Of a stretch of 64,000 bases of DNA, positions 1 to 64,000 are shown in pieces (within the stretch, counting starts at the first letter, position 1; each line of letters starts with the position of its first letter). Source of the DNA: Tessaracoccus caeni (lineage in GTDB: Bacteria > Actinomycetota > Actinomycetes > Propionibacteriales > Propionibacteriaceae). The stretch covers positions 1-64,000 of the forward strand of contig NZ_JARGDO010000017.1 in assembly GCF_029211185.1 (NCBI RefSeq). Direction: 5' to 3'. A model generated the notes under the pieces. The model saw nothing but the letters and a program-made list of their open reading frames with translations, made no database searches and was not told where the DNA came from. A program made the position numbers and the translations under genes.

Positions 1-140
1 GCCGCCGCGTTCGGGGGGGGGGGGGGGGGGGGGGGGCGTCCCCCGCCGCCCCGGCGGGTGGGGGTTGTGGGGGGGGGCCCCCCCCCCCCCCCCCCCCCCC
101 CCCGCGGGGGGGGGGGGCCCCCCCCCCCCCCCCCCCCGAC
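1..140. other. Low-complexity poly-G/poly-C contig edge
   Basis: Runs of G (for example positions 13-36) and C fill this stretch almost without interruption. No gene or structure can be read. It looks like a sequencing or assembly artefact at a contig end. The apparent proline/glycine-rich reading frame starting at 65 should be ignored. Confidence 0.9.
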
Positions 141-200
141 GTCGTTTTATGCCCGGCCTCCCCAGGTTCACCGTGAGGCTCCGAGATCGTCAGAGATTGT

Positions 201-1106
201 TTGTGCATAGTTCCCGCCCCGCGTCGATCGTGGATCGGCTTCTTCATGGCTTTGCCGCCCATCCTGATCGTCTTGTTCTTCGTGGGCGTACCCGTGGTGG
301 TGGCACTCGCCTTCTCACTGGGTTTCACCGGCGGACTCAACGAGATCGTCGCCCTGGTCGGCCAGAACGTGCACGAGGCGGAGCACTGGTACGGCACTCT
401 CGCGGCATGGACCGAGGTGCTCGAGGATCCGCAGTTCGTGCAGAACCTGACCGTGACCGTTGCGGTCACGTTGATCAGCACCGGGGTGGTGCTCTTCATG
501 GCTCTGGGCATCGGCCTGTACCTGCGGCTGCGTGGCGGCTGGCTGGCCAACCTGCTCTCGGGCCTCGCGGTAGTTCCGCTGTTCATCCCGGTGGTCATCT
601 CGGCCTGGGCCATCCTCAGCTTCTACTCGGCGGACGGGTTCATCCGGAGCGTGTTCGCTCAGGTGGGCCTCGACGCGCCTGTCTGGGGCTACACCCTGGT
701 CGCGATCGTGATCGGTTCGGTATGGACATCGTTGCCGTTCGCCGTGCTGATGGTGGCGTCGGGTCTCCAGAGCATCCCCGACGCGATCATCGACGCCGCC
801 CGCGACGCCGGTGCCAGCATGCCCCGGATCATCGTCTCGATCCTGATGCCGATGGCCTTCGTGCCGATCGTCATCGCGGGAACCTTCACGGCCATCGGCG
901 TGATCGGCTCGTTCACCGTGCCGTACTTCACCGGCCCGAACTCCCCGACGATGATGGGCGTGATGCTGGCGAAGTACTTCTCCTCCTACAACCAGCCCCA
1001 GCAATCCGTGGTGATGGCGTTCACCGTCTTCCTCGCGGCATCCGCGATCGGCGCGTTCTACGTCTGGGCCAACTTCCGTAGCGCGAAAGAAGAGGGGCGG
1101 GTGTGA
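201..1106 (+). CDS. ABC transporter permease (PotB/UgpA-like), 5' end uncertain
   Basis: Integral membrane permease of an importer of the spermidine/iron/sugar class. Several hydrophobic segments are visible, and the cytoplasmic EAA-like loop (DAARDAGASMPRIIVSILMP) that contacts the ATPase lies near residues 200-220. The start is uncertain: TTG at 201 is the first in-frame start after a stop at 174-176, and ATG 246 would cut into the first membrane helix. The true N-terminus may lie in the corrupted contig edge. It overlaps the next permease by 4 bp (GTGATG) and belongs to a permease-permease-ATPase-phosphodiesterase operon. No binding protein is visible, so it is probably upstream and off the contig. 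Substrate inferred only from context: a glycerophosphodiester or other phosphorylated solute. Confidence 0.82.
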   Translation: MCIVPAPRRSWIGFFMALPPILIVLFFVGVPVVVALAFSLGFTGGLNEIVALVGQNVHEAEHWYGTLAAWTEVLEDPQFVQNLTVTVAVTLISTGVVLFMALGIGLYLRLRGGWLANLLSGLAVVPLFIPVVISAWAILSFYSADGFIRSVFAQVGLDAPVWGYTLVAIVIGSVWTSLPFAVLMVASGLQSIPDAIIDAARDAGASMPRIIVSILMPMAFVPIVIAGTFTAIGVIGSFTVPYFTGPNSPTMMGVMLAKYFSSYNQPQQSVVMAFTVFLAASAIGAFYVWANFRSAKEEGRV

Positions 1107-2005
1107 TGACCGACACGACACACACGGCGAGCAACCGGATCGCCGCACCGCCGCGCGTGCGCCGCACGAAGCAGAAGCTGACGGGCCGCGAGCTCGCCGT
1201 CAAGATCGGCGGGCAGGCGGTCATCGCGCTGTTCGCCGTGTTCATGATCTTCTTCATCCTCGGCCCGCTGGTGTGGTTGGCGGTACGGGCGTTCGCCACC
1301 AACTGGACCTATCCGAATCTGTGGCCCGACGGCTGGACGCTGAAGTGGTGGAGCACGGTCTTCACCGACGCGGCGCTCGGAGCCGCGGTGCAGAACTCGC
1401 TGGTGATCACCCCCATCGTGGTGTTGTGCTCGGCCGTGATCTGTCTGCCGGCGGCCTATGCCTTCGCCCGCCACGACTTCTTCGCCCGGCGGATCTTCCT
1501 GATCGGGCTGTTCGCCACCAACGCGTTCCCCAAGATGGGTCTCTTCGCCACCCTCGCGTCGCTGTTCTTCGCCCTGAACCTGATGAACACCGTCTTCGGC
1601 ATCGTGATCGTGCAGATTCTCGGCACCGTGGTGTTCATGACGTGGATTCCCGCGGCGGCGTTCAGCGCGGTGCCGAGAAGCCTCGAGGAGGCGGCCCGCG
1701 ACGCCGGTGCCGGCAAGTTCCGGGTGTTCTTCTCCGTGACGCTGCGGATGGCGCTTCCCGGCATCCTGGTCGCGCTGATCATGTCGTTCCTTGCGGCCTT
1801 CGATGAGGCACAGGGAACCTACCTCATCGGCGCACCGACCTACTTCACGATGCCGACCCAGATGTACTAGCTGGTGTTGAACTATCCGAAGCAGGTGGCC
1901 GCGGTGTTCTCGATCCTCCTTTCCATCCCCTCGGTCGTCCTCCTGCTCGCCGCGCGCAAGCACATCATGGGAGGTCAGCTTGCCGAGGGATTCCAGATCC
2001 GCTGA
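1103..2005 (+). pseudogene. ABC transporter permease (PotC/UgpE-like) interrupted by in-frame TAG
   Basis: Second permease of the importer. It begins with ATG 1103 and carries the EAA loop (EEAARDAGAGKFRVFFSVTL). After codon 255 an in-frame TAG at 1868-1870 stops translation at ...MPTQMY, yet the same frame continues with LVLNYPKQVAAVFSILLSIP and ends FQIR at TGA 2003-2005, just where the ATPase ATG (2005) begins. The lost 44 codons include the last membrane helix, and the coupling overlap is intact. A single base change (for example TCG to TAG) explains it. It may be a sequencing error near a poor-quality contig end, a real nonsense mutation, or readthrough. Without the tail the importer would probably not work. 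Confidence 0.85.
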
Positions 2006-3075
2006 TGAGTGAGTTTCCTACTGTGACTGAACAAGACGTGAAGGGCGCCCCGCGCGCCACGGCAACCTCCGCATCCGCCGGCCTGGAGATCCAGGGCCTG
2101 AGCAAGATCCTCGGCGGACGCACCATCATCGACGACCTCGACCTGCGCGTCGAGCCGGGGGAACTGGTCTCGCTGCTCGGGCCGTCGGGCTGCGGCAAGA
2201 CCACGACGCTGCGCATGGTGGCCGGGTTCCTGACGCCCGATACGGGCACCATCCTGGTGGGCGGCACCGACGTGACCGACCTGGGTGCGGAGAAACGCCC
2301 CAGCGCCATGGTGTTCCAGAACTACGCCCTGTGGCCGCATATGACGGTGTTCAAGAACGTGGCCTTCCCGCTCAAGCTGCGCCGCACTCCCAAGCCGGAG
2401 CTCACCCAGCGGGTGGAGGCGGCGCTGGCGCTGGTCAACCTGATGCACCACCGCGACTCGCGGCCCGGGCGGATCTCCGGCGGTGAGCAGCAGCGGGTGG
2501 CGCTCGCCCGCGCCCTGGTGCAGGAGCCCCAGCTGCTCCTGCTCGACGAGCCCCTCAGCAACCTCGACGCCAAGCTCAGGGTCAAGGTGCGCGAGGACAT
2601 CCGCGAGATCCAGCAGCGGCTCGGCATCACGACGGTGATCGTCACCCACGATCAGGACGAGGCGATGAGCGTCTCCGATCGGATCGCCGTGATGAACGAC
2701 GGCCGGATCGAGCAGTACAGCACCCCGCAGGAGCTGTACAGCCGTCCGCAGACCATGTTCGTGGCCACCTTCATCGGCTCGATGAATCAGCTTCCGGGCG
2801 TGCTGGTCGACGGCCGGCTCCGCGAGGCGCCGGAGATCACGGGAGTGCGTCCCGAGCACGTGCTGTTCAGCGCCGACTCGGTGCCCGGCGCCCATCCGGC
2901 CACCGTCGAGCGGGTCATCCCGCGCGGCCACTTCTCGGAGCTGGTGCTCGCCCGTGAGGACGCCACGCTGCACGGCTACTTCACCGGCAACGCCCCGTCG
3001 GTGGGCGATCGGGGCTACGCGCTCATCTCCCAGTCCCTGCTCTTCCGTGACGGCGTGCTGGTCGGGGCCAACTGA
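2005..3075 (+). CDS. ABC transporter ATP-binding protein (PotA/UgpC-like)
   Basis: ATPase of the preceding importer, 356 aa. Walker A GPSGCGKTT is at about 59-67, Q-loop VFQNYALWP near 103, signature ISGGEQQ at 157-163, Walker B LLLLDEP at 177-183 and switch His in VTHD near 215. The last ~110 residues form a short TOBE-type regulatory domain (TGVRPEHV). The start ATG overlaps the permease stop by one base (TGATG) and the stop overlaps the next gene by one base, so translation is coupled through the operon. The class feeds glycerol-3-phosphate, glycerophosphodiester, polyamine or sugar importers; the adjoining phosphodiesterase favours a phosphodiester substrate. Confidence 0.9.
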   Translation: MSEFPTVTEQDVKGAPRATATSASAGLEIQGLSKILGGRTIIDDLDLRVEPGELVSLLGPSGCGKTTTLRMVAGFLTPDTGTILVGGTDVTDLGAEKRPSAMVFQNYALWPHMTVFKNVAFPLKLRRTPKPELTQRVEAALALVNLMHHRDSRPGRISGGEQQRVALARALVQEPQLLLLDEPLSNLDAKLRVKVREDIREIQQRLGITTVIVTHDQDEAMSVSDRIAVMNDGRIEQYSTPQELYSRPQTMFVATFIGSMNQLPGVLVDGRLREAPEITGVRPEHVLFSADSVPGAHPATVERVIPRGHFSELVLAREDATLHGYFTGNAPSVGDRGYALISQSLLFRDGVLVGAN

Positions 3076-4619
3076 TGGCGGTGCCCGTCGGGGTCCGCGC
3101 CACCGCGCACCGGGGAGACTCGGAGAACCATCGCGAGAACACGCTGCCCGCGATCCGCTCGGCGATCGAGCGGGGGGCCGATCTGATCGAGTTCGACCTC
3201 CAGGTCACCGCCGACGGCCAGGTGATCGTCCTGCACGACGACACCTTGGAGCGGCTGTGGGGGATGCCTCGACGCGTCGTCGACACCCCGCTCGCCGACA
3301 TCCTCGCGCTCGGGGAGCCGGACGAGCGCCCGCCGCTGCTGAGCGAGGTGTTGGCGGCCATCGAGGGGAGCGGCGCCGTCGCGCTGATCGACGTCACCGA
3401 GGCGCGCATGATCCCGCCGGCGATGCCGATTGCGCGGGCGTCCGGGTGCACGGTCGCCTGGTGCGGCGACCTCGAGGCGATGCGCACCGTGCGTCGCCTC
3501 GACCCCGAGGCGACCATCTGGATGCCGTGGAAGCGCGCGGCTCTCCCGGAGGCCGGAGACCTCGCGGGCCTGGGCCCCGACACGATCAACGCACCCGCGT
3601 TCGTCGTGAGCCAGGCTCTGGTCGACTGCGTGCACGAGCTGGGGCTGCGCGTGGCGGCCTGGACCGTCGACGAGGTCGCGGACATGCGCGCGCTGCTGGA
3701 CGCCGGCGTCGACCAGGTGACCACCAACCGGCTGGCGACGCTCAAGCGAGTCATCGCCGGAGAGGACGAGACCATGACGACGCCATCCGCATTCGCCAAG
3801 GAAAGGGCCGTCGCCCGCGCCCTGGGGGAGTGGGCGATCGATTTCACCCGCAATGCCGATCCCGGCGACATCCGTGTCAAACGCGACGGTGCCGACATCG
3901 TCACCGACGTCGACGTCGCGGTGGAGAGCTACGTGCGCGAGGTGATCGGAGCCCAGTTCCCCGAGCACGACTTCGTGGGCGAGGAAATGGGCGGCGCCGC
4001 TCGGCCCGGGGTGCCCTGCTGGTACCTGGACCCCGTCGACGGCACCGCGAACTTCGCCAACCGGGTGCCGTGGACCGCGTTCTCGCTCGCGTTAGTGGTC
4101 GATGGCGAGCCGGTGGTCGGCGTCGTCTCGGATCCCTGGCGCGCCGAGCTGTTCGACGCGGAGCGCGGCCAAGGGGCGTTGCTGAACGGCGAACCCCTCC
4201 GGATCGCGCCCGCCTCGCTCGACGACGGCGACGCCCCGCTGCGGGGGCGGACCGTCGGCACGGAGTTGGCGAACCAGTATCCCTGGCCGGGCATGCTGGC
4301 GTTCCTCGAGACGCTCGGCAACCGGTACTGCACGCTGCGCGTGATGGGGTCGGGGACGATGACGGTCGTAGGCGTGGCGGCGGGCCGCGGCGCCGGTGCG
4401 GTGATCGGCCGGTTCGGTGCCGTCGACCATCTGGCCGCCGTCCTCATCGTCGTCGAGGCCGGCGGCGTGGTACTGGACGAGTCCGGCGCGCCGACGCTGT
4501 TCCCGGCCTCTGGCGGAATCCTCGCCGCGCCACCGGAAGCCGCCGACGCGCTCTACGACGTGTGGGCCGCGTCACTCCGCGCAGCCCGAGCGGAGGGCCA
4601 GGGGCGTGCGGATCGATGA
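3075..4619 (+). CDS. Fused glycerophosphodiester phosphodiesterase - inositol monophosphatase
   Basis: A 514-aa fusion of two enzymes usually made separately. Residues 1 to about 230 are a GDPD TIM barrel with the catalytic AHRGD (His12-Arg13), IEFD (Glu39, Asp41) and VLHDD (His54). Residues from about 235 are a Mg-dependent inositol monophosphatase/HisN-type phosphatase with GEEMG (Glu303-304), LDPVDGTANF (Asp319, Asp322) and a VDH Asp near 451. The usual WDxAAG third motif is changed to DHLAAV. A plausible reaction pair is glycerophosphoinositol to inositol phosphate, then to inositol, but the phosphatase could act on another sugar phosphate. An internal ATG at 3774 (residue 234) preceded by GGAGAGGA could also give a free phosphatase. 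The gene may be two formerly coupled genes whose stop was lost. Confidence 0.85.
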   Translation: MAVPVGVRATAHRGDSENHRENTLPAIRSAIERGADLIEFDLQVTADGQVIVLHDDTLERLWGMPRRVVDTPLADILALGEPDERPPLLSEVLAAIEGSGAVALIDVTEARMIPPAMPIARASGCTVAWCGDLEAMRTVRRLDPEATIWMPWKRAALPEAGDLAGLGPDTINAPAFVVSQALVDCVHELGLRVAAWTVDEVADMRALLDAGVDQVTTNRLATLKRVIAGEDETMTTPSAFAKERAVARALGEWAIDFTRNADPGDIRVKRDGADIVTDVDVAVESYVREVIGAQFPEHDFVGEEMGGAARPGVPCWYLDPVDGTANFANRVPWTAFSLALVVDGEPVVGVVSDPWRAELFDAERGQGALLNGEPLRIAPASLDDGDAPLRGRTVGTELANQYPWPGMLAFLETLGNRYCTLRVMGSGTMTVVGVAAGRGAGAVIGRFGAVDHLAAVLIVVEAGGVVLDESGAPTLFPASGGILAAPPEAADALYDVWAASLRAARAEGQGRADR

Positions 4620-4644
4620 GGCAGCGGTTCGAGCAACGGCAGCG

Positions 4645-4680
4645 TGAAGGAATATGACGAAAGTGTCGAAGCCTGAGCAA
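4645..4680 (+). promoter_or_regulatory. Operator array upstream of deoR-type gene
   Basis: Four heptamer-like units TGAAGGA (4645), TGACGAA (4655), TGTCGAA (4664) and TGAGCAA (4674) are spaced 10, 9 and 10 bp. The last unit sits at the -35 position of the leaderless promoter at 4699. The same architecture recurs at 9047-9082. Direct repeats at one helical turn are usual for DeoR-family operators; binding by the adjacent regulator is inferred. Confidence 0.65.
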
Positions 4681-4698
4681 GTAGACGTCGGTTGGCGA

Positions 4699-4711
4699 TA
4701 GATTGTGGGAA
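4699..4711 (+). promoter_or_regulatory. Leaderless promoter of deoR-type gene
   Basis: The -10 element TAGATT at 4699-4704 is followed by six bases and then ATG 4711, so transcription should begin at the start codon. No ribosome binding site is present. Confidence 0.65.
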
Positions 4712-5466
4712 TGTTGAAGATTGTCCGTCACGAGGCCCTGCTGAGCCTGCTTCAGGGCACCGGAGTCGCAACGGTCGCCGAGATCTCCGAGCGCTTGCAG
4801 ATCAGCCCCGCCACCACCCGTCGCGACCTGATCGAGCTGGAGCGCCAGGGGCTGGTGGAACGGACCTGGGGCGGGGTGCGGCTGGTCGGCGAGATCGACG
4901 ATCCGTTCCAAGAGGCCCTGGTGCGCTCGGGTGCCGGCAAGCAGAGGATCGGGGCGGCCGCCGCCGAGCTGGTGCCTGACGGTGCCACCGTGATCCTGGA
5001 CATCGGCACCACCGTGCACCACGTCGCCATGGCCTTGAAGGACAGGGACGTGACGGTGCTCACCGCGTCGCTGCCCACCTTCGAGGTGCTCCGGGCCGGT
5101 GGTCGCGTCTCGCTGGTGCTGCTCGGCGGTCACTGGTCGGAGCAGTACCAGTGCCTGACGGGAACCCCCGTCATCGACGCGCTCGAGCGCCAGCAGGCCG
5201 ACATCGCCTTCCTCGGCTGCTCCGGCGTGTCGGACTCGGGACGGATCCGCGACACCTCCTACTCGCAGAGCGGCATCAAGCGCGCCATCCGTGCGGCGGC
5301 CACCCAGAGCTATCTCCTCGCGGATGCCGAGAAGTTCCCGGGCAAAGGGGGCAGCTCTCCCTTCGACGTCGGACGGCTCGAAGGGCTCATCACCGATGCG
5401 GAGCGCGTGCCCGATCCGCTCGTCGAACACTGTCGCGCGAGTGGCACGGAGGTCCGCCTCGTCTAG
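4711..5466 (+). CDS. DeoR-family sugar regulator
   Basis: 251-aa transcriptional regulator. The N-terminal winged helix carries the family signature (ISERLQISPATTRRDLIELE, about residues 22-41), followed by the sugar-phosphate-sensing DeoRC fold with DIGTTVHHVA and the GCSGV segment. ATG 4711 is chosen because it lies six bases after a -10 hexamer; a GTG at 4705 is also in frame. The gene sits between two importer operons. A repeat array in its own promoter matches arrays before GH4 (9.1 kb), the binding protein (8.85 kb) and the kinase (15.7 kb), so it is probably an autoregulated repressor of this mannoside cluster, induced by a phosphorylated sugar. Confidence 0.88.
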   Translation: MLKIVRHEALLSLLQGTGVATVAEISERLQISPATTRRDLIELERQGLVERTWGGVRLVGEIDDPFQEALVRSGAGKQRIGAAAAELVPDGATVILDIGTTVHHVAMALKDRDVTVLTASLPTFEVLRAGGRVSLVLLGGHWSEQYQCLTGTPVIDALERQQADIAFLGCSGVSDSGRIRDTSYSQSGIKRAIRAAATQSYLLADAEKFPGKGGSSPFDVGRLEGLITDAERVPDPLVEHCRASGTEVRLV

Positions 5467-5515
5467 GTTTCCTTGGTATGGGTCCGGAGCGTGCACGGTC
5501 GAGTCCGGGCACGAA

Positions 5516-5555
5516 AAGTAAGAGGTTCCACCATCTCTGGTGGAACCTCTTACTT
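5516..5555. terminator. Bidirectional hairpin terminator
   Basis: Perfect 18-bp inverted repeat (5516-5533 with 5538-5555) around a TCTC loop, between the convergent regulator gene and importer operon. It has A/T-rich outer arms (AAGTAAGAGG) on both sides, so it can act in both directions. Its core GTTCCACC/GGTGGAAC recurs in the terminator at 52822-52867. Confidence 0.85.
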
Positions 5556-5593
5556 CTTGGTTCGGGGACTGGCTTGGGCGCAGCCGGGTGGGG

Positions 5594-6499
5594 CTACCCC
5601 TTCACCGCGCCCTCCGTGATGCCGGCCATGAACTGCTTCGCACCGAGGAAGAAGATGATCAGCAGCGGGATGACCGCGATCAGCGACGAGGCCATCAACA
5701 TGCCGTAGTCGGTGCCGTGCGCGGTCTTGAGCTGGCTCAGCGCCACCTGCAGGGTGAGCTTCGTCGGGTCGTTCAGGACGATCAACGGCCACATGAAGTC
5801 GTTCCACGAGCCGATGAAGGTGAACATGCCGAGGAAGGCGAGCGCCGGACGGATGGTGGGCAGGCAGACGTGCCAGTACTGGCGAAGGAACCCGCAGCCG
5901 TCGATCGTGGCGGCCTCCAACAGCTCGCTCGGAATTGCGGAGGTGGCGTACTGGCGCAGCCAGAACACCCCGAATGCGCTGGCGAGCGACGGGAAGATCA
6001 GCGCCTTCAGGTCGCCGACCCAGCCCAGCTGGCTCATGAACAGGAACTGCGGGATCGTCGCCAGCTGCGACGGCAGCAGGAACGTGGCCAGCACGATGCC
6101 GAACAGCAGGTTCTTGCCAGGGAACTGGTACTTGGCGAAGGTGAAGGCTGCCAGCGAGGCGATCAGCATGACGAGCACCGTGACGCTGAGAGCGACCACC
6201 GCGGTGTTCGCCATCGCCGCCCAGATGTTGGTCTTCGACAGGATCGTCGCGATGTTGTCGCCGAGTCTGCCACCGGGCGTCATCACGGGCGGGAACTGGT
6301 AGATCACCGCCGACGGGTGGGTGGACAGGACGAACATCCAGTAGAACGGGAAGATCGAGATCAATGCCCCGGCCGTCAAGGCGACGTGACGCAGCACCGT
6401 CGACGGCCGCACCTTGCGACGGCGTCGGGGGCGTGGGCCTCCGGTTTCGATGGCGGGACCGGCCAGTGCCGGCGGTACCGCTCGCGATGACATGCTCAT
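5594..6499 (-). CDS. CUT1 sugar ABC permease (MalG/AraQ-like)
   Basis: 301-aa inner-membrane permease, second of a binding protein-permease-permease operon transcribed leftward. It has a short Arg-rich N-terminus (RPRRRRKVR), about six membrane helices and the EAA loop (ELLEAATIDGCGFLRQYWHV) typical of MalG-type subunits. Start ATG 6499 overlaps the upstream permease stop by 4 bp (ATGA). The operon lacks its own ATPase, which is normal for CUT1 systems served by a shared MsmK/UgpC-type ATPase; the PotA-like ATPase at 2005 is a possible but unproven partner. Confidence 0.92.
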   Translation of the reverse strand: MSMSSRAVPPALAGPAIETGGPRPRRRRKVRPSTVLRHVALTAGALISIFPFYWMFVLSTHPSAVIYQFPPVMTPGGRLGDNIATILSKTNIWAAMANTAVVALSVTVLVMLIASLAAFTFAKYQFPGKNLLFGIVLATFLLPSQLATIPQFLFMSQLGWVGDLKALIFPSLASAFGVFWLRQYATSAIPSELLEAATIDGCGFLRQYWHVCLPTIRPALAFLGMFTFIGSWNDFMWPLIVLNDPTKLTLQVALSQLKTAHGTDYGMLMASSLIAVIPLLIIFFLGAKQFMAGITEGAVKG

Positions 6500-7479
6500 G
6501 CGTTGCCCCTTTCCTTGCGCTCCCTCGTCACCAGCCAGTTGATGGCCGAGAAGAACATGACGACGACGAAGACGCCCCAGGCGATCGTCGCGCCGTAGCC
6601 GTACCGGTTCTCCTGGAAGGCGACGGAGTAGAAGTAGAGCACCATGGTCATGCCGGCGTTGCCGACGCCGCCCGCGGACGCCGCGCCGGAGGAGGTGGCC
6701 GACGAGGTGAGCACCTGAGCCTCGGTGAAGCTCTGCAGCGAGCCGATCGTCGACATCAGCGTGATGAACAAGACGATGGGGCGCAGCTGGGGAAGGGTGA
6801 TCCGGAAGAAGGTCTGCCATCCATTGGCGCCGTCCAGCGCCGCCGACTCGTACTGGGTCTTGTCGATGGCCTGGAGGCCCGCCAGGATCAGCAGGGCGTT
6901 GTAGCCGACGAAGGACCAGGTGGTGAGGGCCGAGATGGCCACTCGAATGCCCCATTCGTTCTGCAGCCACGAGATGTTGTCGAACCCGATCAGGTTGATC
7001 AGGGCGTTGGCGAGGCCGAACTCGCTCGAGAAGATCGAGCCGAACAGGATGCCCATCGCCACCAAAGAGGTCACGTTGGGGATCAGGTAGATGACGCGAT
7101 AGGTGGTCGAGAACCGCAGCGTCGAGTTGAGCATCAAGGCCACGATGGTGGCGAAGGTCAGGGTGGGAACCGTGCCCATCACCCACAGGATCAACGTGTT
7201 CAGCAGCGACTTGTAGAACAGGGGATCGGTGACCAGGTAGCCGAAGTTCTCCCAGCCGATGAAGTGGATCTCGCCCAGCCCCGACCAGTTCGTGAAAGCC
7301 AGGGCCATGGTGAACACCATGGGCATGGCGCCGAAGAGAAAGAAGAAGAAGAAATAGGGCCCCAGTGCGCCGTACTGCGGCAGTGCTTTGCGCATCCGGC
7401 GGCCCAGCGTGGGGGTGCGTTCACCGCCCGAGGGCGGGGCGACGTTCGCGTCGCCCCGCCGTGCCGTGGAGGTACTCAT
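6496..7479 (-). CDS. CUT1 sugar ABC permease (MalF/LacF-like)
   Basis: 327-aa permease with a ~30-residue cytoplasmic N-terminus, a Phe-rich first helix (YFFFFFLFGAMPM) and the EAA loop (YESAALDGANGWQTFFRITL). A glycine/serine-rich periplasmic loop (SSATSSGAASAGGVGNAG) precedes the last helices. Start ATG 7479 overlaps the binding-protein stop by 4 bp, and its own stop overlaps the next permease by 4 bp, so the three genes are translationally coupled. Probably imports an oligosaccharide released from mannose-containing glycans, judged from the flanking glycosidases. Confidence 0.92.
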   Translation of the reverse strand: MSTSTARRGDANVAPPSGGERTPTLGRRMRKALPQYGALGPYFFFFFLFGAMPMVFTMALAFTNWSGLGEIHFIGWENFGYLVTDPLFYKSLLNTLILWVMGTVPTLTFATIVALMLNSTLRFSTTYRVIYLIPNVTSLVAMGILFGSIFSSEFGLANALINLIGFDNISWLQNEWGIRVAISALTTWSFVGYNALLILAGLQAIDKTQYESAALDGANGWQTFFRITLPQLRPIVLFITLMSTIGSLQSFTEAQVLTSSATSSGAASAGGVGNAGMTMVLYFYSVAFQENRYGYGATIAWGVFVVVMFFSAINWLVTRERKERGNA

Positions 7480-8789
7480 TTCACAGTGAGCCCGACCTGC
7501 TTGGCCAGACGCTTGGCGGCCGTGACAGCGTCGTTCCAGGCCTGCTCGGGATCCTTGCCCGTCGACTCGACCAGATCGATCTCCGCGTAGTAGGTGGCGT
7601 TGATCGTGTTCTCGTTGGCGTCCTCGTAGAGGGGACGGACGGTCTCGGCCGCGTGTCCGAACACCTCGGAGGCGACCTGCCCGCCCAGGAACTCCACCGG
7701 CCCGGTGAGTTCGGGAAGCTCGAAGGCCTCCGGGGTGGCTGGGAAGTTGCCCTTGTCGACGAACTCGTAGGCCTGGTTCTGCGGGTTGAGCATGAACTTG
7801 ATCACCTCGAAGGAGGCGGCGGGGTCGGCGACGCCCGCGGGGATCGTCAGGAACGAACCGCCGTTGTTGGTCGCGTCGCCGGGGTGCTCGCAGACGTGCC
7901 ACTTGCCGGCGGTGTCGGGGGCGTCGACCATCAGGTCGGCCAGGTGCCAGGAGGCGCCGAAGTCGGCGGGCAGACGTCCTTCGTTGACGGCGGCCGCGGA
8001 GTCGGCGGTGTTGGAGTCCAGGCTCGCGACGATGCCGTACTCCAGGGGCTTCAGTGCGGTGTCCCAGGCGGCGCGGATGTGGTCCTGGTCGCCGATGAAT
8101 ACGCCGTCGCGATCGATGAAGCCCATGCCGCCCTGCTTCCACGCGATGGTGAAGAGGCCGCCGGCGTTGCGAATCAGGTAGGTGTTGGGCTTCTTGGCCA
8201 GCAGCTGCTTGCCGAGTTCGAAGTACTCGTCCCAGGTGCGGGTGGCCGCGGCGAACTCCGCGGGATCGGAGGGCAGTCCGGCGTCCTCGAAGACGTCGAA
8301 GCGGTAGAACAGGGCGGTCGGGCCGATGTCGATCGGAATGCCCAGCTGCTTGCCGTCGGTGGTGGTCGCCTGCTCCCACTTCCAGTCGAGGTAGGTGGCC
8401 TTGAGGTCGGCGGCGCCGACGGTGTTCAGGTCGACGAAGTAAGACGACTGGGTCAGGAAGAACGCGATGTCCTCGCCCTTGACGCCCGTGATGTCGGGCT
8501 GGCCGGAGCCGGCGGTGAACGTGGTGGTGAGCTTCTGCTTGAAGTCGCCGCCGATCACGTCCTGGCGCAGCGTGTACTGCGGGAACTCCTTCGTCACCGC
8601 GTCGAGAACCTGCTTCCCGAAGCCTTCGGGCCACGTCCACAGGACCAGCGCGGTGCTGTCGCCTCCGGTGGCGGCGCCCGTATTCGGGGCGGTCGGGGCT
8701 GCGGTCGAGCAGGCGGCGAGGCCGCCCAATCCCATGATGCCGAGCCCAGCGGCTCCGCCCTGGATGAGTGTCCGGCGTGACACGTTCAT
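7476..8789 (-). CDS. Sugar-binding lipoprotein of the CUT1 importer
   Basis: 437-aa extracellular solute-binding protein. The N-terminus MNVSRRTLIQGGAAGLGIMG has a twin-arginine motif, then a lipobox LAAC placing the lipid-anchored Cys near residue 27, then a Thr/Ala/Gly linker. The body has the aromatic and Asp-rich profile of maltose/oligosaccharide binding proteins (LVLWTWPEGFG, GQPDITGVKGEDIAFF). ATG 8789 is chosen over longer upstream frames because GGAG lies 8 nt before it and it gives a proper signal. First gene of its operon, it faces a repeat array at 8837-8874 like those before GH4 and the DeoR gene. Confidence 0.93.
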   Translation of the reverse strand: MNVSRRTLIQGGAAGLGIMGLGGLAACSTAAPTAPNTGAATGGDSTALVLWTWPEGFGKQVLDAVTKEFPQYTLRQDVIGGDFKQKLTTTFTAGSGQPDITGVKGEDIAFFLTQSSYFVDLNTVGAADLKATYLDWKWEQATTTDGKQLGIPIDIGPTALFYRFDVFEDAGLPSDPAEFAAATRTWDEYFELGKQLLAKKPNTYLIRNAGGLFTIAWKQGGMGFIDRDGVFIGDQDHIRAAWDTALKPLEYGIVASLDSNTADSAAAVNEGRLPADFGASWHLADLMVDAPDTAGKWHVCEHPGDATNNGGSFLTIPAGVADPAASFEVIKFMLNPQNQAYEFVDKGNFPATPEAFELPELTGPVEFLGGQVASEVFGHAAETVRPLYEDANENTINATYYAEIDLVESTGKDPEQAWNDAVTAAKRLAKQVGLTVK

Positions 8790-8836
8790 TCGAACTCCTT
8801 CAGTTGGTGCCGGTCGTCGCTGGAGGCTCCAGCGCG

Positions 8837-8874
8837 ATGACGAAGTCTCGTGAAGATGCGTGAATCTGACTAGA
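8837..8874 (-). promoter_or_regulatory. Operator array before the sugar-binding protein operon
   Basis: Read on the plus strand, four octamers ATGACGAA, CTCGTGAA, TGCGTGAA and TGACTAGA start at 8837, 8847, 8857 and 8867, exactly 10 bp apart. TGCGTGAATCTGAC (8857-8870) is repeated identically at 15686-15699 before the kinase gene. Confidence 0.6.
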
Positions 8875-9036
8875 TGTGACGAGTCTCGACGGTGCTCCCG
8901 TCCGGTTCTCGCCTCGGCCGTGTCGCCCCTGATGCCACGGCGATTCGTGCCGCGACAGCAGGAAGAAACCGGTCCCATCTGGGCCGACGCCGATCTTCCT
9001 TGATCCTGTTGTGCTGTCGTCAAGCTAGCATCTCGA

Positions 9037-9082
9037 TGAGCAAATTTGAAGTTAGATGACGAAATTGCCGAAATATGAACAA
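9037..9082 (+). promoter_or_regulatory. Operator array before GH4-GH38 operon
   Basis: Units TGAGCAA (9037), TGAAGTT (9047), TGACGAA (9057), TGCCGAA (9066) and TGAACAA (9076) run at 10-10-9-10 bp. The last ends 18 bp before the -10 hexamer, exactly as in the array before the DeoR gene. Confidence 0.68.
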
Positions 9083-9100
9083 AAAGACGTCCGATGCCGC

Positions 9101-9113
9101 TAGATTGTGGGCA
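9101..9113 (+). promoter_or_regulatory. Leaderless promoter of GH4 operon
   Basis: TAGATT at 9101-9106, six bases, then ATG 9113. Identical hexamer and spacing to the promoter of the DeoR gene. Confidence 0.65.
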
Positions 9114-10507
9114 TGAGGCTCACCATCATCGGAGGGGGAGGGTTCCGCGTCCCCCTCGTCTACAAGGCGCTCTTGGCCGATCGCTCGGCCGCGCGAGTGA
9201 CGGAACTGCGGCTTTATGACACCGACGAGCGCCGCTTGCAGGCGATCGCGGACGTTCTTCGCGAGTTGGAGGCCCAGGGGGAGCAGCCCCCGAAGCTGGT
9301 GGTCACCACCGACGCGGAGGAGGCGCTGACCGGCACCGATTTCATCTTCTCCGCGATGCGGGTGGGCGGCACTCACGCTCGGGCGCTCGACGAGGTCATC
9401 GCGCTCGGTCATGGCGTGATCGGGCAGGAGACCGTCGGCGCCGGTGGCATCTCTTATGCGCTGCGGTGCATTCCCGCCGTGCTCGACCTGGTGGCCAAGA
9501 TCCAGCGCTACGCGCCCGACGCGTGGGTGATGAACTTCACCAACCCCGCCGGGGTGGTCACCGAGGTGATGCGACGTCACCTGGGCGACAAGGTGGTGGG
9601 CATCTGCGACTCGCCCCTGGGGCTGGCGCGCCGGGCTCTCGACGCTCTGCGAGGGGCGGGCATCGTCGCCGACGACGTGCCGCAGCCGGACTCGGGCTCC
9701 GAGCGCATCCGCATCGGTTACGCCGGGCTCAACCATCTGGGCTGGATCACCACGCTGGAGGTGGACGGGGTCGACGTGCTGCCCGAGCTGCTCGCCCGTC
9801 CGGACCTGATCGAGTCCTTCGAGGAAGGGCGGCTCTTCGGCGCGCGGCTGATCCAGGCGCTCGGTGCCCTGCCCAACGAGTATCTGCACTATTACTACTA
9901 CTCGCGCGACACGCTCGCCGTCGACAAGGCCACCGAGAAGACGCGCGGTGTGTTCCTCGAGGAGCAGCAGGGCCGCTTCTACGAGCAGGCGCGGCCGTCG
10001 GGTGAGGGCGCGTATGAGCTGTGGGAGAAGACCCGCCGCGAGCGCGAAGAGACCTACATGTCGACCAACCGCGAGGCCGCGGGCAGCTTCGAGCGCGACG
10101 CCGCCGACCTCGAGACGGGCGGCTACGACCAAGTGGCCCTGGCGATCATGCACGCGATCGCCAACGACGAGCCGGCCCACCTGATCCTCAACGTCGCCAA
10201 CGGCGGTCTGCTCCCCGAGCTGGACGACGACGCGGTGATCGAGGTGCCCTGCCGCGTGGACGGCGCGGGCGTCACCAAGCTGCCTGGCACGGCGCTGCCC
10301 GAGCACGGACGGGGCCTGGTGATCAACGCCAAGTCGGTGGAGCGGTACACCATCCGCGCCGCCACCGGAGCGTCGCGCGACGACGCCCTGCTCGCGTTCA
10401 CCTACCACCCGCTGATCGGCTCGTTCTCCGTCGCCGAGAAGCTGCTCGACGATCTGATCGACGCCTCGCCGGAGCTCGCCTACCTGAGGGATGCGGGTCG
10501 TGCATGA
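9113..10507 (+). CDS. GH4 family NAD+/metal-dependent glycosidase
   Basis: 464-aa member of glycoside hydrolase family 4, which oxidises C3 of the sugar with NAD+ and eliminates the glycosidic bond. Visible are the dinucleotide loop IIGGGGFRVP at the N-terminus, NFTNPAG, the metal-binding ICDSP (Cys) and AGLNHLGW (His), and a C-terminal TYHPLIGS. Relatives are usually called 6-phospho-beta-glucosidase, but no PTS is visible here and the cluster imports free sugars, so a non-phosphorylated or kinase-generated substrate is possible. Leaderless start at ATG 9113; an in-frame GTG at 9107 is less likely. First gene of an operon with GH38 and a phosphodiesterase-like hydrolase. Confidence 0.9.
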   Translation: MRLTIIGGGGFRVPLVYKALLADRSAARVTELRLYDTDERRLQAIADVLRELEAQGEQPPKLVVTTDAEEALTGTDFIFSAMRVGGTHARALDEVIALGHGVIGQETVGAGGISYALRCIPAVLDLVAKIQRYAPDAWVMNFTNPAGVVTEVMRRHLGDKVVGICDSPLGLARRALDALRGAGIVADDVPQPDSGSERIRIGYAGLNHLGWITTLEVDGVDVLPELLARPDLIESFEEGRLFGARLIQALGALPNEYLHYYYYSRDTLAVDKATEKTRGVFLEEQQGRFYEQARPSGEGAYELWEKTRREREETYMSTNREAAGSFERDAADLETGGYDQVALAIMHAIANDEPAHLILNVANGGLLPELDDDAVIEVPCRVDGAGVTKLPGTALPEHGRGLVINAKSVERYTIRAATGASRDDALLAFTYHPLIGSFSVAEKLLDDLIDASPELAYLRDAGRA

Positions 10508-13500
10508 CGACCGCGTCCTGGTGGAGGAGCGACTGGAGAGGCTGAAGCAACGCGTCGAGGCGAGGATCTATACCGTGGTCGCGCCCCTGACGGTGACCGC
10601 ATGGCGGGCGCCGGGGGAGCCGGTCGGCTTCGACGAGGCCATGGCCGGCGACTACGCCGACTTCCCGGCGGGCACCTGGTGGGGTCCGGCGTGGAGCACC
10701 TGGTGGCTGCGGGTCGAGGGCAGCGTTCCCGAGGCCGCGCGGGCCGAGCGGCTGGATCTGCGCGTCGATCTCGGCTTCGTCGGCGACTGGGCCGGCAATC
10801 AGTCCGAAGGCATGGTGTTCACCGGCGACGGCTGGCCGCTGAAGGCCGTCAATCCCATGAACCGCACGGTGGCGCTCACCCACGGCGATCTGGCCGAAGC
10901 CGCCGCGCGGCGCTCGGTCCCGCCCGTCGACGCCGATGGCACCGTGCTGCTGTACGTGGAGGCGGCCGCTAACCCCAACCTGTCGCACCAGATCGGCGTC
11001 GTGACCCCGCAAGGCGATGTGCTCACCACCACCGACGAGCCTGTCTGGCGGTTCGGTGGCGCCGACCTGGTGATCCGAAACGACGAGGTGTGGGCGCTCT
11101 GGTGCGATCTCGACGTGCTCGATTCCCTGATGCGCCTGCTGCCCGTCGACTCCACGCATCGCGCGTGCCTGCTGCGCGCGCTGGAGGACGCGGCCGACGT
11201 GCTCGACGCCGGCGACCTCGCCGAACGGGCGGCGGAGGCGCGCGCGGTGCTGGCGCCGTCGATCGCCTCGGGCGCCAACGCGTCGGCCCAGCGCATGACC
11301 GCCGTCGGTCACGCGCACATCGACTCGGCGTGGCTCTGGCCGATCCGGGAGACGCGGCGCAAGATCCTGCGCACGTTCTCGAATGTCGCGGAGCTTGCCC
11401 GGCAGTATCCCGACTTCCACTTCGCCTGCACCTCCGCCCAGCACTATCAGTGGCTGAAGGAAGCCTCGCCCGTCGTCTACGAACGCGTGCTCGACGCCAT
11501 CCGCGCCGGTCAGTGGCACCCCGTCGGGGGCATGTGGGTGGAATCCGACACCAATCTCCCCGGGGGAGAGTCGCTGGTGCGGCAGTTCACCTCGGGTCTG
11601 CGCTGGATGCGCGACGAGCTGGGCGTGCGGCCCGACTGCCTGTGGCTGCCCGACTCCTTCGGCTACTCGGGCGCGCTGCCGCAGATCGCGCGCCTCGCCG
11701 GCATGCGCTGGTTCTTCACGCAGAAGCTCTCCTGGAATCGCACCAACACGCTGCCTCACCACACCTTCCGCTGGGAGGGCATCGACGGTACCCGGATCTG
11801 GACGCACTTCCCGCCCGTGGACTGCTACGACAGCGTCGCGAGCGCCGAGGAGGTGCTGAAGGCGGAGCGCAACTTCAAGGAAAAGGGCAGGGCCTCGCAC
11901 TCGCTGCTGCCGTTCGGGTACGGCGACGGGGGAGGCGGGCCGACCGCGGAGATGGTGGAGCGGATCCACCGTTTCGCAGACCTCGAGGACGCGCCGCGCG
12001 TCGTGCAGGGCCATCCCTCGGTGTTCTTCGACGCGGCCGTCGCCGAATATCCGGAGCCGCCGGTGTGGTCGGGGGAGCTGTATCTGGAGTTCCATCGCGG
12101 CGTCTACACCACGCAGGTGGCGCTCAAGCAGGGCAATCGCCGCAGCGAGCATCTCCTCACCGCTGTCGAGCTGCTGGCGACGATGGCGTCGCTGAACAGT
12201 TCCGGCTTCGACTACCCGTCCGACGAGCTGGAGACGATCTGGCGCCGGGTGCTGCTGCTTCAGTTCCACGACATCCTGCCCGGATCCAGCACGTCCTGGG
12301 TGAACCGAGAGGCCGAGGCGGAGTACGTCGCGCTACGCGATGAACTCGGCGCGCTGCTCGATCGCATCTGGTCGGAGCTGTGCGACGACGAGGCCGGCTC
12401 GACGCTGCTGAACGCCGCGCCCATGGCACGCCGGGAGGTGGTCGAGGCGGGGGATGGGCTGCGGCTGGTCGAGGCTCCCGCGCTCGCGGTGCTGGCAGTG
12501 GAGGAGGCTCTCCGCGTGCCGCTCCACCCGGTTCGGGCCGTGCCGGCGGACGGTGGCTACCTGCTGGACAACGGGCTCCTGCGGGTGCGGGTGGACGCCG
12601 ACGGCACCGTCTCGTCGATCGAGGATCTGCGTGTCGGGCGCGAGCTCGTCATCCCCGGCGGGCGGGCGAACCTGCTGCGCCTCCACCCCGACCATCCCAG
12701 CAGCTTCGACGCGTGGGAGCTGCAGGAGCAGTATCGTCGCCAGTCGGTCGCGCTGGACGCTGTGGAGTCGATGGAGCTGTCGCGGGCGGATGCGGTACGG
12801 GCCACTGTGACCGTCCGGCGTCGCTTCGGATCCTCCTCGCTCGTCCAGACCATCGGTCTCGATGCCGACTCCGTGACGGTCGACTTCGGCCTGTCCATCG
12901 ACTGGCGCGAACGCGAGCGCGTCCTTCGCGCGGGCTTCCCGCTGGCCGTGCGGGCGCCGCGGGCCGAGGCCGAGATCCAGTTCGGTCACATCGAACGCGG
13001 CGTCGCCGTCAACACCTCGTGGGACCAGGCCCGGTTCGAGACCTCCGGTCACCGCTGGCTGCTGCTGCGGGAACCCGGCTACGGCGTGGCGATGGCCAAC
13101 GACTCCAGCCACGGGCACGACGTGCGTGCCGCCGACGGGCGTGACGGGAGCGTCGCCGGCGGCGTCGAGGTGGGGCTCACCCTGCTGCGCGCACCCCAGT
13201 CGCCGGATCCGACGGCCGATCTCGGCGAGCACACCCTGAACTACAGCCTCACCGCGGATGCAGGGGTGCCCGAGGCCTACGCCGCGGGCCTCCGGCTCAA
13301 CCAACCCTTGCGGATCCTTCCCGGCTCCGTTGCCCAGCGGTCGGTGTGCAAGCTCCGATGCGAGCGAGGCTTCGCCGTGGTGGACGCGGTGAAGACGGCC
13401 TTCGACGAGTCGGGCGACATCGTCGTCCGGTTGCACGAGGCGGCCGGTGCGCAGAGTCGCATCGAGCTGGTGCCCGGCTTCGACGCGGCGGGCGTCGTCG

Positions 13501-13637
13501 AGGTGGACCTGTTGGAGGATCCGATCGACGTCGCCACCCAGGAGCTGCAGGACGGCGCCGTCGAGACCGGCGGGCCGCTGCGGATTGCGCTCACCCCGTT
13601 CCAGATCCTCACTCTGCGATTCAGGAGAACCCCATGA
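10500..13637 (+). CDS. GH38 alpha-mannosidase
   Basis: Retaining zinc alpha-mannosidase of about 1045 aa, normal bacterial length. An N-terminal beta domain precedes the catalytic barrel with zinc motif GHAHIDSAWLWP (near 270-281), nucleophile Asp in WLPDSFGYSG (near 385) and FHDILPGSS before the C-terminal beta domains. GTG 10500 is preferred because the family usually starts M/V-HDDR; ATG 10491 is also in frame. It overlaps GH4 by 8 bp and the next gene by 4 bp (ATGA). No signal peptide, so it acts in the cytoplasm on imported alpha-mannosides, complementing GH125 at 16.4 kb. Confidence 0.95.
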   Translation: MHDDRVLVEERLERLKQRVEARIYTVVAPLTVTAWRAPGEPVGFDEAMAGDYADFPAGTWWGPAWSTWWLRVEGSVPEAARAERLDLRVDLGFVGDWAGNQSEGMVFTGDGWPLKAVNPMNRTVALTHGDLAEAAARRSVPPVDADGTVLLYVEAAANPNLSHQIGVVTPQGDVLTTTDEPVWRFGGADLVIRNDEVWALWCDLDVLDSLMRLLPVDSTHRACLLRALEDAADVLDAGDLAERAAEARAVLAPSIASGANASAQRMTAVGHAHIDSAWLWPIRETRRKILRTFSNVAELARQYPDFHFACTSAQHYQWLKEASPVVYERVLDAIRAGQWHPVGGMWVESDTNLPGGESLVRQFTSGLRWMRDELGVRPDCLWLPDSFGYSGALPQIARLAGMRWFFTQKLSWNRTNTLPHHTFRWEGIDGTRIWTHFPPVDCYDSVASAEEVLKAERNFKEKGRASHSLLPFGYGDGGGGPTAEMVERIHRFADLEDAPRVVQGHPSVFFDAAVAEYPEPPVWSGELYLEFHRGVYTTQVALKQGNRRSEHLLTAVELLATMASLNSSGFDYPSDELETIWRRVLLLQFHDILPGSSTSWVNREAEAEYVALRDELGALLDRIWSELCDDEAGSTLLNAAPMARREVVEAGDGLRLVEAPALAVLAVEEALRVPLHPVRAVPADGGYLLDNGLLRVRVDADGTVSSIEDLRVGRELVIPGGRANLLRLHPDHPSSFDAWELQEQYRRQSVALDAVESMELSRADAVRATVTVRRRFGSSSLVQTIGLDADSVTVDFGLSIDWRERERVLRAGFPLAVRAPRAEAEIQFGHIERGVAVNTSWDQARFETSGHRWLLLREPGYGVAMANDSSHGHDVRAADGRDGSVAGGVEVGLTLLRAPQSPDPTADLGEHTLNYSLTADAGVPEAYAAGLRLNQPLRILPGSVAQRSVCKLRCERGFAVVDAVKTAFDESGDIVVRLHEAAGAQSRIELVPGFDAAGVVEVDLLEDPIDVATQELQDGAVETGGPLRIALTPFQILTLRFRRTP

Positions 13638-14656
13638 AGCTGCTGCTGATCTGCCTCGACGGCATCAGGGCCGACCTGGCACTCCCCGAGCAGGTGGCCG
13701 CCGACCCGTTGTTCGCGACCCCCGACCACGACTCCGATCCCCGGTTCGGGGCGGGCGGCGCCGATGGCACGCTGACCCTGGACGAGGCTGCCGGACACGG
13801 CGTGCTGGCGCCGACGCTGGCGCGATTGGCGCGCGGCGACGAGCGTTCGGGCGGCCGGGTGATCCCGATGTGGATGACCCCGCCCACCGACTCAGGCCCC
13901 GGGTGGTCCTCGATTCTGACCGGCTCGACCCACGAGCAGTGCAATGTGTGGTGGAACGAGTTCGTCGGACACGATCTCGCCCGACGCCCCGACCTGCTCT
14001 CGCGGATCTTCTTCGCCAACCCCGCTGCGCGGACCCTCGCCGCCGCCACCTGGGACGCGTTCACCGACCCCGCTGGCCCCGGCCCGATTATTCAGCAGCG
14101 CGTCGACCAGCAGCGCACGGGCCAGCATGTGACGTTCCAGCCCGACCTGCGTCGGGGCATCGTCCCGGCGGACGCCGAGGTCTGCCACTGGGCCACGTGG
14201 CGGCTGCTGCACGAGGGACCGGATGCCTCGGTGGTCTACTTCGAGCAGGTGGACGACGCCGGGCACAGCCATGGGTCGATGTCGTCGGAATATCGCGAGG
14301 CGATCAGTCGCGTCGACGAGTTGGTTCGGCATCTGGTGAAGGCGGTGGCGGAGCGCCACGAGCAGCTGGGCGAGGACTGGCTGATCGCCGTCACCACCGA
14401 TCACGGGCACAAGGCCGAGGGCGGTCATGGCGAGGATGAGGTGGAGGTGCGACGCAGTTTCCTCATCGTGCATCGCGTGGGCTCGCCGCTGCCGGAGTCG
14501 CTCACCGACGTGGCCTCGTTGCGCAGCCATCAGGTGATGGATCTGCTGCTGGGGGCGATCGGTGCGCGTCAGGGATCCATGGATGCGCCGGAGGTGGGCG
14601 TGCGCACCGACATCGAGTCCGTGGGTCCGACGCGGAATCTGTCCTTCGAGTGGTGA
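13634..14656 (+). CDS. Type I phosphodiesterase/nucleotide pyrophosphatase-like hydrolase
   Basis: 340-aa alkaline-phosphatase-superfamily enzyme. LLLICLDGIRAD at the N-terminus supplies the first metal Asp, SGPGWSSILTG the likely nucleophilic Ser/Thr, YFEQVDDAGHSHGS the Asp/His metal ligands and VTTDHGHK the last ligands, as in nucleotide pyrophosphatases and phosphonoacetate hydrolases. ATG 13634 is chosen: AGGAG lies 8 nt upstream and the ATGA overlaps the GH38 stop. No signal peptide is seen, so it is cytoplasmic. Its place behind the alpha-mannosidase suggests cleavage of a phosphodiester on a mannoside or sugar nucleotide; the real substrate is unknown. Confidence 0.82.
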   Translation: MKLLLICLDGIRADLALPEQVAADPLFATPDHDSDPRFGAGGADGTLTLDEAAGHGVLAPTLARLARGDERSGGRVIPMWMTPPTDSGPGWSSILTGSTHEQCNVWWNEFVGHDLARRPDLLSRIFFANPAARTLAAATWDAFTDPAGPGPIIQQRVDQQRTGQHVTFQPDLRRGIVPADAEVCHWATWRLLHEGPDASVVYFEQVDDAGHSHGSMSSEYREAISRVDELVRHLVKAVAERHEQLGEDWLIAVTTDHGHKAEGGHGEDEVEVRRSFLIVHRVGSPLPESLTDVASLRSHQVMDLLLGAIGARQGSMDAPEVGVRTDIESVGPTRNLSFEW

Positions 14657-14660
14657 GTCT

Positions 14661-15662
14661 CTAACCCTGGGCGCCCCGTGACGCGAGGGACACGGCGATC
14701 CCGCGGGCGCGCTGGTCCGGGTGGCGCTCGGCCAGCCGGATCAGTTCGTCGGCGCTCGGCGGGTCGGCGGCACCGAGGGGGCGGGAGAGAATCGCGGAGA
14801 CCACGAAGCAGGTCAGATCTAGGCGCTCGGCAAGGCTCAGCCCCGGCAGTCCGTTGGCGAAGGCGAAGGATGCGAGAGAGGAGTCGCCTGCCCCGGTGGT
14901 TCCGGTGGCCCGCACCGGGAACGCGGAGACAGCGGCCTCCTCGCCGGTGGCTGCATCGACGGCGACCATCCCGTCGGCGCCCCTTGTCACGACGACCAGG
15001 GGCACGTGCTCGGCGAGGCGACGGGCAGCCTGGGTCGCATCCGAGGCGCCGGTGAAGGCCATGGCCTCGAGCTCGTTGAGCATCCAGACGTCGCAGATGC
15101 CCGCCTCGCCCAGCGCCTCGCGGTCCCAGCGCCCGGTTGCGTCGAAGCCGCGCGACGCATAGACCTTGCTGCCCGCTGTCCTCGCGCGGGTCAGCCAGGG
15201 CAACGCGGGGTCGCGCAGGTCGACGATGATCGACGAGGCCGTGACCTCGTGTGCGTCGAGGTGTTCGGAGACGCCGTGCGGCGGGGGCTCCTCGACCGTC
15301 GTCATGGCGCGATCGGAGGCCGTCGAAAGCGCGACCGTGACCGGCAGTCGCCACCCCTGATGCACGCGCGAGAGCGCAGTGTCGATGCCCTGATCGGCCA
15401 TGTCGGCGACGAGCCGCGCGCTCATCGGATCGTCGCCCAAAGGAGTGCACAGCGCGGAACGCCGGCCCAAGGCGCGGCTCACGCGGGCCATGGTGGCGAT
15501 GCCGCCCCAGGTCTCATGGAAGGCCACGGCGTGGTTCTCCTCGCCGAGCCTCGGCAGTCGTTCGAGGCCGGTGAAGATGAGGTCGCGGTAGGTCACGCCC
15601 ACGGCGAGCACATCGAGGTGGGTTCCACGGGGGTGAACGGTCACGGTGACTCCTTCGGCCAT
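14661..15662 (-). CDS. PfkB-family carbohydrate kinase
   Basis: 333-aa ribokinase-like sugar kinase. The C-terminal signature with anion hole and catalytic base is clear (VRATGTTGAGDSSLASFAFA), and the N-terminal lid-strand region with WGGIATMARVSRALG is typical. ATG 15662 is chosen because a -10 TACAAT ends six bases before it, making a leaderless start; a longer frame upstream lacks kinase sequence. Convergent with the phosphodiesterase gene (4 bp between stops) and divergent from the HAD gene. Its promoter carries the same repeat array as the mannosidase operon, so it probably phosphorylates a sugar released by that pathway. Confidence 0.88.
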   Translation of the reverse strand: MAEGVTVTVHPRGTHLDVLAVGVTYRDLIFTGLERLPRLGEENHAVAFHETWGGIATMARVSRALGRRSALCTPLGDDPMSARLVADMADQGIDTALSRVHQGWRLPVTVALSTASDRAMTTVEEPPPHGVSEHLDAHEVTASSIIVDLRDPALPWLTRARTAGSKVYASRGFDATGRWDREALGEAGICDVWMLNELEAMAFTGASDATQAARRLAEHVPLVVVTRGADGMVAVDAATGEEAAVSAFPVRATGTTGAGDSSLASFAFANGLPGLSLAERLDLTCFVVSAILSRPLGAADPPSADELIRLAERHPDQRARGIAVSLASRGAQG

Positions 15663-15668
15663 GTGATG

Positions 15669-15674
15669 ATTGTA
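15669..15674 (-). promoter_or_regulatory. Leaderless promoter of PfkB gene
   Basis: Minus-strand TACAAT lies six bases before ATG 15662, the same spacing as at GH4 and the DeoR gene. Confidence 0.6.
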
Positions 15675-15676
15675 TC

Positions 15677-15703
15677 TGAGTGAATTGCGTGAATCTGACG
15701 CAA
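15677..15703 (-). promoter_or_regulatory. Operator array before the PfkB kinase
   Basis: On the plus strand TGAGTGAA (15677), TGCGTGAA (15686) and TGACGCAA (15696) stand 9 and 10 bp apart, the spacing also seen at 4655-4680 and 9057-9082. It lies just behind the kinase -10 and between two divergent promoters, so it could control both genes. Confidence 0.6.
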
Positions 15704-15752
15704 ATATGCAGATTGGTCGATCGATTTGAGCGTCGTCCCGGGTGCTCGTGCG

Positions 15753-15765
15753 TAGGCTGGGGGCA
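15753..15765 (+). promoter_or_regulatory. Leaderless promoter of HAD gene
   Basis: TAGGCT at 15753-15758, six bases, then ATG 15765. Confidence 0.6.
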
Positions 15766-16427
15766 TGAACGACGTCGCTTTGCCGCCCCGTGTCTCGGCG
15801 GTCCTCTTCGACATGGACGACACCCTCGTCGATTCCGAACGCGCCTGGTTCGCGGCCGTCGACCTGCTCTGGCGCGAGTCCGGCGGCGACCCGACGGGCA
15901 AGGGCATGCTCGGAGGAACGCTCGCGGATCTGGTCGAGCGCTATCTCGAGGACTTCCCCGGCACCGATCAGGAGTGGGTCGAAAGGCGCCTGGGCGAGTT
16001 GCTCGACGCTCATCTCGACGCCGGGGTCGACCCGATGCCGGGCGCGCCGGAGCTGGTGCGCAGGCTGAGCGCCGGTTTCCCGATCACGGTCGCCTCCAAC
16101 TCGCCGAGCCACATCGTCGAGGCCGTCGTGCGCTCGCTGGGGTGGGAGGGATACTTCCGCGCCTGGCTGGGCACCGAGGACGTCGCCCTGCCCAAGCCCG
16201 CGCCCGACCTATACCTCGCCGCCGCTCGGTCCTGCGGCGTGGACATCACCCGCTGCGTGATCTTCGAGGACTCCCCGACGGGGGCAAGCGCCGGTATGGC
16301 TGCGGGCGCCTTCGTCGTCACGGTAGGGTCTGCTGCCGTCGACCGCGGCCATCTGAACGTCGATTCGCTTCTGGATCCGCGTATCGTGAACTGGCATCCG
16401 CAACCCTGGGAGGACAACCATGCGTGA
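15765..16427 (+). CDS. HAD hydrolase, beta-phosphoglucomutase-like
   Basis: 220-aa haloacid dehalogenase-superfamily enzyme with cap C1. Motif I is LFDMDDTLVDSE (nucleophile Asp near 16), motif II VASNSPS, motif III Lys in PKPAPD and motif IV FEDSPTG. These match sugar-phosphate phosphatases and beta-phosphoglucomutases. It may remove or move phosphate on the sugar made by the neighbouring kinase or GH4. Leaderless start. Its stop overlaps the GH125 start by 8 bp, so the two form an operon. Confidence 0.88.
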   Translation: MNDVALPPRVSAVLFDMDDTLVDSERAWFAAVDLLWRESGGDPTGKGMLGGTLADLVERYLEDFPGTDQEWVERRLGELLDAHLDAGVDPMPGAPELVRRLSAGFPITVASNSPSHIVEAVVRSLGWEGYFRAWLGTEDVALPKPAPDLYLAAARSCGVDITRCVIFEDSPTGASAGMAAGAFVVTVGSAAVDRGHLNVDSLLDPRIVNWHPQPWEDNHA

Positions 16428-17712
16428 GATCACCAACCCCGCCGGCGAGCCGTTGCTCGCGGAGATCGACGCGTGGGCGTCCCGGATCTCGACGCGGTTC
16501 GGCGCCGAGGCGGGCCGCCGGTTCCGCACGATGATGCTCGACACTTGGACCACCACGATGTCGCGCAACGGCGACGGCATCTTCGTCGTCACCGGCGACA
16601 TCCCGGCCATGTGGCTGAGGGACTCCTCGGCCCAGGTGCTGCCGTTTCTCCGCCTCCTTCACGTGCCCGAGGTGACGCAGATCCTGCTCGGCATCGTGCG
16701 CGAGCAATGGCGCTGCATCGCGTTGGATCCCTATTCCAACGCCTTCAACGCCGGCCCGACGGGCGCCCACTTCGATCCCACCGACCTCGAGCTGGATCCC
16801 GGGGTCTGGGAGCGCAAGTACGAGATCGACTCCCTGGCCTTCCCCGTTCTGCTGGCCCACCGGCTCTGGCGCGAACGAGGCGACGACGGCCACCTCGACG
16901 CGGCCGTCCAGGAAGGGTGCCGGGCCATCGTCGAGCTCTGGCGTCGGGAGCAGCGGCACTTCGAGCTGTCCGACTACCGCCACATCCGCGACGCGGAGCC
17001 CTGGGACACGCTGGGCGAGGGCGGGCGCGGCACGCCGGTGGCGGTCACCGGCATGACCTGGAGCGGCTTCCGGCCTTCCGACGACGCGTGCCGCTACGGT
17101 TACAACATTCCGGCCCAGCTGATGGCGGTCGCCGCGCTGCACCGGATCGAGGAGTTCGCCGGCCAGTGGGGAGACGACGCGCTCGCTGCGGAGAGTTCCG
17201 CTCTGGCCGCGGAGATCGAGGCCGGGATCGAGCAGTACGGGGTCGTCGACGGGCGGTTCGCCTACGAGGTCGACGGGCTGGGCAACGCGCTGTTCATGGA
17301 CGACGCCAACATGCCATCGCTGCTGTCGCTCCCGCTCACCAGCGACGTGACCGCCGACGACCCCCGCTACCTGGCCACTCGGGCCTGGGTGCTGAGCAGC
17401 GACAATCCGTACTTCTACGAGGGAGCCCACGCCAAGGGCGTCGGCAGCCCGCACACGCCTCCGGGCTACATCTGGCACATCGCGCTCGCCGTGCAGGGGC
17501 TCACGGGCTCCGAGGCGGAGGCGGAGGAGTGCCTCCGCACGATCCTCGACACCGACGGAGGCACTGGCCTGACCCACGAAGGCTTCGACCCCGACGACCC
17601 CCGGAAGTTCACCCGGGAGTGGTTCAGCTGGTCCAACTCGATGGCCTGCGAGCTGATGATGAGCCAGGTGGCGGCGGGCACGCCCGCGAGCGCGACGCCA
17701 AGCCAGGGATGA
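16420..17712 (+). CDS. GH125 exo-alpha-1,6-mannosidase
   Basis: 430-aa metal-independent inverting alpha-mannosidase (formerly DUF1237). Family hallmarks are TGDIPAMWLRDSSAQV near residue 53, DPYSNAFNAGPTGAHFDPTD, MTWSGFRPSDDACRYGYNIP and EWFSWSNSMACELMM near the C-terminus. No signal peptide, so it trims imported alpha-1,6-mannosides in the cytoplasm. GH125 and GH38 are commonly paired for degradation of N-glycan cores, yeast mannan or other alpha-mannans. Second gene of the HAD-GH125 operon; ATG 16420 has GGGAGG about 8 nt upstream. Confidence 0.94.
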   Translation: MREITNPAGEPLLAEIDAWASRISTRFGAEAGRRFRTMMLDTWTTTMSRNGDGIFVVTGDIPAMWLRDSSAQVLPFLRLLHVPEVTQILLGIVREQWRCIALDPYSNAFNAGPTGAHFDPTDLELDPGVWERKYEIDSLAFPVLLAHRLWRERGDDGHLDAAVQEGCRAIVELWRREQRHFELSDYRHIRDAEPWDTLGEGGRGTPVAVTGMTWSGFRPSDDACRYGYNIPAQLMAVAALHRIEEFAGQWGDDALAAESSALAAEIEAGIEQYGVVDGRFAYEVDGLGNALFMDDANMPSLLSLPLTSDVTADDPRYLATRAWVLSSDNPYFYEGAHAKGVGSPHTPPGYIWHIALAVQGLTGSEAEAEECLRTILDTDGGTGLTHEGFDPDDPRKFTREWFSWSNSMACELMMSQVAAGTPASATPSQG

Positions 17713-17736
17713 TGTTGAGAATCCGGGCTCGTCGGC

Positions 17737-17750
17737 TAGGGTGTACCGCG
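17737..17750 (+). promoter_or_regulatory. Leaderless promoter of secG
   Basis: TAGGGT at 17737-17742 followed by seven bases and GTG 17750. Confidence 0.55.
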
Positions 17751-18010
17751 TGATTGTCCCCTTGGTTTCCTGGCCCATCACGACCCTGTCGATCATCGCG
17801 ATCGTGCTCAGTGTCCTGCTTGCGGCCACCGTTCTGCTCCACAAGGGTCGTGGAGGCGGCATGTCCGATCTGTTCGGCGGCGGCATGTCGACGACGATGG
17901 GCGGTGCGTCCACTGCGGAGCGCCGTCTGGACAAGATCACGGTCGTCCTGTCACTGGTGTGGCTGCTGACGATCGCAGCGCTGCTGGTGCTGTACGGCAT
18001 CGGCGCCTGA
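17750..18010 (+). CDS. secG: Preprotein translocase subunit SecG
   Basis: 86-aa membrane protein that supports the SecYE channel. Two hydrophobic helices flank the family segment LLHKGRGGGMSDLFGGGMS. GTG 17750 is chosen because it follows a -10 hexamer; GTG 17741, giving three more residues, overlaps that hexamer. In many actinomycetes secG lies beside the zwf-opcA-pgl genes, as here, although in this window it converges with them. Confidence 0.93.
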   Translation: MIVPLVSWPITTLSIIAIVLSVLLAATVLLHKGRGGGMSDLFGGGMSTTMGGASTAERRLDKITVVLSLVWLLTIAALLVLYGIGA

Positions 18011-18058
18011 GCGCGGCGTCGCGCACTTTCAATCAATCGATACTGAGGAGTAATCAGC

Positions 18059-18415
18059 GTGGCTGGTGGCAATGCCATTCGTGGTAGCCGAGTCGGTGCC
18101 GGACCCATGGGCGAAGCCGAGCGGGGTGATACCGCTCCCCGGCTGCACGTCTCGTTCTTCTGCGCCGGCGGACACGAGACGCGGCCCGCGTTCGCGATCG
18201 ACGCCGTGGTTCCGGAGTCATGGGATTGCCCCCGATGCGGGCTTCCGGCGAACACCGACAAGGACAACCCGCCGCCCCCGCCGAAGATCACGCCGTACAA
18301 GACGCACCTCGCCTACGTGAAGGAGCGTCGCACCGACGAGGAGGCTGCGGCCATCCTGACCGAGGCCGTCACCGCGCTGCGCGAGCGCCGCGCGGCAGGG
18401 GAGATCATCTACTAG
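18059..18415 (+). CDS. rbpA: RNA polymerase-binding protein RbpA
   Basis: 118-aa actinobacterial transcription factor that binds the principal sigma factor and stabilises open complexes. The unstructured N-terminus is followed by the core with FFCAGGHE and WDCPRCG (zinc-type cysteines), a Pro run NPPPPPKI and the C-terminal sigma-interacting helix (THLAYVKERRTDEEAAAILT). GTG 18059 is used, with GAGGAG 10 nt upstream. Only nine bases separate its stop from the convergent pgl stop. Confidence 0.95.
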   Translation: MAGGNAIRGSRVGAGPMGEAERGDTAPRLHVSFFCAGGHETRPAFAIDAVVPESWDCPRCGLPANTDKDNPPPPPKITPYKTHLAYVKERRTDEEAAAILTEAVTALRERRAAGEIIY

Positions 18416-18424
18416 ATCTCCCCG

Positions 18425-19156
18425 CTACAGCGAGCAGGTGGCCTGGGGCTCGAGCTTCGACGCCGCAGCCTCGTCCAGATACCAGATCGTGGCCTGCCGG
18501 CCGTGCACATGCGCGGCCGGCAGTGTCATGTCTGCGCCTAAGGTGCGGGCGACGGCGTCGGCCTTGGCCTGGCCGGTGGCCAGGAACCAGATCTGATCGG
18601 TGCGCGCCATCGCCCCGAGCGTCAACGAGATGCGCTCCGAGGGCTTCTTGGGAGCGTCCTCGACGCCGATCACCATGCGACTGGTGGGCTCGAAGCTGGG
18701 ATGCCCGGGGAAGATCGAGCCGATGTGGCCGTCGACGCCGACGCCGAGCAGGATGATGTCGAAGTGCACGTCGCCGAGCTCCGCCTCGTACTCGGCGGCC
18801 GCCTCGTGCGAGTCCTTCCGCCCGTCCTTGGCGGCCATCATGTGGGTGTCGGCCGGGGTGATCGCGATGGTGCGTCCCAGCCGGGTGAGGGCTTGGAGCG
18901 AGTTGCGCTCGGGATCGGTGGCGGGCAGGAAGCGTTCGTCGCCCCACCAGAGGCGCAGCCGGCTGGAGTCCAGCCCGGAGCCCGGTGCCAGCTCCGCGAG
19001 ATGCTCGTACATGGCGTTGGCCGCCTTGCCTCCCGTCAGGCAGAGGTGCACGCTGTCACGCTTCGTCTGCAACTCCACCAGGGTGGCGAGGAGACGCTCC
19101 GCGACCAGCCGGGACACGGCCGGGGCCGTTGGCAGGCGAACGACGCGGGTATGCAT
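18425..19156 (-). CDS. pgl: 6-phosphogluconolactonase
   Basis: 243-aa SugB/DevB-type lactonase of the oxidative pentose phosphate pathway, hydrolysing 6-phosphogluconolactone. Motifs are LCLTGGKAA near residue 40, WWGDERFLP and LLGVGVDGHIGSIFPGH. ATG 19156 is chosen where homology begins; the longer frame upstream is an antisense shadow of opcA. Last gene of the zwf-opcA-pgl operon, starting 6 bp after the opcA stop. Confidence 0.95.
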   Translation of the reverse strand: MHTRVVRLPTAPAVSRLVAERLLATLVELQTKRDSVHLCLTGGKAANAMYEHLAELAPGSGLDSSRLRLWWGDERFLPATDPERNSLQALTRLGRTIAITPADTHMMAAKDGRKDSHEAAAEYEAELGDVHFDIILLGVGVDGHIGSIFPGHPSFEPTSRMVIGVEDAPKKPSERISLTLGAMARTDQIWFLATGQAKADAVARTLGADMTLPAAHVHGRQATIWYLDEAAASKLEPQATCSL

Positions 19157-19161
19157 GCCGG

Positions 19162-20064
19162 TTATTCTTCCACTCCATGAAGGAGGTGGCGGCAGGCTGC
19201 CTCGAATACCTCGTCGGGCCCCATCCGGGTGAGTTCCTCCGTCAGCAGGTCCGTCAGCGGGCGGCGCTTCAGCGCCACCTTGCGTTCCGGCTGTCCGGGG
19301 ACGCGGTACAGGGCAGTGGAGTCGGTGGGACGGTGCAGCACGATGTCGCCGTCGGCGGTCGTGAGACGCACCTCGTGGACGCCGATGTAGCTGCCGGCCT
19401 CGACGTCGACGGGCACCTTCAGGCTCTCGCTCAGCCATGCGGCCAGCAGGGTGGCGGGCGCGTTGTCAGGGGCCGCGGAGACGGAGGCCGAGAGGACCTC
19501 GGCCTGGGTCTGGTCGAGCGACGCGGCCAGCAGGGCCCGCCAGCGCGTGATCCGCGTCCAGCTGAGGTCGGTGTCGCCGGGGGCATGATTTCGTGCGCGC
19601 ACCCTCAGCGCGGCCTGGGGGTCTCGCGCGCCGCCGGCGTCGGTGATCCGGCGATCCGCGAGCCGGCCGACCGGATCCTCGGCCAGGTTGGCGGGGGAGT
19701 TCGTCGGCCACCACGCCACGACGGGGGAGTCGGGCAGCAGGAGGGGCAGCAGGATGGCGTCGGTGTGGTTCTGCAGCTCACCGTGGACCGTCAACGAGAG
19801 CAGTTCGCCGGGCAGCTCCTCGCCCATCTGCAGCGTGGCGTCCAGCTTGGACGTGGGACCGTCGACGTAGGTGACCAGGATCACCCTCGACGGGTGGGCG
19901 GTCGCCGATGCCTTCGCCGCCTGGAGGGCGATGTCGGCGTGATCGTCGTCGGTGACGATGATCAGGGTCAGCACCTGCCCGGTGGCGCTGCCGGCACCGC
20001 GACGGGCGCGCACCAATGCCGCAGAGATGGCGCGCGAGGTGGTGTTGTTCAGCTCGATGATCAT
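19162..20064 (-). CDS. opcA: Glucose-6-phosphate dehydrogenase assembly protein OpcA
   Basis: 300-aa OpcA, which in actinomycetes and cyanobacteria associates with and activates glucose-6-phosphate dehydrogenase. Family features include the N-terminal MIIELNNTTSRAISAALVRA, VVAWWPTNSPANLAEDPVG and a C-terminal region rich in basic residues (ERKVALKRRPLTDLL). Located 30 bp after zwf and 5 bp before pgl, which confirms the assignment. Confidence 0.95.
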   Translation of the reverse strand: MIIELNNTTSRAISAALVRARRGAGSATGQVLTLIIVTDDDHADIALQAAKASATAHPSRVILVTYVDGPTSKLDATLQMGEELPGELLSLTVHGELQNHTDAILLPLLLPDSPVVAWWPTNSPANLAEDPVGRLADRRITDAGGARDPQAALRVRARNHAPGDTDLSWTRITRWRALLAASLDQTQAEVLSASVSAAPDNAPATLLAAWLSESLKVPVDVEAGSYIGVHEVRLTTADGDIVLHRPTDSTALYRVPGQPERKVALKRRPLTDLLTEELTRMGPDEVFEAACRHLLHGVEE

Positions 20065-20094
20065 TCTTCTTCTCGTGTCCTCTGATCCCGGTTG

Positions 20095-21627
20095 TCAGGG
20101 CCTGCGCCAGGCGAAGCCGTCGCGCGCCAGCATCTCGTCGGCGGAGCTGGGGCCCCAGGTGCCGGACTGGTACTGCTCGGGCTGATCGGTCAGCGAGGCC
20201 CAGTAGTCGAGAACCGGATCGAGGATCTGCCAACTGAGCTCCACCTCCTCCTGCTGCGGGAACAGCGGCGGATCGCCGAGCAACACGTCGAGGATCAGCC
20301 TCTCATATGCCTCGGGCGAGGACTCGGTGAACGACTCGCCGTAGGCGAAGTCCATGGAGACTTCGCGGATATCCATCTGCGTGCCGGGAACCTTCGCTCC
20401 GAAGCGCAGCGTCACGCCCTCGTCGGGCTGGATCCGCATCACCAGCGCGTTGGTGCCCAATTCGGTGGTCTCGGTGTCGGCGAAGGGCAGGTGCGGCGGC
20501 TTGCGGAAGCACAGCGCCACCTCGGTGACGCGCCGTGGCATCCGTTTGGCGGCCCGCAGGTAGAACGGCACGCCGGCCCAGCGCCGGTTCTCGACGTCGA
20601 CCCGGATGGCGGCGTAGGTCTCCGTCTGGGAGGCCGGGTCGACCCCGCTCTCCTCGAGATAGCCGATGACGTGCTCGCCGCCCTGGTGACCGGCCGCGTA
20701 CTGCCCGCGCGCGGTATGCAGGTCGTAGCGATCGGGGACGCGAGCCGCGGCCAGCACCTTCTTCTTCTCCGTGCGCAGCTGCGAGGCCTCGAAGGAGGTG
20801 GGTTCCTCCATGGCGGTGAGGGCGAGCAGCTGCAGCAGGTGGTTCTGGATCACGTCGCGGGCCGAGCCGATGCCGTCGAAGTAACCGGCGCGGCTGCCGA
20901 TGCCGATGTCCTCGGCCATGGTGATCTGCACGTGGCTGACGTAGTGGTTGTTCCAGATGGGCTCGAACAGCTGGTTCGCGAAGCGCAGCGCCAGCATGTT
21001 CTGGACGGTCTCCTTGCCCAGGTAGTGGTCGATGCGGAACACCTCGTGCGGCTCGAAGAGCTGCGAGATGACCCCGTCGAGGGCCTGCGCGGAGGCGAGG
21101 TCGTGGCCGAACGGCTTCTCGATGACCACGCGGTTCCAGTTGTTCTCGGCCCGCTCGGTGAGGCCATGGCGCTGCAGCTGCGCGCCCACCTTCTCGAAGC
21201 TCGACGGCGGGATCGACAGGTAGAAGGCGTGGTTGCCGGCGGTGCCGCGCTCGGTGTCCAGCTCGCGCAGGGTCTCGCGCAGCCGGATGAAGGCCTGGTC
21301 GTCGTCGAAGGTGCCGGAGACGAAGCGGATGCCTTCCAGTAGCTGCTCCCAGACCTCCTCGCGGAAGACGGTGCGGGCGTGCTCCTTGACGGCATCGTGC
21401 ACCACCTGCGCGAAGTCGCGGTCCTCCCAGTCGCGGCGCGCGAAGCCAACCAGGCCGAAGCCCGGGGGCAGCAGGCCGCGATTGGCCAGGTCGTAGACCG
21501 CCGGCATCAGCTTCTTCCGCGACAGGTCGCCCGTCACGCCGAAGATCACGAGGACGCAGGGCCCGGCGATCCGGGGCAGGCGCCTGTCCGCCGGATCCCG
21601 CAAGGGATTGTGGTAGCCGTTGCTCAT
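20095..21627 (-). CDS. zwf: Glucose-6-phosphate 1-dehydrogenase
   Basis: 510-aa first enzyme of the oxidative pentose phosphate pathway. Rossmann loop VIFGVTGDLSRKKLMP is near residue 27; the active-site peptide RIDHYLGKE and the substrate Lys in VIEKPFGHD are intact. ATG 21627 is preferred, with GGGAGGA 6 nt upstream; the longer frame to 21810 is unsupported. Operon head of zwf-opcA-pgl. Transketolase and transaldolase, often linked in actinomycetes, are absent here, where ctaB is the direct divergent neighbour. Confidence 0.96.
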   Translation of the reverse strand: MSNGYHNPLRDPADRRLPRIAGPCVLVIFGVTGDLSRKKLMPAVYDLANRGLLPPGFGLVGFARRDWEDRDFAQVVHDAVKEHARTVFREEVWEQLLEGIRFVSGTFDDDQAFIRLRETLRELDTERGTAGNHAFYLSIPPSSFEKVGAQLQRHGLTERAENNWNRVVIEKPFGHDLASAQALDGVISQLFEPHEVFRIDHYLGKETVQNMLALRFANQLFEPIWNNHYVSHVQITMAEDIGIGSRAGYFDGIGSARDVIQNHLLQLLALTAMEEPTSFEASQLRTEKKKVLAAARVPDRYDLHTARGQYAAGHQGGEHVIGYLEESGVDPASQTETYAAIRVDVENRRWAGVPFYLRAAKRMPRRVTEVALCFRKPPHLPFADTETTELGTNALVMRIQPDEGVTLRFGAKVPGTQMDIREVSMDFAYGESFTESSPEAYERLILDVLLGDPPLFPQQEEVELSWQILDPVLDYWASLTDQPEQYQSGTWGPSSADEMLARDGFAWRRP

Positions 21628-21836
21628 CTGATTCCTCCCGGAGAGTGTCGCGACGACCACCATAGAGACTGCGCGTCCCCGGTTGCCACCTGTCCGGCAA
21701 GGTATTTTTCCCGTAACACGAGGTTTCACCTTCGCGAAACATACCCACCCCGGCATATCGCCGTGGTGGGCGAGTGGTAAAACAACGCTAGACTCCGAAG
21801 CACTACCCACCTTTCATTAGCGAACGAGGTTTCTTC

Positions 21837-22763
21837 GTGGTTGTTGGCACGGCCGGGAATCTGGCGCAGCCGCAGTCGAGCACCGTCGACGTGATCAAGG
21901 CATACGTCGCACTCACCAAGCCCCGCATCATCGAGTTGCTGCTGGTGACGACGCTGCCCGCCATGTTCCTGGCGGCCGGGGGATTCCCGCCGTGGCAGCT
22001 GGCGGTGTGGACCTTGCTGGGTGGACTGTTCGCCGCCGCCAGCGCCAATACCTTCAATTGCGTGCTGGATGCCGACATCGACGAGGTGATGCGACGCACG
22101 CGACGTCGCCCGGTGCCCCGTCATCAGGTGACGCCCCGCAATGCCACCGTCTTCGGCCTGGTCCTCGGAATCCTTGCGACGCTGATCCTCGGGTTCGGCG
22201 CGAACTGGCTCTCGGCCATCCTCGCCCTCGTCGCCAACGCCTTCTATGTCTTCGTCTACACGATGTGGCTGAAGCGACGCACCTCGCAGAACATCGTCTG
22301 GGGTGGCATCGCCGGTTGCTTCCCTCCGCTGATCGGCTGGACCGCCGTCACCGGCCAGGTGGCCTGGGCGCCGTTCGTGATGTTCGCGGTGGTGTTCCTC
22401 TGGACCCCGCCGCACACCTGGGCGCTGGCCTTCCGCTACAAGGACGACTATGCGGCCGCCGGGGTGCCGATGCTGCCCGTGGTCAAGCCCGCGGCCAACG
22501 TCGCGGCGCAGATCTTCTGGTACTCGGTGGCGACGGTGATCGTCTCGCTCCTGCTGTGGCCCGCCGGCCCCACCGGACCGCTGTACCCGATCGTCGCGGC
22601 GGTGATCGGCGGGGTGATGCTGTGGGAGGCCGCGCAGCTCTGGCGTCGTGCCCGAGCGGGCATGGAGGGCGCCCAGCTGAAGGCGATGCGCCTGTTCCAC
22701 TGGTCCAACAGCTACCTGGCGCTGCTGTTCCTCGCGATCGCGATCGATCCGCTGATCTTCTAG
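21837..22763 (+). CDS. ctaB: Protoheme IX farnesyltransferase (heme O synthase)
   Basis: 308-aa UbiA-family membrane prenyltransferase that farnesylates heme b on the way to heme a for cytochrome aa3 oxidase. The two Asp-rich motifs are NCVLDADIDEVM near residue 84 and YKDDYAAAG near 200, with about nine helices. GTG 21837 follows GAGG by 8 nt, and a -10 TAGACT lies at 21789. Its TAG stop is part of a CTAG target duplication made by the small element that starts at 22764, so the native stop may have been altered. Confidence 0.95.
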   Translation: MVVGTAGNLAQPQSSTVDVIKAYVALTKPRIIELLLVTTLPAMFLAAGGFPPWQLAVWTLLGGLFAAASANTFNCVLDADIDEVMRRTRRRPVPRHQVTPRNATVFGLVLGILATLILGFGANWLSAILALVANAFYVFVYTMWLKRRTSQNIVWGGIAGCFPPLIGWTAVTGQVAWAPFVMFAVVFLWTPPHTWALAFRYKDDYAAAGVPMLPVVKPAANVAAQIFWYSVATVIVSLLLWPAGPTGPLYPIVAAVIGGVMLWEAAQLWRRARAGMEGAQLKAMRLFHWSNSYLALLFLAIAIDPLIF

Positions 22764-22926
22764 GGTCTGTTGCGAAAGTGGAAATGGCTTGACTACGCGA
22801 CGCCCTGGCACGCCATCTGCTTCGTTGCACTCGTCGAAGTTAAGCACCATTAGCTCCTTCCTCCTGCGCCTTGCATATGACGCACCATGACGCCGCTCGC
22901 TACGGCCACCACTTCCGCAACAGACC
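22764..22926. mobile_element. 163-bp MITE with 18-bp inverted ends and CTAG duplication
   Basis: Ends GGTCTGTTGCGAAAGTGG (left) and its complement at 22909-22926 match in 17 of 18 positions. CTAG stands directly outside both ends (22760-22763 and 22927-22930), fitting the YTAR target of the IS5 group. No transposase is encoded; a short minus-strand frame starting MVLNFDECNEADG may be a relic. Inserted exactly at the ctaB stop, between it and the terminator. Confidence 0.75.
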
Positions 22927-22941
22927 CTAGCCCCGGCTCAT

Positions 22942-22969
22942 CGGCCCGGTCCCCCAGGGGACCGGGCCG
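22942..22969 (+). terminator. Hairpin terminator of ctaB
   Basis: GC-rich 13-bp stem (CGGCCCGGTCCCC with its complement) and a two-base loop. Now separated from ctaB by the inserted MITE. Confidence 0.7.
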
Positions 22970-23117
22970 TTCGTATGTCCTGATGTTCCTTCAGGTTTTG
23001 CTTCCAAAGTTGAGGATTTATTGGTATTTTCTCAGGAAGTAGGTACCTTGTCGTACCAGGGGGCGAGCTCAGGTGGTTGTCCGAGTGGGGTGTAGCACCC
23101 CGGATTGGGAGATTCGT

Positions 23118-23990
23118 GTGAAGTCATTGGCATCAGGTTCCCGCCGGTTCCGGTGGATGAGCATCCTGCTCGGCGTGGCGCTCGCGCTCGGCCTGTCGGC
23201 GCTCCCGCAGCAGCAGGCCGCAGCCGCCGGATCGTCCTATCACTGCACCGGATTCTCCGGCTGCGCGAGCCGCGGGTACGGCAGCGCCGGGTACAGCAGC
23301 GTGTACCGCCAGTCGCACTGGAACATGTCTCCCGGCCACAACTGCGTCAACTACGTCGCTTACCGCCTCAAGAAGGACGGGGTGAAGCAGTTCACCGTTC
23401 CCGGCCAGGGCACCGCCAAGTACTGGGGCGGCCACGCGCGGAGCAAGGGCATCTCGGTGAGCAAGTCCAACCCGCGCCCCGGCGACGTCGCCTGGTTCCT
23501 GCCTTCCGGTGGCGCCTACCGGATGGGCCACGTGGCCTACGTCGAGTCGGTGAACCACTCGGCCGGCACGGTCCTGGTCTCCGAGGACAACTGGGGCGGC
23601 AACTTCCACTGGCGCACCTACCGGTTCTCTCAGGTGGCCGGCTTCATCCACGTTGCCAAGGGCGACTCCGACCGCAGCTCCTCCGCGTCGCGTGGCGGCA
23701 GCCGCGGTTCGCTGAAGAAGAAGCTCACCAAGACCCCCACGCCGGTCATCTCGGGCACCGTGAAGGTGGGCAACACCCTGAGGGCCAAGGCCGGCTCATG
23801 GGGCCCCTCGGGCGTCAAGGTCACCTACCAGTGGTGGCGGGGCAGCAAGAAGATCAGCGGCGCGACCAAGTCGACCTACACCGTGACGAGCGCCGATAGG
23901 GGCAAGAAGATCAGGGTGAAGGTGCTGGGCAAGAAGTCGGGCTACGCGAGCGTGACGAAGACGTCCGCGAAGTCCATAAGGGTGAAGTGA
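23118..23990 (+). CDS. Secreted CHAP-domain peptidoglycan amidase/endopeptidase
   Basis: 290-aa exported protein. A signal peptide spans residues 1-37 (basic start, hydrophobic core, cleavage near AAAAG). Residues 40-200 are a CHAP cysteine hydrolase with catalytic Cys76 in GHNCVNYVAY and His138 in MGHVAYVE. After a Ser-rich linker, residues 215-290 form an Ig-like surface repeat (TPTPVISGTVKVGNTLRAKA ... YQWWRG). Such enzymes cut cell-wall peptides during growth or division. GTG 23118 is chosen for the signal peptide, with GGGAG 7 nt upstream; a 15-codon upstream extension is unlikely. The terminal repeat also occurs in the broken gene at 45.7 kb. Confidence 0.88.
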   Translation: MKSLASGSRRFRWMSILLGVALALGLSALPQQQAAAAGSSYHCTGFSGCASRGYGSAGYSSVYRQSHWNMSPGHNCVNYVAYRLKKDGVKQFTVPGQGTAKYWGGHARSKGISVSKSNPRPGDVAWFLPSGGAYRMGHVAYVESVNHSAGTVLVSEDNWGGNFHWRTYRFSQVAGFIHVAKGDSDRSSSASRGGSRGSLKKKLTKTPTPVISGTVKVGNTLRAKAGSWGPSGVKVTYQWWRGSKKISGATKSTYTVTSADRGKKIRVKVLGKKSGYASVTKTSAKSIRVK

Positions 23991-24014
23991 GCCGACGATC
24001 CAGCTGAACACGAC

Positions 24015-24040
24015 GAGACCCCCGGGCACCCGCGGGTCTC
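24015..24040. terminator. Hairpin between convergent genes
   Basis: Arms GAGACCC and GGGTCTC enclose a GC-rich partly paired centre, between the CHAP gene and the convergent AbiEi/DUF559 gene. Confidence 0.5.
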
Positions 24041-24083
24041 CGCTCTTCCGTGAGGTCGCTGCGGGCCATCGGGTGCTGACTGC

Positions 24084-25043
24084 TCAGCCGGGGTAGCCGT
24101 CGGCGATCTGGGCGGCGCGGCAGGTGGGCGAGCATGGTCCGAGACGGCCGCGCCAGCCTCGTCGGCGGAGCGCCGCTGCGACTTGGCCGGCGGCGTCACA
24201 CGGGGAGTTCCAGATGTGCGGCCATCGGTAGCGCAACGTGATCTCGTCGCGGGCGATGAGGAGGTCGTTGTCACGCATGATGTCTGCATCGGTGGCGCGG
24301 CCCGGGTGAGCGAGTTCTCCGTCGAGCTCGATCCGCACTCGGAAGCCTTGATACCAGCAGTCGGAACGGATCCAGCGCTTGCGGATCAGTTCCCATTTCT
24401 GGCGTGCGGCGCATGGCAGTCCATGGGCGCGTTCGACACGTCGGCGGTATTCGAGTTCGAGGTGGGACTCGACCCCTTGGTCTGTGACGTCGAGGAGTCG
24501 GAGAGCGAAGGTGCGATTCGTCACCTGGCGGTGACGGGCGAGTTGGGTGACGAACGCGGCGGTGTTCATGCGTCTCTGGATGGCTGCGATGAGAAGGTCG
24601 AGGACGTCGGCCTTTGAGGGGGCCTCATTGATGAGGTCGACAACGGTCTGCTCGAGAGAAGTGCGCGGTGGGCTGCCAGAACGGGTGGCCGTGATCGTGG
24701 GCCTGTGGACGATGCAACGTGGTGTCGAGCGTAGTCCTGCTGTCTGGGCGACGGTGATCTCGATGGTCTTGGGGGCTTCCGATCGCAGGCCGTGCAAGTA
24801 GGCGGCAGTGTTGTGCGAAAAGACTCCGCGAGCACCTGCCCACTTCTGTACGCAAACCAGGCGCTGTTCCCAGGTCGGGGTTCCCGGGAAGAGAAGAAAG
24901 ACGGCTGGGAAGGGGCGTTGCCATTCTCCGTCGCGGACGCGGTTGGCGATGGTTGCCGAACTCGCTCCAGCGGCCAACAGTTCTGCTCGTGTGGCGACGC
25001 CGCCGACCGCGCTGACCCACGCCGCGAATTTTGCCCTGTCCAT
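24084..25043 (-). CDS. AbiEi-like HTH plus DUF559 (PD-(D/E)XK) protein
   Basis: 319-aa protein of a family abundant in actinomycetes. The N-terminus (AVGGVATRAELLAAGASSAT) resembles the AbiEi antitoxin winged helix; the C-terminal ~120 residues resemble the Vsr-like DUF559 nuclease fold with ESHLELEYRRRVERAHGLP, VRIELDGELAHP and the RDNDLLIARDEITLRYRW strand-helix. Usually annotated type IV antitoxin-like, but no AbiEii toxin is adjacent, so the role is unknown. ATG 25043. Divergent from the lipoprotein-like gene and convergent with the CHAP gene. Confidence 0.8.
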   Translation of the reverse strand: MDRAKFAAWVSAVGGVATRAELLAAGASSATIANRVRDGEWQRPFPAVFLLFPGTPTWEQRLVCVQKWAGARGVFSHNTAAYLHGLRSEAPKTIEITVAQTAGLRSTPRCIVHRPTITATRSGSPPRTSLEQTVVDLINEAPSKADVLDLLIAAIQRRMNTAAFVTQLARHRQVTNRTFALRLLDVTDQGVESHLELEYRRRVERAHGLPCAARQKWELIRKRWIRSDCWYQGFRVRIELDGELAHPGRATDADIMRDNDLLIARDEITLRYRWPHIWNSPCDAAGQVAAALRRRGWRGRLGPCSPTCRAAQIADGYPG

Positions 25044-25108
25044 ACTGATGATGGTGCCTGTTGTCGCGCGCTGCGGAAACCTGTTGCGAGCAGCCTGTGG
25101 ATAACTTG

Positions 25109-25193
25109 GCGAGGTCGATTTCGTTTAGCTGCTCGGCGATCTGGGATTCGCCAGGTTCTGTACGCCAGCATGCTGACGCACAGAACCTGACGA
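25109..25193 (+). repeat. Palindromic dispersed repeat, copy 1
   Basis: About 85 bp, matching 26692-26776 at roughly nine positions in ten. It contains a near-perfect 38-bp palindrome (CAGGTTCTGT ... ACAGAACCTG around CAGCATGCTG). It lies at the expected signal-peptide position of the next gene. Confidence 0.75.
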
Positions 25194-25213
25194 AGCCCGG
25201 GCATCGCGGATCC

Positions 25214-25762
25214 GTGACGTCCCCGTCGTCCACCGTGTCGACGCGCCCCAGTCCGACGCCATTGGAGTCTCCGAGCCCCTCTGTATCCCCGAGTCCCAGC
25301 CCCACTGCTATCGAGCCGTTCCCCGACGACACGTCGGGCGACACCGCTGAACAAGCCGAGATCCGAGCCGGTTGGCAGGCCTATAACAGGGTTGCTGACG
25401 CGTTCGTTGAGGATCCGTCGTTGGAAGACCTGTCTGCCACTCAGGAGGTGACGACCGGTCAGGAGTCCTCCGATGTCATCGACAGCATCTTGATGTTCCG
25501 CGAGCGGAACCTCAAGCGGACGGGAGTTATGGTCTACCGAGACGTGGTGATCTCTGAACCGGTCACCAATAAGGATGGAGTTACTACCGCGATCATTGAG
25601 CACTGCCGGGACAACAGGCTTACGAAGGCGGTTGACATCGACACCGGCAAAGAGGACGAAGGCCGCCTCACCGGCACCGCGAAGGTTGAGGTCCTTATGG
25701 AGAAGCTTCCCGATGGGAGTTGGCGCGCAGCACTGGTGAAGGCCGAGATGGCGCCGTGTTGA
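25214..25762 (+). pseudogene. Lipoprotein-like protein lacking its signal peptide
   Basis: The frame encodes a Ser/Pro/Thr-rich linker (PSPTPLESPSPSVSPSPSPT) and then a compact domain (EIRAGWQAYNRVADAFVEDP ... GRLTGTAKVEVLMEKLPDGS), the pattern of actinobacterial surface lipoproteins in which the linker follows a lipobox Cys. No signal peptide or lipobox exists upstream; that place is occupied by the dispersed repeat at 25109-25193. The only start after the repeat is GTG 25214. The frame can be extended to 25061, but that stretch looks non-coding. Probably a gene whose 5' end was replaced by the repeat. It overlaps the next gene by 7 bp. Confidence 0.65.
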
Positions 25763-26691
25763 GACGCCTATTCACAGCACTGGTGGCAGCGTTCGTCCTC
25801 CTCGGAGTCCTGCCTGTAGATGCTTCCGCATGCGGTTCTGGCTGCAACGGTAGGGACTGCTGGAGCGAGATGTGTGGTGGAGGGATCGCTAGCGAGGGAG
25901 GCGGATCGGCGGGTCAAGACCCTGCAAAGAACCGTGGCAGTGGTAGTGCCACCAAGTGCTATTACCAGGACCGTGAGGTCAGTTGCTCGTCGGCCTTTGG
26001 CACTTGGAGTTCCATGGCGGGGGCATGGTGTGAGGCTGCCGATCCGCAACCGGCGCAAACCGATGCTGTGTGGGGAGGTAGAACGGACGGCAGCATCTTC
26101 GTCTGCACTCGGGGTGTTGGCAGTGCCTTTGATCCGAGCACGGGTTTGCCTTTCTATCGTTGGCTGCCTGCTGCGCCGGAGTTGCCTCCGCCAGATCCCG
26201 AGGAACTCGCCTGGCGGGCTGTCGCGGAGCTTCAGCTTTCCAAGGTGACGATTGCGACCTTCCCGCAGGCGACGTCGAAGAACCCTGACTCGATGGCCAT
26301 CGTCGGTTTCCCTGTTCCCGTGTGGGCCGACACCACCGACACTGATCTCGATGATCGGACCGCCAGCGCATCAGAGCGAGGGTTCACCGTCTCACTGACC
26401 GCCACCCTGAACAAAGTGATGTGGAACTTCGGCGATAGCAGCCCACCCGTCACCTGCTATGGTCCCGGCACGCCCTACGGCCTCAATACCCTGTCCCCCG
26501 AGTACAAGGTGGTCTGCGGCTACCAGGACGGCTATCAGAAGCAAGGCGAGTACACCGTCACCGCCACCGCGCACTGGAATGTGGACTGGACTGGTATCGG
26601 GCAATCCGGGACCATCGCCCAGGAACTCGTCTCCGAGGAACACCTCAGGGTGGGCGAATACCAAGTCATCAACGTGATTCCCAAGTCGTAG
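25756..26691 (+). CDS. Secreted PKD-like protein of unknown function
   Basis: 311 aa with a signal peptide (LRRLFTALVAAFVLLGVLPV, cleavage near DASA) and a Cys/Gly-rich mature start (CGSGCNGRDCWSEMCGGG). The C-terminal half matches a family common in Streptomyces and Nocardioides, with KVMWNFGDSSPPVTCYGPGT, a QKQGEYTVTATAHWNVDWTG stretch and IGQSGTIAQEL, a PKD-like beta domain. No enzymatic motif is seen. GTG 25756 (or TTG 25759) is used as start. Paired with the preceding lipoprotein-like gene, an arrangement seen for this family. Confidence 0.75.
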   Translation: MLRRLFTALVAAFVLLGVLPVDASACGSGCNGRDCWSEMCGGGIASEGGGSAGQDPAKNRGSGSATKCYYQDREVSCSSAFGTWSSMAGAWCEAADPQPAQTDAVWGGRTDGSIFVCTRGVGSAFDPSTGLPFYRWLPAAPELPPPDPEELAWRAVAELQLSKVTIATFPQATSKNPDSMAIVGFPVPVWADTTDTDLDDRTASASERGFTVSLTATLNKVMWNFGDSSPPVTCYGPGTPYGLNTLSPEYKVVCGYQDGYQKQGEYTVTATAHWNVDWTGIGQSGTIAQELVSEEHLRVGEYQVINVIPKS

Positions 26692-26776
26692 CGAGGCTGA
26701 TTTCGTTCAGCTGCTCGGCGATCTGGGCTCAGCCAGGTTCTGTACGCCAGCATGCTGACGGACAGAACCTGGCAAA
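26692..26776 (+). repeat. Palindromic dispersed repeat, copy 2
   Basis: Second copy of the repeat at 25109-25193, beginning right after the TAG of the PKD-like gene. The palindrome here is CCAGGTTCTGT / ACAGAACCTGG around CAGCATGCTG. Confidence 0.75.
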
Positions 26777-26844
26777 CCCTAGGCGGCGCCGAACCGTGAC
26801 GCTTTCAACCTGGCTGGCCCCGAACCCTGACGAAATCAGCCTGG
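26694..26844. mobile_element. MITE-like unit with inverted ends
   Basis: AGGCTGATTTCGTTCAG (26694-26710) is the inverse of CTGACGAAATCAGCCT (26829-26844) apart from one extra base. Inside are the palindrome and two tandem 31-bp units, each starting CGAACC. It fills the gap between two convergent genes. Confidence 0.5.
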
Positions 26845-26855
26845 CGGGCTCCGAA

Positions 26856-28823
26856 TCAGATGGTGAGGCCGAGGCGATCCAGGAGGGGTTGGATCTGGGG
26901 GTCGCGGCCGCGGAAGCGGCGGTAGGTCTCCATGGCGTCGACGGAGCCGCCGGGGGCCAGCAGGGTGCGGCGGAAGTGCTCGCCGGCCACGCGCACGTCG
27001 GGTTGCTCGGTGAACCAGGCGACGGCATCGGCGTCCATCACCTTGGCCCAGGCGTAGCCGTAGTAGCTGGCCGCGTAGCCGCCGCCCCAGACGTGGGCGA
27101 AGTACTGCGTGCGGTAGCGCGGCGGTACCAAGGGCTCCACCAGGCCGAAGCGCTCCAGCGCGGCGTGCTCGAAGGCTTCCACCTCGTCGGCGGAGGTGGG
27201 GAGCTCGTCGAGCGGGGTGGTGTGCCACACCAGGTCGAGCAGCGAGGAGATCTCGGTCTCGGCCGTGGCGTAGCCCTGACCGAACTTGCTGGCCTCGGTG
27301 AGGCGATCGACCCACTCGGCGGGCAGCACCCGGTCGGGCGTCCAGGCCCAGTGCTCGTTGACCTGGCTGGGGAACTCGACGAAGTCGCGGGGCGTGTTCG
27401 CGCCCGAGCGTGAGGCGTACCGGCTGTCGGCCAGCAGGCCGTGCAGGGCGTGCCCGAACTCGTGGAACATCGTGATCACGTCGTCCCAGCTGATCGTCGT
27501 GGTGCTGGGGGAGTAGTTGCAGTTGTTGGTCACCACGGGCAGGGCATCGTCGCGGGTGGACTGGTCGACCAGATTGCTCATCCAGGCGCCGCCCTGCTTG
27601 GTGGGACGGCTCCAGAAGTCCATCACGAACAGCCCGATGACGCTGCCGTCGGCGTCGTGCACCTCGTAGACCTGGGCGTCGGGCACGTGGCCCACCAGAT
27701 CCTGGCGCGGGTGGAAGGTGAGCCCGTAGAGCTCCTCGGCGGCCGCGTAGACGGCGGCGAGCACCTCGTTCACCTGCAGGTACTCGGTGACGTCGGACTC
27801 GTCGAAGGCGAAGCGCTCACGTCGCACGATGGCCTCGACGAAGGCCCAGTCCGCGGCGGTGAACTCGGCCCCGGGGCTCAGCTCGGCGTAGCGGGCGCTC
27901 AGATCGGCGGCCTCCTCGCGGGCCTTCGCCAGGGCGGCCTGGGCGATCGGAACCAGCATCTCGAGGATCGCGTCGGTGGTCTTGGCGCAGCCCGACTCCG
28001 CGACGAGCGCGGCATGGTTGGCGTACCCGAGGAGTGCGGCCCGCTCTGCGCGGGTGCGAGCGATCTCCACGACGACGGGCCGGGTGTCGAACTCACCGGC
28101 CAGCGCGCGGGTGGTCGACTCGTCATGCAGCCGACGCCGCACCTCCGCGTTCGTCAGCTTGGTGGCGAGCGGCTGCTGGGTGGTGTTCACCAGGTTCAGC
28201 CGGTAGGTGCCATCGGTGAGCAGGCTCTGCAACTCGTCGTCATTCAACCCGTCGAGCTCGGCCACGGAGACGGTGAAGCCGCCGGCGTTGCGCGCCTCGC
28301 GGTTGAGGCGCTCGAAGCGGCTGGACAGCTCGGCCAGCTTCTTGTTCATCTCGCGCAGACGGGTCTGCTCCTCGTCGCCGAGGGCCACGCCGGCGCGGCG
28401 GAAGGCGCGCAGCAGCTCGTCGAGCGCAAAGGCGTCCTGCTCGTCGGCCTCGAGCTCCCCGTCGTCGATGCGAGAGCGCAGGGCCTCCAGGCGCGAGAAC
28501 AGGCCGCGGTCGAGGTAGATGGCGTCGTCGTGCTCGGCGAGACGCGGGGCCATCTCCTCTTCGATCGCCTCGATCTCCGGTGTGGCGTCGGAGCCGTAGA
28601 CGGCGTAGAACGCGTTGAGGGCGCGGCGCAGCGTCGCCTCCGCGTCCTCCCAGGCTCCGATCACGTTCTCGACTGTCGCCGGCGCATCGTCCTCGCTTTG
28701 TGCGGTGAGGGCCGACAGTTGAGCCTGCATGCCTTCTTCGATGGCCGAGCGGTAGTCGTCGGCGGTGGCGCTCGCGAAGTCTGGCAGTTGATAGGGAAGG
28801 TCGAGACGCAGGATGGGGTTCAT
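26856..28823 (-). CDS. M3 family oligopeptidase (Dcp/PrlC-like)
   Basis: 655-aa cytoplasmic zinc peptidase. The HExxH zinc site is in MFHEFGHALHGLL, followed downstream by the EFPSQVNEHW glutamate region and late HVWGGGYAASYYGYAW, which line the substrate cleft in this family. It degrades short peptides and signal-peptide fragments. ATG 28823 overlaps the ctaA stop by 4 bp, making it the last gene of the ABC exporter-ctaA operon. Confidence 0.93.
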   Translation of the reverse strand: MNPILRLDLPYQLPDFASATADDYRSAIEEGMQAQLSALTAQSEDDAPATVENVIGAWEDAEATLRRALNAFYAVYGSDATPEIEAIEEEMAPRLAEHDDAIYLDRGLFSRLEALRSRIDDGELEADEQDAFALDELLRAFRRAGVALGDEEQTRLREMNKKLAELSSRFERLNREARNAGGFTVSVAELDGLNDDELQSLLTDGTYRLNLVNTTQQPLATKLTNAEVRRRLHDESTTRALAGEFDTRPVVVEIARTRAERAALLGYANHAALVAESGCAKTTDAILEMLVPIAQAALAKAREEAADLSARYAELSPGAEFTAADWAFVEAIVRRERFAFDESDVTEYLQVNEVLAAVYAAAEELYGLTFHPRQDLVGHVPDAQVYEVHDADGSVIGLFVMDFWSRPTKQGGAWMSNLVDQSTRDDALPVVTNNCNYSPSTTTISWDDVITMFHEFGHALHGLLADSRYASRSGANTPRDFVEFPSQVNEHWAWTPDRVLPAEWVDRLTEASKFGQGYATAETEISSLLDLVWHTTPLDELPTSADEVEAFEHAALERFGLVEPLVPPRYRTQYFAHVWGGGYAASYYGYAWAKVMDADAVAWFTEQPDVRVAGEHFRRTLLAPGGSVDAMETYRRFRGRDPQIQPLLDRLGLTI

Positions 28824-29710
28824 GAGATTCCTTCGCTAGCGGAACGGGTGGAACTGAAGAGAACGGCGGCGGCCGCGGCGGCGACGATCGGCAGCCCGAT
28901 CATGTGCAGGATGACCACGCCCAGCGGAAGCCCGGCGAAGTACTGGATATAGCCGATCAGGCCCTGGAGCAGCATGGCGGCCAGCAGCCACCAGGTGCTG
29001 CGGCGAGCAAGGGTGCCGCGGTAGGCGCGGAACAGGACCAGGCAGGCGACGGTGCCGGCCACCGCAGCCCACGCGCTCAGCGAGTGCAGGCGAGCGACGA
29101 ACTCGATCTCGAAGCCAGTACGGGGGGCGTCCGCGTCGCCCGCGTGGGGCCCCGAACCGGTGACCACCGTGCCGATCCAGATCGACAGCATGGTCAGCGC
29201 GAAGGTGACCTGGGCGGCCAGCCGGGGCAGCCGCGCCACGGGCGTGGGCCGGGCGTCGTAGCCCAGGAATAGCGCCCAGACGCAGAGCACCACCAGCGCC
29301 ACGGAGAGCAGTAGGTGCAGGGCGACGACGAAGGGGTTGAGCTGGCTCCACACCGTGAAGCCGCCGATCACGCCCTGGAACGGGATGCCTAGGCCGATGC
29401 CCAGCGTGAGCGCCCAGAGCTTTCCACGCCCGACGGTGCGCCACACTGCGATGAAGGCGCCGAGCGCCGCGATCATCAGCACGAAGGTGAGGGTTCGGTT
29501 GCCGAACTCGATCACGCCGTGCAGGCCCAGTTCCGGGTGCGGGACATAGGACTCGTCGGTGCACTTCGGCCAGGTGGGGCAGCCGAGGCCCGACCCAGTC
29601 AGCCGCACCACCGCGCCGGTGACGATGATCCCCATGTTGCAGATCAGCGAGGCCCACAACCACGCCCGCATCGCGCGCTGGCCGGTGACCAGCTTGGTCA
29701 GGAAGTCCAC
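28820..29710 (-). CDS. ctaA: Heme A synthase (COX15/CtaA)
   Basis: 296-aa membrane enzyme converting heme O to heme A for aa3 oxidase. About eight helices are visible. Heme-ligand histidines fall in PHPELGLHGVIEFGNRT, VVALHLLLS, ARLHSLSAW and VVILHMIGLP. The Cys pair in GLGCPTWPKC is typical of Gram-positive CtaA. GTG 29710 is the start, overlapping the preceding permease by 13 bp. It works with ctaB (21.8 kb) and SURF1 (50.9 kb). Confidence 0.93.
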   Translation of the reverse strand: MDFLTKLVTGQRAMRAWLWASLICNMGIIVTGAVVRLTGSGLGCPTWPKCTDESYVPHPELGLHGVIEFGNRTLTFVLMIAALGAFIAVWRTVGRGKLWALTLGIGLGIPFQGVIGGFTVWSQLNPFVVALHLLLSVALVVLCVWALFLGYDARPTPVARLPRLAAQVTFALTMLSIWIGTVVTGSGPHAGDADAPRTGFEIEFVARLHSLSAWAAVAGTVACLVLFRAYRGTLARRSTWWLLAAMLLQGLIGYIQYFAGLPLGVVILHMIGLPIVAAAAAAVLFSSTRSASEGIS

Positions 29711-30456
29711 GAGAACACCTTCCGGGTGAGGAACGAGAGCACGAGCGCCCAGACCGCCGCGACGGCGAGCGGCCAGAACAAGGTGACGCCGTCGGCGGCG
29801 GCGCGCATCGACTCGCCGAGCGCTGCGGTCGGGAGCAAAGAGAGCACCGGCTGAGCCCACATGGGGTACGCCGAGACGGGGAGCAGGATGCCGAGCGGCA
29901 TGCCGACGAGATACATCAGGTTCGCGACGGCCAGCGTCGCCTCGGGGCGCAGCGACCCCGCCATGATCAGCGCCAGGCCGGCGAAGGTCGCCATGGCCAG
30001 CAGGGCGGTGAGGGCGGAGACCACCAGCGCGGCGAGCGACGGCTGCGGCCGCCAGCCCAGCAGCAGGCCGGCCGCCGTCAGCACGACGGCCTGTCCCGTC
30101 GCGATCATCGCGATGCTCAGCGCCTTGCCGAGCAGCACACCGGGCTTGCCGAGGGGAGTGGCCGCCATCCGCTCCAGCACGTTGTAGCGACGCTCGAAGC
30201 CGGTGGCGATGGCCAGCGTCGTCAGGCACGTCGACCACATGGCCAGGCTCAGCACCGACGGGGTCATCGTCGCGAAGTCGAGGCCGAAGCGCTCGCCGAA
30301 GAACCGGGTGACGAGAAGGACACCGAGGGGAATCACCAGGGCCAGCAGGAGCTGCTCGCCGTTGCGGACGATGAGCCGGGCCTCCATCGCGGCGTGCGTC
30401 AGAACCCGTCGGGAGGCCTGCGCCGGCGCCGGAGCAGGGGTGAAGTCCAGGCTCAT
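29698..30456 (-). CDS. ABC-2 type exporter permease
   Basis: 252-aa membrane protein with six predicted helices and the ABC-2 pattern (FERRYNVLERMAATPLGKPG, MPLGILLPVSAYP). It pairs with the ATPase immediately upstream (4-bp overlap). Located directly before ctaA, as in many actinomycetes, where it is suspected of a role in cytochrome or heme assembly; the substrate is not known. Confidence 0.88.
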   Translation of the reverse strand: MSLDFTPAPAPAQASRRVLTHAAMEARLIVRNGEQLLLALVIPLGVLLVTRFFGERFGLDFATMTPSVLSLAMWSTCLTTLAIATGFERRYNVLERMAATPLGKPGVLLGKALSIAMIATGQAVVLTAAGLLLGWRPQPSLAALVVSALTALLAMATFAGLALIMAGSLRPEATLAVANLMYLVGMPLGILLPVSAYPMWAQPVLSLLPTAALGESMRAAADGVTLFWPLAVAAVWALVLSFLTRKVFSWTS

Positions 30457-31151
30457 GGCATCCCTCCGGTGTGACGCAGGAAGGCCTCTTCCAAGCCCCC
30501 GTGCGCGGACAGTTGCGCAACCGTTCCCTCGACGCGCACCCGACCGCGATCGACGATGTAGACGCGATCGGCGAGCGCCTCGGCCTCGGCCATGTCGTGG
30601 GTGGTCAGCAGCACCGCGACGCCCGCGTCGCGGACAGCGGCGATGAGTTCCCAGGTGAGGCGACGCGCCCGGGGATCGAGCCCAGCGGTGGGCTCGTCGA
30701 GGAACACCAGTGCCGGGCGACCGACCAGCGCACCGGCCAGGTTGACCGCCTTCTGCTGGCCGCCGGAGAGTCGGCGATAAGGCGTGTTCGCGTAGTCGGC
30801 GACGCCGAGCAGGCCCATCAACTCGGAAAGCGGTTGCGGATTGGCGTAGAGGCGCGAGAGGTAGGCCAGCAGTTCTCCGGCCCTGACCCCGGACCAGGCG
30901 CCGGTGGACTGCGGCATCAGCCCGATCCGGGCGAGCACCTCAGGCGAGCCAGGCTGTTGGCCGAACAGGCGGAGCTCCCCGGAGTCGGCGCGGGCCAAGG
31001 CGGTGCAGCAGCGGATGAACGTGGTCTTGCCCGCCCCGTTGGGACCGAGCAGCGCGGTCACGGCGCCCGCCTCGGCCTCCAGCGTCAATCCGTCGAGGGC
31101 GTCGGTGGAGCCGAACGACAACCTCAGGTCACGCGCTTCCAACACAGCCAC
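30453..31151 (-). CDS. ABC-2 type exporter ATPase
   Basis: 232-aa nucleotide-binding subunit: Walker A GPNGAGKTT near residue 36, signature LSGGQQ, Walker B LVFLDEPTAGLDP and switch TTHD. GTG 31151 is a leaderless start (minus-strand TAAGCT at 31158-31163, six bases upstream). First gene of an operon exporter-ctaA-M3 peptidase and divergent from sufR. Confidence 0.9.
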   Translation of the reverse strand: MAVLEARDLRLSFGSTDALDGLTLEAEAGAVTALLGPNGAGKTTFIRCCTALARADSGELRLFGQQPGSPEVLARIGLMPQSTGAWSGVRAGELLAYLSRLYANPQPLSELMGLLGVADYANTPYRRLSGGQQKAVNLAGALVGRPALVFLDEPTAGLDPRARRLTWELIAAVRDAGVAVLLTTHDMAEAEALADRVYIVDRGRVRVEGTVAQLSAHGGLEEAFLRHTGGMP

Positions 31152-31157
31152 CCCGAC

Positions 31158-31163
31158 AGCTTA
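31158..31163 (-). promoter_or_regulatory. Leaderless promoter of ABC exporter-ctaA operon
   Basis: TAAGCT on the minus strand, six bases, then GTG 31151. Confidence 0.5.
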
Positions 31164-31284
31164 GAGGTATCTGCAGCACCTCATTACAGGTTCCGCTCTT
31201 ACCCCTCCCTCAGGTGCGACCAGGCGATCGCTCACTCAAAGTTAGGGTTAGGTACCCCTTCCTTGAAAGAACACCCGGAAAAGA

Positions 31285-31308
31285 CAACACTGTCATCACC
31301 TAAAGTTG
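31285..31308 (+). promoter_or_regulatory. sufR: Possible SufR operator
   Basis: CAAC (31285-31288) and GTTG (31305-31308) form an inverted repeat 16 bp apart, just before the sufR ribosome binding site. Cyanobacterial SufR binds CAAC-N6-GTTG; here the gap is one helical turn longer. Suggestive only. Confidence 0.35.
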
Positions 31309-31326
31309 TGGGATGGAGGTGGACAC

Positions 31327-32013
31327 ATGACCGAGGCGATCAGCGTCGAAGAAGCTCCCACACGGCGACGGGTGGTCAATCTGATTCTCAACGACGGCCC
31401 GCAAACGGCCAAGCAGTTGGCGGAGAAGCTCTCGTTGACCCCGGCGGCTGTCCGTCGACATCTTACCGCGCTTTTGGAGGACGGCACACTCACCTCGCGC
31501 GAACAGCGCGTCTACGGTGCGCGCGGCCGAGGCCGGCCGTCCAAAGTGTTCGCCCTGACCGACGAAGGCCGCGCTGAGTTCCGGCAGGCCTACGACGAAC
31601 TGGCGCTCTCCGCCATCCGCCAGCTCTTGGACAAGGCCGGCCCGGATGCGCTCCAGGAGCTCGCCAGTGAGCGAGCCGAGGGTATTGAGCAGCGCTACCT
31701 CGAGGCCCGCGAGCAGCGCCCCGAGGCCTCCGCGATGGAGTTGCTGGTCGACGCCCTTGGCATCGACGGCTACGCTCCTTCGGTGCGGCCGGTCTCCTCC
31801 GGGGACCAATTGCTTCAGCACCACTGTCCGATCGCGCACGTCGCAGCCGAGTATCCGCTGCTGTGCGAGGTCGAGACCCAATTATTCTCCCGACTTCTCG
31901 GCAGCCACGTGCAGCGGCTCGCCACCATCGCCCACGGAGACGGCGTGTGCACCACCCACGTGCCACGCAGGCTCCCCACGCCCCAGATTCCGAAGAAGAA
32001 AGTGACGATATGA
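31327..32013 (+). CDS. sufR: Iron-sulfur responsive repressor SufR
   Basis: 228-aa winged-helix repressor of the suf operon. The DNA-binding part is [20 protein letters not shown] (residues 28-47). Three cysteines in the C-terminal half (Cys167 in QHHCPIAH, Cys180 in LLCEVE, Cys208 in GVCTTH) are the expected 4Fe-4S ligands. ATG 31327 follows GGAGGT by 6 nt. The stop overlaps sufB by 4 bp, so the repressor is the first gene of the operon it controls. Confidence 0.92.
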
Positions 32014-33452
32014 CGCAGACCATGCCGCAGGCACCGGGAACCGGAGCCACGCAGGACGAGCACATCGAGGCTCTTTCCAACTACCAATGGGGCTGGCACG
32101 ATACCGACACCGCCGGCGCCTCCGCGAAGCGCGGCCTGAACGAGGCCGTCGTCGCCAACATCTCCCATCTGAAGAACGAGCCCCAGTGGATGCTCGACCT
32201 TCGCCTGAAGGGCCTGAAGCTCTTCGACAAGAAGCCCATGCCCAACTGGGGTGCCGACCTGAGCGGCATCGACTTCGACAACATCAAGTATTTCGTGCGT
32301 TCCACGGAGAAGCAGGCTCAGACCTGGGACGACCTGCCCGAGGACATCAAGAACACCTACGACCGCCTGGGCATCCCCGAGGCGGAGAAGGCGCGCCTCG
32401 TCGCGGGTGTCGCCGCGCAGTACGAGTCCGAGGTGGTCTACCACAAGATCAACGAGGAGCTCGAGCGCCAGGGCGTCGTCTTCCTCGACACCGACACCGC
32501 GCTGAAGGAGCACCCGGAGATCTTCCAGGAGTACTTCGGCACCGTCATCCCGGTGGGTGACAACAAGTTCGCGTCGCTGAACACCGCCGTGTGGTCGGGT
32601 GGCTCCTTCATCTACGTGCCGAAGGGCGTCCACGTCTCCATCCCGCTGCAGGCCTACTTCCGCATCAACACGGAGAACATGGGCCAGTTCGAGCGCACGC
32701 TGATCATCGCCGACGAGGGCTCCTACGTGCACTACGTCGAGGGCTGCACCGCGCCGATCTATTCCTCGGACTCGCTGCACTCGGCCGTCGTCGAGATCAT
32801 CGTGAAGAAGAACGCCCGCGTTCGCTACACCACCATCCAGAACTGGTCGAACAACGTCTACAACCTGGTCACCAAGCGCGCCACCTGCGAAGAGGGCGCG
32901 ACGATGGAGTGGATCGACGGCAACATCGGCTCCAAGGTCACCATGAAGTACCCGGCGGTCTACCTGATGGGCGAGCACGCCCGCGGTGAGACGCTCTCGA
33001 TCGCCTTCGCGGGCGAGGGCCAGCACCAGGACACCGGCTCCAAGATGGTGCACTGCGCGCCCTACACGCAGAGCTCGATCGTCAGCAAGTCGGTGGCCCG
33101 CTCCGGCGGCCGCGCGTCCTACCGTGGCCTGGTCCAGGTGGAGCCCGGCGCGCTGCACTCGTCGTCCGGCGTGATGTGCGACGCCCTGCTCGTGGACACC
33201 GTCTCCCGATCCGACACCTACCCCTACGTGGATATCCGCGAGGAGGACGTGTCGATGGCCCACGAGGCCACCGTCTCCAAGGTCTCCGAGGATCAGCTGT
33301 TCTACCTGATGAGCCGCGGCATGGACGAGCTGGAGGCCACGGCGATGATCGTGCGCGGCTTCATCGAGCCCATCGCCCGCGAGCTGCCCATGGAATACGC
33401 GCTCGAGCTCAACCGCCTGATCGAGCTGCAGATGGAAGGCGCGGTCGGCTAG
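32010..33452 (+). CDS. sufB: Fe-S cluster assembly protein SufB
   Basis: 480-aa scaffold subunit of the SufBCD complex, full length and free of the intein found in some mycobacterial SufB. Typical segments are [34 protein letters not shown] (near 237-257) and [20 protein letters not shown] near the end. ATG 32010 overlaps the sufR stop (ATGA). Confidence 0.97.
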
Positions 33453-33505
33453 TCCGAGCGCCGTCCCCAGCCCGATCCCAGAGTTTGAGTAAAAAAGGAA
33501 ATCCA

Positions 33506-34678
33506 TTGACCACCACTGTGAATAGTGCCCCGATCGTGGCCGCTGCGGTCGAGACCGTCGAGTCGCACCTGCATCCCACCCCGTCGTGGGACGTCGCCGA
33601 TCACCCCGTGCCCACCGGCCGCGAGGAGATCTGGCGCTTCTCCCCGGTGAAGAAGCTGCGCAAGCTCTTCAGCGAGGACGCCGAGACCGGCTCCCTCGAC
33701 TGGGACGTCGCGCTGCCCGAGGGGATCGTCGTCTCCGACCTGAGCGCCGACGAGGCCCGCGCGCTCGCCGTCGAGGCTCCGGTCGACCGGATCTCGGCCA
33801 TCGCGGCCCAAGGCCCGCTGCGGCGCAGCCACATCCAGATCCCCGCCAACGGGGTCTACGACGAGCCCATCGTGTTCACCGCGAAGGGAGACGGCGGGCT
33901 GGCCCGCGATCACATCGTGCTGAGCGTGGGCGCCAATGCCCAGGCCACCGTCGTGTTCCACTTCGTGGGTGCCGGCGCTTACGCGGAGAAGTCCGACTTC
34001 ATCGTCGGTCCGGGCGCGCAGCTGAACATCGTCACCCTCCAGGACTGGGACGACGACACCGTGCACGGCGGCCAGCGCTCGCTGTCCGTCGGCCGCGACG
34101 CCCAGGTGAAGAGCGTCACCGCCTCCCTCGGCGGCGGTGTGGTGCGGCTGCAGGAGAACTTCCGCTACGACGGCCCGGGCGGCGAGCTGAACAGCTACGG
34201 CCTGTACTTCGTCGACAGCGGCCAGCACATCCAGCACCGCCTGTTCGTGGACCACAACGAGCCGCACACCAAGTCGAACGTCGACTACCGCGGCGCGCTG
34301 CAGGGCAAGGGGGCGAACGCCGTCTGGATCGGCGACGTGCTGATCCGCAAGGCCGCCGAGGGCATCGACACCTACGAGTCCAACAAGAACCTGCTGCTCA
34401 CCGAGGGCTGCAAGGTGGACTCGGTGCCCAACCTGGAGATCGAGACCGGCGAGATCGAGGGCGCGGGTCACTCCTCATCCACGGGACGCTTCGACGAACT
34501 GCAGCTGTTCTACCTGCGCAGCCGCGGAGTGCCCGAGCGCGAGGCCCGCCGCCTCGTCGTGCACGGCTTCTTCTGGGACATCATCCGCCGCATCGGCATC
34601 GACAGCATCCAGGAGAAGCTGCTGGAGCGCGTCGAGCGCGAGATCGCCGCCGTCGAGTCCGCCGGGGCCGCACAGTGA
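33506..34678 (+). CDS. sufD: Fe-S cluster assembly protein SufD
   Basis: 390-aa partner of SufB in the SufBCD scaffold. Core beta-helix motifs include HRLFVDHNEPHTKSNVDYRG and SRGVPEREARRLVVHGFF. TTG 33506 is taken as start because AAGGAA sits 8 nt upstream and homology begins there; GTG 33518 is the alternative. The stop overlaps the Rieske gene by 4 bp (GTGA). Confidence 0.94.
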   Translation: MTTTVNSAPIVAAAVETVESHLHPTPSWDVADHPVPTGREEIWRFSPVKKLRKLFSEDAETGSLDWDVALPEGIVVSDLSADEARALAVEAPVDRISAIAAQGPLRRSHIQIPANGVYDEPIVFTAKGDGGLARDHIVLSVGANAQATVVFHFVGAGAYAEKSDFIVGPGAQLNIVTLQDWDDDTVHGGQRSLSVGRDAQVKSVTASLGGGVVRLQENFRYDGPGGELNSYGLYFVDSGQHIQHRLFVDHNEPHTKSNVDYRGALQGKGANAVWIGDVLIRKAAEGIDTYESNKNLLLTEGCKVDSVPNLEIETGEIEGAGHSSSTGRFDELQLFYLRSRGVPEREARRLVVHGFFWDIIRRIGIDSIQEKLLERVEREIAAVESAGAAQ

Positions 34679-35004
34679 CCTTCGTTACCGTCGCCGAGCT
34701 GAGCGAACTCACCGACGACCTGCCGCTCGCGGTGGACGTCGACGATGAGCTCACCGTCGCGATCGTGCGCCACAACGGCGCCCTGTATGCGATCGAGGAC
34801 GAATGCTCGCACGGCAACGTGCCGCTGTCGGAGGGCGACGTCGAGGATGGATCCATCGAGTGCTACCTGCACGGGTCCCGCTTCGACCTCGCCACCGGCG
34901 CGGTCCTGAACCTTCCCGCCACGGAGCCGGTCCGGGTGTTCCCGGTCCGCGTCGACGGCGACCTCATCCAGGTCGACCCCGAGTCGACCACCACAGACTT
35001 TTAG
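34675..35004 (+). CDS. Rieske 2Fe-2S ferredoxin of the suf operon
   Basis: 109-aa small Rieske protein with ligands Cys44-x-His46 (DECSHGN) and Cys63-x2-His66 (ECYLHGS). Such bifunctional/NirD-like ferredoxins are a regular member of actinobacterial suf operons between sufD and sufC; they probably supply electrons for cluster assembly, although this is not proven. GTG start, 4-bp overlap with sufD. Confidence 0.93.
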   Translation: MTFVTVAELSELTDDLPLAVDVDDELTVAIVRHNGALYAIEDECSHGNVPLSEGDVEDGSIECYLHGSRFDLATGAVLNLPATEPVRVFPVRVDGDLIQVDPESTTTDF

Positions 35005-35040
35005 ATCACACCAGATCACACACCGAGGAGTACCGCTCAC

Positions 35041-35808
35041 ATGTCCACTCTCGTCATCTCCGACCTGCACGTCGACGTCCTCACCGAGGACGGCCCCAAG
35101 CAGATCCTCAAGGGCGTCAACCTCACCGTCAACCCCGGTGAGATCCATGCCCTGATGGGCCCCAACGGCTCCGGAAAGTCCACCCTGGCCTACGCCATCG
35201 CCGGCCACCCGAAGTACGAGATCACCTCCGGCTCCGTCACCCTCGACGGCGTCGAGCTCACCGAGCTGAGCGTCGACGAGCGGGCCAAGGCTGGTCTGTT
35301 CCTCGCCATGCAGTACCCGGTGGAGGTGCCCGGCGTCTCCGTCGCCAACTTCCTGCGCACTGCCAAGACCGCTCTCGACGGTGAGGCCCCCAAGGTCCGC
35401 ACCTGGGTCAAGGACGTCGAGGCCGCGCTCGGCCGCATGCAGCTCGACAAGTCGTTCTCCGCTCGTTCGGTGAACGAGGGCTTCTCCGGTGGTGAGAAGA
35501 AGCGCCACGAGATCGCCCAGCTGGAGCTGCTCAACCCCAAGGCTGCGATCCTCGACGAGACCGACTCCGGCCTCGACATCGACGCGCTGCGCGTCGTCTC
35601 CGAGGGCATCAACCACTACTCCGCCCAGGGTGACCGCGCCGTGGTCCTGATCACGCACTACACCCGCATCCTGCGCTACATCGAGCCCACCTACGTGCAC
35701 GTGTTCGTCGACGGTCGCATCGTCGACGAGGGCGGCAAGGAGCTGGCCGACAAGCTCGAGGCCAACGGCTACGAGGAGTACGTCACCAAGGCCGCTGCCA
35801 ACGCCTGA
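35041..35808 (+). CDS. sufC: Fe-S assembly ATPase SufC
   Basis: 255-aa ABC-type ATPase of the SufBCD complex. Walker A GPNGSGKST near residue 40, signature FSGGEKKRHEI, Walker B AAILDETDSGLDI, switch ITHY. GAGGAG lies 10 nt before ATG 35041. Followed by a hairpin repeat and sufS. Confidence 0.97.
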   Translation: MSTLVISDLHVDVLTEDGPKQILKGVNLTVNPGEIHALMGPNGSGKSTLAYAIAGHPKYEITSGSVTLDGVELTELSVDERAKAGLFLAMQYPVEVPGVSVANFLRTAKTALDGEAPKVRTWVKDVEAALGRMQLDKSFSARSVNEGFSGGEKKRHEIAQLELLNPKAAILDETDSGLDIDALRVVSEGINHYSAQGDRAVVLITHYTRILRYIEPTYVHVFVDGRIVDEGGKELADKLEANGYEEYVTKAAANA

Positions 35809-35880
35809 CGTGGACCGACGCCCCTCGGGGCGTGGACGAGTTCCGTCGACCGTCGGTGGGACGCGGCGAGCTCCGTTCAC

Positions 35881-35925
35881 GGTCCTTGAGGTGCGACGAG
35901 CTCTGCGAGGAGCCTCGAAAGGACC
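35881..35925 (+). repeat. Hairpin repeat family, copy A
   Basis: Palindromic unit between sufC and sufS with outer arms GGTCCTT / AAGGACC and inner arms GAGG / CCTC around a variable GC-rich loop. Related copies at 38.1-38.2, 46.5 and 61.9 kb have different arm sequences that still pair. Confidence 0.75.
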
Positions 35926-35978
35926 CACCGTCACCAAACCGCCCAGCCTTTACCAGAGACCAGGGATCAGTGATCACC

Positions 35979-37214
35979 ATGTACGACCTCGACTCGATCA
36001 GGGCCGACTTCCCCATCCTGCAGCGCAGGGCGGGGGAGTGGGCGCTGGTGTACCTGGACTCGGCCAACACCTCGCAGAAGCCGCAGCAGGTGATCGACGC
36101 GATCGCCGATCACTACCTGCAGCACAACGCGAATGTGGCCAGGGCCATGCACCTGCTGGGGGCCGAGGCGACGGAGGCCTTCGAGGGCGCCCGGGCCAAG
36201 GTGGCGTCGTTCATCGGCGCCGCTCGGCCCGAGGAGGTGGTGTTCACCAAGAACGCCTCCGAGGCGCTGAACCTGGCAGCCAACACCCTGGGTGCCGCTC
36301 TGAAGCCGGGCGACGAGGTGGTGATCTCCGTCATGGAGCACCACTCGAACATCGTGCCGTGGCAGCTGGTGTGTGAGCGCACCGGCGCCACGTTGCGCTG
36401 GTTCGACGTCACCGACGACGGCCGGCTCGACCTGGCCGCCGCGGCGGAGCAGAACCTGATCAACGAGCGCACCAAGGTGGTCTCGCTGACCTGGGTGTCC
36501 AACGTGCTGGGCACTCGCAACCCGATCACCGAGATCGCGCAGCAGGCGCACGCCGTCGGCGCGGTTGTGGTGGTGGACGCGTCGCAGGCGGTGCCGCATC
36601 AGGCCACCGACGTGGCCGCGCTGGGCGCCGACCTGCTGGCCTTCACCGCGCACAAGATGTGCGGGCCGACTGGCCTCGGTGTGCTGTGGGGGCGCTACGA
36701 CCTCCTCGACTCCCTTCCCCCGTTCCTCGGCGGCGGCGAGATGATCGAGGTGGTCGAGATGACGCACTCCACCTACGCCGCCCCGCCGCATCGCTTCGAG
36801 GCCGGCACCCCGCCGATCGCGCAGGCCGTGGGCTTGGCCGCTGCCATCGACTACCTGAACGCCATCGGCATGGACCAGATCGAGGCCCACGAGCACCAGA
36901 TCACGGGCTACGCGCTGGACAAGCTCACCGCCATCGAGGGGCTTCGCATCCTCGGGCCGGTCGAGAACGTGGACCGCGGCAGCGCCATCTCCTTCAACCT
37001 GCAGGGCGTGCACCCGCACGACGTGATGCAGGTGCTGGACTCGCGCGGCGTCGCCATCCGCGGAGGCCACCACTGCGCGCGCCCGCTGCACAAGCGCCTG
37101 GGACACCAGAGTTCGACGCGTGCCTCGTCGTACCTCTACACCACCGAGGCGGAGATCGACGCGTTGGCCGACGCGCTAGTGTTCACACGAAACTACTTCG
37201 CGCCGCGTTTCTGA
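35979..37214 (+). CDS. sufS: Cysteine desulfurase SufS
   Basis: 411-aa PLP enzyme that takes sulfur from cysteine for cluster assembly. The PLP Lys is K226 in FTAHKMCGPTG and the catalytic persulfide Cys is C366 in RGGHHCARPLHK; MEHHSNIVPWQ is also typical of the SufS group. ATG 35979 is chosen; GTG 35970, three codons upstream, is also possible. It lies 170 bp after sufC with a hairpin repeat between, and 19 bp before sufU. Confidence 0.95.
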   Translation: MYDLDSIRADFPILQRRAGEWALVYLDSANTSQKPQQVIDAIADHYLQHNANVARAMHLLGAEATEAFEGARAKVASFIGAARPEEVVFTKNASEALNLAANTLGAALKPGDEVVISVMEHHSNIVPWQLVCERTGATLRWFDVTDDGRLDLAAAAEQNLINERTKVVSLTWVSNVLGTRNPITEIAQQAHAVGAVVVVDASQAVPHQATDVAALGADLLAFTAHKMCGPTGLGVLWGRYDLLDSLPPFLGGGEMIEVVEMTHSTYAAPPHRFEAGTPPIAQAVGLAAAIDYLNAIGMDQIEAHEHQITGYALDKLTAIEGLRILGPVENVDRGSAISFNLQGVHPHDVMQVLDSRGVAIRGGHHCARPLHKRLGHQSSTRASSYLYTTEAEIDALADALVFTRNYFAPRF

Positions 37215-37233
37215 CAGGAGTCTCCGGAAACCG

Positions 37234-37677
37234 ATGAACATCGACGAGCTGTACCAGACGATCATCCTGGACCATTACCGGGAGAAGCATCACAGCGGCC
37301 TGCGCGACCCCTTCGACGCGGAGGTGCACCACGTCAACCCGTCCTGCGGCGACGAGTTGACCCTGCGCATCGTCCTCGACGGCTCCACCATCCGTGACGT
37401 GTCCTACGACGCGGAAGGCTGCTCGATCTCGCAGGCCTCGACCTCGGTGATGACCGACCTGCTGATCGGCGGCTCCGTCGATCACGCCCTCGAGCTGCAC
37501 GACAAATTCTTGGAGATGATGCAGTCGCAGGGCCGCATCGAGCCCGACGAAGACGTCTTCGAAGACGCGATCGCCTTCGCCGGCGTCTCCAAATTCCCGG
37601 CGCGCGTGAAGTGCGCCCTCCTGGGGTGGTCCGCCGTGCGCGACGCCGCCCTGCAAGCAACCGCCAAGGAGGCCTGA
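37234..37677 (+). CDS. sufU: Zinc-dependent sulfurtransferase SufU
   Basis: 147-aa SufU that takes the persulfide from SufS. The zinc/thiol residues Cys38 (NPSCGDE), Cys63 (EGCSISQAS) and Cys127 (RVKCALLGW) are all present, as is the extended segment between the second and third Cys that separates SufU from IscU. Near its end AAGGAGG serves as the ribosome binding site for sufT. Confidence 0.96.
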   Translation: MNIDELYQTIILDHYREKHHSGLRDPFDAEVHHVNPSCGDELTLRIVLDGSTIRDVSYDAEGCSISQASTSVMTDLLIGGSVDHALELHDKFLEMMQSQGRIEPDEDVFEDAIAFAGVSKFPARVKCALLGWSAVRDAALQATAKEA

Positions 37678-37678
37678 G

Positions 37679-38059
37679 ATGTACACCCACGAACCCCGCC
37701 CCAGCGATCTCGTCAAGGACCAGCTCCCCGACGTCGACGCGCCCGCCCCGGTGCCCACCGAGGACGAGGTGCTCGAGGCGATGAAGGACGTCGTCGACCC
37801 CGAGCTGATGGTCAACGTCGTCGACCTCGGTCTGGTCTACGGCGTCAACGTCGACGAGGCCGGCAACGCCACCATCGACATGACGCTCACCTCGCCCACC
37901 TGCCCGCTCACCGACAAGATCGAGTACGACACCAAGTACGTGCTCGACGGTCTGGTCGAGTCGGTCGAGATCAACTGGGTCTGGCTGCCGCCGTGGACGC
38001 TGGAGATGATCACCGAGGACGGCCGCGAACAGCTCCGCGCCATCGGCTACAACCTCTGA
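37679..38059 (+). CDS. sufT: MIP18/DUF59 Fe-S maturation factor SufT
   Basis: 126-aa last gene of the suf operon. The DUF59 core DVVDPELMVNVVDLGLVYGV and TLTSPTCPLTDKIE with its conserved Cys are clear. In actinomycetes this protein assists transfer of clusters to target enzymes. The start is one base after the sufU stop. A tandem hairpin repeat begins at its TGA stop. Confidence 0.94.
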   Translation: MYTHEPRPSDLVKDQLPDVDAPAPVPTEDEVLEAMKDVVDPELMVNVVDLGLVYGVNVDEAGNATIDMTLTSPTCPLTDKIEYDTKYVLDGLVESVEINWVWLPPWTLEMITEDGREQLRAIGYNL

Positions 38060-38196
38060 CGCTCTTTGAGGTGCGAGGCCGTTCGCGGCCAAGCGTCGAC
38101 AATCGGGACGAGCGCGAAGCACCAATAACGCTCTTTGAGGTGCGAGGCCGTTCGCGGCCGAGCCTCGACAATCGGGACGAGTGCGAAGCACCAATG
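38059..38196 (+). repeat. Two tandem 69-bp units of hairpin repeat family (copy B)
   Basis: Units start at 38059 and 38128 with ACGCTCTTTGAGGTGCGAGG, contain a GGCCG/CGGCC-type hairpin, and end with a GCGAAGCACCAAT tail. They differ at only a few positions. The array begins at the last base of the sufT stop codon. Confidence 0.85.
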
Positions 38197-38281
38197 ACGC
38201 TCTTTGAGGTGCGGAGCGCAGCGGAGCCTCGAAAAGAGCCAGCGTGAGTTTCACTGGGGACTGTTACTCGGCTTTCCCATG
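38197..38281 (+). repeat. Hairpin repeat family, copy C with tail
   Basis: Third, shorter unit. Arms GCTCTTT / AAAGAGC at 38199-38239 are followed by a tail (GTGAGTTTCACTGGGGACTG ...) that is also found after copy E at 61.96 kb. Confidence 0.75.
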
Positions 38282-38340
38282 CCTGGCTGTGTCTTCGCAG
38301 TAGATTTGGCTGAAAGGTTCCGCTCGCGAGGAGGCCGTTC

Positions 38341-39174
38341 ATGCCGACGTTGACCACCACCGGTGACAAGCCGATCACGCTCCACTACACCGACTCCGGG
38401 GGCGAGGGCCGCCCCGTCGTGCTGATCCATGGCTGGCCGCTATCGGGCGAGGCGTTCGCCGGCAACCGGCAAGCTCTGGTCGATGTGGGGCACCGCGTCA
38501 TCACCTACGACCGCCGGGGCTTCGGGCGCTCCGACAAGCCCACGAGCGGCTACGAGTACGACACTCTCGCCGCCGATCTCAACGACCTGATCACCCAGCT
38601 CGACCTCCGCCAAGCCGTCATCCTCGGCTTCTCCATGGGCGGCGGCGAGGTGGCGCGCTACTGCTCCACCTACGGCACCGATCGCCTGGCGGGAGCGGTA
38701 CTCTCCGGCTCGATCTGCCCGGCGCTCTGCATCCGCGACGACAACCCCGACGGCGCGATGCCGATGTCCGGCTTCGAGGGCATGGCCGACTCCTGCGCCC
38801 ACGACAAGAACGGCTTCCTCGACCAATTCATCACCTGGTTCTTCAGCAACAACGAGGGCCTCACCGTCGACGAGGCCACGCGCCGGGCGGCGCTGCGTAT
38901 CGCGCTTCAGTGCGATCAGGACGCGGCTGTCGCCTGCATTCTGGCTTGGGCCACCGACCTGCGCGACGACTGCAAGGCGATCGACGTCCCCCTGCTCGCC
39001 ATCCACGGCGACGGCGACCAGAACGTCCCGCTGGCAAAGTCGACGGCCAGGATCACCGAGTTCGTACCCGACGCTCAGATCCACGTGATCGAAGGCGGCC
39101 CGCATGGCGTCAACGTCTCCCACCAGGCCGAATGGGAAGGCGCCCTGCTCGGCTTCCTCGCCACCCTGGATTGA
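38341..39174 (+). CDS. Alpha/beta hydrolase, non-heme haloperoxidase/esterase type
   Basis: 277-aa alpha/beta-fold enzyme. Oxyanion HGWPLSGEAF, nucleophile Ser in GFSMGGGE near residue 100, acid Asp in HGDGDQNVP and His in GPHGVNVSH make a complete triad. The RRGFGRSDKP and GFSMGGGEV pattern is that of the cofactor-free chloroperoxidase/arylesterase group; the natural substrate is unknown. GAGGAGG is 7 nt before ATG 38341. Monocistronic. Confidence 0.88.
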   Translation: MPTLTTTGDKPITLHYTDSGGEGRPVVLIHGWPLSGEAFAGNRQALVDVGHRVITYDRRGFGRSDKPTSGYEYDTLAADLNDLITQLDLRQAVILGFSMGGGEVARYCSTYGTDRLAGAVLSGSICPALCIRDDNPDGAMPMSGFEGMADSCAHDKNGFLDQFITWFFSNNEGLTVDEATRRAALRIALQCDQDAAVACILAWATDLRDDCKAIDVPLLAIHGDGDQNVPLAKSTARITEFVPDAQIHVIEGGPHGVNVSHQAEWEGALLGFLATLD

Positions 39175-39201
39175 CCTTCTCCAGTACCGTCGGACGGCAG
39201 T

Positions 39202-39266
39202 GTGTTAGCTAGAGCTAACACATAGGCTAATGTTATCTGTAGCTAACATCGACCTGATTGTTAGCG
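39202..39266 (+). promoter_or_regulatory. HipB-type operators
   Basis: Perfect palindrome GTGTTAGCT / AGCTAACAC (39202-39221, 2-bp gap), a second TGTTATCT / AGCTAACA (39231-39248), and a half site TGTTAGCG (39259-39266) lie directly before the XRE gene. Autoregulation by that protein is inferred. Confidence 0.7.
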
Positions 39267-39289
39267 TCGGGTGACATCGGAGGCCGGAA

Positions 39290-39541
39290 GTGGAGATCGG
39301 GCGTGCGGAGGACATCGGCGCGGTGCTGCGTCGCGCGCGCGTTAGCAAGGGAATGAGTCAGCAGCAGTTAGCGACCACGCTCGGTGTCACGCGGCAGTGG
39401 GTGGCGAGCGTCGAGGCCGGAGCACCGACCGCACGACTGGGATTGGTCATCGATGCGCTGCGATGCGTGGACGTGCTCCTCGAGACCCGGGCCGATGAGT
39501 CCCAGGTGATCCTCGATGCGGTCCCGGGTTTCCGTCCATGA
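39290..39541 (+). CDS. hipB: HipB-like XRE antitoxin
   Basis: 83-aa helix-turn-helix protein (MSQQQLATTLGVTRQWVASV, residues 22-41), with a C-terminal tail as in HipB antitoxins. GTG 39290 has GGAGG 5 nt upstream. Its stop overlaps the ATG of a hipA remnant by 4 bp, so it was the first gene of a hipBA module. With hipA truncated it survives as an orphan regulator with intact operators. Confidence 0.85.
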   Translation: MEIGRAEDIGAVLRRARVSKGMSQQQLATTLGVTRQWVASVEAGAPTARLGLVIDALRCVDVLLETRADESQVILDAVPGFRP

Positions 39542-39657
39542 CCGAGTCACTGGACGTCTACCTGGACGGTCTCCTGACCTGGGGCGATTCGGGCAGTTCG
39601 CGGGTGAGTGAAGTCAGACCAATGGCGCCGGCTCGTCTAGGTACTGACGTGGCGTAA
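39538..39657 (+). pseudogene. hipA: Truncated HipA kinase remnant
   Basis: Starts ATG (overlapping hipB, ATGA) with MTESLDVYLDGLLTWG, the typical HipA N-terminus, but the resemblance ends after about 15 residues and the frame stops at 39657. The rest of the ~400-residue kinase is gone; the break lies near 39590, before the end of the convergent PIN gene at 39614. Confidence 0.75.
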
Positions 39658-40012
39658 GGATGGAAGGAATCGCGATGGCGAGCGCGTGGAAGTCCTTGTC
39701 TCCGGTCACGATCACGTCGACGGACGCGGCAATAGCGGCGTCGAGAATCGGCTGATCTTTTTCGTCGCGCATAGCGACGCCAGACGTGGCTACGGGGAGA
39801 AGTTCGTAGTCGAGGTCGTCGAGGAGAGCCTGCGCGGCCTCCCTCTGCGCCGGAAACTTGCGTTCGATGACGTCAAGGAACTCGTCGATGATGTAGGTCG
39901 TCAACACGAGGCGTTCTTCATTCAGGATGCGCCACAATGCCTGAGCTGGAACGCCGTGCGGCCAGCCGACCGCAGCGATGAGGAGGTTCGTATCCGCAAG
40001 GACTCGTCTCAC
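39614..40012 (-). CDS. PIN-family toxin (COG1569 type)
   Basis: 132-aa PIN ribonuclease-like toxin with VLADTNLLIAAV (Asp7), YIIDEFLDVIERKF (Glu), QPILDAAIAASVDVIVTGDKDF (Asp residues), the acidic set needed for metal-dependent RNA cleavage. It follows the AbrB antitoxin with a 4-bp overlap. Its 3' end faces and overlaps the hipA remnant, as if this module was joined to the broken hipBA by a deletion. Confidence 0.85.
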   Translation of the reverse strand: MRRVLADTNLLIAAVGWPHGVPAQALWRILNEERLVLTTYIIDEFLDVIERKFPAQREAAQALLDDLDYELLPVATSGVAMRDEKDQPILDAAIAASVDVIVTGDKDFHALAIAIPSILTPRQYLDEPAPLV

Positions 40013-40278
40013 GGCCGAGCCTGGCCGCGTCGTTCTGCGCGGACCTCTGCGACGTAGGCGTCCATATCCTCTTCGCTTTCCAGTCCTGCGGCGTCGGCAG
40101 CTCCGCGGAAGGCGCGCTGCGCGGCGAGGAGGGCGGCCGCTGCGGGCCTGACGACGACCAGGTCGCCGTCTTCGTTCTCGATGAAGACGATCTTGTCGCC
40201 CGGGCCGAGCTGTAGGCGACGTCGGACGTCGATGGGCACGGTGATCTGTCCGTTCGCGGAGATCGTGGCTACATCCAT
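40009..40278 (-). CDS. AbrB/MazE-type antitoxin
   Basis: 89-aa protein with a swapped-hairpin DNA-binding N-terminus (VATISANGQITVPIDVRRRL, GPGDKIVFIENEDGDLVV) and a C-terminal toxin-binding tail. Start ATG 40278 is preferred because GGAGG lies 6 nt upstream; ATG 40281 and TTG 40290 are also in frame. First gene of the AbrB-PIN module, probably autoregulated. Confidence 0.87.
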   Translation of the reverse strand: MDVATISANGQITVPIDVRRRLQLGPGDKIVFIENEDGDLVVVRPAAAALLAAQRAFRGAADAAGLESEEDMDAYVAEVRAERRGQARP

Positions 40279-40424
40279 CATGCCCTCCAAGGCTTGAAAA
40301 ACTTGAGAATCTTGAATTCTAGTATATGGCGGTTTGGTACCTCCTCATAGGTGGTCGGTGGCTGAGCGCAGTGCATCGCGAACCGGCTGAACAGCACGAT
40401 TGGCGCAGCTTGCTCGATGAGGCA

Positions 40425-40437
40425 TAGCCTCGTCAGG
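40425..40437 (+). promoter_or_regulatory. rarD: Leaderless promoter of rarD
   Basis: TAGCCT at 40425-40430, six bases, then GTG 40437. A TTGGCG 19 bp upstream could be the -35. Confidence 0.6.
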
Positions 40438-41327
40438 TGCAGCAACGCAAAGGCCTGGTCAATGGGTTCGCGGCCTACCTCCTGTGGGGGCTCTTCCCGC
40501 TGTACTTCGCTCTCTTCGCCCGCTCCGGTGCCTTGGAGGTGGTGGCGCACCGGGCGATCTGGTCGTTGGGCGTGTGCCTGCTGATCCTGGCGGCCACTCG
40601 GAAGCTGCACCAGCTACGAGAGATCCTGACCAATCGCAAGCTCGCGTGGGGGTTGGCGGCTGCCGGTGTGCTGATCCTGGCGAACTGGTCGATGTACGTC
40701 TATGGCGTCAACACCGGGCGTACGCTCGACGCAGCGCTGGGCTACTTCATCAACCCGCTCGCCGTCACCGCGCTGGGGGTTCTGGTGCTGAAGGAGCGGC
40801 TCCGGCCGCTGCAGTGGGCGGCGATGGCCTCGGGCGTGGTGGCCGTCGTGGTGCTGCTCATCGGATATGGCCGGTTCCCTTACATCGCGCTCACTTTGGC
40901 CTTCTCGTTCGGCACCTACTCCTTGGTGAAGAAGCTGGCTGGGGCCTCGGTTGCGCCCGTGCCGGGGTTGGCGTTCGAGACGGCGACGGTCACCCCGATC
41001 GCGCTCGGCTATCTGATCTATCTCGCCGTCGTGGGGCAGTCCACTTTCGGCCTGTCCGGCGGCTACGGCGCGCTCCTAGCGACGACCGGCATCATCACCG
41101 CGATCCCCCTGCTGTTGTTCGCGGTGGCGGCGCGCGAGGTGTCCATGGTCACGCTCGGCATGCTGCAGTACATCGCTCCCGTGGGTCAGTTCCTGCTGGG
41201 ATGGCTGGTCTTCCACGAGCCGATGCCGCTCAGCCGGTGGCTCGGGTTCGGTTTCGTCTGGCTGGCGATCGCGCTTTTCGTCACCGACGTCGTGCTGGCG
41301 GTGCGCACACCGTCGACGCGTGGGTGA
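40437..41327 (+). CDS. rarD: RarD/EamA-family transporter
   Basis: 296-aa membrane protein with ten hydrophobic segments in two EamA repeats. RarD features are KGLVNGFAAYLLWGLFPLYF at the start, EVVAHRAIWSL and NWSMYVYGVNTGRTLDAALG. Members are drug/metabolite exporters whose substrates are mostly unknown. Leaderless GTG 40437. The ABC-F gene follows after 29 bp with its own promoter. Confidence 0.9.
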   Translation: MQQRKGLVNGFAAYLLWGLFPLYFALFARSGALEVVAHRAIWSLGVCLLILAATRKLHQLREILTNRKLAWGLAAAGVLILANWSMYVYGVNTGRTLDAALGYFINPLAVTALGVLVLKERLRPLQWAAMASGVVAVVVLLIGYGRFPYIALTLAFSFGTYSLVKKLAGASVAPVPGLAFETATVTPIALGYLIYLAVVGQSTFGLSGGYGALLATTGIITAIPLLLFAVAAREVSMVTLGMLQYIAPVGQFLLGWLVFHEPMPLSRWLGFGFVWLAIALFVTDVVLAVRTPSTRG

Positions 41328-41356
41328 GCGTCGGCGGACGTGTAGAGTCGGTCAGC

Positions 41357-42955
41357 GTGTTGCAGGTCAAGGACGTTGAGGTAAGGGCGGGCGCCCGGCT
41401 GTTGCTGGAGCCTACGTCGTTCATCATCAACAAGGGCGATCGGATCGGTCTGGTGGGCCGAAACGGCGCGGGCAAGACCACGCTCACCCGGATTCTCTCC
41501 GGGGAGGGGATGCCCGCCGCCGGCGCCGTGACGCGCTCCGGCACGCTCGGTTACCTGCCCCAGGATCCCCGCTCGGGAGACCCGGAGCAGCTCGCCCGCG
41601 ACCGGGTGCTCGGCGCCCGGGGCCTCGACGAGGTGCTGAAGCGACTGCGTCGCGCCGAGATCGGGATGGCGGAGAGCATCGGCTCTCAGCGTGACGAGGC
41701 GATGGCTGCGTACACCCGCGCGGAGAACGCCCTGCACGCCGCCGGCGGATATGCGGCGGAGTCGGAGGCCGCGCGGATCACCGCCAACCTCGGGCTGCCC
41801 GATCGGGTGCTGAACCAGCCGCTCAAGACGCTGTCCGGCGGTCAGCGTCGTCGCATCGAGCTGGCGCGGATTCTGTTCTCCGCCGCCGACACCCTGCTGC
41901 TCGACGAGCCCACCAACCACCTGGACGCCGACTCGGTGATCTGGCTGCGCGGCTACCTTCAGTCGTTCTCCGGAGGGCTGGTCGTCATCAGCCACGACGT
42001 CGAACTGCTCGACGCGGTGGTCACCAAGGTGTTCCACCTCGACGCCAACCGCGCGGCGCTCGACCAGTACGCGATGAACTGGAAGCGCTATCTGTTGCAG
42101 CGCGAGACCGACGAGAAGCGCCGCAAGCGCGAGCTGGCCAACGCCGAGCGCAAGGCCTCCCAGCTGATGGCCCAGGCCGACAAGATGCGCGCCAAGGCCA
42201 CCAAGGCCGTCGCCGCCCAGAACATGGCCAAGCGCGCCGAGCGTCTGCTGGCCAGCGTCGAGGGGGAGCGCACCGTCGATCAGGTGGCCAAGATCCGTTT
42301 CCCCGATCCCGCGCCCTGCGGAAAGACCCCACTCACCGGCGAGGATCTGAGCAAGGTCTACGGCTCGCTGGAGGTGTTCACCGCCGTCGATCTCGCCATC
42401 GATAAGGGCACCAAGGTGGTCATCCTCGGGCTCAACGGTGCAGGCAAGACCACGATGCTACGCATCCTCGCGGGCATCGAGGAGCCCACCACCGGCAGGG
42501 TGAATCACGGCCACGGCGCCAAGCTGGGCTACTACGCGCAGGAACACGAGACCCTCGACGTGAAGGCCAGCGTGCTGAGCAATATGGTCTCCGCCGCCCC
42601 CAACCTGAACCAGACCGAGGCGCGCAAGGTGCTGGGCTCGTTCCTGTTCACCGGCGACGACGTGGACAAGCCGGCCGGCGTGCTGTCAGGCGGCGAGAAG
42701 ACGCGGCTGGCGCTGGCGATGCTCGTGGTCTCGGCGGCGAACGTGCTGCTGCTCGACGAGCCCACCAACAACCTCGACCCGGCATCGCGCGGTGAAGTGC
42801 TGAACGCCATCCGCACCTACGCCGGCGCCGTCATCCTGGTGACCCACGATCCGGGGGCCGTCGACGCACTGCAACCCGACAAGGTGCTGGTGATGCCGGA
42901 CGGCGTCGAGGATCTCTGGTCCGACGACTATGCGGAGCTCGTCGCACTCGCGTAG
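41357..42955 (+). CDS. ABC-F family ATPase
   Basis: 532-aa protein with two ATPase domains and no membrane part: Walker A GRNGAGKTT and GLNGAGKTT, signatures LSGGQRRR and LSGGEKTR, Walker B LLLDEPTNHLD and LLLDEPTNNLD. The linker between them is highly charged (KRRKRELANAERKASQLM), the ribosome-binding PtIM of ABC-F proteins. It acts on the translating ribosome, as a translation factor or in antibiotic protection. GTG 41357 lies 8 bases after TAGAGT (41343-41348). Confidence 0.92.
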   Translation: MLQVKDVEVRAGARLLLEPTSFIINKGDRIGLVGRNGAGKTTLTRILSGEGMPAAGAVTRSGTLGYLPQDPRSGDPEQLARDRVLGARGLDEVLKRLRRAEIGMAESIGSQRDEAMAAYTRAENALHAAGGYAAESEAARITANLGLPDRVLNQPLKTLSGGQRRRIELARILFSAADTLLLDEPTNHLDADSVIWLRGYLQSFSGGLVVISHDVELLDAVVTKVFHLDANRAALDQYAMNWKRYLLQRETDEKRRKRELANAERKASQLMAQADKMRAKATKAVAAQNMAKRAERLLASVEGERTVDQVAKIRFPDPAPCGKTPLTGEDLSKVYGSLEVFTAVDLAIDKGTKVVILGLNGAGKTTMLRILAGIEEPTTGRVNHGHGAKLGYYAQEHETLDVKASVLSNMVSAAPNLNQTEARKVLGSFLFTGDDVDKPAGVLSGGEKTRLALAMLVVSAANVLLLDEPTNNLDPASRGEVLNAIRTYAGAVILVTHDPGAVDALQPDKVLVMPDGVEDLWSDDYAELVALA

Positions 42956-43039
42956 TTTCGTTGCGTGTTTCGCTCCTTGATCCGCCCTCTGGCAAGGCCC
43001 CTCACTAACCTGAAAGGGAACCTTATCGAGGAGGAAACC

Positions 43040-44467
43040 ATGGCCAGGATCAGTTTCGGCACCGGCGGATGGCGCGCGATCATCGGCGACGAGTTCACCC
43101 GCGCCAACGTCAGATTGCTGGCCGGGGCGCTCGCCCAGCGGATCAAGGACGAGGGCGTGGCGGATCGCGGTCTGGTGATCGGATACGACCGTCGTTTCCT
43201 CTCCGACGTGGCGGCGCATTGGGCGGCCGAGGTGTTCGCCGGCGAGGGCATCAAGACGCAGGTGATCAAGGTGGCGCAGGCGCCGACGCCGATGATCATG
43301 TGGACCGTCAAGGACCAGGATCTCCCGTACGGGATGGCGATCACCGCGTCGCACAACCCGGCGCTCTACAACGGCATCAAGGTGTTCACCGCCGGTGGCA
43401 AGGATGCCGACGAGGACGTCACCCGCGACGTCGAGCGTCGGATGGAGGGCCTGGAGGGGGAGGCCGAGGCCGGCATCGGGCACGTCGACTACGCGAGGGC
43501 AGTCAAGGCCGGTCAGATCGCCGAGATCAACCCGTTCAACGGCTACATCGACTCGATCATCGACCAAGTGGACATGCAGGCCATCAAGGCGGCCAACTTG
43601 AAGATCGCCCTCGACCCCATGTTCGGCGTCTCCAAGACGTCCCTTCAGACCATCCTCATGACGGCGCGCGTCGACGTCGAGGTGATCCACGACCGGCACG
43701 ACACCCTCTTCGGCGGCCGGATGCCGTCGCCGACGAGCGCGACGTTGGAGTCGCTCAAGCGCTACGTCGTCGACACGGGCTGCGACCTCGGCATCGCGAC
43801 GGACGGCGACGCCGACCGACTCGGCGTGATCGACGACAAGGGCAACTTCCTGCACCCCAACCAGCTGCTGGTGATCCTGTATTACTACCTGCTCAAGTAC
43901 AAGGGCTGGAAGGGCCCGGTGGTGCGCAACGTGGCCACGACGTCGCTGCTCGACGACGTGGCGGAGATGTTCGGCGAGACCTGCTACGAGGTGCCCGTCG
44001 GGTTCAAATGGGTGTCCGGCAAGATGCTGGAGACCGATGCGATCATCGGCGGCGAGTCGTCCGGTGGCCTGACGGTGCGCGGACACATCTCCGGCAAGGA
44101 CGGCATCTACGCCGCCGCGCTGCTCGTCGAGATGATCGCGGTGGTGGGCAAGTCGATGAGCCAGATCTATGAGGAGATCACCGGGCAGTTCCCGCCGCAC
44201 TACATGGCGGAGACCGATTTCGCCTTCGAGCGCGAGCGCAAGCCCGAGATCCTGAAGACATTGATGGAGGACAAGCTGCTGCCCACCTTCAGCGAGCCGG
44301 TGGTGCGCGTCTCCTATGAGGACGGGTGCAAGGTCTACTTCGAGGACGGCTGGATCATCGCCCGCTTCTCCGGCACCGAGCCGCTGCTGCGCATCTTCTG
44401 CGAACTGCCCGATCAGGAGCGCGCCGAGCGCTGCTGCGACGAGTTCCGCGCCTTCCTCGGCCTGTAG
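43040..44467 (+). CDS. Phosphoglucomutase/phosphomannomutase family enzyme
   Basis: 475-aa alpha-D-phosphohexomutase with the phosphoserine loop TASHNPALYNGIK (Ser104), metal loop TDGDADRLG, sugar loop GGESSGGL and phosphate loop FSGTEPLLRI. Interconverts hexose 1- and 6-phosphates; whether glucose or mannose is favoured cannot be told. In this organism it could link mannose released by GH38/GH125 to central metabolism. AGGAGGAAA precedes ATG 43040. The stop TAG shares its G with the GTG of the next gene. Confidence 0.92.
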   Translation: MARISFGTGGWRAIIGDEFTRANVRLLAGALAQRIKDEGVADRGLVIGYDRRFLSDVAAHWAAEVFAGEGIKTQVIKVAQAPTPMIMWTVKDQDLPYGMAITASHNPALYNGIKVFTAGGKDADEDVTRDVERRMEGLEGEAEAGIGHVDYARAVKAGQIAEINPFNGYIDSIIDQVDMQAIKAANLKIALDPMFGVSKTSLQTILMTARVDVEVIHDRHDTLFGGRMPSPTSATLESLKRYVVDTGCDLGIATDGDADRLGVIDDKGNFLHPNQLLVILYYYLLKYKGWKGPVVRNVATTSLLDDVAEMFGETCYEVPVGFKWVSGKMLETDAIIGGESSGGLTVRGHISGKDGIYAAALLVEMIAVVGKSMSQIYEEITGQFPPHYMAETDFAFERERKPEILKTLMEDKLLPTFSEPVVRVSYEDGCKVYFEDGWIIARFSGTEPLLRIFCELPDQERAERCCDEFRAFLGL

Positions 44468-45225
44468 TGATCGCGATCGTCGCCGCCCTCCGAGCCGAGC
44501 TGTCCTCGGTCCTCGAGGCGGCCCGCGAGTCCGGAGAGGTGACTCGGCACGTCGTCGCGGGGCGGAGCTTCCTTGAGGGCCGATTCGCTGGGCACGACGT
44601 GCTGCTGGCGCTTTCCGGCGTCGGCAAGGTCGCTGCTGCGGCGACCGCAGCCGTCCTGGCCGAGCGTGCGGACGCCGTCGTGATGGTCGGCACCGCGGGT
44701 GGGATCGGCCCTGGCGTGCGGACCGGTGATGTGGTCGTCGCCGACGCGCTGCTGCAGCACGATGTCGACCCTCGGCCACTGTTTCCGCGCTGGCAGGTGG
44801 AGGGGACCGTGCGTTTTCTGCCGGACCCGGGCCTCACTGGTGCTTTATGTGAAGCGGCTCGGCAGGTGGTCGAGAAGCACAAGGTGTCCCCGCCTGCGGC
44901 TTTCTTGGAGCTGGGGATCGAGGCGCCGAGGGCGCACACCGGGCTCGTCGCCAGCGGGGACCAGTTCATCGCCACGCGCGAGGACAGCGACCGGCTGCGC
45001 ACCGACCTCCCCGACCTCCTCGCCGTCGAGATGGAGGGTGCGGCCCTGGCTCAGGTTTGCGCGACGGCGGGGATCCCGTTCGCGCTGGCGCGTACGATCT
45101 CCGACCGCGCCGACGACCACGCCCACCTCGACTTCCCGCGATTCCTCGACCTCGTCGCTGCCCCGTACGCCCACGACCTCGTACTAGGCCTCCTCGCCCG
45201 GCTCAACCAGCGGCGACACGCCTGA
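44467..45225 (+). CDS. mtnN: MTA/SAH nucleosidase
   Basis: 252-aa nucleoside phosphorylase-like hydrolase that cleaves adenine from methylthioadenosine or S-adenosylhomocysteine. Typical parts are VGTAGGIGPGVRTGDVVVAD, VEMEGAALAQVC with the ribose-binding Glu, and RTISDRADD with the catalytic Asp. GTG 44467 overlaps the previous stop by one base. Confidence 0.88.
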   Translation: MIAIVAALRAELSSVLEAARESGEVTRHVVAGRSFLEGRFAGHDVLLALSGVGKVAAAATAAVLAERADAVVMVGTAGGIGPGVRTGDVVVADALLQHDVDPRPLFPRWQVEGTVRFLPDPGLTGALCEAARQVVEKHKVSPPAAFLELGIEAPRAHTGLVASGDQFIATREDSDRLRTDLPDLLAVEMEGAALAQVCATAGIPFALARTISDRADDHAHLDFPRFLDLVAAPYAHDLVLGLLARLNQRRHA

Positions 45226-45585
45226 CGGTAGCGTCGTGGGCGACATGCGGCCCGGGGTTCTCGTTCCGAGCTGGCCGATAACTGCTGGTTGAACCGGGCG
45301 GCGAGGAACGAGCGCCCGTGTCGAAACCAATGAACTGGCACCCGGTCTGACGACTTGAGGTGGAGTCTGCGTGGGCGGTCGGATCCGAGCGGTGCATCAA
45401 CGGCGTCTCACCGGCTCTCGGGACGCCCACACTTGCGGGATCAGTGCGGCTGCGTGCATCGGTTCTGTCCCGCCCCCGAGGGCAACGCGGCGGCAAGAGT
45501 CGGTATAGCGACGGAAGCAGCCGCACTCTCTCGGCCGGCTCCCTAGATCGAACGTATGCAGCCGTGTTGATCCCGGCGACGACGG
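45226..45585. other. 360 bp without an intact gene
   Basis: No convincing coding frame on either strand. Near 45497-45508 is a small GTCG ... CGAC palindrome resembling those at 53.5 and 55.2 kb. The stretch leads into two truncated genes and is probably degraded DNA next to a rearrangement. Confidence 0.6.
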
Positions 45586-45666
45586 CTATCGCCCGGCGGT
45601 GAGGTCTGACAGGTCGCTGGGGATGAGGTCGGTGAGTTCGACATCAAGGACTTGGGCGACGGCGAT
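45586..45666 (-). pseudogene. C-terminal remnant of an XRE regulator
   Basis: The minus strand reads IAVAQVLDVELTDLIPSDLS ... AGR and a stop, the characteristic tail of XRE helix-turn-helix proteins. The N-terminal domain is absent: homology ends at 45666, where the opposite-strand secreted-protein fragment begins. Confidence 0.65.
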
Positions 45667-46396
45667 CAGCGTCCACGTCTACCGTGACGGCAAGCACGTC
45701 ACCTCGGTGAAGGCCGATTTGTCCAGGCCCGATGTCGACACGGTGCACAGGAACGGGGCAAATCACGGGTTCGATGTCACCATCGCGGGCGGCGCGAGCG
45801 GTGCGAGGTACGAGATCTACGCGATCAACTACGGTGCAGGTGGAAACCCGCGGTTCGGCACGGCCGTAGGTCCAGTGGCACTGACGGGCGTTCCGCGCGT
45901 TCAGGGTTCTGCTGTGTTTGGAACCTTGCTTCGGGCAGATCCTGGGAGTTGGGCCATGTTGGGCCAGCAGTTCTCGTTCCAGTGGTTGCGGGACGGCGCG
46001 AGCATTCCAGGCGCTACCGCTTCCACTTACGAAGTGACGAGTGCTGACATCGGACGCGCTCTTTCGGTGAGAGTCAGCGCTTCGCTAGCAGGGTACGCGT
46101 CTTCAACCGCGACGTCCGGCAACTCGGCGACGGTGGTCACTGCCGCACTGCAGAACACGCCTACCCCTACGATCTCGGGAACTGCGCAGGCCGGGAGAAC
46201 GCTGGTCGCGCAACCTGGCGAGTGGCGGCCGGCACCCGTGACGCTCGCGTACCAGTGGTTGCGAGATGGAAAGGCGATCCCAGACGCCATTGCGAGTACC
46301 TACACGCTCACGGCTGCTGACAAGGGTGCGACGATCTCGGTGAAGGTGACCGGGAAGAAGTCCGGCTACACGACGGTGACGAAGAAGGTCTCATGA
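45660..46396 (+). pseudogene. 3' fragment of a secreted Ig-like repeat protein
   Basis: The frame from about AISVHVYRDGKHVTSVKADL encodes a repeat common at the ends of actinobacterial secreted hydrolases (GANHGFDVTIAGGASG), then two Ig-like repeats (VQGSAVFGTLLRADPGSW ..., TISGTAQAGRTLVAQPGEW ... KVTGKKSGYTTVT). No signal peptide or catalytic part precedes it; the sequence upstream of 45660 is the antisense XRE tail. The last repeat is close to the C-terminal domain of the CHAP protein at 23.1 kb. A GTG at 45599 opens the frame but is unlikely to be used. Confidence 0.7.
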
Positions 46397-46494
46397 GTGA
46401 AGCTGCCTCAAGGAGAGCCACCGCAAGCAGCCGCAGAAACTCAGCTACCACCCCGATCAACACGGTTGCTTGATCCCTGCCTCACCTCGCGCTG

Positions 46495-46608
46495 GCTCTC
46501 CTCGAGGCTCGGCCGCGAGCGGCCTCGCACCTCGAAGAGCGTCATCGGTGTTCGCGCCGACGTTGATGGTCGAGGCTCGTTCCTCGCACGTCGAAGGGCG
46601 TCGTGAGA
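46495..46608 (-). repeat. Hairpin repeat family, copy D (two units, inverted)
   Basis: On the minus strand two units, about 46547-46608 and 46495-46546, start GACGCCCTTCGACGTGCGAG and GACGCTCTTCGAGGTGCGAG. The first is joined to the second by a GCGAACACCGATG tail as in copy B. Arms GCTCT / AGAGC of the second unit pair. Confidence 0.7.
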
Positions 46609-46619
46609 GGCTCGCGGGC

Positions 46620-48686
46620 TCAGCGGATGATGCGGCCGACGGTCGACTCCCAGGGGCGCATCTTGGGGCCGGGTGTCGGGCCGAGGACGGTGTCGGTCTT
46701 GAGGCCGTGTCGCGGGCGGCGGCGTGGTTTGCCGGAGAGGTTGGCCTCGATCAGCCAGGCCTCGCCGGCATGTTCTCGCACATATCCCAGGTAGTCGCGA
46801 CGGTCGGGGTGGATGGCGCGGAAGTCGCCTCGGGCCAGCGCCGGATGGGCCCGACGCAGGGCGATCAGGCTGCGGTACCAGTGCCAGACGGAGTTCCGGT
46901 CGGCCTGTTGTTCGGTGGCGGTGAAGCCAGGGGCGTCGTCCTTGCCGGGCAGCCATGGCTCGCTGCCAAACCCGCCCTCGCTGTCGAAGCCGCCTTCGCG
47001 GCCGAAGCTTCCCTCGCCGCGGAACCCGCCCTTGCTGCCGAGGCCGCCTTCGCCGCCGAAGCCGCCCTCGGCGTCCCAGCGCATCGGCACGCGGGCATGG
47101 TCGCGGCTGCCTGCCAGGATCTCGGCCCAGGCATCTTCAGGCGTCGTTCCGTCGTCGAGTAGCTTCCGGTAGCGGTTGAGCGACTCGACGTCGCGGAGGT
47201 CGGTGATGCCGGCGAAGTCCTGGTTGACGGCCGCCAGCTCCTGGCCCTGGAACAGGAAGGGCGTGCCGCGCATGGTGAGCTGCAGCGTCGCGAGCAGCTT
47301 GGCGATGGCGGTGCGCGTCGTGGGGTCAAGTTCGGCGCCGTCGGCCACCTTGCTGAGCATGCGCGGGTTGTCGTGGTTGTCCAGGAACAGAGCGATCCCG
47401 TCGCCGGGGCGAAGCCGTTCCTGCCAACCCAGCCAGAAGCGCTTGAGGTAGTTGAGGTCGTAGGCGTACGCGTCCCACCGGATCTGCCCCGGCATGTCCA
47501 GCACGTCGAAGTTGAACACCAGATCCAGCTCGCCGCGCCCGGCGTTGCTGAGCAGGCGGGCGCCCTCGATGCCGATGCCCGGCGTCTCGCCCACCATCAC
47601 CGCGACGCTGCCATCGGGGCGGGTGAAGCCGTCGCGTCGCAGCTGGCGCAGGTACTCGTCGAGGTGCGGACCGTAGAAGTAGTGCTCGACCCCGGTGAAC
47701 TCCATCAGTTGTCCGACGAACGGGTTGCCGTCGGGCAGGCCTTCCGCCTTGGAGATGTAGTTGATCACGTCGAGCCGGAACCCGTCGACGCCCCGGTCGA
47801 GCCACCAGCGCACGACGTCGGCAACCTCGCCGCGCACTGCGGGGTTGGCCCAGTTGAGGTCCATTTGATGGTCGGCGAACAGGTGCAGCGCCCAGCGTTC
47901 GGCCTCGGGAATCCAGCGCCAGGCGGGCCCGGAGAAGAACGAGGTCCAGTTGTTGGGCGGCTCGCCGGGAGTTCCGTGCACAAGTCTGCGTATGTGCTCA
48001 GGCCTGGCCACTTCGGCCGCAGAACTCGCCGTATCCGCAGATTTGTGCACGTCATCGCGCGGTGGGCGCAGGAAGTAGTAGTCGCCATAAGGGCCGTCGG
48101 GGTCGGCGATCGCCTTCTGGAACCACTCGTGCTGGGCGGAGGTGTGGTTGACCACCAGATCAAGGATGATCCGCATGCCGCGCTCGTGGCAGCCGGCGAT
48201 CAGCTCGTCGGCGTCGGCCAGCGTGCCCATCTCGGTCATGATGTCGCGGTAGTCGCTGATGTCGTAGCCCATGTCCTGGTTGGGCGAGGCGAAGATGGGG
48301 GAGAGCCACAGGCAGTCGACGCCCAGCTCGGCCAGGTAGTCGAGGCGCGAGATGATGCCGCGAAGGTCGCCGACGCCGTCGCCGTCGGAGTCCTGGAACG
48401 AGCGCGGGTAGATCTGATAGAACACCGCGTCGCGCCACCAGGCGTCCTTGGGCTCCGTCCCCGGCACGTCGTCGTTATGCTGATCGACGAGGGCGAGCAG
48501 CGCGTCGACGAGGCCCGGACCGGTGAGCTTCTCCGTCAGGGCTTCCAGCCGCGATAGCCGCAACCGGCCCGCTGCCTTGATGGCGGACCTCGGCGCGCCG
48601 CTCTGCAACAGGAGCTTGTCGACGATGTCGCGCCCGAGCGGCGTGGCGTACAGGTCTCGGACTCGGGCGTTCTTGTCCAGCGTCAC
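46620..48686 (-). CDS. GH13 alpha-glucosidase with two in-frame insertions
   Basis: 688-aa oligo-1,6-glucosidase/alpha-glucosidase-type enzyme. Barrel motifs: DLVVNHTS (near 176), nucleophile Asp306 in GFRLDVINY, acid/base Glu367 in VGETPG, and NHDNPR near 437. Residues 1-75 are an unusual helical N-terminal extension. Residues 213-237 (VHKSADTAS ... RRLVH) are encoded by a 75-bp palindromic element that splits an otherwise ordinary [14 protein letters not shown] loop. Residues 540-575 are six Gly-rich hexapeptides (EGGFGG-like) inserted between RWDA and EPWLP. GTG 48686 overlaps the transporter stop by 4 bp. It hydrolyses alpha-glucosides imported by the adjoining GPH transporter; activity with both insertions is untested. 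Confidence 0.9.
46962..47069 (-). repeat. 18-bp minisatellite inside GH13
   Basis: Six tandem 18-bp units encode [30 protein letters not shown] and EGGFGS. The units have diverged at many third positions, so the array is not recent. Confidence 0.9.
47976..48050 (-). mobile_element. In-frame 75-bp palindromic element inside GH13
   Basis: Ends GTGCACAAGTCTGCG (47976-47990) and CGCAGATTTGTGCAC (48036-48050) are inverted repeats with one mismatch. The length is 25 codons, so the frame is kept, and removing it restores the expected [14 protein letters not shown] sequence. Confidence 0.75.
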
Positions 48687-50032
48687 GCGCTGTGCCTCGC
48701 TTCCAGGTCGGCGATGATGCGAGCGTAGGTGGCTTCGTCGAGCTTGTATGTGGCGCGCAGAATGGCCCAGCTGATCAGGGTCAGTATGGCCGGCAGGGCG
48801 AGCATCGCCAGCTTGACGACGGTCGCTCCCGACGCGGTGACCTCGGCGGCCGAGGTGGCGACGTCGACGCCGGAGAGCACCAGCGTGATGCCAACCGCCC
48901 CGCTGGCCAGGGCGTTGGACGACTTGTAGACGAACGGTTGCAGCGAGAAGGTGACCGACTCGTTGCGTCGCCCCAGCTTCCATTCGCCGTACTCGACGCT
49001 GTCGGCGATGTACATCACCAGCAGCAGCTGGATCGCCGCTTGGCCCGCGAAGATCAGCACGCCGGCGACAGCCACCAGCAATGGAGAGGTGCCCGAGAAC
49101 CAGAACACCGCGTAGCCGGCGGCGATCATGCTCGTCGCGACCAGGTGGAGTCCGCGCCGCGAGAGCACCTTGGAGACCGCGGGCAGCAGCGCGAGGGAAA
49201 CCAGCTGGGTGACGCCGAGGATGAGCGCGAAGACGGGGTACATGCCCTCGTCGCCGTAGACGTACTTGAAGTAGTACAGCCCCAGCGACGTGGTGGTGAT
49301 GTAGCCGGTCATGAACAGCACCATGCCCAGGGTGACCCAGAGCAGCTGATCGTTACGGAAGATCACCCGGAAGAGTTCGCGCAGCGGCGTGGCCTCGTCG
49401 GAGGTCGGAATGCGCTCGTGCGCGAACAGCAGCGTCAAGGACTGGAAGACGAGCATCAGTACCGCGACGGCGATGGCCAACACGAACCAGGCCTTCTGGG
49501 TAGAGCCCAGCATCCCGCCCATCCACGCGGTGAGCGGCACGATGCCGACCACCACGGCGAACAGTCCGATGTTGGCGCAGATCCGCGCCACGGCGCCCAC
49601 CTTCTCGCGCTCGCGCTGGTCGCGCGTCAGCGACGGCAGCATGCCCCAGTAGGCGATGTCGTTGATGGTGTAGCTGATCTCGAACGCGATGTAGGTGACG
49701 GTGAAGATCACCACGAAGCCCCAGCCGCGCAGGCCCCAGTCGGTGAACATCAGCACGCCGGCTACTGCCCAGGAGATCGCACCGATGGTGATCCACGGCT
49801 TGAACTTGCCCCAGCGACTCTTGGTGTTGTCGACGATGATGCCCATCACCGGGTCGTTGACCGCGTCGAAGAAGCGCATGAACACGATCACGCCGGTCAG
49901 CACCAGGAGCTCGCGGCCCGAGATCAGGAGGACGTCGGTGAGATAGAACATGAGATAGGTGGACACCAGCGCGGCCAGCATGTCACGCCCAAGCGTTCCC
50001 AGCCCGTATCCCCATCGATCTCCCGCCGTCAT
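48683..50032 (-). CDS. GPH-family sugar:cation symporter (MelB-like)
   Basis: 449-aa MFS-type transporter with twelve helices. The GPH signature DAVNDPVMGIIVDNTKSRWG (cation-binding Asp residues) and KFKPWI are near residues 56-79. It imports glycosides with Na+ or H+. Leaderless start ATG 50032 (minus-strand TAGGGT at 50039-50044, six bases upstream). Operon with the GH13 alpha-glucosidase, so an alpha-glucoside is the likely cargo. Confidence 0.9.
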   Translation of the reverse strand: MTAGDRWGYGLGTLGRDMLAALVSTYLMFYLTDVLLISGRELLVLTGVIVFMRFFDAVNDPVMGIIVDNTKSRWGKFKPWITIGAISWAVAGVLMFTDWGLRGWGFVVIFTVTYIAFEISYTINDIAYWGMLPSLTRDQREREKVGAVARICANIGLFAVVVGIVPLTAWMGGMLGSTQKAWFVLAIAVAVLMLVFQSLTLLFAHERIPTSDEATPLRELFRVIFRNDQLLWVTLGMVLFMTGYITTTSLGLYYFKYVYGDEGMYPVFALILGVTQLVSLALLPAVSKVLSRRGLHLVATSMIAAGYAVFWFSGTSPLLVAVAGVLIFAGQAAIQLLLVMYIADSVEYGEWKLGRRNESVTFSLQPFVYKSSNALASGAVGITLVLSGVDVATSAAEVTASGATVVKLAMLALPAILTLISWAILRATYKLDEATYARIIADLEARHSA

Positions 50033-50038
50033 GGGATC

Positions 50039-50044
50039 ACCCTA
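50039..50044 (-). promoter_or_regulatory. Leaderless promoter of GPH transporter-GH13 operon
   Basis: Minus-strand TAGGGT, six bases, ATG 50032. Confidence 0.55.
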
Positions 50045-50068
50045 GAGGCGGGGTGGGTCACCGCGTGG

Positions 50069-50872
50069 TCAGGAGCGGCAGGTCAGGGTGAGGACGTCGA
50101 CGGACAGCCGGGTTCGCGCGGGGGCCGTCGTCGGGGGGAGGCCGTGGAAGGCGTTGGGGCCCATGGCGATCAGGTGTGCCACGTCGTCGGCGGAGAGATC
50201 CAAGTCGGCCTCGACCCTGGCGGTCTGGACGGTCCAGCCGGTGAAAGCCTCGGCGACGGCCGCCGCCTTGTCCGAGGGGACGCCGAGCAGGCCGTAGTCG
50301 TCGCGCAGTTCTGCCAGATGGCCGGCGGTGGGGACGACGACGATCAGCCGTCCGTCGGGTCGCAGCACGCGGGCGAACTCCGTCGGGTTGCGCGGGGCGA
50401 AGACGCAGAGCAGCGCGTCGAAGGACTGGTCGGCGACGGGGAGCCCGGCCCAGGTGTCGGCGACGATGCTGGCCATTCTCGGGTGCGCGCGGGCCGCGAG
50501 TTTGGCGGCGGAGGGGGAGACGTCGGTGGCCAGGCCCCAACCCCTGCCCTCCAGCGCGTGGCCTAGGTAGTAGCCTGTGCCGGCTCCAGTCTCGAGCACG
50601 CGTTCGGCGTCGCCGACGGCCTCGGCAACCGCGTCGGCGATGGGGAGGTAGTGGCCTGTGCTCAGGAAGTCGGCGCGGGAGCGCAGCATGGTGGCGGTGT
50701 CGGCGTTGGCCGGTGCGGCACGAGTCAGCAGGTTGACGTAGCCCTGGCGTGCCACGTCGAAGCTGTGCCGGCGATCGCAGGCCAGCGCGTTGGCGTCGAG
50801 GTGAACGGGCTGCGAGCAATGAGGGCAGCGCAGCGCATCGGTGAACGCCCGAAGCGCGTCAGTGGGTGGCAT
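50069..50872 (-). CDS. 23S rRNA guanine-N1 methyltransferase, RlmA type
   Basis: 267-aa SAM-dependent methyltransferase with an N-terminal zinc finger (Cys16-x2-Cys19 in LRCPHCS, Cys32, His36 in CDRRHSF) and SAM loop VLETGAGTGYYLG. This matches RlmA(I)/RlmA(II), which methylate G745/G748 in helix 35 and, for the Gram-positive form TlrB, affect macrolide binding. Which of the two bases is used cannot be told. It overlaps the SURF1 stop by 14 bp. Confidence 0.88.
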   Translation of the reverse strand: MPPTDALRAFTDALRCPHCSQPVHLDANALACDRRHSFDVARQGYVNLLTRAAPANADTATMLRSRADFLSTGHYLPIADAVAEAVGDAERVLETGAGTGYYLGHALEGRGWGLATDVSPSAAKLAARAHPRMASIVADTWAGLPVADQSFDALLCVFAPRNPTEFARVLRPDGRLIVVVPTAGHLAELRDDYGLLGVPSDKAAAVAEAFTGWTVQTARVEADLDLSADDVAHLIAMGPNAFHGLPPTTAPARTRLSVDVLTLTCRS

Positions 50873-51647
50873 CGGCCGGCGTCTCCGCCTCGGACTCGGC
50901 GACCTTCGCCTTCTTGGCAGCCGCCCGAGTCTTGGCCTTCTTGCGGTCGCGGAGGTCGGCCCGGATCAGAATAGCGACGCCACCAGCGGCGATCACCGAG
51001 AAAGCGAACCACTGCATCGCGTACATCAGGTGGGGGCCTTCGTCGAGCTCTGGCGGAAGCAGCGGCTCGAGTTCCTCGGGCTCAGCGGGCGTGGACTCGA
51101 TGCGTGAGACGTACCCGTCGAGCAGCGTCTCGCCTAGAGAGGCGCCCAGCGCGGAGGCGTTGATCAAGCGCACCTTGTAGTCGTGAGGCTCGATGGCCTC
51201 CGGCTTGCCGTTCTCGCTGCGGCGGACGTAGCCGATCACTTCGACGTCGCCGTTGGGCAGCTGGGGAAGAACCTCGGGGTCGGGCTGCCCGGACTGTCGT
51301 CGGATGAACCCGCGGTCGATCAGCAGAAGATCGCCCTGTGTGGTGCGCATCACCGCCACCACCTCGATGCCCGCGCCGTCCTGGTTGCGGTAACGCACCT
51401 GGTACTGGTCGCCGGTGTAGGTTCCGTGTACGACGACGCGCTGCCACTGGTCGTCGTCCTCGATGGGCTTGGTGAAGACCTGCTCGTAGGGGAGCGGCGC
51501 CTGCCCCTGGTGGGCGACGACGATCGCGTTGGACTCCCGGCGCTCCTCCAGCCGGCGCAGCTGCCACTCACCCAACTGTACGAAGACGAACCCCAGGATC
51601 GCTACTGCGATGACCAGACCGACCCAACGCAGGATCAGTTTCTTCAT
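50859..51647 (-). CDS. SURF1-family cytochrome oxidase assembly protein
   Basis: 262-aa membrane protein with an N-terminal helix (WVGLVIAVAILGFVFVQLGE), WQLRRLEER, a large external domain (LIDRGFIRR) and a C-terminal helix (YAMQWFAFSVIAAGGVAILI), then a charged Ala/Lys tail. SURF1 helps insert heme a into aa3 oxidase, consistent with ctaA and ctaB in this window. ATG 51647 overlaps the DUF3099 stop by 4 bp. Confidence 0.92.
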   Translation of the reverse strand: MKKLILRWVGLVIAVAILGFVFVQLGEWQLRRLEERRESNAIVVAHQGQAPLPYEQVFTKPIEDDDQWQRVVVHGTYTGDQYQVRYRNQDGAGIEVVAVMRTTQGDLLLIDRGFIRRQSGQPDPEVLPQLPNGDVEVIGYVRRSENGKPEAIEPHDYKVRLINASALGASLGETLLDGYVSRIESTPAEPEELEPLLPPELDEGPHLMYAMQWFAFSVIAAGGVAILIRADLRDRKKAKTRAAAKKAKVAESEAETPADATH

Positions 51648-51967
51648 TCCTCGTCCTCCACGGTGCCGCGCAGCACCTCTCCTGGGGGTAGCGCCAGACG
51701 TTCCGTTGTCTCCTCGGGCGTGACGACGGGCGGTGGGCGATGGTCTGAGTTGTTGGCCAACAGCACCGCGACGACAGGGAGAAGGGCTGCAGCGGCCAAC
51801 GCCAACAGCTTCCACCACCCGGGCACCACCAGGAACGCCAGGAAGCCAGCCGTGCGGATGGCCATGGTGATCAGGTACCGGCGCTGCCGCGTCTCGACGT
51901 CCAGCGTGCGCGACTTGGGAGCGGTGGTGATCACCACCGTCTCAGCGCGCGCTGCCCTCGAAGCCAT
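51644..51967 (-). CDS. DUF3099 small membrane protein
   Basis: 107 aa, N-terminal ITTAPKSRTLDVETRQRRYLI followed by two hydrophobic segments, the DUF3099 pattern often found before SURF1 in actinomycetes. Function unknown. Leaderless ATG 51967 (minus-strand TAGATT at 51974-51979, six bases upstream), heading the operon with SURF1 and rlmA. Confidence 0.88.
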   Translation of the reverse strand: MASRAARAETVVITTAPKSRTLDVETRQRRYLITMAIRTAGFLAFLVVPGWWKLLALAAAALLPVVAVLLANNSDHRPPPVVTPEETTERLALPPGEVLRGTVEDEE

Positions 51968-51973
51968 ACCCCC

Positions 51974-51979
51974 AATCTA
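51974..51979 (-). promoter_or_regulatory. Leaderless promoter of DUF3099-SURF1 operon
   Basis: Minus-strand TAGATT, six bases, ATG 51967. Confidence 0.55.
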
Positions 51980-52115
51980 CGCCCATTCGGACATAGGGTG
52001 GGATCCCTTCCAAGCCGCCACCGACCGCTCCCTTCTGCGTGGACAAAAGGCTGGGTCAGGGCGATCCTGGGCACGGAGGAACGACCGATGCGATGCTGAT
52101 CACATCCCATCGACG

Positions 52116-52137
52116 TATAGTAGTTAGAAGTACTACT
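52116..52137 (+). promoter_or_regulatory. Promoter/operator of the VapBC-like module
   Basis: Inverted repeat AGTAGT / ACTACT (52119-52124, 52132-52137) overlaps a -10-like TATAGT at 52116-52121. It suits autoregulation by the antitoxin. Confidence 0.55.
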
Positions 52138-52148
52138 TAGGGGGTGTC

Positions 52149-52388
52149 GTGGTCACCGTTGCAGCTACCGAGTTCAACCGGAACCCCAGCCATGTGAAGC
52201 GGCTGGCGGCCAGTGGTCCCGTCGTGGTCACCGAGCGCGATCAGCCGACTCTCGTCGTGCTGTCCTACGCCGACTACGAGCGGCTCGCGGGCGTGCCGCG
52301 CGATATGGCGTCGTGGCTCGAGATGGACGAGGACGTCGACTTCGAGATCGAGGAGAGTGGCCTCGGGATCGCGCCGGTGCAGTGGTGA
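52149..52388 (+). CDS. Phd/YefM-like antitoxin
   Basis: 79-aa antitoxin. The Phd fold appears in VTVAATEFNRNPSHVKRLAA and VVVTERDQPTLVVLSYADYE, followed by an acidic C-terminal tail (EMDEDVDFEIEE) that should fill the toxin cleft. GTG 52149. Its stop overlaps the toxin start by 4 bp (GTGA). Confidence 0.88.
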   Translation: MVTVAATEFNRNPSHVKRLAASGPVVVTERDQPTLVVLSYADYERLAGVPRDMASWLEMDEDVDFEIEESGLGIAPVQW

Positions 52389-52801
52389 GGTATCTGCTCG
52401 ACACCAACGTGCTGGGGGAGCTGCGGAAAAGATCAGGTGCGTCGCAGGTCAAACAATGGGTAGCCGCTCAACAGACCGGCGACCTGGCGATCAGCGTGGT
52501 GACGGTGATCGAGATCGAGACCGGGATTCTGAGGCTCGCACGCCGCGACGCAGAGCAAGCGGCGTTGCTCACCCGGTGGTTCGAGGATCGTGTGCTGACT
52601 GGATTTGCGGATCGCATTCTTCCGCTCGACCTGGTTGCCGCCCGACGAGTGGCCCCGCTGCACGTTCCTGATCCTGCTCCGGGCCACGACGCACTCATCG
52701 CGGGTACCGCGCTGGCTCACGGTTTGGCCGTCGTCACCCGCAACGAGTCTGATTTCCGCAGAGCGGGCGTCGATGTCGTCAATCCCTGGATGGAGCAGTA
52801 G
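52385..52801 (+). CDS. VapC-type PIN toxin
   Basis: 138-aa PIN-domain ribonuclease with YLLDTNVLGELRK (Asp6), VVTVIEIETGILRL (Glu), HDALIAGTALAHGLAVVTRN (Asp) and ESDFRRAGVDVVNPW. All acidic ligands are present, so the toxin should be active. GTG 52385 overlaps its antitoxin, and a strong terminator follows. Confidence 0.9.
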   Translation: MRYLLDTNVLGELRKRSGASQVKQWVAAQQTGDLAISVVTVIEIETGILRLARRDAEQAALLTRWFEDRVLTGFADRILPLDLVAARRVAPLHVPDPAPGHDALIAGTALAHGLAVVTRNESDFRRAGVDVVNPWMEQ

Positions 52802-52821
52802 GCCGCCTCAGGTTTGTTGTT

Positions 52822-52867
52822 CCAGTGGGAGATGTTCCACCGTCTGCGGTGGAACATCTCCCACTGG
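52822..52867. terminator. Bidirectional hairpin terminator
   Basis: Perfect 21-bp stem (52822-52842 with 52847-52867) and TCTG loop, between the PIN toxin gene and the convergent hicB gene. It shares the GTTCCACC/GGTGGAAC core with the terminator at 5516. Confidence 0.85.
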
Positions 52868-52892
52868 AGTACGACACATGGTCATCGAGGGA

Positions 52893-53273
52893 TCAGGCTG
52901 CGCCCTTCACCAGTTGCGCTACTCGTTGATGCGAGATGCCCATGACGTGGGCGGCGTCGCGCATCGAGAGACCGGCCTCAACCAAAGCCGAGGCCGCTCG
53001 GCGAGATTCCACCGCCGCCTCGTGTTGGGCTTGCGAGGCGGCATCCCGCAGCTGTGCCGCTCGGTCCATAGCCTGCTGGTATGACGTGGGAAGGACGGGC
53101 TGTAGCTCGATCTCTACTTCGTCGATCGGTAGCCCCGCGAGATAGGCAACTGCCTCTCGCATCTCATCGATGGCTTGGTCCAGTCGCCGCACCTGGCTGA
53201 CAGCCCCGTTGTCCGACTCAAGCACCCAGACGTGGCTTCCACGTTCCGCCCTCACGACGAACACCTCACTCAT
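52893..53273 (-). CDS. hicB: HicB-like antitoxin
   Basis: 126 aa. The N-terminal half (VFVVRAERGSHVWVLESDNG, RRLDQAIDEMREAVAYLAGL) has the HicB partial RNase H fold; the C-terminus carries a helix-turn-helix (SMRDAAHVMGISHQRVAQLV). ATG 53273 overlaps the stop of a truncated hicA by 3 bp. With its toxin lost, it is an orphan antitoxin. Confidence 0.8.
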   Translation of the reverse strand: MSEVFVVRAERGSHVWVLESDNGAVSQVRRLDQAIDEMREAVAYLAGLPIDEVEIELQPVLPTSYQQAMDRAAQLRDAASQAQHEAAVESRRAASALVEAGLSMRDAAHVMGISHQRVAQLVKGAA

Positions 53274-53331
53274 CGCCACCCTTTTTCTTCGCTGCCTTTT
53301 GAAGCCGTGCAAGGACGGCGCTTCGTTTCAT
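53266..53331 (-). pseudogene. hicA: Internally deleted HicA toxin remnant
   Basis: The 21-codon frame MKRSAVLARLQKAAKKKGGD-E starts like a HicA toxin, then ends where it meets hicB. The middle and the catalytic His region are missing. The ATG of hicB still overlaps its stop, so coupling is preserved. Confidence 0.65.
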
Positions 53332-53351
53332 CATGAGGCTATCTCAACCAT

Positions 53352-53375
53352 GCAATAGACAGCAGTGTCTATTGC
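53352..53375 (-). promoter_or_regulatory. Operator of the hic module
   Basis: Perfect palindrome with arms GCAATAGACA and TGTCTATTGC around GCAG, 18 bp upstream of the hicA remnant. Probably the HicB binding site. Confidence 0.65.
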
Positions 53376-53518
53376 AACATAGACGGTTGGTGGTTCGGTG
53401 CGTGATGGCGAGGTCATGGCGCTAAGTCTTGGTGAGGGGGCTGACTACCGCCAGAAGAATCCGTCGTGCTGTGGATAACCGGCGCCGCCGGGCAGGGAGC
53501 GAAGATCACCTCGCCGTC

Positions 53519-53570
53519 AATAGCGTGGTTGATTCCGTCGGAATAGCGACGCATGCAAACTCGTTGACGT
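53519..53570. repeat. Dispersed repeat GGTTGATTCCGTCG, copy 1
   Basis: GGTTGATTCCGTCGGAATAG and the following CGAC ... GCAAACTCGTTGA match the sequence at 55208-55250 in about four of five positions. It includes a small GTCG/CGAC palindrome. It lies after the GNAT gene. Confidence 0.5.
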
Positions 53571-53580
53571 GTACCGGAGT

Positions 53581-54114
53581 CTAGAACGCCAGTCTGAAGA
53601 GCGTGCCTGCTCCACCGCTGAAGGTGACGCCCGGGAACTGGAAGTCTGTTGTCAGCTCTTCGAAGCCGAGCTGCGCATGGAGGTCGATGGTCGGTCGGTT
53701 GAGGGCGCTGGCGAAGTAGTAGACCTCGGACGTGATCTCGGCGAGGACCGTCAGACGGTGCTGCGTGAGCGCCGCGCCGACGCCGTGGCGTCGCCACTCG
53801 GGAGCGACGACGAGGCCTGTGAGGTACCAACCCTCCGGCGCTATCGCTCCATCCTTCCCGGGGGAGAGCCAGTTCATGGACGCGTAGCCGGCGAAGTGCT
53901 CGTCGACGTGGGCCACGAAGGTCGTGACAGAATCGGCCGTCGCCCTCTGCGCGAAGACGGGCAGCCAGCGTTCAACGGGATCGCCTTCGCGTGCAGCCGC
54001 CAGTGCGGCGCACGCGGTGACAGTTGAGTGAGACAACGGGTCAATCCGAGGTGAGACCGTCGTCTGAGCGTCGACCTGAGGCTCGTAGTCGGCGAAGAGC
54101 TTGTTGGTGACCAT
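53581..54114 (-). CDS. GNAT N-acetyltransferase
   Basis: 177-aa acetyltransferase. The acetyl-CoA loop is VVAPEWRRHGVGAALTQHRL, preceded by GWYLTGL and followed by SALNRPTIDLHAQLGFEEL, the usual GNAT C-terminal motif. The substrate is unknown. ATG 54114 begins 20 bp after the EEP gene stop, in the same operon. A 3' remnant of a second copy is seen at 56.04 kb. Confidence 0.85.
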   Translation of the reverse strand: MVTNKLFADYEPQVDAQTTVSPRIDPLSHSTVTACAALAAAREGDPVERWLPVFAQRATADSVTTFVAHVDEHFAGYASMNWLSPGKDGAIAPEGWYLTGLVVAPEWRRHGVGAALTQHRLTVLAEITSEVYYFASALNRPTIDLHAQLGFEELTTDFQFPGVTFSGGAGTLFRLAF

Positions 54115-54133
54115 GCTGCTGAACCTCCTCGTG

Positions 54134-55123
54134 CTAACGCGTGAGGACGGAGAAGACGGGGCGGTGGTCGGTTCCTGGGGCGGGGACGTCAAGGGTTCGG
54201 GCGTAGGTCGGTGTCCAGTCGGGGGTGGCCAGGACGTGGTCGATCGTTGCTCCCAGCGGCACGGGAACCGTTGACGGCCAGGTGGGAGCGGAGGTGCCCA
54301 AGGAGTGCAGCTGGCATTCGCCGAGCCGACCGTCGGTGAAGTTGGCCGGGCCGGCGTTGAAGTCACCCAACGCGATCGTGTTGGGCTCGGCGCAATGCTG
54401 GGCGATCCAGTCCAGGCCGCGCAGCCACAAGCCAGCGCCGATGTCGGGGTGCAGCGTCATCCGGGTGGTGTGCACCGCGACGATCTTTGGCGACTCCGAC
54501 TCGGGATCGACGGGTTCGGCGACGATGCCCGTATAGGCAGCGGACTCGTCGAATGCCACCAGCCGGTACTCACCGAGGCGTTCCGAGACGAACAACGTGA
54601 CCGCGATCGCATGGCCATCGACGAGCTGATACCCCGTCGGATAGCGGCCTCCTGGGAACCGGGCTTCGTCACCGCCGGAATACAGTTCTGCGAACATGAC
54701 GACGTACGGTTCGGTCTCGGCCATCAGGGCCACCAGGGTTTCCGCGGGAACATCCTCCTGGTGCACGTTCCAGGCGAGGGACCGCAGCTCTCGGGCGCCC
54801 GCGCGAACGGGAACGGAATCAGGGCTGGTCAGGGAGGGAGTGGCGAGGACGAGGGTGAGCGCGAGGATGCCCGCGACGACGGCCATGGACGCCGTCGAGA
54901 GAAGGTTCACGCGAGTGCGCAGCGGGCGGACGGCTGCCGCTAACAGCAGCAGGATGATGGCTCCGACCAGTCCGAGGAGCGTGCACACCAGCGGAAAGGC
55001 CAGCGCGCCGCCGAAGATCCATGCCTGATTGGCCACTCCGGCAAAGGTGCCGAGCAGATAGGCGACGGCGAAGGCGAGCAGCGCCGCCACCCCGATGCTG
55101 GGCGGCAACTTGAGGACGGTCAT
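54134..55123 (-). CDS. Membrane endonuclease/exonuclease/phosphatase-family protein, copy 1
   Basis: 329 aa. Three N-terminal helices are followed by an external EEP domain: LAWNVH (metal Asn), MFAELYSGG (Glu), VAVHTTRM, ALGDFNAGPANF (Asp-x-Asn) and GTDHRPVF (Asp-His). Such proteins hydrolyse phosphodiesters or phosphomonoesters outside the membrane; substrate unknown. The last ~80 residues are almost identical to the copy at 56070, the rest is clearly diverged. Near-leaderless start (TAGGGT at 55131-55136, seven bases upstream). Confidence 0.85.
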   Translation of the reverse strand: MTVLKLPPSIGVAALLAFAVAYLLGTFAGVANQAWIFGGALAFPLVCTLLGLVGAIILLLLAAAVRPLRTRVNLLSTASMAVVAGILALTLVLATPSLTSPDSVPVRAGARELRSLAWNVHQEDVPAETLVALMAETEPYVVMFAELYSGGDEARFPGGRYPTGYQLVDGHAIAVTLFVSERLGEYRLVAFDESAAYTGIVAEPVDPESESPKIVAVHTTRMTLHPDIGAGLWLRGLDWIAQHCAEPNTIALGDFNAGPANFTDGRLGECQLHSLGTSAPTWPSTVPVPLGATIDHVLATPDWTPTYARTLDVPAPGTDHRPVFSVLTR

Positions 55124-55207
55124 GGGTTGGACCCTAGCTTGGACTGCTACGCCGGATTGTTCAACGGTGTCGTCAGCCCGTGTCTGTGCTCGTGATCGTG
55201 ATAATGC

Positions 55208-55250
55208 GGTTGATTCCGTCGCGATAGCGACATTCGCAACCTCATTGATG
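55208..55250. repeat. Dispersed repeat GGTTGATTCCGTCG, copy 2
   Basis: Related to 53519-53570 and overlapping the last codons of the alpha/beta hydrolase. Confidence 0.5.
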
Positions 55251-56018
55251 CGGGTCTTGCTGCCGGCTGAAGAAGGAGTCGACGGCGGCGTAGAAGGCGG
55301 CGGGCTGGTCTCGTCGGATGCAGTGGCCGGCTCCGGTGATCTTCACTTGTTCGACGAGCGGATTCCGGTAACGACTCTCATCAGGGCCCATGCCGCCGTC
55401 CTCCGGTAGCACCAACAGCGTGGGCACGGTCAGCGCCTGGAACAGCGACTCCCACTCGGCGTCGCCGAGGAACAGACCTCGTTCGATCATCAGAGGATCG
55501 ACGCGCGCCTTGGATGCCGCCCACGCGCGAGTCTCGGCTTCCGACCAGGACGTCTCTCTGAGTATTCGTTCCACCTCAGCCTGTTCCTGAGCAGGGAAGG
55601 CGGAGAGGAACTTCTGCTGCTCCGCGACGAACTCGAGATCAGGCCCGTCGGCGTCGCCTGGCCGAGCGGGATCCTCGAGCACGAGTGCCTTGACCAGTTC
55701 GGGAGACTCGATGCCAAGTCTGAGCGCGACGAGTCCGCCGAGCGAATGACCCATCACCACCGAAGGTTGCCCCGTCCGCGCGACCACGGTGCGAAGATCC
55801 TTCACCCAGAGTCGATGGCTGAAGGTGACGTCGTCCGGTGTGAAACGAGCGGAGAGCCCGTGTCCGCGCTGATCGACGGCATGGATGTCCCATCCCGCAC
55901 CCCATTCGGCGACGGCGTCCGGCCAGGTGGTGCCGTCGTCGGTGAGGCCGTGCACGAGCACCAGCGGTGGGGCGCCGTCGCTGCCGAAACGATGAACGTG
56001 AACCTCGGTGGTGCTCAT
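55242..56018 (-). CDS. Alpha/beta hydrolase
   Basis: 258-aa hydrolase with oxyanion VLVHGLTDDGTTW, nucleophile Ser in VMGHSLGGLVAL near residue 92, and the catalytic His in GAGHCIRRDQP. Cap region rich in Glu/Trp. Specific substrate unknown. Leaderless ATG 56018 (minus-strand TACGTT at 56025-56030, six bases upstream). It separates the two EEP paralogues. Confidence 0.88.
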   Translation of the reverse strand: MSTTEVHVHRFGSDGAPPLVLVHGLTDDGTTWPDAVAEWGAGWDIHAVDQRGHGLSARFTPDDVTFSHRLWVKDLRTVVARTGQPSVVMGHSLGGLVALRLGIESPELVKALVLEDPARPGDADGPDLEFVAEQQKFLSAFPAQEQAEVERILRETSWSEAETRAWAASKARVDPLMIERGLFLGDAEWESLFQALTVPTLLVLPEDGGMGPDESRYRNPLVEQVKITGAGHCIRRDQPAAFYAAVDSFFSRQQDPHQ

Positions 56019-56024
56019 CGGTCC

Positions 56025-56030
56025 AACGTA
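56025..56030 (-). promoter_or_regulatory. Leaderless promoter of alpha/beta hydrolase
   Basis: Minus-strand TACGTT, six bases, ATG 56018. Confidence 0.5.
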
Positions 56031-56042
56031 GTGGGCAGGGCG

Positions 56043-56063
56043 CTAGAACGTCAGTCTGAAGAG
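56043..56063 (-). pseudogene. 3' tip of a lost GNAT gene copy
   Basis: The minus strand reads LFRLTF and a stop, matching the LFRLAF-stop end of the GNAT gene at 53581 (20 of 21 bases). It lies directly behind EEP copy 2, as the intact GNAT gene lies behind copy 1. Confidence 0.6.
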
Positions 56064-56069
56064 GAGACA

Positions 56070-57056
56070 CTATCGGGTCAAGACGGAGAAGACCGGGCGG
56101 TGGTCGGTTCCGGAGGCGGGCACATCAAGGGTGCGGGCGTAGGTCGGTGTCCAGTCGGGGGTGGCCAGGACGTGGTCGATCGTTGCTCCTAGCGGCACGG
56201 GAACCGTCGACGGCCAGGTGGGAGCGGAGGTGCCCAAGGAGTGCAGCTGGCATTCGCCGAGCCGACCGTCGGTGAAGTTGGCCGGGCCGGCGTTGAAGTC
56301 ACCCAACGCGATGGTGTTCGTCTCAGCGCACTGTCGGGTGATCCAGGTCAGCGCACGCCGCCAGCCTTGAGCGCCGATCGTCGGATCCAAGGCCATCCGT
56401 GTCGCATGAACGGCGACGATTCTCGGTGAGTCCGACGTGGGGTCGAGCGGTTCCGCGACCACGCCGGTCCATGCGCCATCCTCGTCGGCGGCTGCGAGAC
56501 GATACTCGCCGAGTCGGTCGGCCACCAACAGCGTGACGCTCGTATAGATCCCATGGAAGAGCTGGTAGCCCTCAGGGTGCCGTCCCCGCGCGAAGGAAGA
56601 GGCGCTGCCTCCGGAACGAAGCTCGGCGAAGGCCGCGACATCCGCATCGGTGCGTGTCATGAGATCCGCCATGGCATCGGCCGGAACCTTGCCTTTGACG
56701 TTCCAAGCGAGCGCGCGCACGTCGAAGCCGTCACCGCGATCCGGGAGGTCGGCGATCTGGGCTGGGGATGGGGTCGTCGCGATGAGAAGGACAGCGGTGA
56801 GCCCGAAGGTAACGGCCGCGGATGCCGTGGACACGATGTTCGCCCTGGTGCGCCATGTCCTGATGGAGACGGACAGCACGAGCAAGAGAAGGGCCGCGGT
56901 GGCGGCGAGGATAAAGCTGACGACGGGGAATGCCAGTGCGCCGCCGAAGATCCAGGTCCGGTTGGCGACTCCGGTGAAGTAGCCGACAAGATAGATGGCC
57001 GCGAGCATCAGCAGGCCGGCGAGGCCGATGCGTGGCAGCCATCTGAGGGACGTCAT
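56070..57056 (-). CDS. Membrane endonuclease/exonuclease/phosphatase-family protein, copy 2
   Basis: 328-aa paralogue of the gene at 54134, with three helices (GLLMLAAIYLVGYFTGVANR, ...) then the EEP domain: LAWNVKG, AFAELRSGG, VAVHATRM, ALGDFNAGPANF and GTDHRPVF. All catalytic residues are present. The N-terminal three quarters are moderately similar to copy 1, while the last ~80 residues differ at one position. ATG 57056 lies eight bases after a TACAGT hexamer. Function unknown. Confidence 0.85.
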   Translation of the reverse strand: MTSLRWLPRIGLAGLLMLAAIYLVGYFTGVANRTWIFGGALAFPVVSFILAATAALLLLVLSVSIRTWRTRANIVSTASAAVTFGLTAVLLIATTPSPAQIADLPDRGDGFDVRALAWNVKGKVPADAMADLMTRTDADVAAFAELRSGGSASSFARGRHPEGYQLFHGIYTSVTLLVADRLGEYRLAAADEDGAWTGVVAEPLDPTSDSPRIVAVHATRMALDPTIGAQGWRRALTWITRQCAETNTIALGDFNAGPANFTDGRLGECQLHSLGTSAPTWPSTVPVPLGATIDHVLATPDWTPTYARTLDVPASGTDHRPVFSVLTR

Positions 57057-57224
57057 GGGACCGCACTGTAGCGCTCGAAGGCATCGAATCTGTGGAATAT
57101 GCAGCGTCCAGTGGGGGTGGGCTTGTTGGCGAGTGTGCACAGAGATTGCCCCGCTTCGTTGGAGAGATAGCTGTCCGGGACACGGCGCGGAAGGAAGCTG
57201 CGCCATCCGGCGCCCAGCCTGCGG

Positions 57225-57237
57225 TAGGTTGACGGCG
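57225..57237 (+). promoter_or_regulatory. Leaderless promoter of fabG-inhA operon
   Basis: TAGGTT at 57225-57230, six bases, GTG 57237. Confidence 0.6.
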
Positions 57238-57947
57238 TGACTGAAGGCAGAGTTGTACTTGTTACCGGCGGTTCCAAGGGCATCGGTCGTGCGATCGCCG
57301 AGGCGTTCCGCGATGCCGGGTACCGCGTGGCGGCCACCTACCGTTCCGGAGGCGTCCCCGACGGCGTGCTGGGGGTGGTGTGCGACATCACCGACCAAGG
57401 CCAGGTGGACGCGGCGTTCGAGGCCGTGGAGAAGGAGCTTGGCCCCGTCGAGGTGCTGATCGCGAACGCCGGCGTGACCAAGGACACCCTCCTGATGAGG
57501 ATGTCCGACGACGACTGGAACGCCGTCATCGACACCAACCTCACCGGCACCTTCCGCGTTGTGCGCCGTGCGTCGCGCCCGATGATGCGTGCACGGTTCG
57601 GCCGGATCATCCTGATCTCGTCGGTGGTGGCGCTGCTGGGCTCGCCCGGCCAGATCAACTACTCGTCCTCGAAGGCCGCCCTGGTGGGCATGGCTCGCAG
57701 CCTCACCCGCGAGCTGGGCGTGCGCAACGTCACCTGCAACGTGGTGGCGCCGGGCTTCATCGAGACCGACATGACCGCCGTGCTCAGCGACGACCTGATC
57801 GCCGACTACAAGAAGCGCATCCCCGCCGGCCGCCTCGGCTCCACCGACGACATCGCCGCCGCCGCGCTCTACCTTTCGTCCGACCAGGCCGGATACGTCT
57901 CGGGCGCTGTGCTGCCCGTCGACGGCGGCATGGGCATGGGCCACTGA
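57237..57947 (+). CDS. fabG: 3-oxoacyl-ACP reductase FabG (MabA-like)
   Basis: 236-aa short-chain dehydrogenase that reduces 3-oxoacyl-ACP with NADPH in FAS-II. Cofactor loop TGGSKGIGRAI is at the N-terminus, NAG at about 76-78, and the catalytic Ser, Tyr and Lys are in LISSVVALLGSPGQINYSSSKAA. Ends DGGMGMGH as in MabA. Pairing with inhA 35 bp downstream reproduces the actinobacterial fabG1-inhA order. Confidence 0.95.
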   Translation: MTEGRVVLVTGGSKGIGRAIAEAFRDAGYRVAATYRSGGVPDGVLGVVCDITDQGQVDAAFEAVEKELGPVEVLIANAGVTKDTLLMRMSDDDWNAVIDTNLTGTFRVVRRASRPMMRARFGRIILISSVVALLGSPGQINYSSSKAALVGMARSLTRELGVRNVTCNVVAPGFIETDMTAVLSDDLIADYKKRIPAGRLGSTDDIAAAALYLSSDQAGYVSGAVLPVDGGMGMGH

Positions 57948-57982
57948 CCACTCACGACGAACAACACGAGGAACGAAGACAC

Positions 57983-58756
57983 ATGGGCATTCTCGAAGGC
58001 AAGAACATCCTGGTCACCGGCGTGACCATGCGCACCTCCATCGCCTACGCCGCGGTGGAGATCGCTCAGCAGGAGGGCGCCAACGTGGTGGTCTCCGCCG
58101 CCGGACGCGCTGTCGCGCCGGCCACCCGCGCGCTGTCCAAGTTGGAGAAGGTGCCGCCGATCGTCGAGATCGACGTCACCAACCCGGAGCACCTCGCGGC
58201 GTTGCCCGAGATGCTCTCCGAGCACTTCGAGGGCGGCCTCGACGGCATCGTGCACTCCATCGCCTACGCCAACCCGGAGACGGCGCTGGGCGGGGCCTTC
58301 CTGACCACCGACTGGGAGTCGGTCGCCAACGCGCTGCAGATCTCGGCCTACTCGTTGCAGTCGCTGACGATGGCCGCCAAGCCGGTGCTGAACTCGGGCG
58401 CCAGCATCGTCGGACTGACCTTCGATGCGCGCGTCTCGTGGCCCACCTACGACTGGATGGGCGTGGCGAAGGCGGCGCTGGAGTCGACGTCGCGCTACCT
58501 GGCTCGCTACCTCGGGCCCGACAACATCCGCTGCAACCTCGTTGCCGCCGGACCCATCGACACCGTCGCGAAGAAAGCCATCCCCGGCGCCTCGTCGTTC
58601 AACGACATCTGGGCCGAGCGGGCGCCGCTGTCCTGGGATCCCAGCGACGCGAAGCCGTCGGCCAAGGCGATCGTCGCGCTGCTGTCCGACTGGTTCCCCG
58701 CCACCACCGGCGAGATGGTCCACGTCGACGGCGGCCTGCACTCCACCGGCGCGTAA
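57983..58756 (+). CDS. inhA: Enoyl-ACP reductase (InhA/FabI)
   Basis: 257-aa NADH-dependent enoyl-ACP reductase, last step of the fatty-acid elongation cycle. Features are LVTGVTMRTSIAYAAVEIAQ, HSIAYANPETALGG, LTFDARVSWPTYDWMGVAKA with catalytic Tyr and Lys, and AAGPIDTVA. ATG 57983 follows GAGGA by 9 nt. The orientation to fabG is as in mycobacteria, although here an ABC ATPase follows instead of ferrochelatase. Confidence 0.94.
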   Translation: MGILEGKNILVTGVTMRTSIAYAAVEIAQQEGANVVVSAAGRAVAPATRALSKLEKVPPIVEIDVTNPEHLAALPEMLSEHFEGGLDGIVHSIAYANPETALGGAFLTTDWESVANALQISAYSLQSLTMAAKPVLNSGASIVGLTFDARVSWPTYDWMGVAKAALESTSRYLARYLGPDNIRCNLVAAGPIDTVAKKAIPGASSFNDIWAERAPLSWDPSDAKPSAKAIVALLSDWFPATTGEMVHVDGGLHSTGA

Positions 58757-58781
58757 CAACTGCGCTCCGGCAAAGGGTGGC

Positions 58782-58795
58782 TAGGGTTGTGCCCA
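58782..58795 (+). promoter_or_regulatory. Near-leaderless promoter of ABC ATPase
   Basis: TAGGGT at 58782-58787, seven bases, ATG 58795. Confidence 0.5.
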
Positions 58796-59586
58796 TGGCA
58801 GCGGTCGCAGAGTTAGCGGGAGTCTCGATCAGGCGGGGTACCGCCCTGCTCCTGGACAACGTCGATCTCACCATCAACGAGAACGAGCGCTGGGTGATGA
58901 TCGGCCCCAACGGGGCCGGCAAGACCACCCTGTTGCAGCTTCTCGCCGCAGAGATGCACCCCACCACTGGCGTGGTGGGTCTGCTGGGCGAGGTGATCGG
59001 TGCGGTCGACGTGTTCGAACTGCGTCCGCGCATCGGACTCACGTCGTCGGCGCTGGCCGAGCGGATTCCGCGGGGCGAGAAGGTGCGAGACATCGTGCTT
59101 TCTGCGGCCTACGCCATCGTCGGGCGCTGGCGTGAGGAGTACGACCCCTTCGACATCGCGCGAGCCGACGAACTGCTGCGTCAGCTGAGGATGGAGTCGT
59201 TCGCGGACCGCACCTTCGGCACCCTCAGCGAGGGCGAGCGCAAGCGGGTGCAGATCGCCCGTGCCTTGATGACCGACCCGGAGCTGCTGCTGCTCGATGA
59301 GCCGGCCAGCGGTCTCGATCTTGCGGGTCGGGAGTCGCTGGTGGAGACGCTGTCCGGGATCTTCCTCGACCCCGACTCGCCCGCCTCGCTGCTGGTGACC
59401 CATCACGTCGAGGAGATTCCCGCCGGCATCACCCACTGCCTGTTGCTGAACAGGGCCAAGGTGGTGGCGGCCGGGCCGATCATCCAGACCCTCACCGACG
59501 CCAACCTGAGCGCGTGCTTCGAGATGCCGCTCGCCGTTGGCCGCCACGAAGACGGCCGGTGGTTCGCCCGCGGTCGTCGGGGCTGA
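58795..59586 (+). CDS. Stand-alone ABC ATPase (MolC/YbbA-like)
   Basis: 263-aa ATPase: Walker A GPNGAGKTT near 36, signature LSEGERKRV (Glu replaces the first Gly), Walker B LLLLDEPASGLDL and switch VTHHVEEI. No permease lies next to it. This lone type is commonly found near cell-envelope genes in actinomycetes and has no proven substrate. Confidence 0.85.
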   Translation: MAAVAELAGVSIRRGTALLLDNVDLTINENERWVMIGPNGAGKTTLLQLLAAEMHPTTGVVGLLGEVIGAVDVFELRPRIGLTSSALAERIPRGEKVRDIVLSAAYAIVGRWREEYDPFDIARADELLRQLRMESFADRTFGTLSEGERKRVQIARALMTDPELLLLDEPASGLDLAGRESLVETLSGIFLDPDSPASLLVTHHVEEIPAGITHCLLLNRAKVVAAGPIIQTLTDANLSACFEMPLAVGRHEDGRWFARGRRG

Positions 59587-59661
59587 TCGCACCGCAGACA
59601 TGCTCTAGGTGGCACCTAGCTATATTTCCGGCCCGGCGATCAGGGGTGCCAGGATGGAGCC

Positions 59662-61914
59662 ATGAGCGACGACGCGGCATACCGGAACCCCCAGCTGAGC
59701 ATCGACGAGCGGATCGCCGACCTGATGCGGCGGATGACCGTCGAGGAGAAGGTCGGGCAGATGATGCAGCTCGACGCCCGCGAGAACCTGGAAGAGATCG
59801 TGGTGGAGGTCGGCGTCGGGTCGCTCCTGCACACCTCGCCCGAGCGGCTTCGTCGGGCTCACGACCTGGTGGCGACGACGCGCCTGGGCATCCCGCTGCT
59901 GGTGGGGGAGGACTGCATCCACGGTCACTCCTTCTGGGAGGGTGCAACGATCTTTCCGACGCAGCTCGCCATGGCCGCGTCGTGGGACGCCGACCTGCTG
60001 GAGCGCGTCGCCCGCGTGACCGCCATCGAGGCGGCCGCCACCGGCATCCACTGGACCTTCTCCCCGGTGCTCTGCATCGCGCGCGACCTGCGCTGGGGCC
60101 GGGTTGACGAGACGTTCGGCGAGGATCCGCTGCTGATCGGCGAGCTGGCTGCTGCGATGGTGCGCGGTTACCAGGGCGATGGGCTGGCCGATCCGACGGC
60201 GATCCTCGCCACCGCCAAGCACTTCGCCGGCTACTCCGAGACCCAGGGCGGGCGCGACGCCAGCGAGGCCGACATCTCGCGCCGCAAGCTGCGCTCCTGG
60301 TTCCTGCCGCCTTTCGAGAAGGTGGCGCGCGCGGGGTGCCGCACGTTCATGCTGGGCTATCAGGCCATCGACGGGGTGCCCGTGACCATCAATTCGTGGC
60401 TGCTCGACGAGGTGCTGCGAGGGGAGTGGGGCTACACCGGCACCCTGGTGACCGACTGGGACAACGTTGGACGCCTCGCGTGGGAGCAGAAGGTGCAGCC
60501 CGACTACACGCACGCGGCCGCGGCGGCCGTGCGCGCGGGTAACGATCTGGTGATGACGACGCCGGGCTTCTACGAGGGGGCTTTGGCGGCGATCCGCGCC
60601 GGGATGCTCGCCGAGAGCGACCTGGACAGGGCTGTCTCGCGCATCCTCCGGCTGAAGTTCGAGCTGGGCCTGTTCGACGACCCGCGCCGCCCCGACGACG
60701 AACGGATCGGCACCGTCATCGCCACGGCCGAGCACACAGAGCTCAATCTGGAGGCCGCCCGGCGCTCGCTGGTGCTGCTGAGCAACGACGGTGTCCTCCC
60801 GTTGCCCGTCGAGGGCGCGGGTGTGAAGCGGGTGGCCGTGGTCGGGCCGCTCGCCGACGATGCCCAAACGCAGCTGGGCGACTGGGCCGGTGGATCGGGC
60901 CAGGCCGGCTGGCTGGATGGGCAGCCGCGGGAGCAGATCGTTACCTTTCTGGACGGGCTGCGCACCCAGGCGCCGGCCGACTGGACCATCACACACGCCG
61001 TCGGCGCCGAGATCCTCACCCTCGAGCCAGACCCGCGCGGCGACACCTTCCACGACGGCCAGCCGCGCCCGCCGGTCGTCGTGCCGTGCGATCCCGACGA
61101 ACGGCTGATCGCCGAGGCGGTGGCTCAGGCCAATGGCGCCGACTACGTGGTGGCCGTCGTCGGCGACCGCATCGAGTTGGTGGGCGAAGGTCGCTCGACG
61201 GCGACGCTGGAGCTGATCGGTGGCCAGGTCGCGCTGCTGGACGCCTTGGCCGAGACCGGCACCCCGATGATCGTCGTCCTGATGGCGTCGAAGCCCCTGG
61301 TGCTCCCGCCGTCGGCTCTGAACGCTGCCGCCGTGGTGTGGGTCGGCAACCCGGGTATGCAGGGCGGGCGGGCCATCGCCGAGCTTCTGCTGGGACAGAT
61401 CGAGCCCACTGGCCGCTTGCCCATCTCGTTCGCTCGTCACGTCGGCCAGCAGCCGACCTACTACAACCAGCTGCGCGGCCAGCACGGCGACCGCTACGCC
61501 GACCTCACCCAGGATCCCGCCTTCCCGTTCGGTCATGGCTTGTCGTACACGACGGTGGAGTACGAGGATCTGCGTCTGGAGTCGGATGAGGTGGACGCGG
61601 ACGGCGTGGTGCGGGCCTCGTTGACGGTGCGGAACTCGGGCGTGCGCCCGACGCGGGAGACGGTCCAGGTCTACGTGACGGACTGCGTCACGTCCGTCAG
61701 CTGGGCGGAGCAGGAGCTCAAGGGCTTCCAACTGGTCGACCTGCAGCCCGGCGAAGCGAAGCGCGTCGAGATCGAGCTTCCGGTGTCCGACCTCACGATC
61801 GTCGACGCGCAGGCTCGTCGCATCGTCGAGCCGGGGCAGTTCATCCTCCGCGTCGCCCGCTCCAGCCGCGACCCCCATGCCCCCCAGGCGCTCGTCGAGC
61901 TGCGTTCCCGCTGA
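59662..61914 (+). CDS. GH3 beta-glucosidase-type glycosidase
   Basis: 750-aa retaining beta-glycosidase. The barrel contains DCIHGHSFWEGATIFPT, KHFAGYSETQGGRD and the nucleophile Asp265 in LVTDWDNVG. The second domain follows, then a C-terminal fibronectin III-like domain (VTVRNSGVRPTRETVQVY type). No signal peptide, so it is cytoplasmic and acts on imported glycosides such as cello- or gentio-oligosaccharides. AGGATGGAG precedes ATG 59662. A hairpin repeat begins at its stop. Confidence 0.92.
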   Translation: MSDDAAYRNPQLSIDERIADLMRRMTVEEKVGQMMQLDARENLEEIVVEVGVGSLLHTSPERLRRAHDLVATTRLGIPLLVGEDCIHGHSFWEGATIFPTQLAMAASWDADLLERVARVTAIEAAATGIHWTFSPVLCIARDLRWGRVDETFGEDPLLIGELAAAMVRGYQGDGLADPTAILATAKHFAGYSETQGGRDASEADISRRKLRSWFLPPFEKVARAGCRTFMLGYQAIDGVPVTINSWLLDEVLRGEWGYTGTLVTDWDNVGRLAWEQKVQPDYTHAAAAAVRAGNDLVMTTPGFYEGALAAIRAGMLAESDLDRAVSRILRLKFELGLFDDPRRPDDERIGTVIATAEHTELNLEAARRSLVLLSNDGVLPLPVEGAGVKRVAVVGPLADDAQTQLGDWAGGSGQAGWLDGQPREQIVTFLDGLRTQAPADWTITHAVGAEILTLEPDPRGDTFHDGQPRPPVVVPCDPDERLIAEAVAQANGADYVVAVVGDRIELVGEGRSTATLELIGGQVALLDALAETGTPMIVVLMASKPLVLPPSALNAAAVVWVGNPGMQGGRAIAELLLGQIEPTGRLPISFARHVGQQPTYYNQLRGQHGDRYADLTQDPAFPFGHGLSYTTVEYEDLRLESDEVDADGVVRASLTVRNSGVRPTRETVQVYVTDCVTSVSWAEQELKGFQLVDLQPGEAKRVEIELPVSDLTIVDAQARRIVEPGQFILRVARSSRDPHAPQALVELRSR

Positions 61915-62003
61915 CGCTCTCTGAGGTGCGACCGAGTTCTGCGAGGGAGCCTCGAAGAGACCCAGAGTGACTTTCTGTGGAGACCGTTATCCGGCTGGGG
62001 ATC
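61912..62003 (+). repeat. Hairpin repeat family, copy E with tail
   Basis: TGACGCTCTCTGAGGTGCGA ... GAGCCTCGAAGAGACC (hairpin 61916-61963), then the tail GTGACTTTCTGTGGAGACCG also seen after copy C. The GH3 TGA stop codon is the first triplet of the unit, as at sufT. Confidence 0.75.
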
Positions 62004-62013
62004 CGACGAGCCC

Positions 62014-62748
62014 CTAAGCCCCCAGCAACCCAGGTAGCTCCTCGTCGATGTCACCACGGACGACCCGATCCGCGATCCGGTCGCACGGCGTGGGGCTGGC
62101 GTTGACGATAACGCCGTAAGCGCCGTTCTGGATGGCCTCGGGGAAGAGGGCGGCGACGGGGTACACGCCCAGCGACGTTCCAACGGCGACGATCGCGTCG
62201 CAGTCTTCGACCGCGTCGATCGAGGCCTGCAGCACGTCCATGTCTAGGGCTTCCTCGAACAGGATCACGGTGGCCCTGGTGATGCCGCCGCACTCGGGGC
62301 ATCTTGGATCGGGGTCACCGGCCCGCCAGCGGGCGATCATCTCCTCCATCGGACCGGTGGCAGGGCACCCCTCGCAGCGCCACCGTCGCATGGAGCCGTG
62401 CACCTCGTGCACCAGCTCAGGGGCGGAACCAGCCAGCTGATGCAGCCCGTCGGTGTTCTGCGTGATGACAGCCTTCAACCGGCCCTGATGTTCGAGTTCG
62501 ACGACGGCGCGGTGCCCGGGCGTCGGCTTCGCGACCCATGCCGCCGGATTCGCACGACGCTTCCACGCGGCCTTGCGCACCTCTTCGTCGCCCAGGTACC
62601 AGGACAGCGTCGATACCCGTTCGGCATAGGGATCTTTCGTCCAGACTCCCTGTGGGCCGCGGAAGTCCGGGATGCCGGCGGAGGTGGAGATGCCGGCTCC
62701 GCTCAGGATCACGATGCGACGGGCCTCGTCCAGCGATGCGATGCTCAT
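62014..62748 (-). CDS. Sirtuin NAD-dependent deacylase
   Basis: 244-aa Sir2-family enzyme. NAD site VILSGAGISTSAGIPDFRG (residues 13-31), TQNTDGLH, catalytic His117 in HEVHGSMRR, zinc cysteines Cys125/Cys128 and Cys150/Cys153, and GTSLGVYP. It removes acyl groups from lysines, for example on acetyl-CoA synthetase. ATG 62748 is preceded by CAGACT with six bases between, so it is probably leaderless. Confidence 0.92.
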   Translation of the reverse strand: MSIASLDEARRIVILSGAGISTSAGIPDFRGPQGVWTKDPYAERVSTLSWYLGDEEVRKAAWKRRANPAAWVAKPTPGHRAVVELEHQGRLKAVITQNTDGLHQLAGSAPELVHEVHGSMRRWRCEGCPATGPMEEMIARWRAGDPDPRCPECGGITRATVILFEEALDMDVLQASIDAVEDCDAIVAVGTSLGVYPVAALFPEAIQNGAYGVIVNASPTPCDRIADRVVRGDIDEELPGLLGA

Positions 62749-62806
62749 GCCCCCAGTCTGCCGCGCGAGGCGGGTAGCGTGGAGGGAGCATCTGGGAAGG
62801 ACGATC

Positions 62807-63319
62807 ATGATGAACGACAAGCCAGAAGTGGTGTCGGTGCCCGAGTTGGACCTCGCTCGCTACCTGGGGCTGTGGTACGAGGTGGGTCGGCTGCCGCTGA
62901 AGTTCGAGGATGAGGGGGCCCGCGACATCACCGCCGAATACTCGCTGCAAGACGACGGAAAGGTGCGCGTCGACAACCGCTGCATCGACGAGGAGGGCGA
63001 ACCCACGCAAGCCCTGGGGGAGGCGATTCCCGACGAGGAGCACGACGGCCGATTGCGCGTCACCTTCCTTCCGGCGGCATTGCGCTGGATCCCATTCACG
63101 CAGGCCGACTACTGGGTGCTCAAGATCGACGACGAGTACCGCCACGCCCTGGTCGGTACCCCCGACCACAAGAACCTGTGGCTGCTCAACCGCGAGCCTC
63201 AGATCAGCTCCGACGTGGAGGACGACTACCTCGCCGAGGCCGTACGCCAAGGCTTCGACCTGACGGACTGGATCAAGCCCCATCAGTCCGGCAGCAGGGT
63301 CACCGAAGACATGCTCTAG
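62807..63319 (+). CDS. Lipocalin family protein (Blc-like)
   Basis: 170 aa. The lipocalin signature is LDLARYLGLWYEVGRLPLKF near the N-terminus, with VDNRCIDEEG, ADYWVLKIDDEYRHALVGTP and NLWLLNREPQ following, the Blc order. No signal peptide or lipobox is visible, so this copy is likely cytoplasmic, unlike E. coli Blc. GGGAAGG precedes ATG 62807; ATG 62810 is equally possible. Divergent from the sirtuin gene. Confidence 0.88.
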   Translation: MMNDKPEVVSVPELDLARYLGLWYEVGRLPLKFEDEGARDITAEYSLQDDGKVRVDNRCIDEEGEPTQALGEAIPDEEHDGRLRVTFLPAALRWIPFTQADYWVLKIDDEYRHALVGTPDHKNLWLLNREPQISSDVEDDYLAEAVRQGFDLTDWIKPHQSGSRVTEDML

Positions 63320-63369
63320 GAGCTCGATTTGCTCCGCCGGCGAAGCATGACTATAGTTAGAGATCGCGA

Positions 63370-63443
63370 CGCGGGGTGGAGCAGCTCGGTAGCTCGCTGG
63401 GCTCATAACCCAGAGGTCACAGGTTCAAATCCTGTCCCCGCTA
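63370..63443 (+). tRNA. Initiator tRNA-fMet (CAT)
   Basis: Cloverleaf with D-loop AGCTCGGTAGCT, anticodon stem GGG/CCC around CTCATAA, T-arm CAGGTTCAAATCCTG. The three G-C pairs and the unpaired C1 x U72 are initiator hallmarks. CCA is not encoded. Confidence 0.95.
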
Positions 63444-63472
63444 CGAAACCGCTAGTCAAAGCGGATTTGAGG

Positions 63473-63498
63473 CCGGTGTGATCTGCAGATCACACCGG
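63473..63498 (+). terminator. tRNA terminator
   Basis: Perfect palindrome CCGGTGTGATC / GATCACACCGG (TGCA loop) followed by TTTCTTGCTTTT, 30 bp after the tRNA. Confidence 0.9.
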
Positions 63499-63600
63499 TT
63501 TCTTGCTTTTCCAGGGCAATAGAAGTCCCGACGCAGCCCATCCGTCCAGCGACCCAGTCACAGATCAGACTCAGCCCTGGTCCCACGGGTTCCGCAACTC

Positions 63601-63741
63601 ATGGTTTTCCGAGGGTTGAGTGCGAAAACTGGGGCGGAAGTGCTTGGCAACACCGAGGCGATCACGCTACGCCGCTATATCGAGCCGGATGAGGCCGTAG
63701 CGATGCACTTGCGTCTCGACCTGTCTCGAAGGCATGGATAG
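63601..63741 (+). pseudogene. C-terminal remnant of a tyrosine recombinase
   Basis: A 46-codon frame ends with AEVLGNTEAITLRRYIEPDE then AVAMHLRLDLSRRHG, the end of actinobacterial phage/ICE integrases in which the Tyr of RRY is the nucleophile. The catalytic core upstream is missing. Located 158 bp behind a tRNA gene, a common integration target. The TAG stop is part of the next gene's -10 hexamer. Confidence 0.65.
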
Positions 63742-63751
63742 GCTGGGTTTA
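63739..63751 (+). promoter_or_regulatory. Leaderless promoter of nucleotidyltransferase gene
   Basis: TAGGCT at 63739-63744, six bases, ATG 63751. Confidence 0.6.
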
Positions 63752-64000
63752 TGTCGAATAGCGCGATGACACCGGAGTCGCTCGCCTTGTATCAACTCAT
63801 TGAGGCGCGCCTGCCGGAGTTCCGTGCGCTTCTTGACAAGCACGCGGCGGCGAATCCTCGGTTGTTCGGCTCGGTCGCGCGCGGCACTGCCCAGGTGGGC
63901 AGTGACATCGACATCCTTGTTGAGATGGATCCTGCCGACGGGAACCTGCTCATGCGAGCCTCGGGGCTGATGGAGGAGACCCGGGCGCTGTTTGGCCGTG
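63751..64000 (+). CDS. MntA-type nucleotidyltransferase, truncated by window end
   Basis: The first 83 residues are visible. NPRLFGSVARGTAQVGSDID followed by ILVE holds the GS-x-D-x-D nucleotidyltransferase motif near residues 40-55. Such small proteins act as MntA antitoxins that AMPylate a HepT toxin, which would be expected just downstream. An N-terminal helical segment of about 30 residues precedes the motif. The C-terminus is outside the window. Confidence 0.82.
   Translation, partial: MSNSAMTPESLALYQLIEARLPEFRALLDKHAAANPRLFGSVARGTAQVGSDIDILVEMDPADGNLLMRASGLMEETRALFGR

Follow-up and report, generated by a model that had tools for sequence, protein, structure and literature searches.

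The window (the whole stretch of 64,000 nucleotides that was analysed) contains a gene for a GH13 alpha-glucosidase that carries a palindrome in frame. The features are listed in Table 1. G000 denotes the genome of the window, P0001 the host GH13 protein, the other G numbers relatives and the L numbers individual loci. For the host gene we adopted the start at 48686, which is the best by codon use; the mechanical open reading frame reaches 48983. The Alpha-amylase catalytic domain (PF00128) spans most of its length in the host protein (1-398 of 446 in Pfam, E 4.5e-114, 382.5 bits), which places the protein in GH13. The frame is open from end to end with a GC3 of 0.90 outside the insert, and inspecting the translation by eye we found what we take to be the GH13 catalytic motifs. 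The loop with the insert presumably lies in domain B, a part of the fold that is rich in loops. There are 19 GH13 match rows in G000, where pieces of a single gene are counted separately. At the second expansion in the same gene the aligned relatives show about one unit or less of the 18-bp EGGFGS-like repeat. We also observed a 69-bp tandem unit with TTTGAGGTGCGAGGCCGTTCGCGGCC at 38059-38213 (2.2 copies) and a diverged piece of this unit at 46507-46536, directly downstream of the GH13 gene, so that this is perhaps another dispersed repeat. Positions 78-103 hold 26 C in an unbroken run.

Table 1. Features at the GH13 locus in window coordinates, with the basis of each assignment.
Feature	Position	Strand	Basis and remarks
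GH13 alpha-glucosidase / oligo-1,6-glucosidase-like host gene	46620..48686	-	uninterrupted frame; Pfam, PDB oligo-1,6-glucosidases
Further in-frame expansion of the host gene	46959..47070	-	18-bp unit, 6.2 copies, EGGFGS-like (TRF)
Copy of the palindrome (75 bp, 47976-48050, flanked by C and G)	47975..48051	.	arms, fold, models R1 and R2, frame
PPRD stretch, about 12 bp adjoining the element	48054..48065	-	absent from the relatives' loops (alignments); junction approximate

The inverted arms of the palindrome (47975-47993 and 48033-48051) have 19 nt each, are 89% complementary and enclose 39 nt. The fold reaches -40 kcal/mol (z -5.0) on the plus strand and -35 kcal/mol (z -3.8) on the minus strand, which is the coding strand, and for both strands it is better than all 200 dinucleotide shuffles. 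The 75 bp are codon-aligned on the minus strand within the GH13 reading frame and, judging by the open frame, would be translated into 25 residues (312-336 of P0001). The original prediction that a GH13 gene carries a 75-bp palindrome in frame is thus borne out in its arms, fold, codon alignment and residue count. The insert has a GC3 of 0.60. The remainder of the gene has 0.90, with no other 25-codon window below 0.72, and hence the insert has not adopted the codon use of its host gene.

For the comparison with relatives we used the best-matching GH13 protein, which is what we mean by orthologue, from 36 other genomes of the same genus (the search covered 38 other genomes of the genus, with G006 and G013 not read at the loop). 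The 25 residues are absent in 35 of the 36 relatives, and G008, the remaining one, is unreadable at the loop. The loop from YY to NNW (e.g. YYFLRDGDPETPPNNW) has 45 residues in the window compared to 12 to 18 in the 35 relatives. It is therefore about 29 residues longer, of which the palindrome accounts for 25, which leaves about four further extra residues next to it (PPRD). Taking the element out had been expected to restore the standard loop; this agrees with the 35 relatives without the insert, but for the PPRD residues the expectation falls short. We placed the loop by sequence alignment to solved chains: 1uok, a solved oligo-1,6-glucosidase, aligns on both sides and residues 311-336 of P0001 have no counterpart in it. 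The closest relative's GH13 gene shows only 73% identity over the aligned stretch, and the insertion event is therefore not dated.

The ends of the palindrome recur across the genome. We found 11 exact occurrences of GTGCACAARTCTGCG compared to none for the reversed control, and the end GTGCACAAATCTGCG gave 46 matches with up to 2 mismatches compared to a single one for the control. The covariance model R1, built from 23 other copies without the window copy, matches 28 places in G000, each on both strands, and scores the window copy with 50.9 bits (E 3.1e-10). A second model, R2, was built from 32 copies of eight genomes, again without the window copy, and scores it with 56.4 bits. The copy is accordingly not unique, which is the outcome on which the original prediction depended. 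The unit is about 75 bp long and nearly fully palindromic, its consensus (75 bp) starts with CGTGCACA, and both arms are best conserved over their outer ∼15 bp. Conservation is 1.37 bits at the base directly outside the 73-mer, 0.37 bits at the next one and at most 0.56 bits after that, up to 25 (in these counts by position the G000 copies L112, L114 and L115 are either truncated or not in register). This shows a sharp-ended, discrete unit of about 75 bp.

Within this family the window copy stands somewhat apart. It has one mismatch to the consensus in the outer 30 bases and 13 in the inner 36. As 16 of 23 other copies listed measure 73 bp between identical end letters, the coding copy is 2 nt longer, internally. 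The divergent interior and the two additional nucleotides suggest that the window copy may be older or a separate variant. The fold of its best strand is weaker than that of 23 of the 27 other copies. A weakened hairpin would make sense in a copy that is translated, though a single copy is no proof.

For the location of the copies we called genes with a codon-usage scorer and counted overlaps of up to 20 bp at gene ends as intergenic. The 128 placed copies come from ten genomes; the set contains no match of G061 or G106, and it lacks one match of G029 (L083). Only one copy, that of the window, lies inside a gene and one lies across the 3' end of a gene, with 117 intergenic copies and 9 undecided ones that lack a called neighbour on one side. 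The same scorer assigns 53,739 of the 64,000 bp of the window to coding sequence, and for one in-gene copy of 28 the binomial probability is 8e-21. The copy at the gene end (L001:1501-1573, corresponding to G000:C3:10911-10983) runs across the 3' end of CobK/CbiJ and gives the last 12 residues and the TAG stop; the CbiJ Pfam domain of this protein ends at residue 240 of 260, upstream of the palindrome. Among the intergenic copies of G000, 15 of 26 lie between divergent genes; among the 39 intergenic gaps of the window 8 are of this kind (Fisher p 0.003, post hoc). In G019 we observed 11 of 16 copies between convergent genes (p 0.0002 against the gaps of the window, a borrowed background). As the bias differs between genomes, we draw no function from it. 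Of 56 readings of the copies, 39 are open in the frame used in the GH13 gene (VHKSA...) and 41 in another frame, so openness is no special feature of the frame used.

The family extends to related species in altered form. The exact ends were absent in 59 relatives, and R1 found related palindromes in 7 other members of the genus, among the matches listed. R2 matched 12 of 198 Propionibacteriaceae genomes, 10 of them in the genus, again among the matches listed. Since 8 of these 12 genomes gave training copies, the independent ones are G030, G061, G066 and G106, some of them weak (G106: E 4e-4). Within the genus the number of copies ranges from no match to more than 30 per genome, where totals beyond G000 are lower bounds with 124 candidates scored per genome in the R1 search and 24 in the R2 search. 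Other species carry sequence-divergent sets of similar length, and across species the unit aligns over 75 columns with few gaps despite the change in sequence, a constancy that is partly selected as the copies were chosen with a 75-position model. In the GH13 tree a single clade of 17 rows holds 9 of the 10 genomes of the genus that carry the element. Presence of the element requires 7 changes on this tree compared to 8.9 in shuffles, and as 45 of 500 shuffles were as low, the clustering is weak. A strict pattern found one contig, of an uncultured Arachnia, in the genome contig collection; with a pattern this strict the result says nothing on absence elsewhere. Two exact patterns had no match in the viral contig collection, and Rfam gave no gathering match in four element-bearing loci.

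The close genomes G020 and G033, with main flank alignments of ∼85-94% identity, allow a comparison of individual positions. Four positions are common to both (L131/L139, L078/L148, L142/L149 and L146/L185). G020 carries two copies at L139, spaced 230 bp apart, and the second of them is missing in G033. The two G020 copies in this region share an identical run of 66 bases and their 40-base flanks agree at only 12/40 and 11/40 positions, which indicates a gain of the unit alone, with none of the surrounding sequence. An overlap of 13 bases between the flank alignments is what a target duplication would leave; the target sits in 18-bp tandem repeats, however, and the overlap is no proof. With some positions shared between close species and others not, the family behaves as a mobile repeat of small size and non-autonomous kind would. 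Local duplication without transposition explains part of the spread, as the presence/absence differences at L150 and L152 involve larger repeat blocks. In G011 some adjacent copies have common flanks. Palindromes within larger blocks with short repeats of the GGTTGAGCCGG or GGTTCCCTGAGCTCAACCGG type were observed at L093, L096, L100 and L101 of G011 and at L150 and L152 of G020/G033. As to the mover, Y1_Tnp (PF01797, RAYT) was found in none of the 39 genomes of the genus, with the control positive in 5 of 14 named genomes, and on these grounds we rejected a RAYT-driven REP. All 46 end matches with up to 2 mismatches lie inside the 28 palindromes, and no parent IS with the same ends was seen in the draft assembly of 82 contigs.

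We then compared the two arms of the copies with each other. For the 23 G000 copies the arm identity is 0.787 within and 0.775 between copies, and 685 of 5000 permutations were as high. A test on 16-bp arms was slightly positive (155/5000). In G011 the identity is 0.747 within compared to 0.789 between copies (32 of 33 copies; the remaining one differs in length and was left out). For 23 of the 28 G000 copies, 144 of the 500 letter shuffles matched the paired percentage and 23 the covariation score. The palindrome itself is 81.5% paired compared to 23 to 52% in slid versions. A preference of one strand for G-U over A-C mismatches appeared only in G011 (6/5000; G000: 3599/5000) and is confounded by related copies. 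The case for an RNA hairpin kept by compensatory change is weak, as shuffles often reach the observed pairing and the arms are barely more alike within copies. Together, the hardly raised likeness within copies and the weak covariation favour the recognition of each arm as DNA over a maintained RNA hairpin.

From these observations we conclude that the 75 bp are very probably a copy of a palindromic repeat that is dispersed and non-autonomous and belongs to an Arachnia-type Propionibacteriaceae lineage; this copy would have entered the GH13 gene in a single in-frame insertion. Our best reading is a new family of intergenic palindromic repeats with one tolerated in-frame insertion. An enzyme would move the repeat as a discrete unit, and one copy would have inserted in the loop of the GH13 enzyme. 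The protein would have survived with 25 extra residues, or 29 including the neighbours, because the reading contains no stop and the number of nucleotides gained is divisible by three. The length needs care here, as an insertion of 73 bp shifts the frame unless the end base pairs are included. On the time scale of the gene the insertion is probably recent, with which a possibly older window copy sits badly, and it appears to have been tolerated rather than selected. A wider version describes a previously undescribed class of mobile palindromes in Propionibacteriaceae, of fixed length (∼75 bp), tuned to each species and moved by a non-Y1 enzyme, which occasionally supply protein sequence, as in the GH13 loop and in the C-terminal tail and stop of CobK in one genome; we regard this as possible, but the balance is rather against it.

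Several other explanations have to be weighed against a mobile repeat. The palindromes might be immobile binding or structural sites, made of two inverted half-sites that are retained at gene ends and promoters and evolve together with a DNA-binding protein, with the in-gene copy as an incidental relic. The arm comparison fits this, with covariation barely above letter shuffles, and so do the near-constant length across species (partly selected by the model) with both arms changing together and the excess of divergent gaps in G000, a post hoc finding. The location bias is not common to the genomes, however, as the convergent copies of G019 illustrate; copy numbers from none to more than 30 in the genus, the near-identical neighbour at L139 and the differing presence between close species also speak against fixed sites. 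Three G000 copies (L018, L031 and L032) with 32 of 33 arm pairs in Watson-Crick form run counter to the recognition of each arm as DNA, as does the orthologous pair L146/L185 with its paired change in both arms. We consider immobile half-sites distinctly unlikely. Relaxed selection on a dispensable, decaying glucosidase is only slightly less unlikely: the gene has been expanded in frame twice, by the palindrome and by the 18-bp tandem repeat, and G000 has other GH13 matches, but a frame open throughout, the GC3 outside the insert, the strong Pfam match and the motifs that we take to be catalytic speak against decay.

The parallel to Rickettsia that had been proposed for this element holds as far as a dispersed palindromic family with an in-frame copy is concerned. 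It is not supported for a protein-coding family, in which insertion into reading frames is frequent and the peptide is exapted. The open VHKSA... frame could be read in this sense, as could the end of CobK (L001), which also comes from a copy, but another frame is open just as often and one in-gene and one end-overlapping copy among 128, with a window that is mostly coding, are far too few. By these counts the reading is close to refuted, and we consider it very improbable. A chance palindrome combined with an ordinary indel, or an assembly error, has next to no probability. The sequence does come from a single draft assembly of 82 contigs; against this, the site lies 48 kb inside a contig of 109.5 kb, the frame is kept and the window copy scores E 3e-10 with R1. 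Chance alone is ruled out by the recurring ends and by two models that were built without the window copy.

Rickettsia offers the best-known cases of small palindromes captured in frame, with isolated examples in other organisms, and here the capture concerns an enzyme of an actinomycete. One in-gene copy among 128 placed ones shows that such survival is rare. As the repeat family and relatives without the insert are at hand, the effect of the insert on the enzyme is directly testable. A near-constant length, a changing sequence and no known mover turn the search for the moving enzyme into a concrete question. A literature search over titles and the starts of abstracts returned no paper describing this palindrome family. 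In-frame fusions of such repeats are known in bacteria (PMC10969869, PMC3733652), among them fusions of intragenic MITE copies (PMC10969869). What is new is thus the repeat family; in-frame repeat capture in bacteria was already known, and the in-gene copy is unusual.

The family resembles MITEs such as ERIC, which are short non-autonomous units with terminal inverted repeats, and it shares with them its shortness, its terminal inverted repeats, its many copies and, at L139, presence/absence between close relatives. Further bacterial MITEs are RUP and Correia. It differs in that no parent IS with the same ends was seen in the draft assembly. Like GTAG/CGTC REPs, of which some copies lie inside ORFs, the units are palindromic and mainly intergenic, but they measure ∼75 bp compared to 20-40 bp for REPs (PMC3733652). 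The GTAG/CGTC foot is also lacking at the start of the consensus, judged by eye, and the RAYT domain Y1_Tnp was found in none of the 39 genus genomes. The palindromic elements of Rickettsia (RPEs) are likewise small and dispersed, and as there one copy lies in frame in the gene of a metabolic enzyme. According to the excerpted text of PMC10969869, however, RPEs measure ∼150 bp and nearly half of them lie in ORFs, compared to ∼75 bp and 1 of 128 here. Length and location thus set the elements apart from RPEs, and length, ends and the lack of a Y1 match set them apart from REP/RAYT. They also belong to another phylum, and their recurrent protein-coding use was not seen among our 128 copies. By analogy, then, the family would work like a MITE or a large REP, and its single in-frame copy would be comparable to an RPE insertion.
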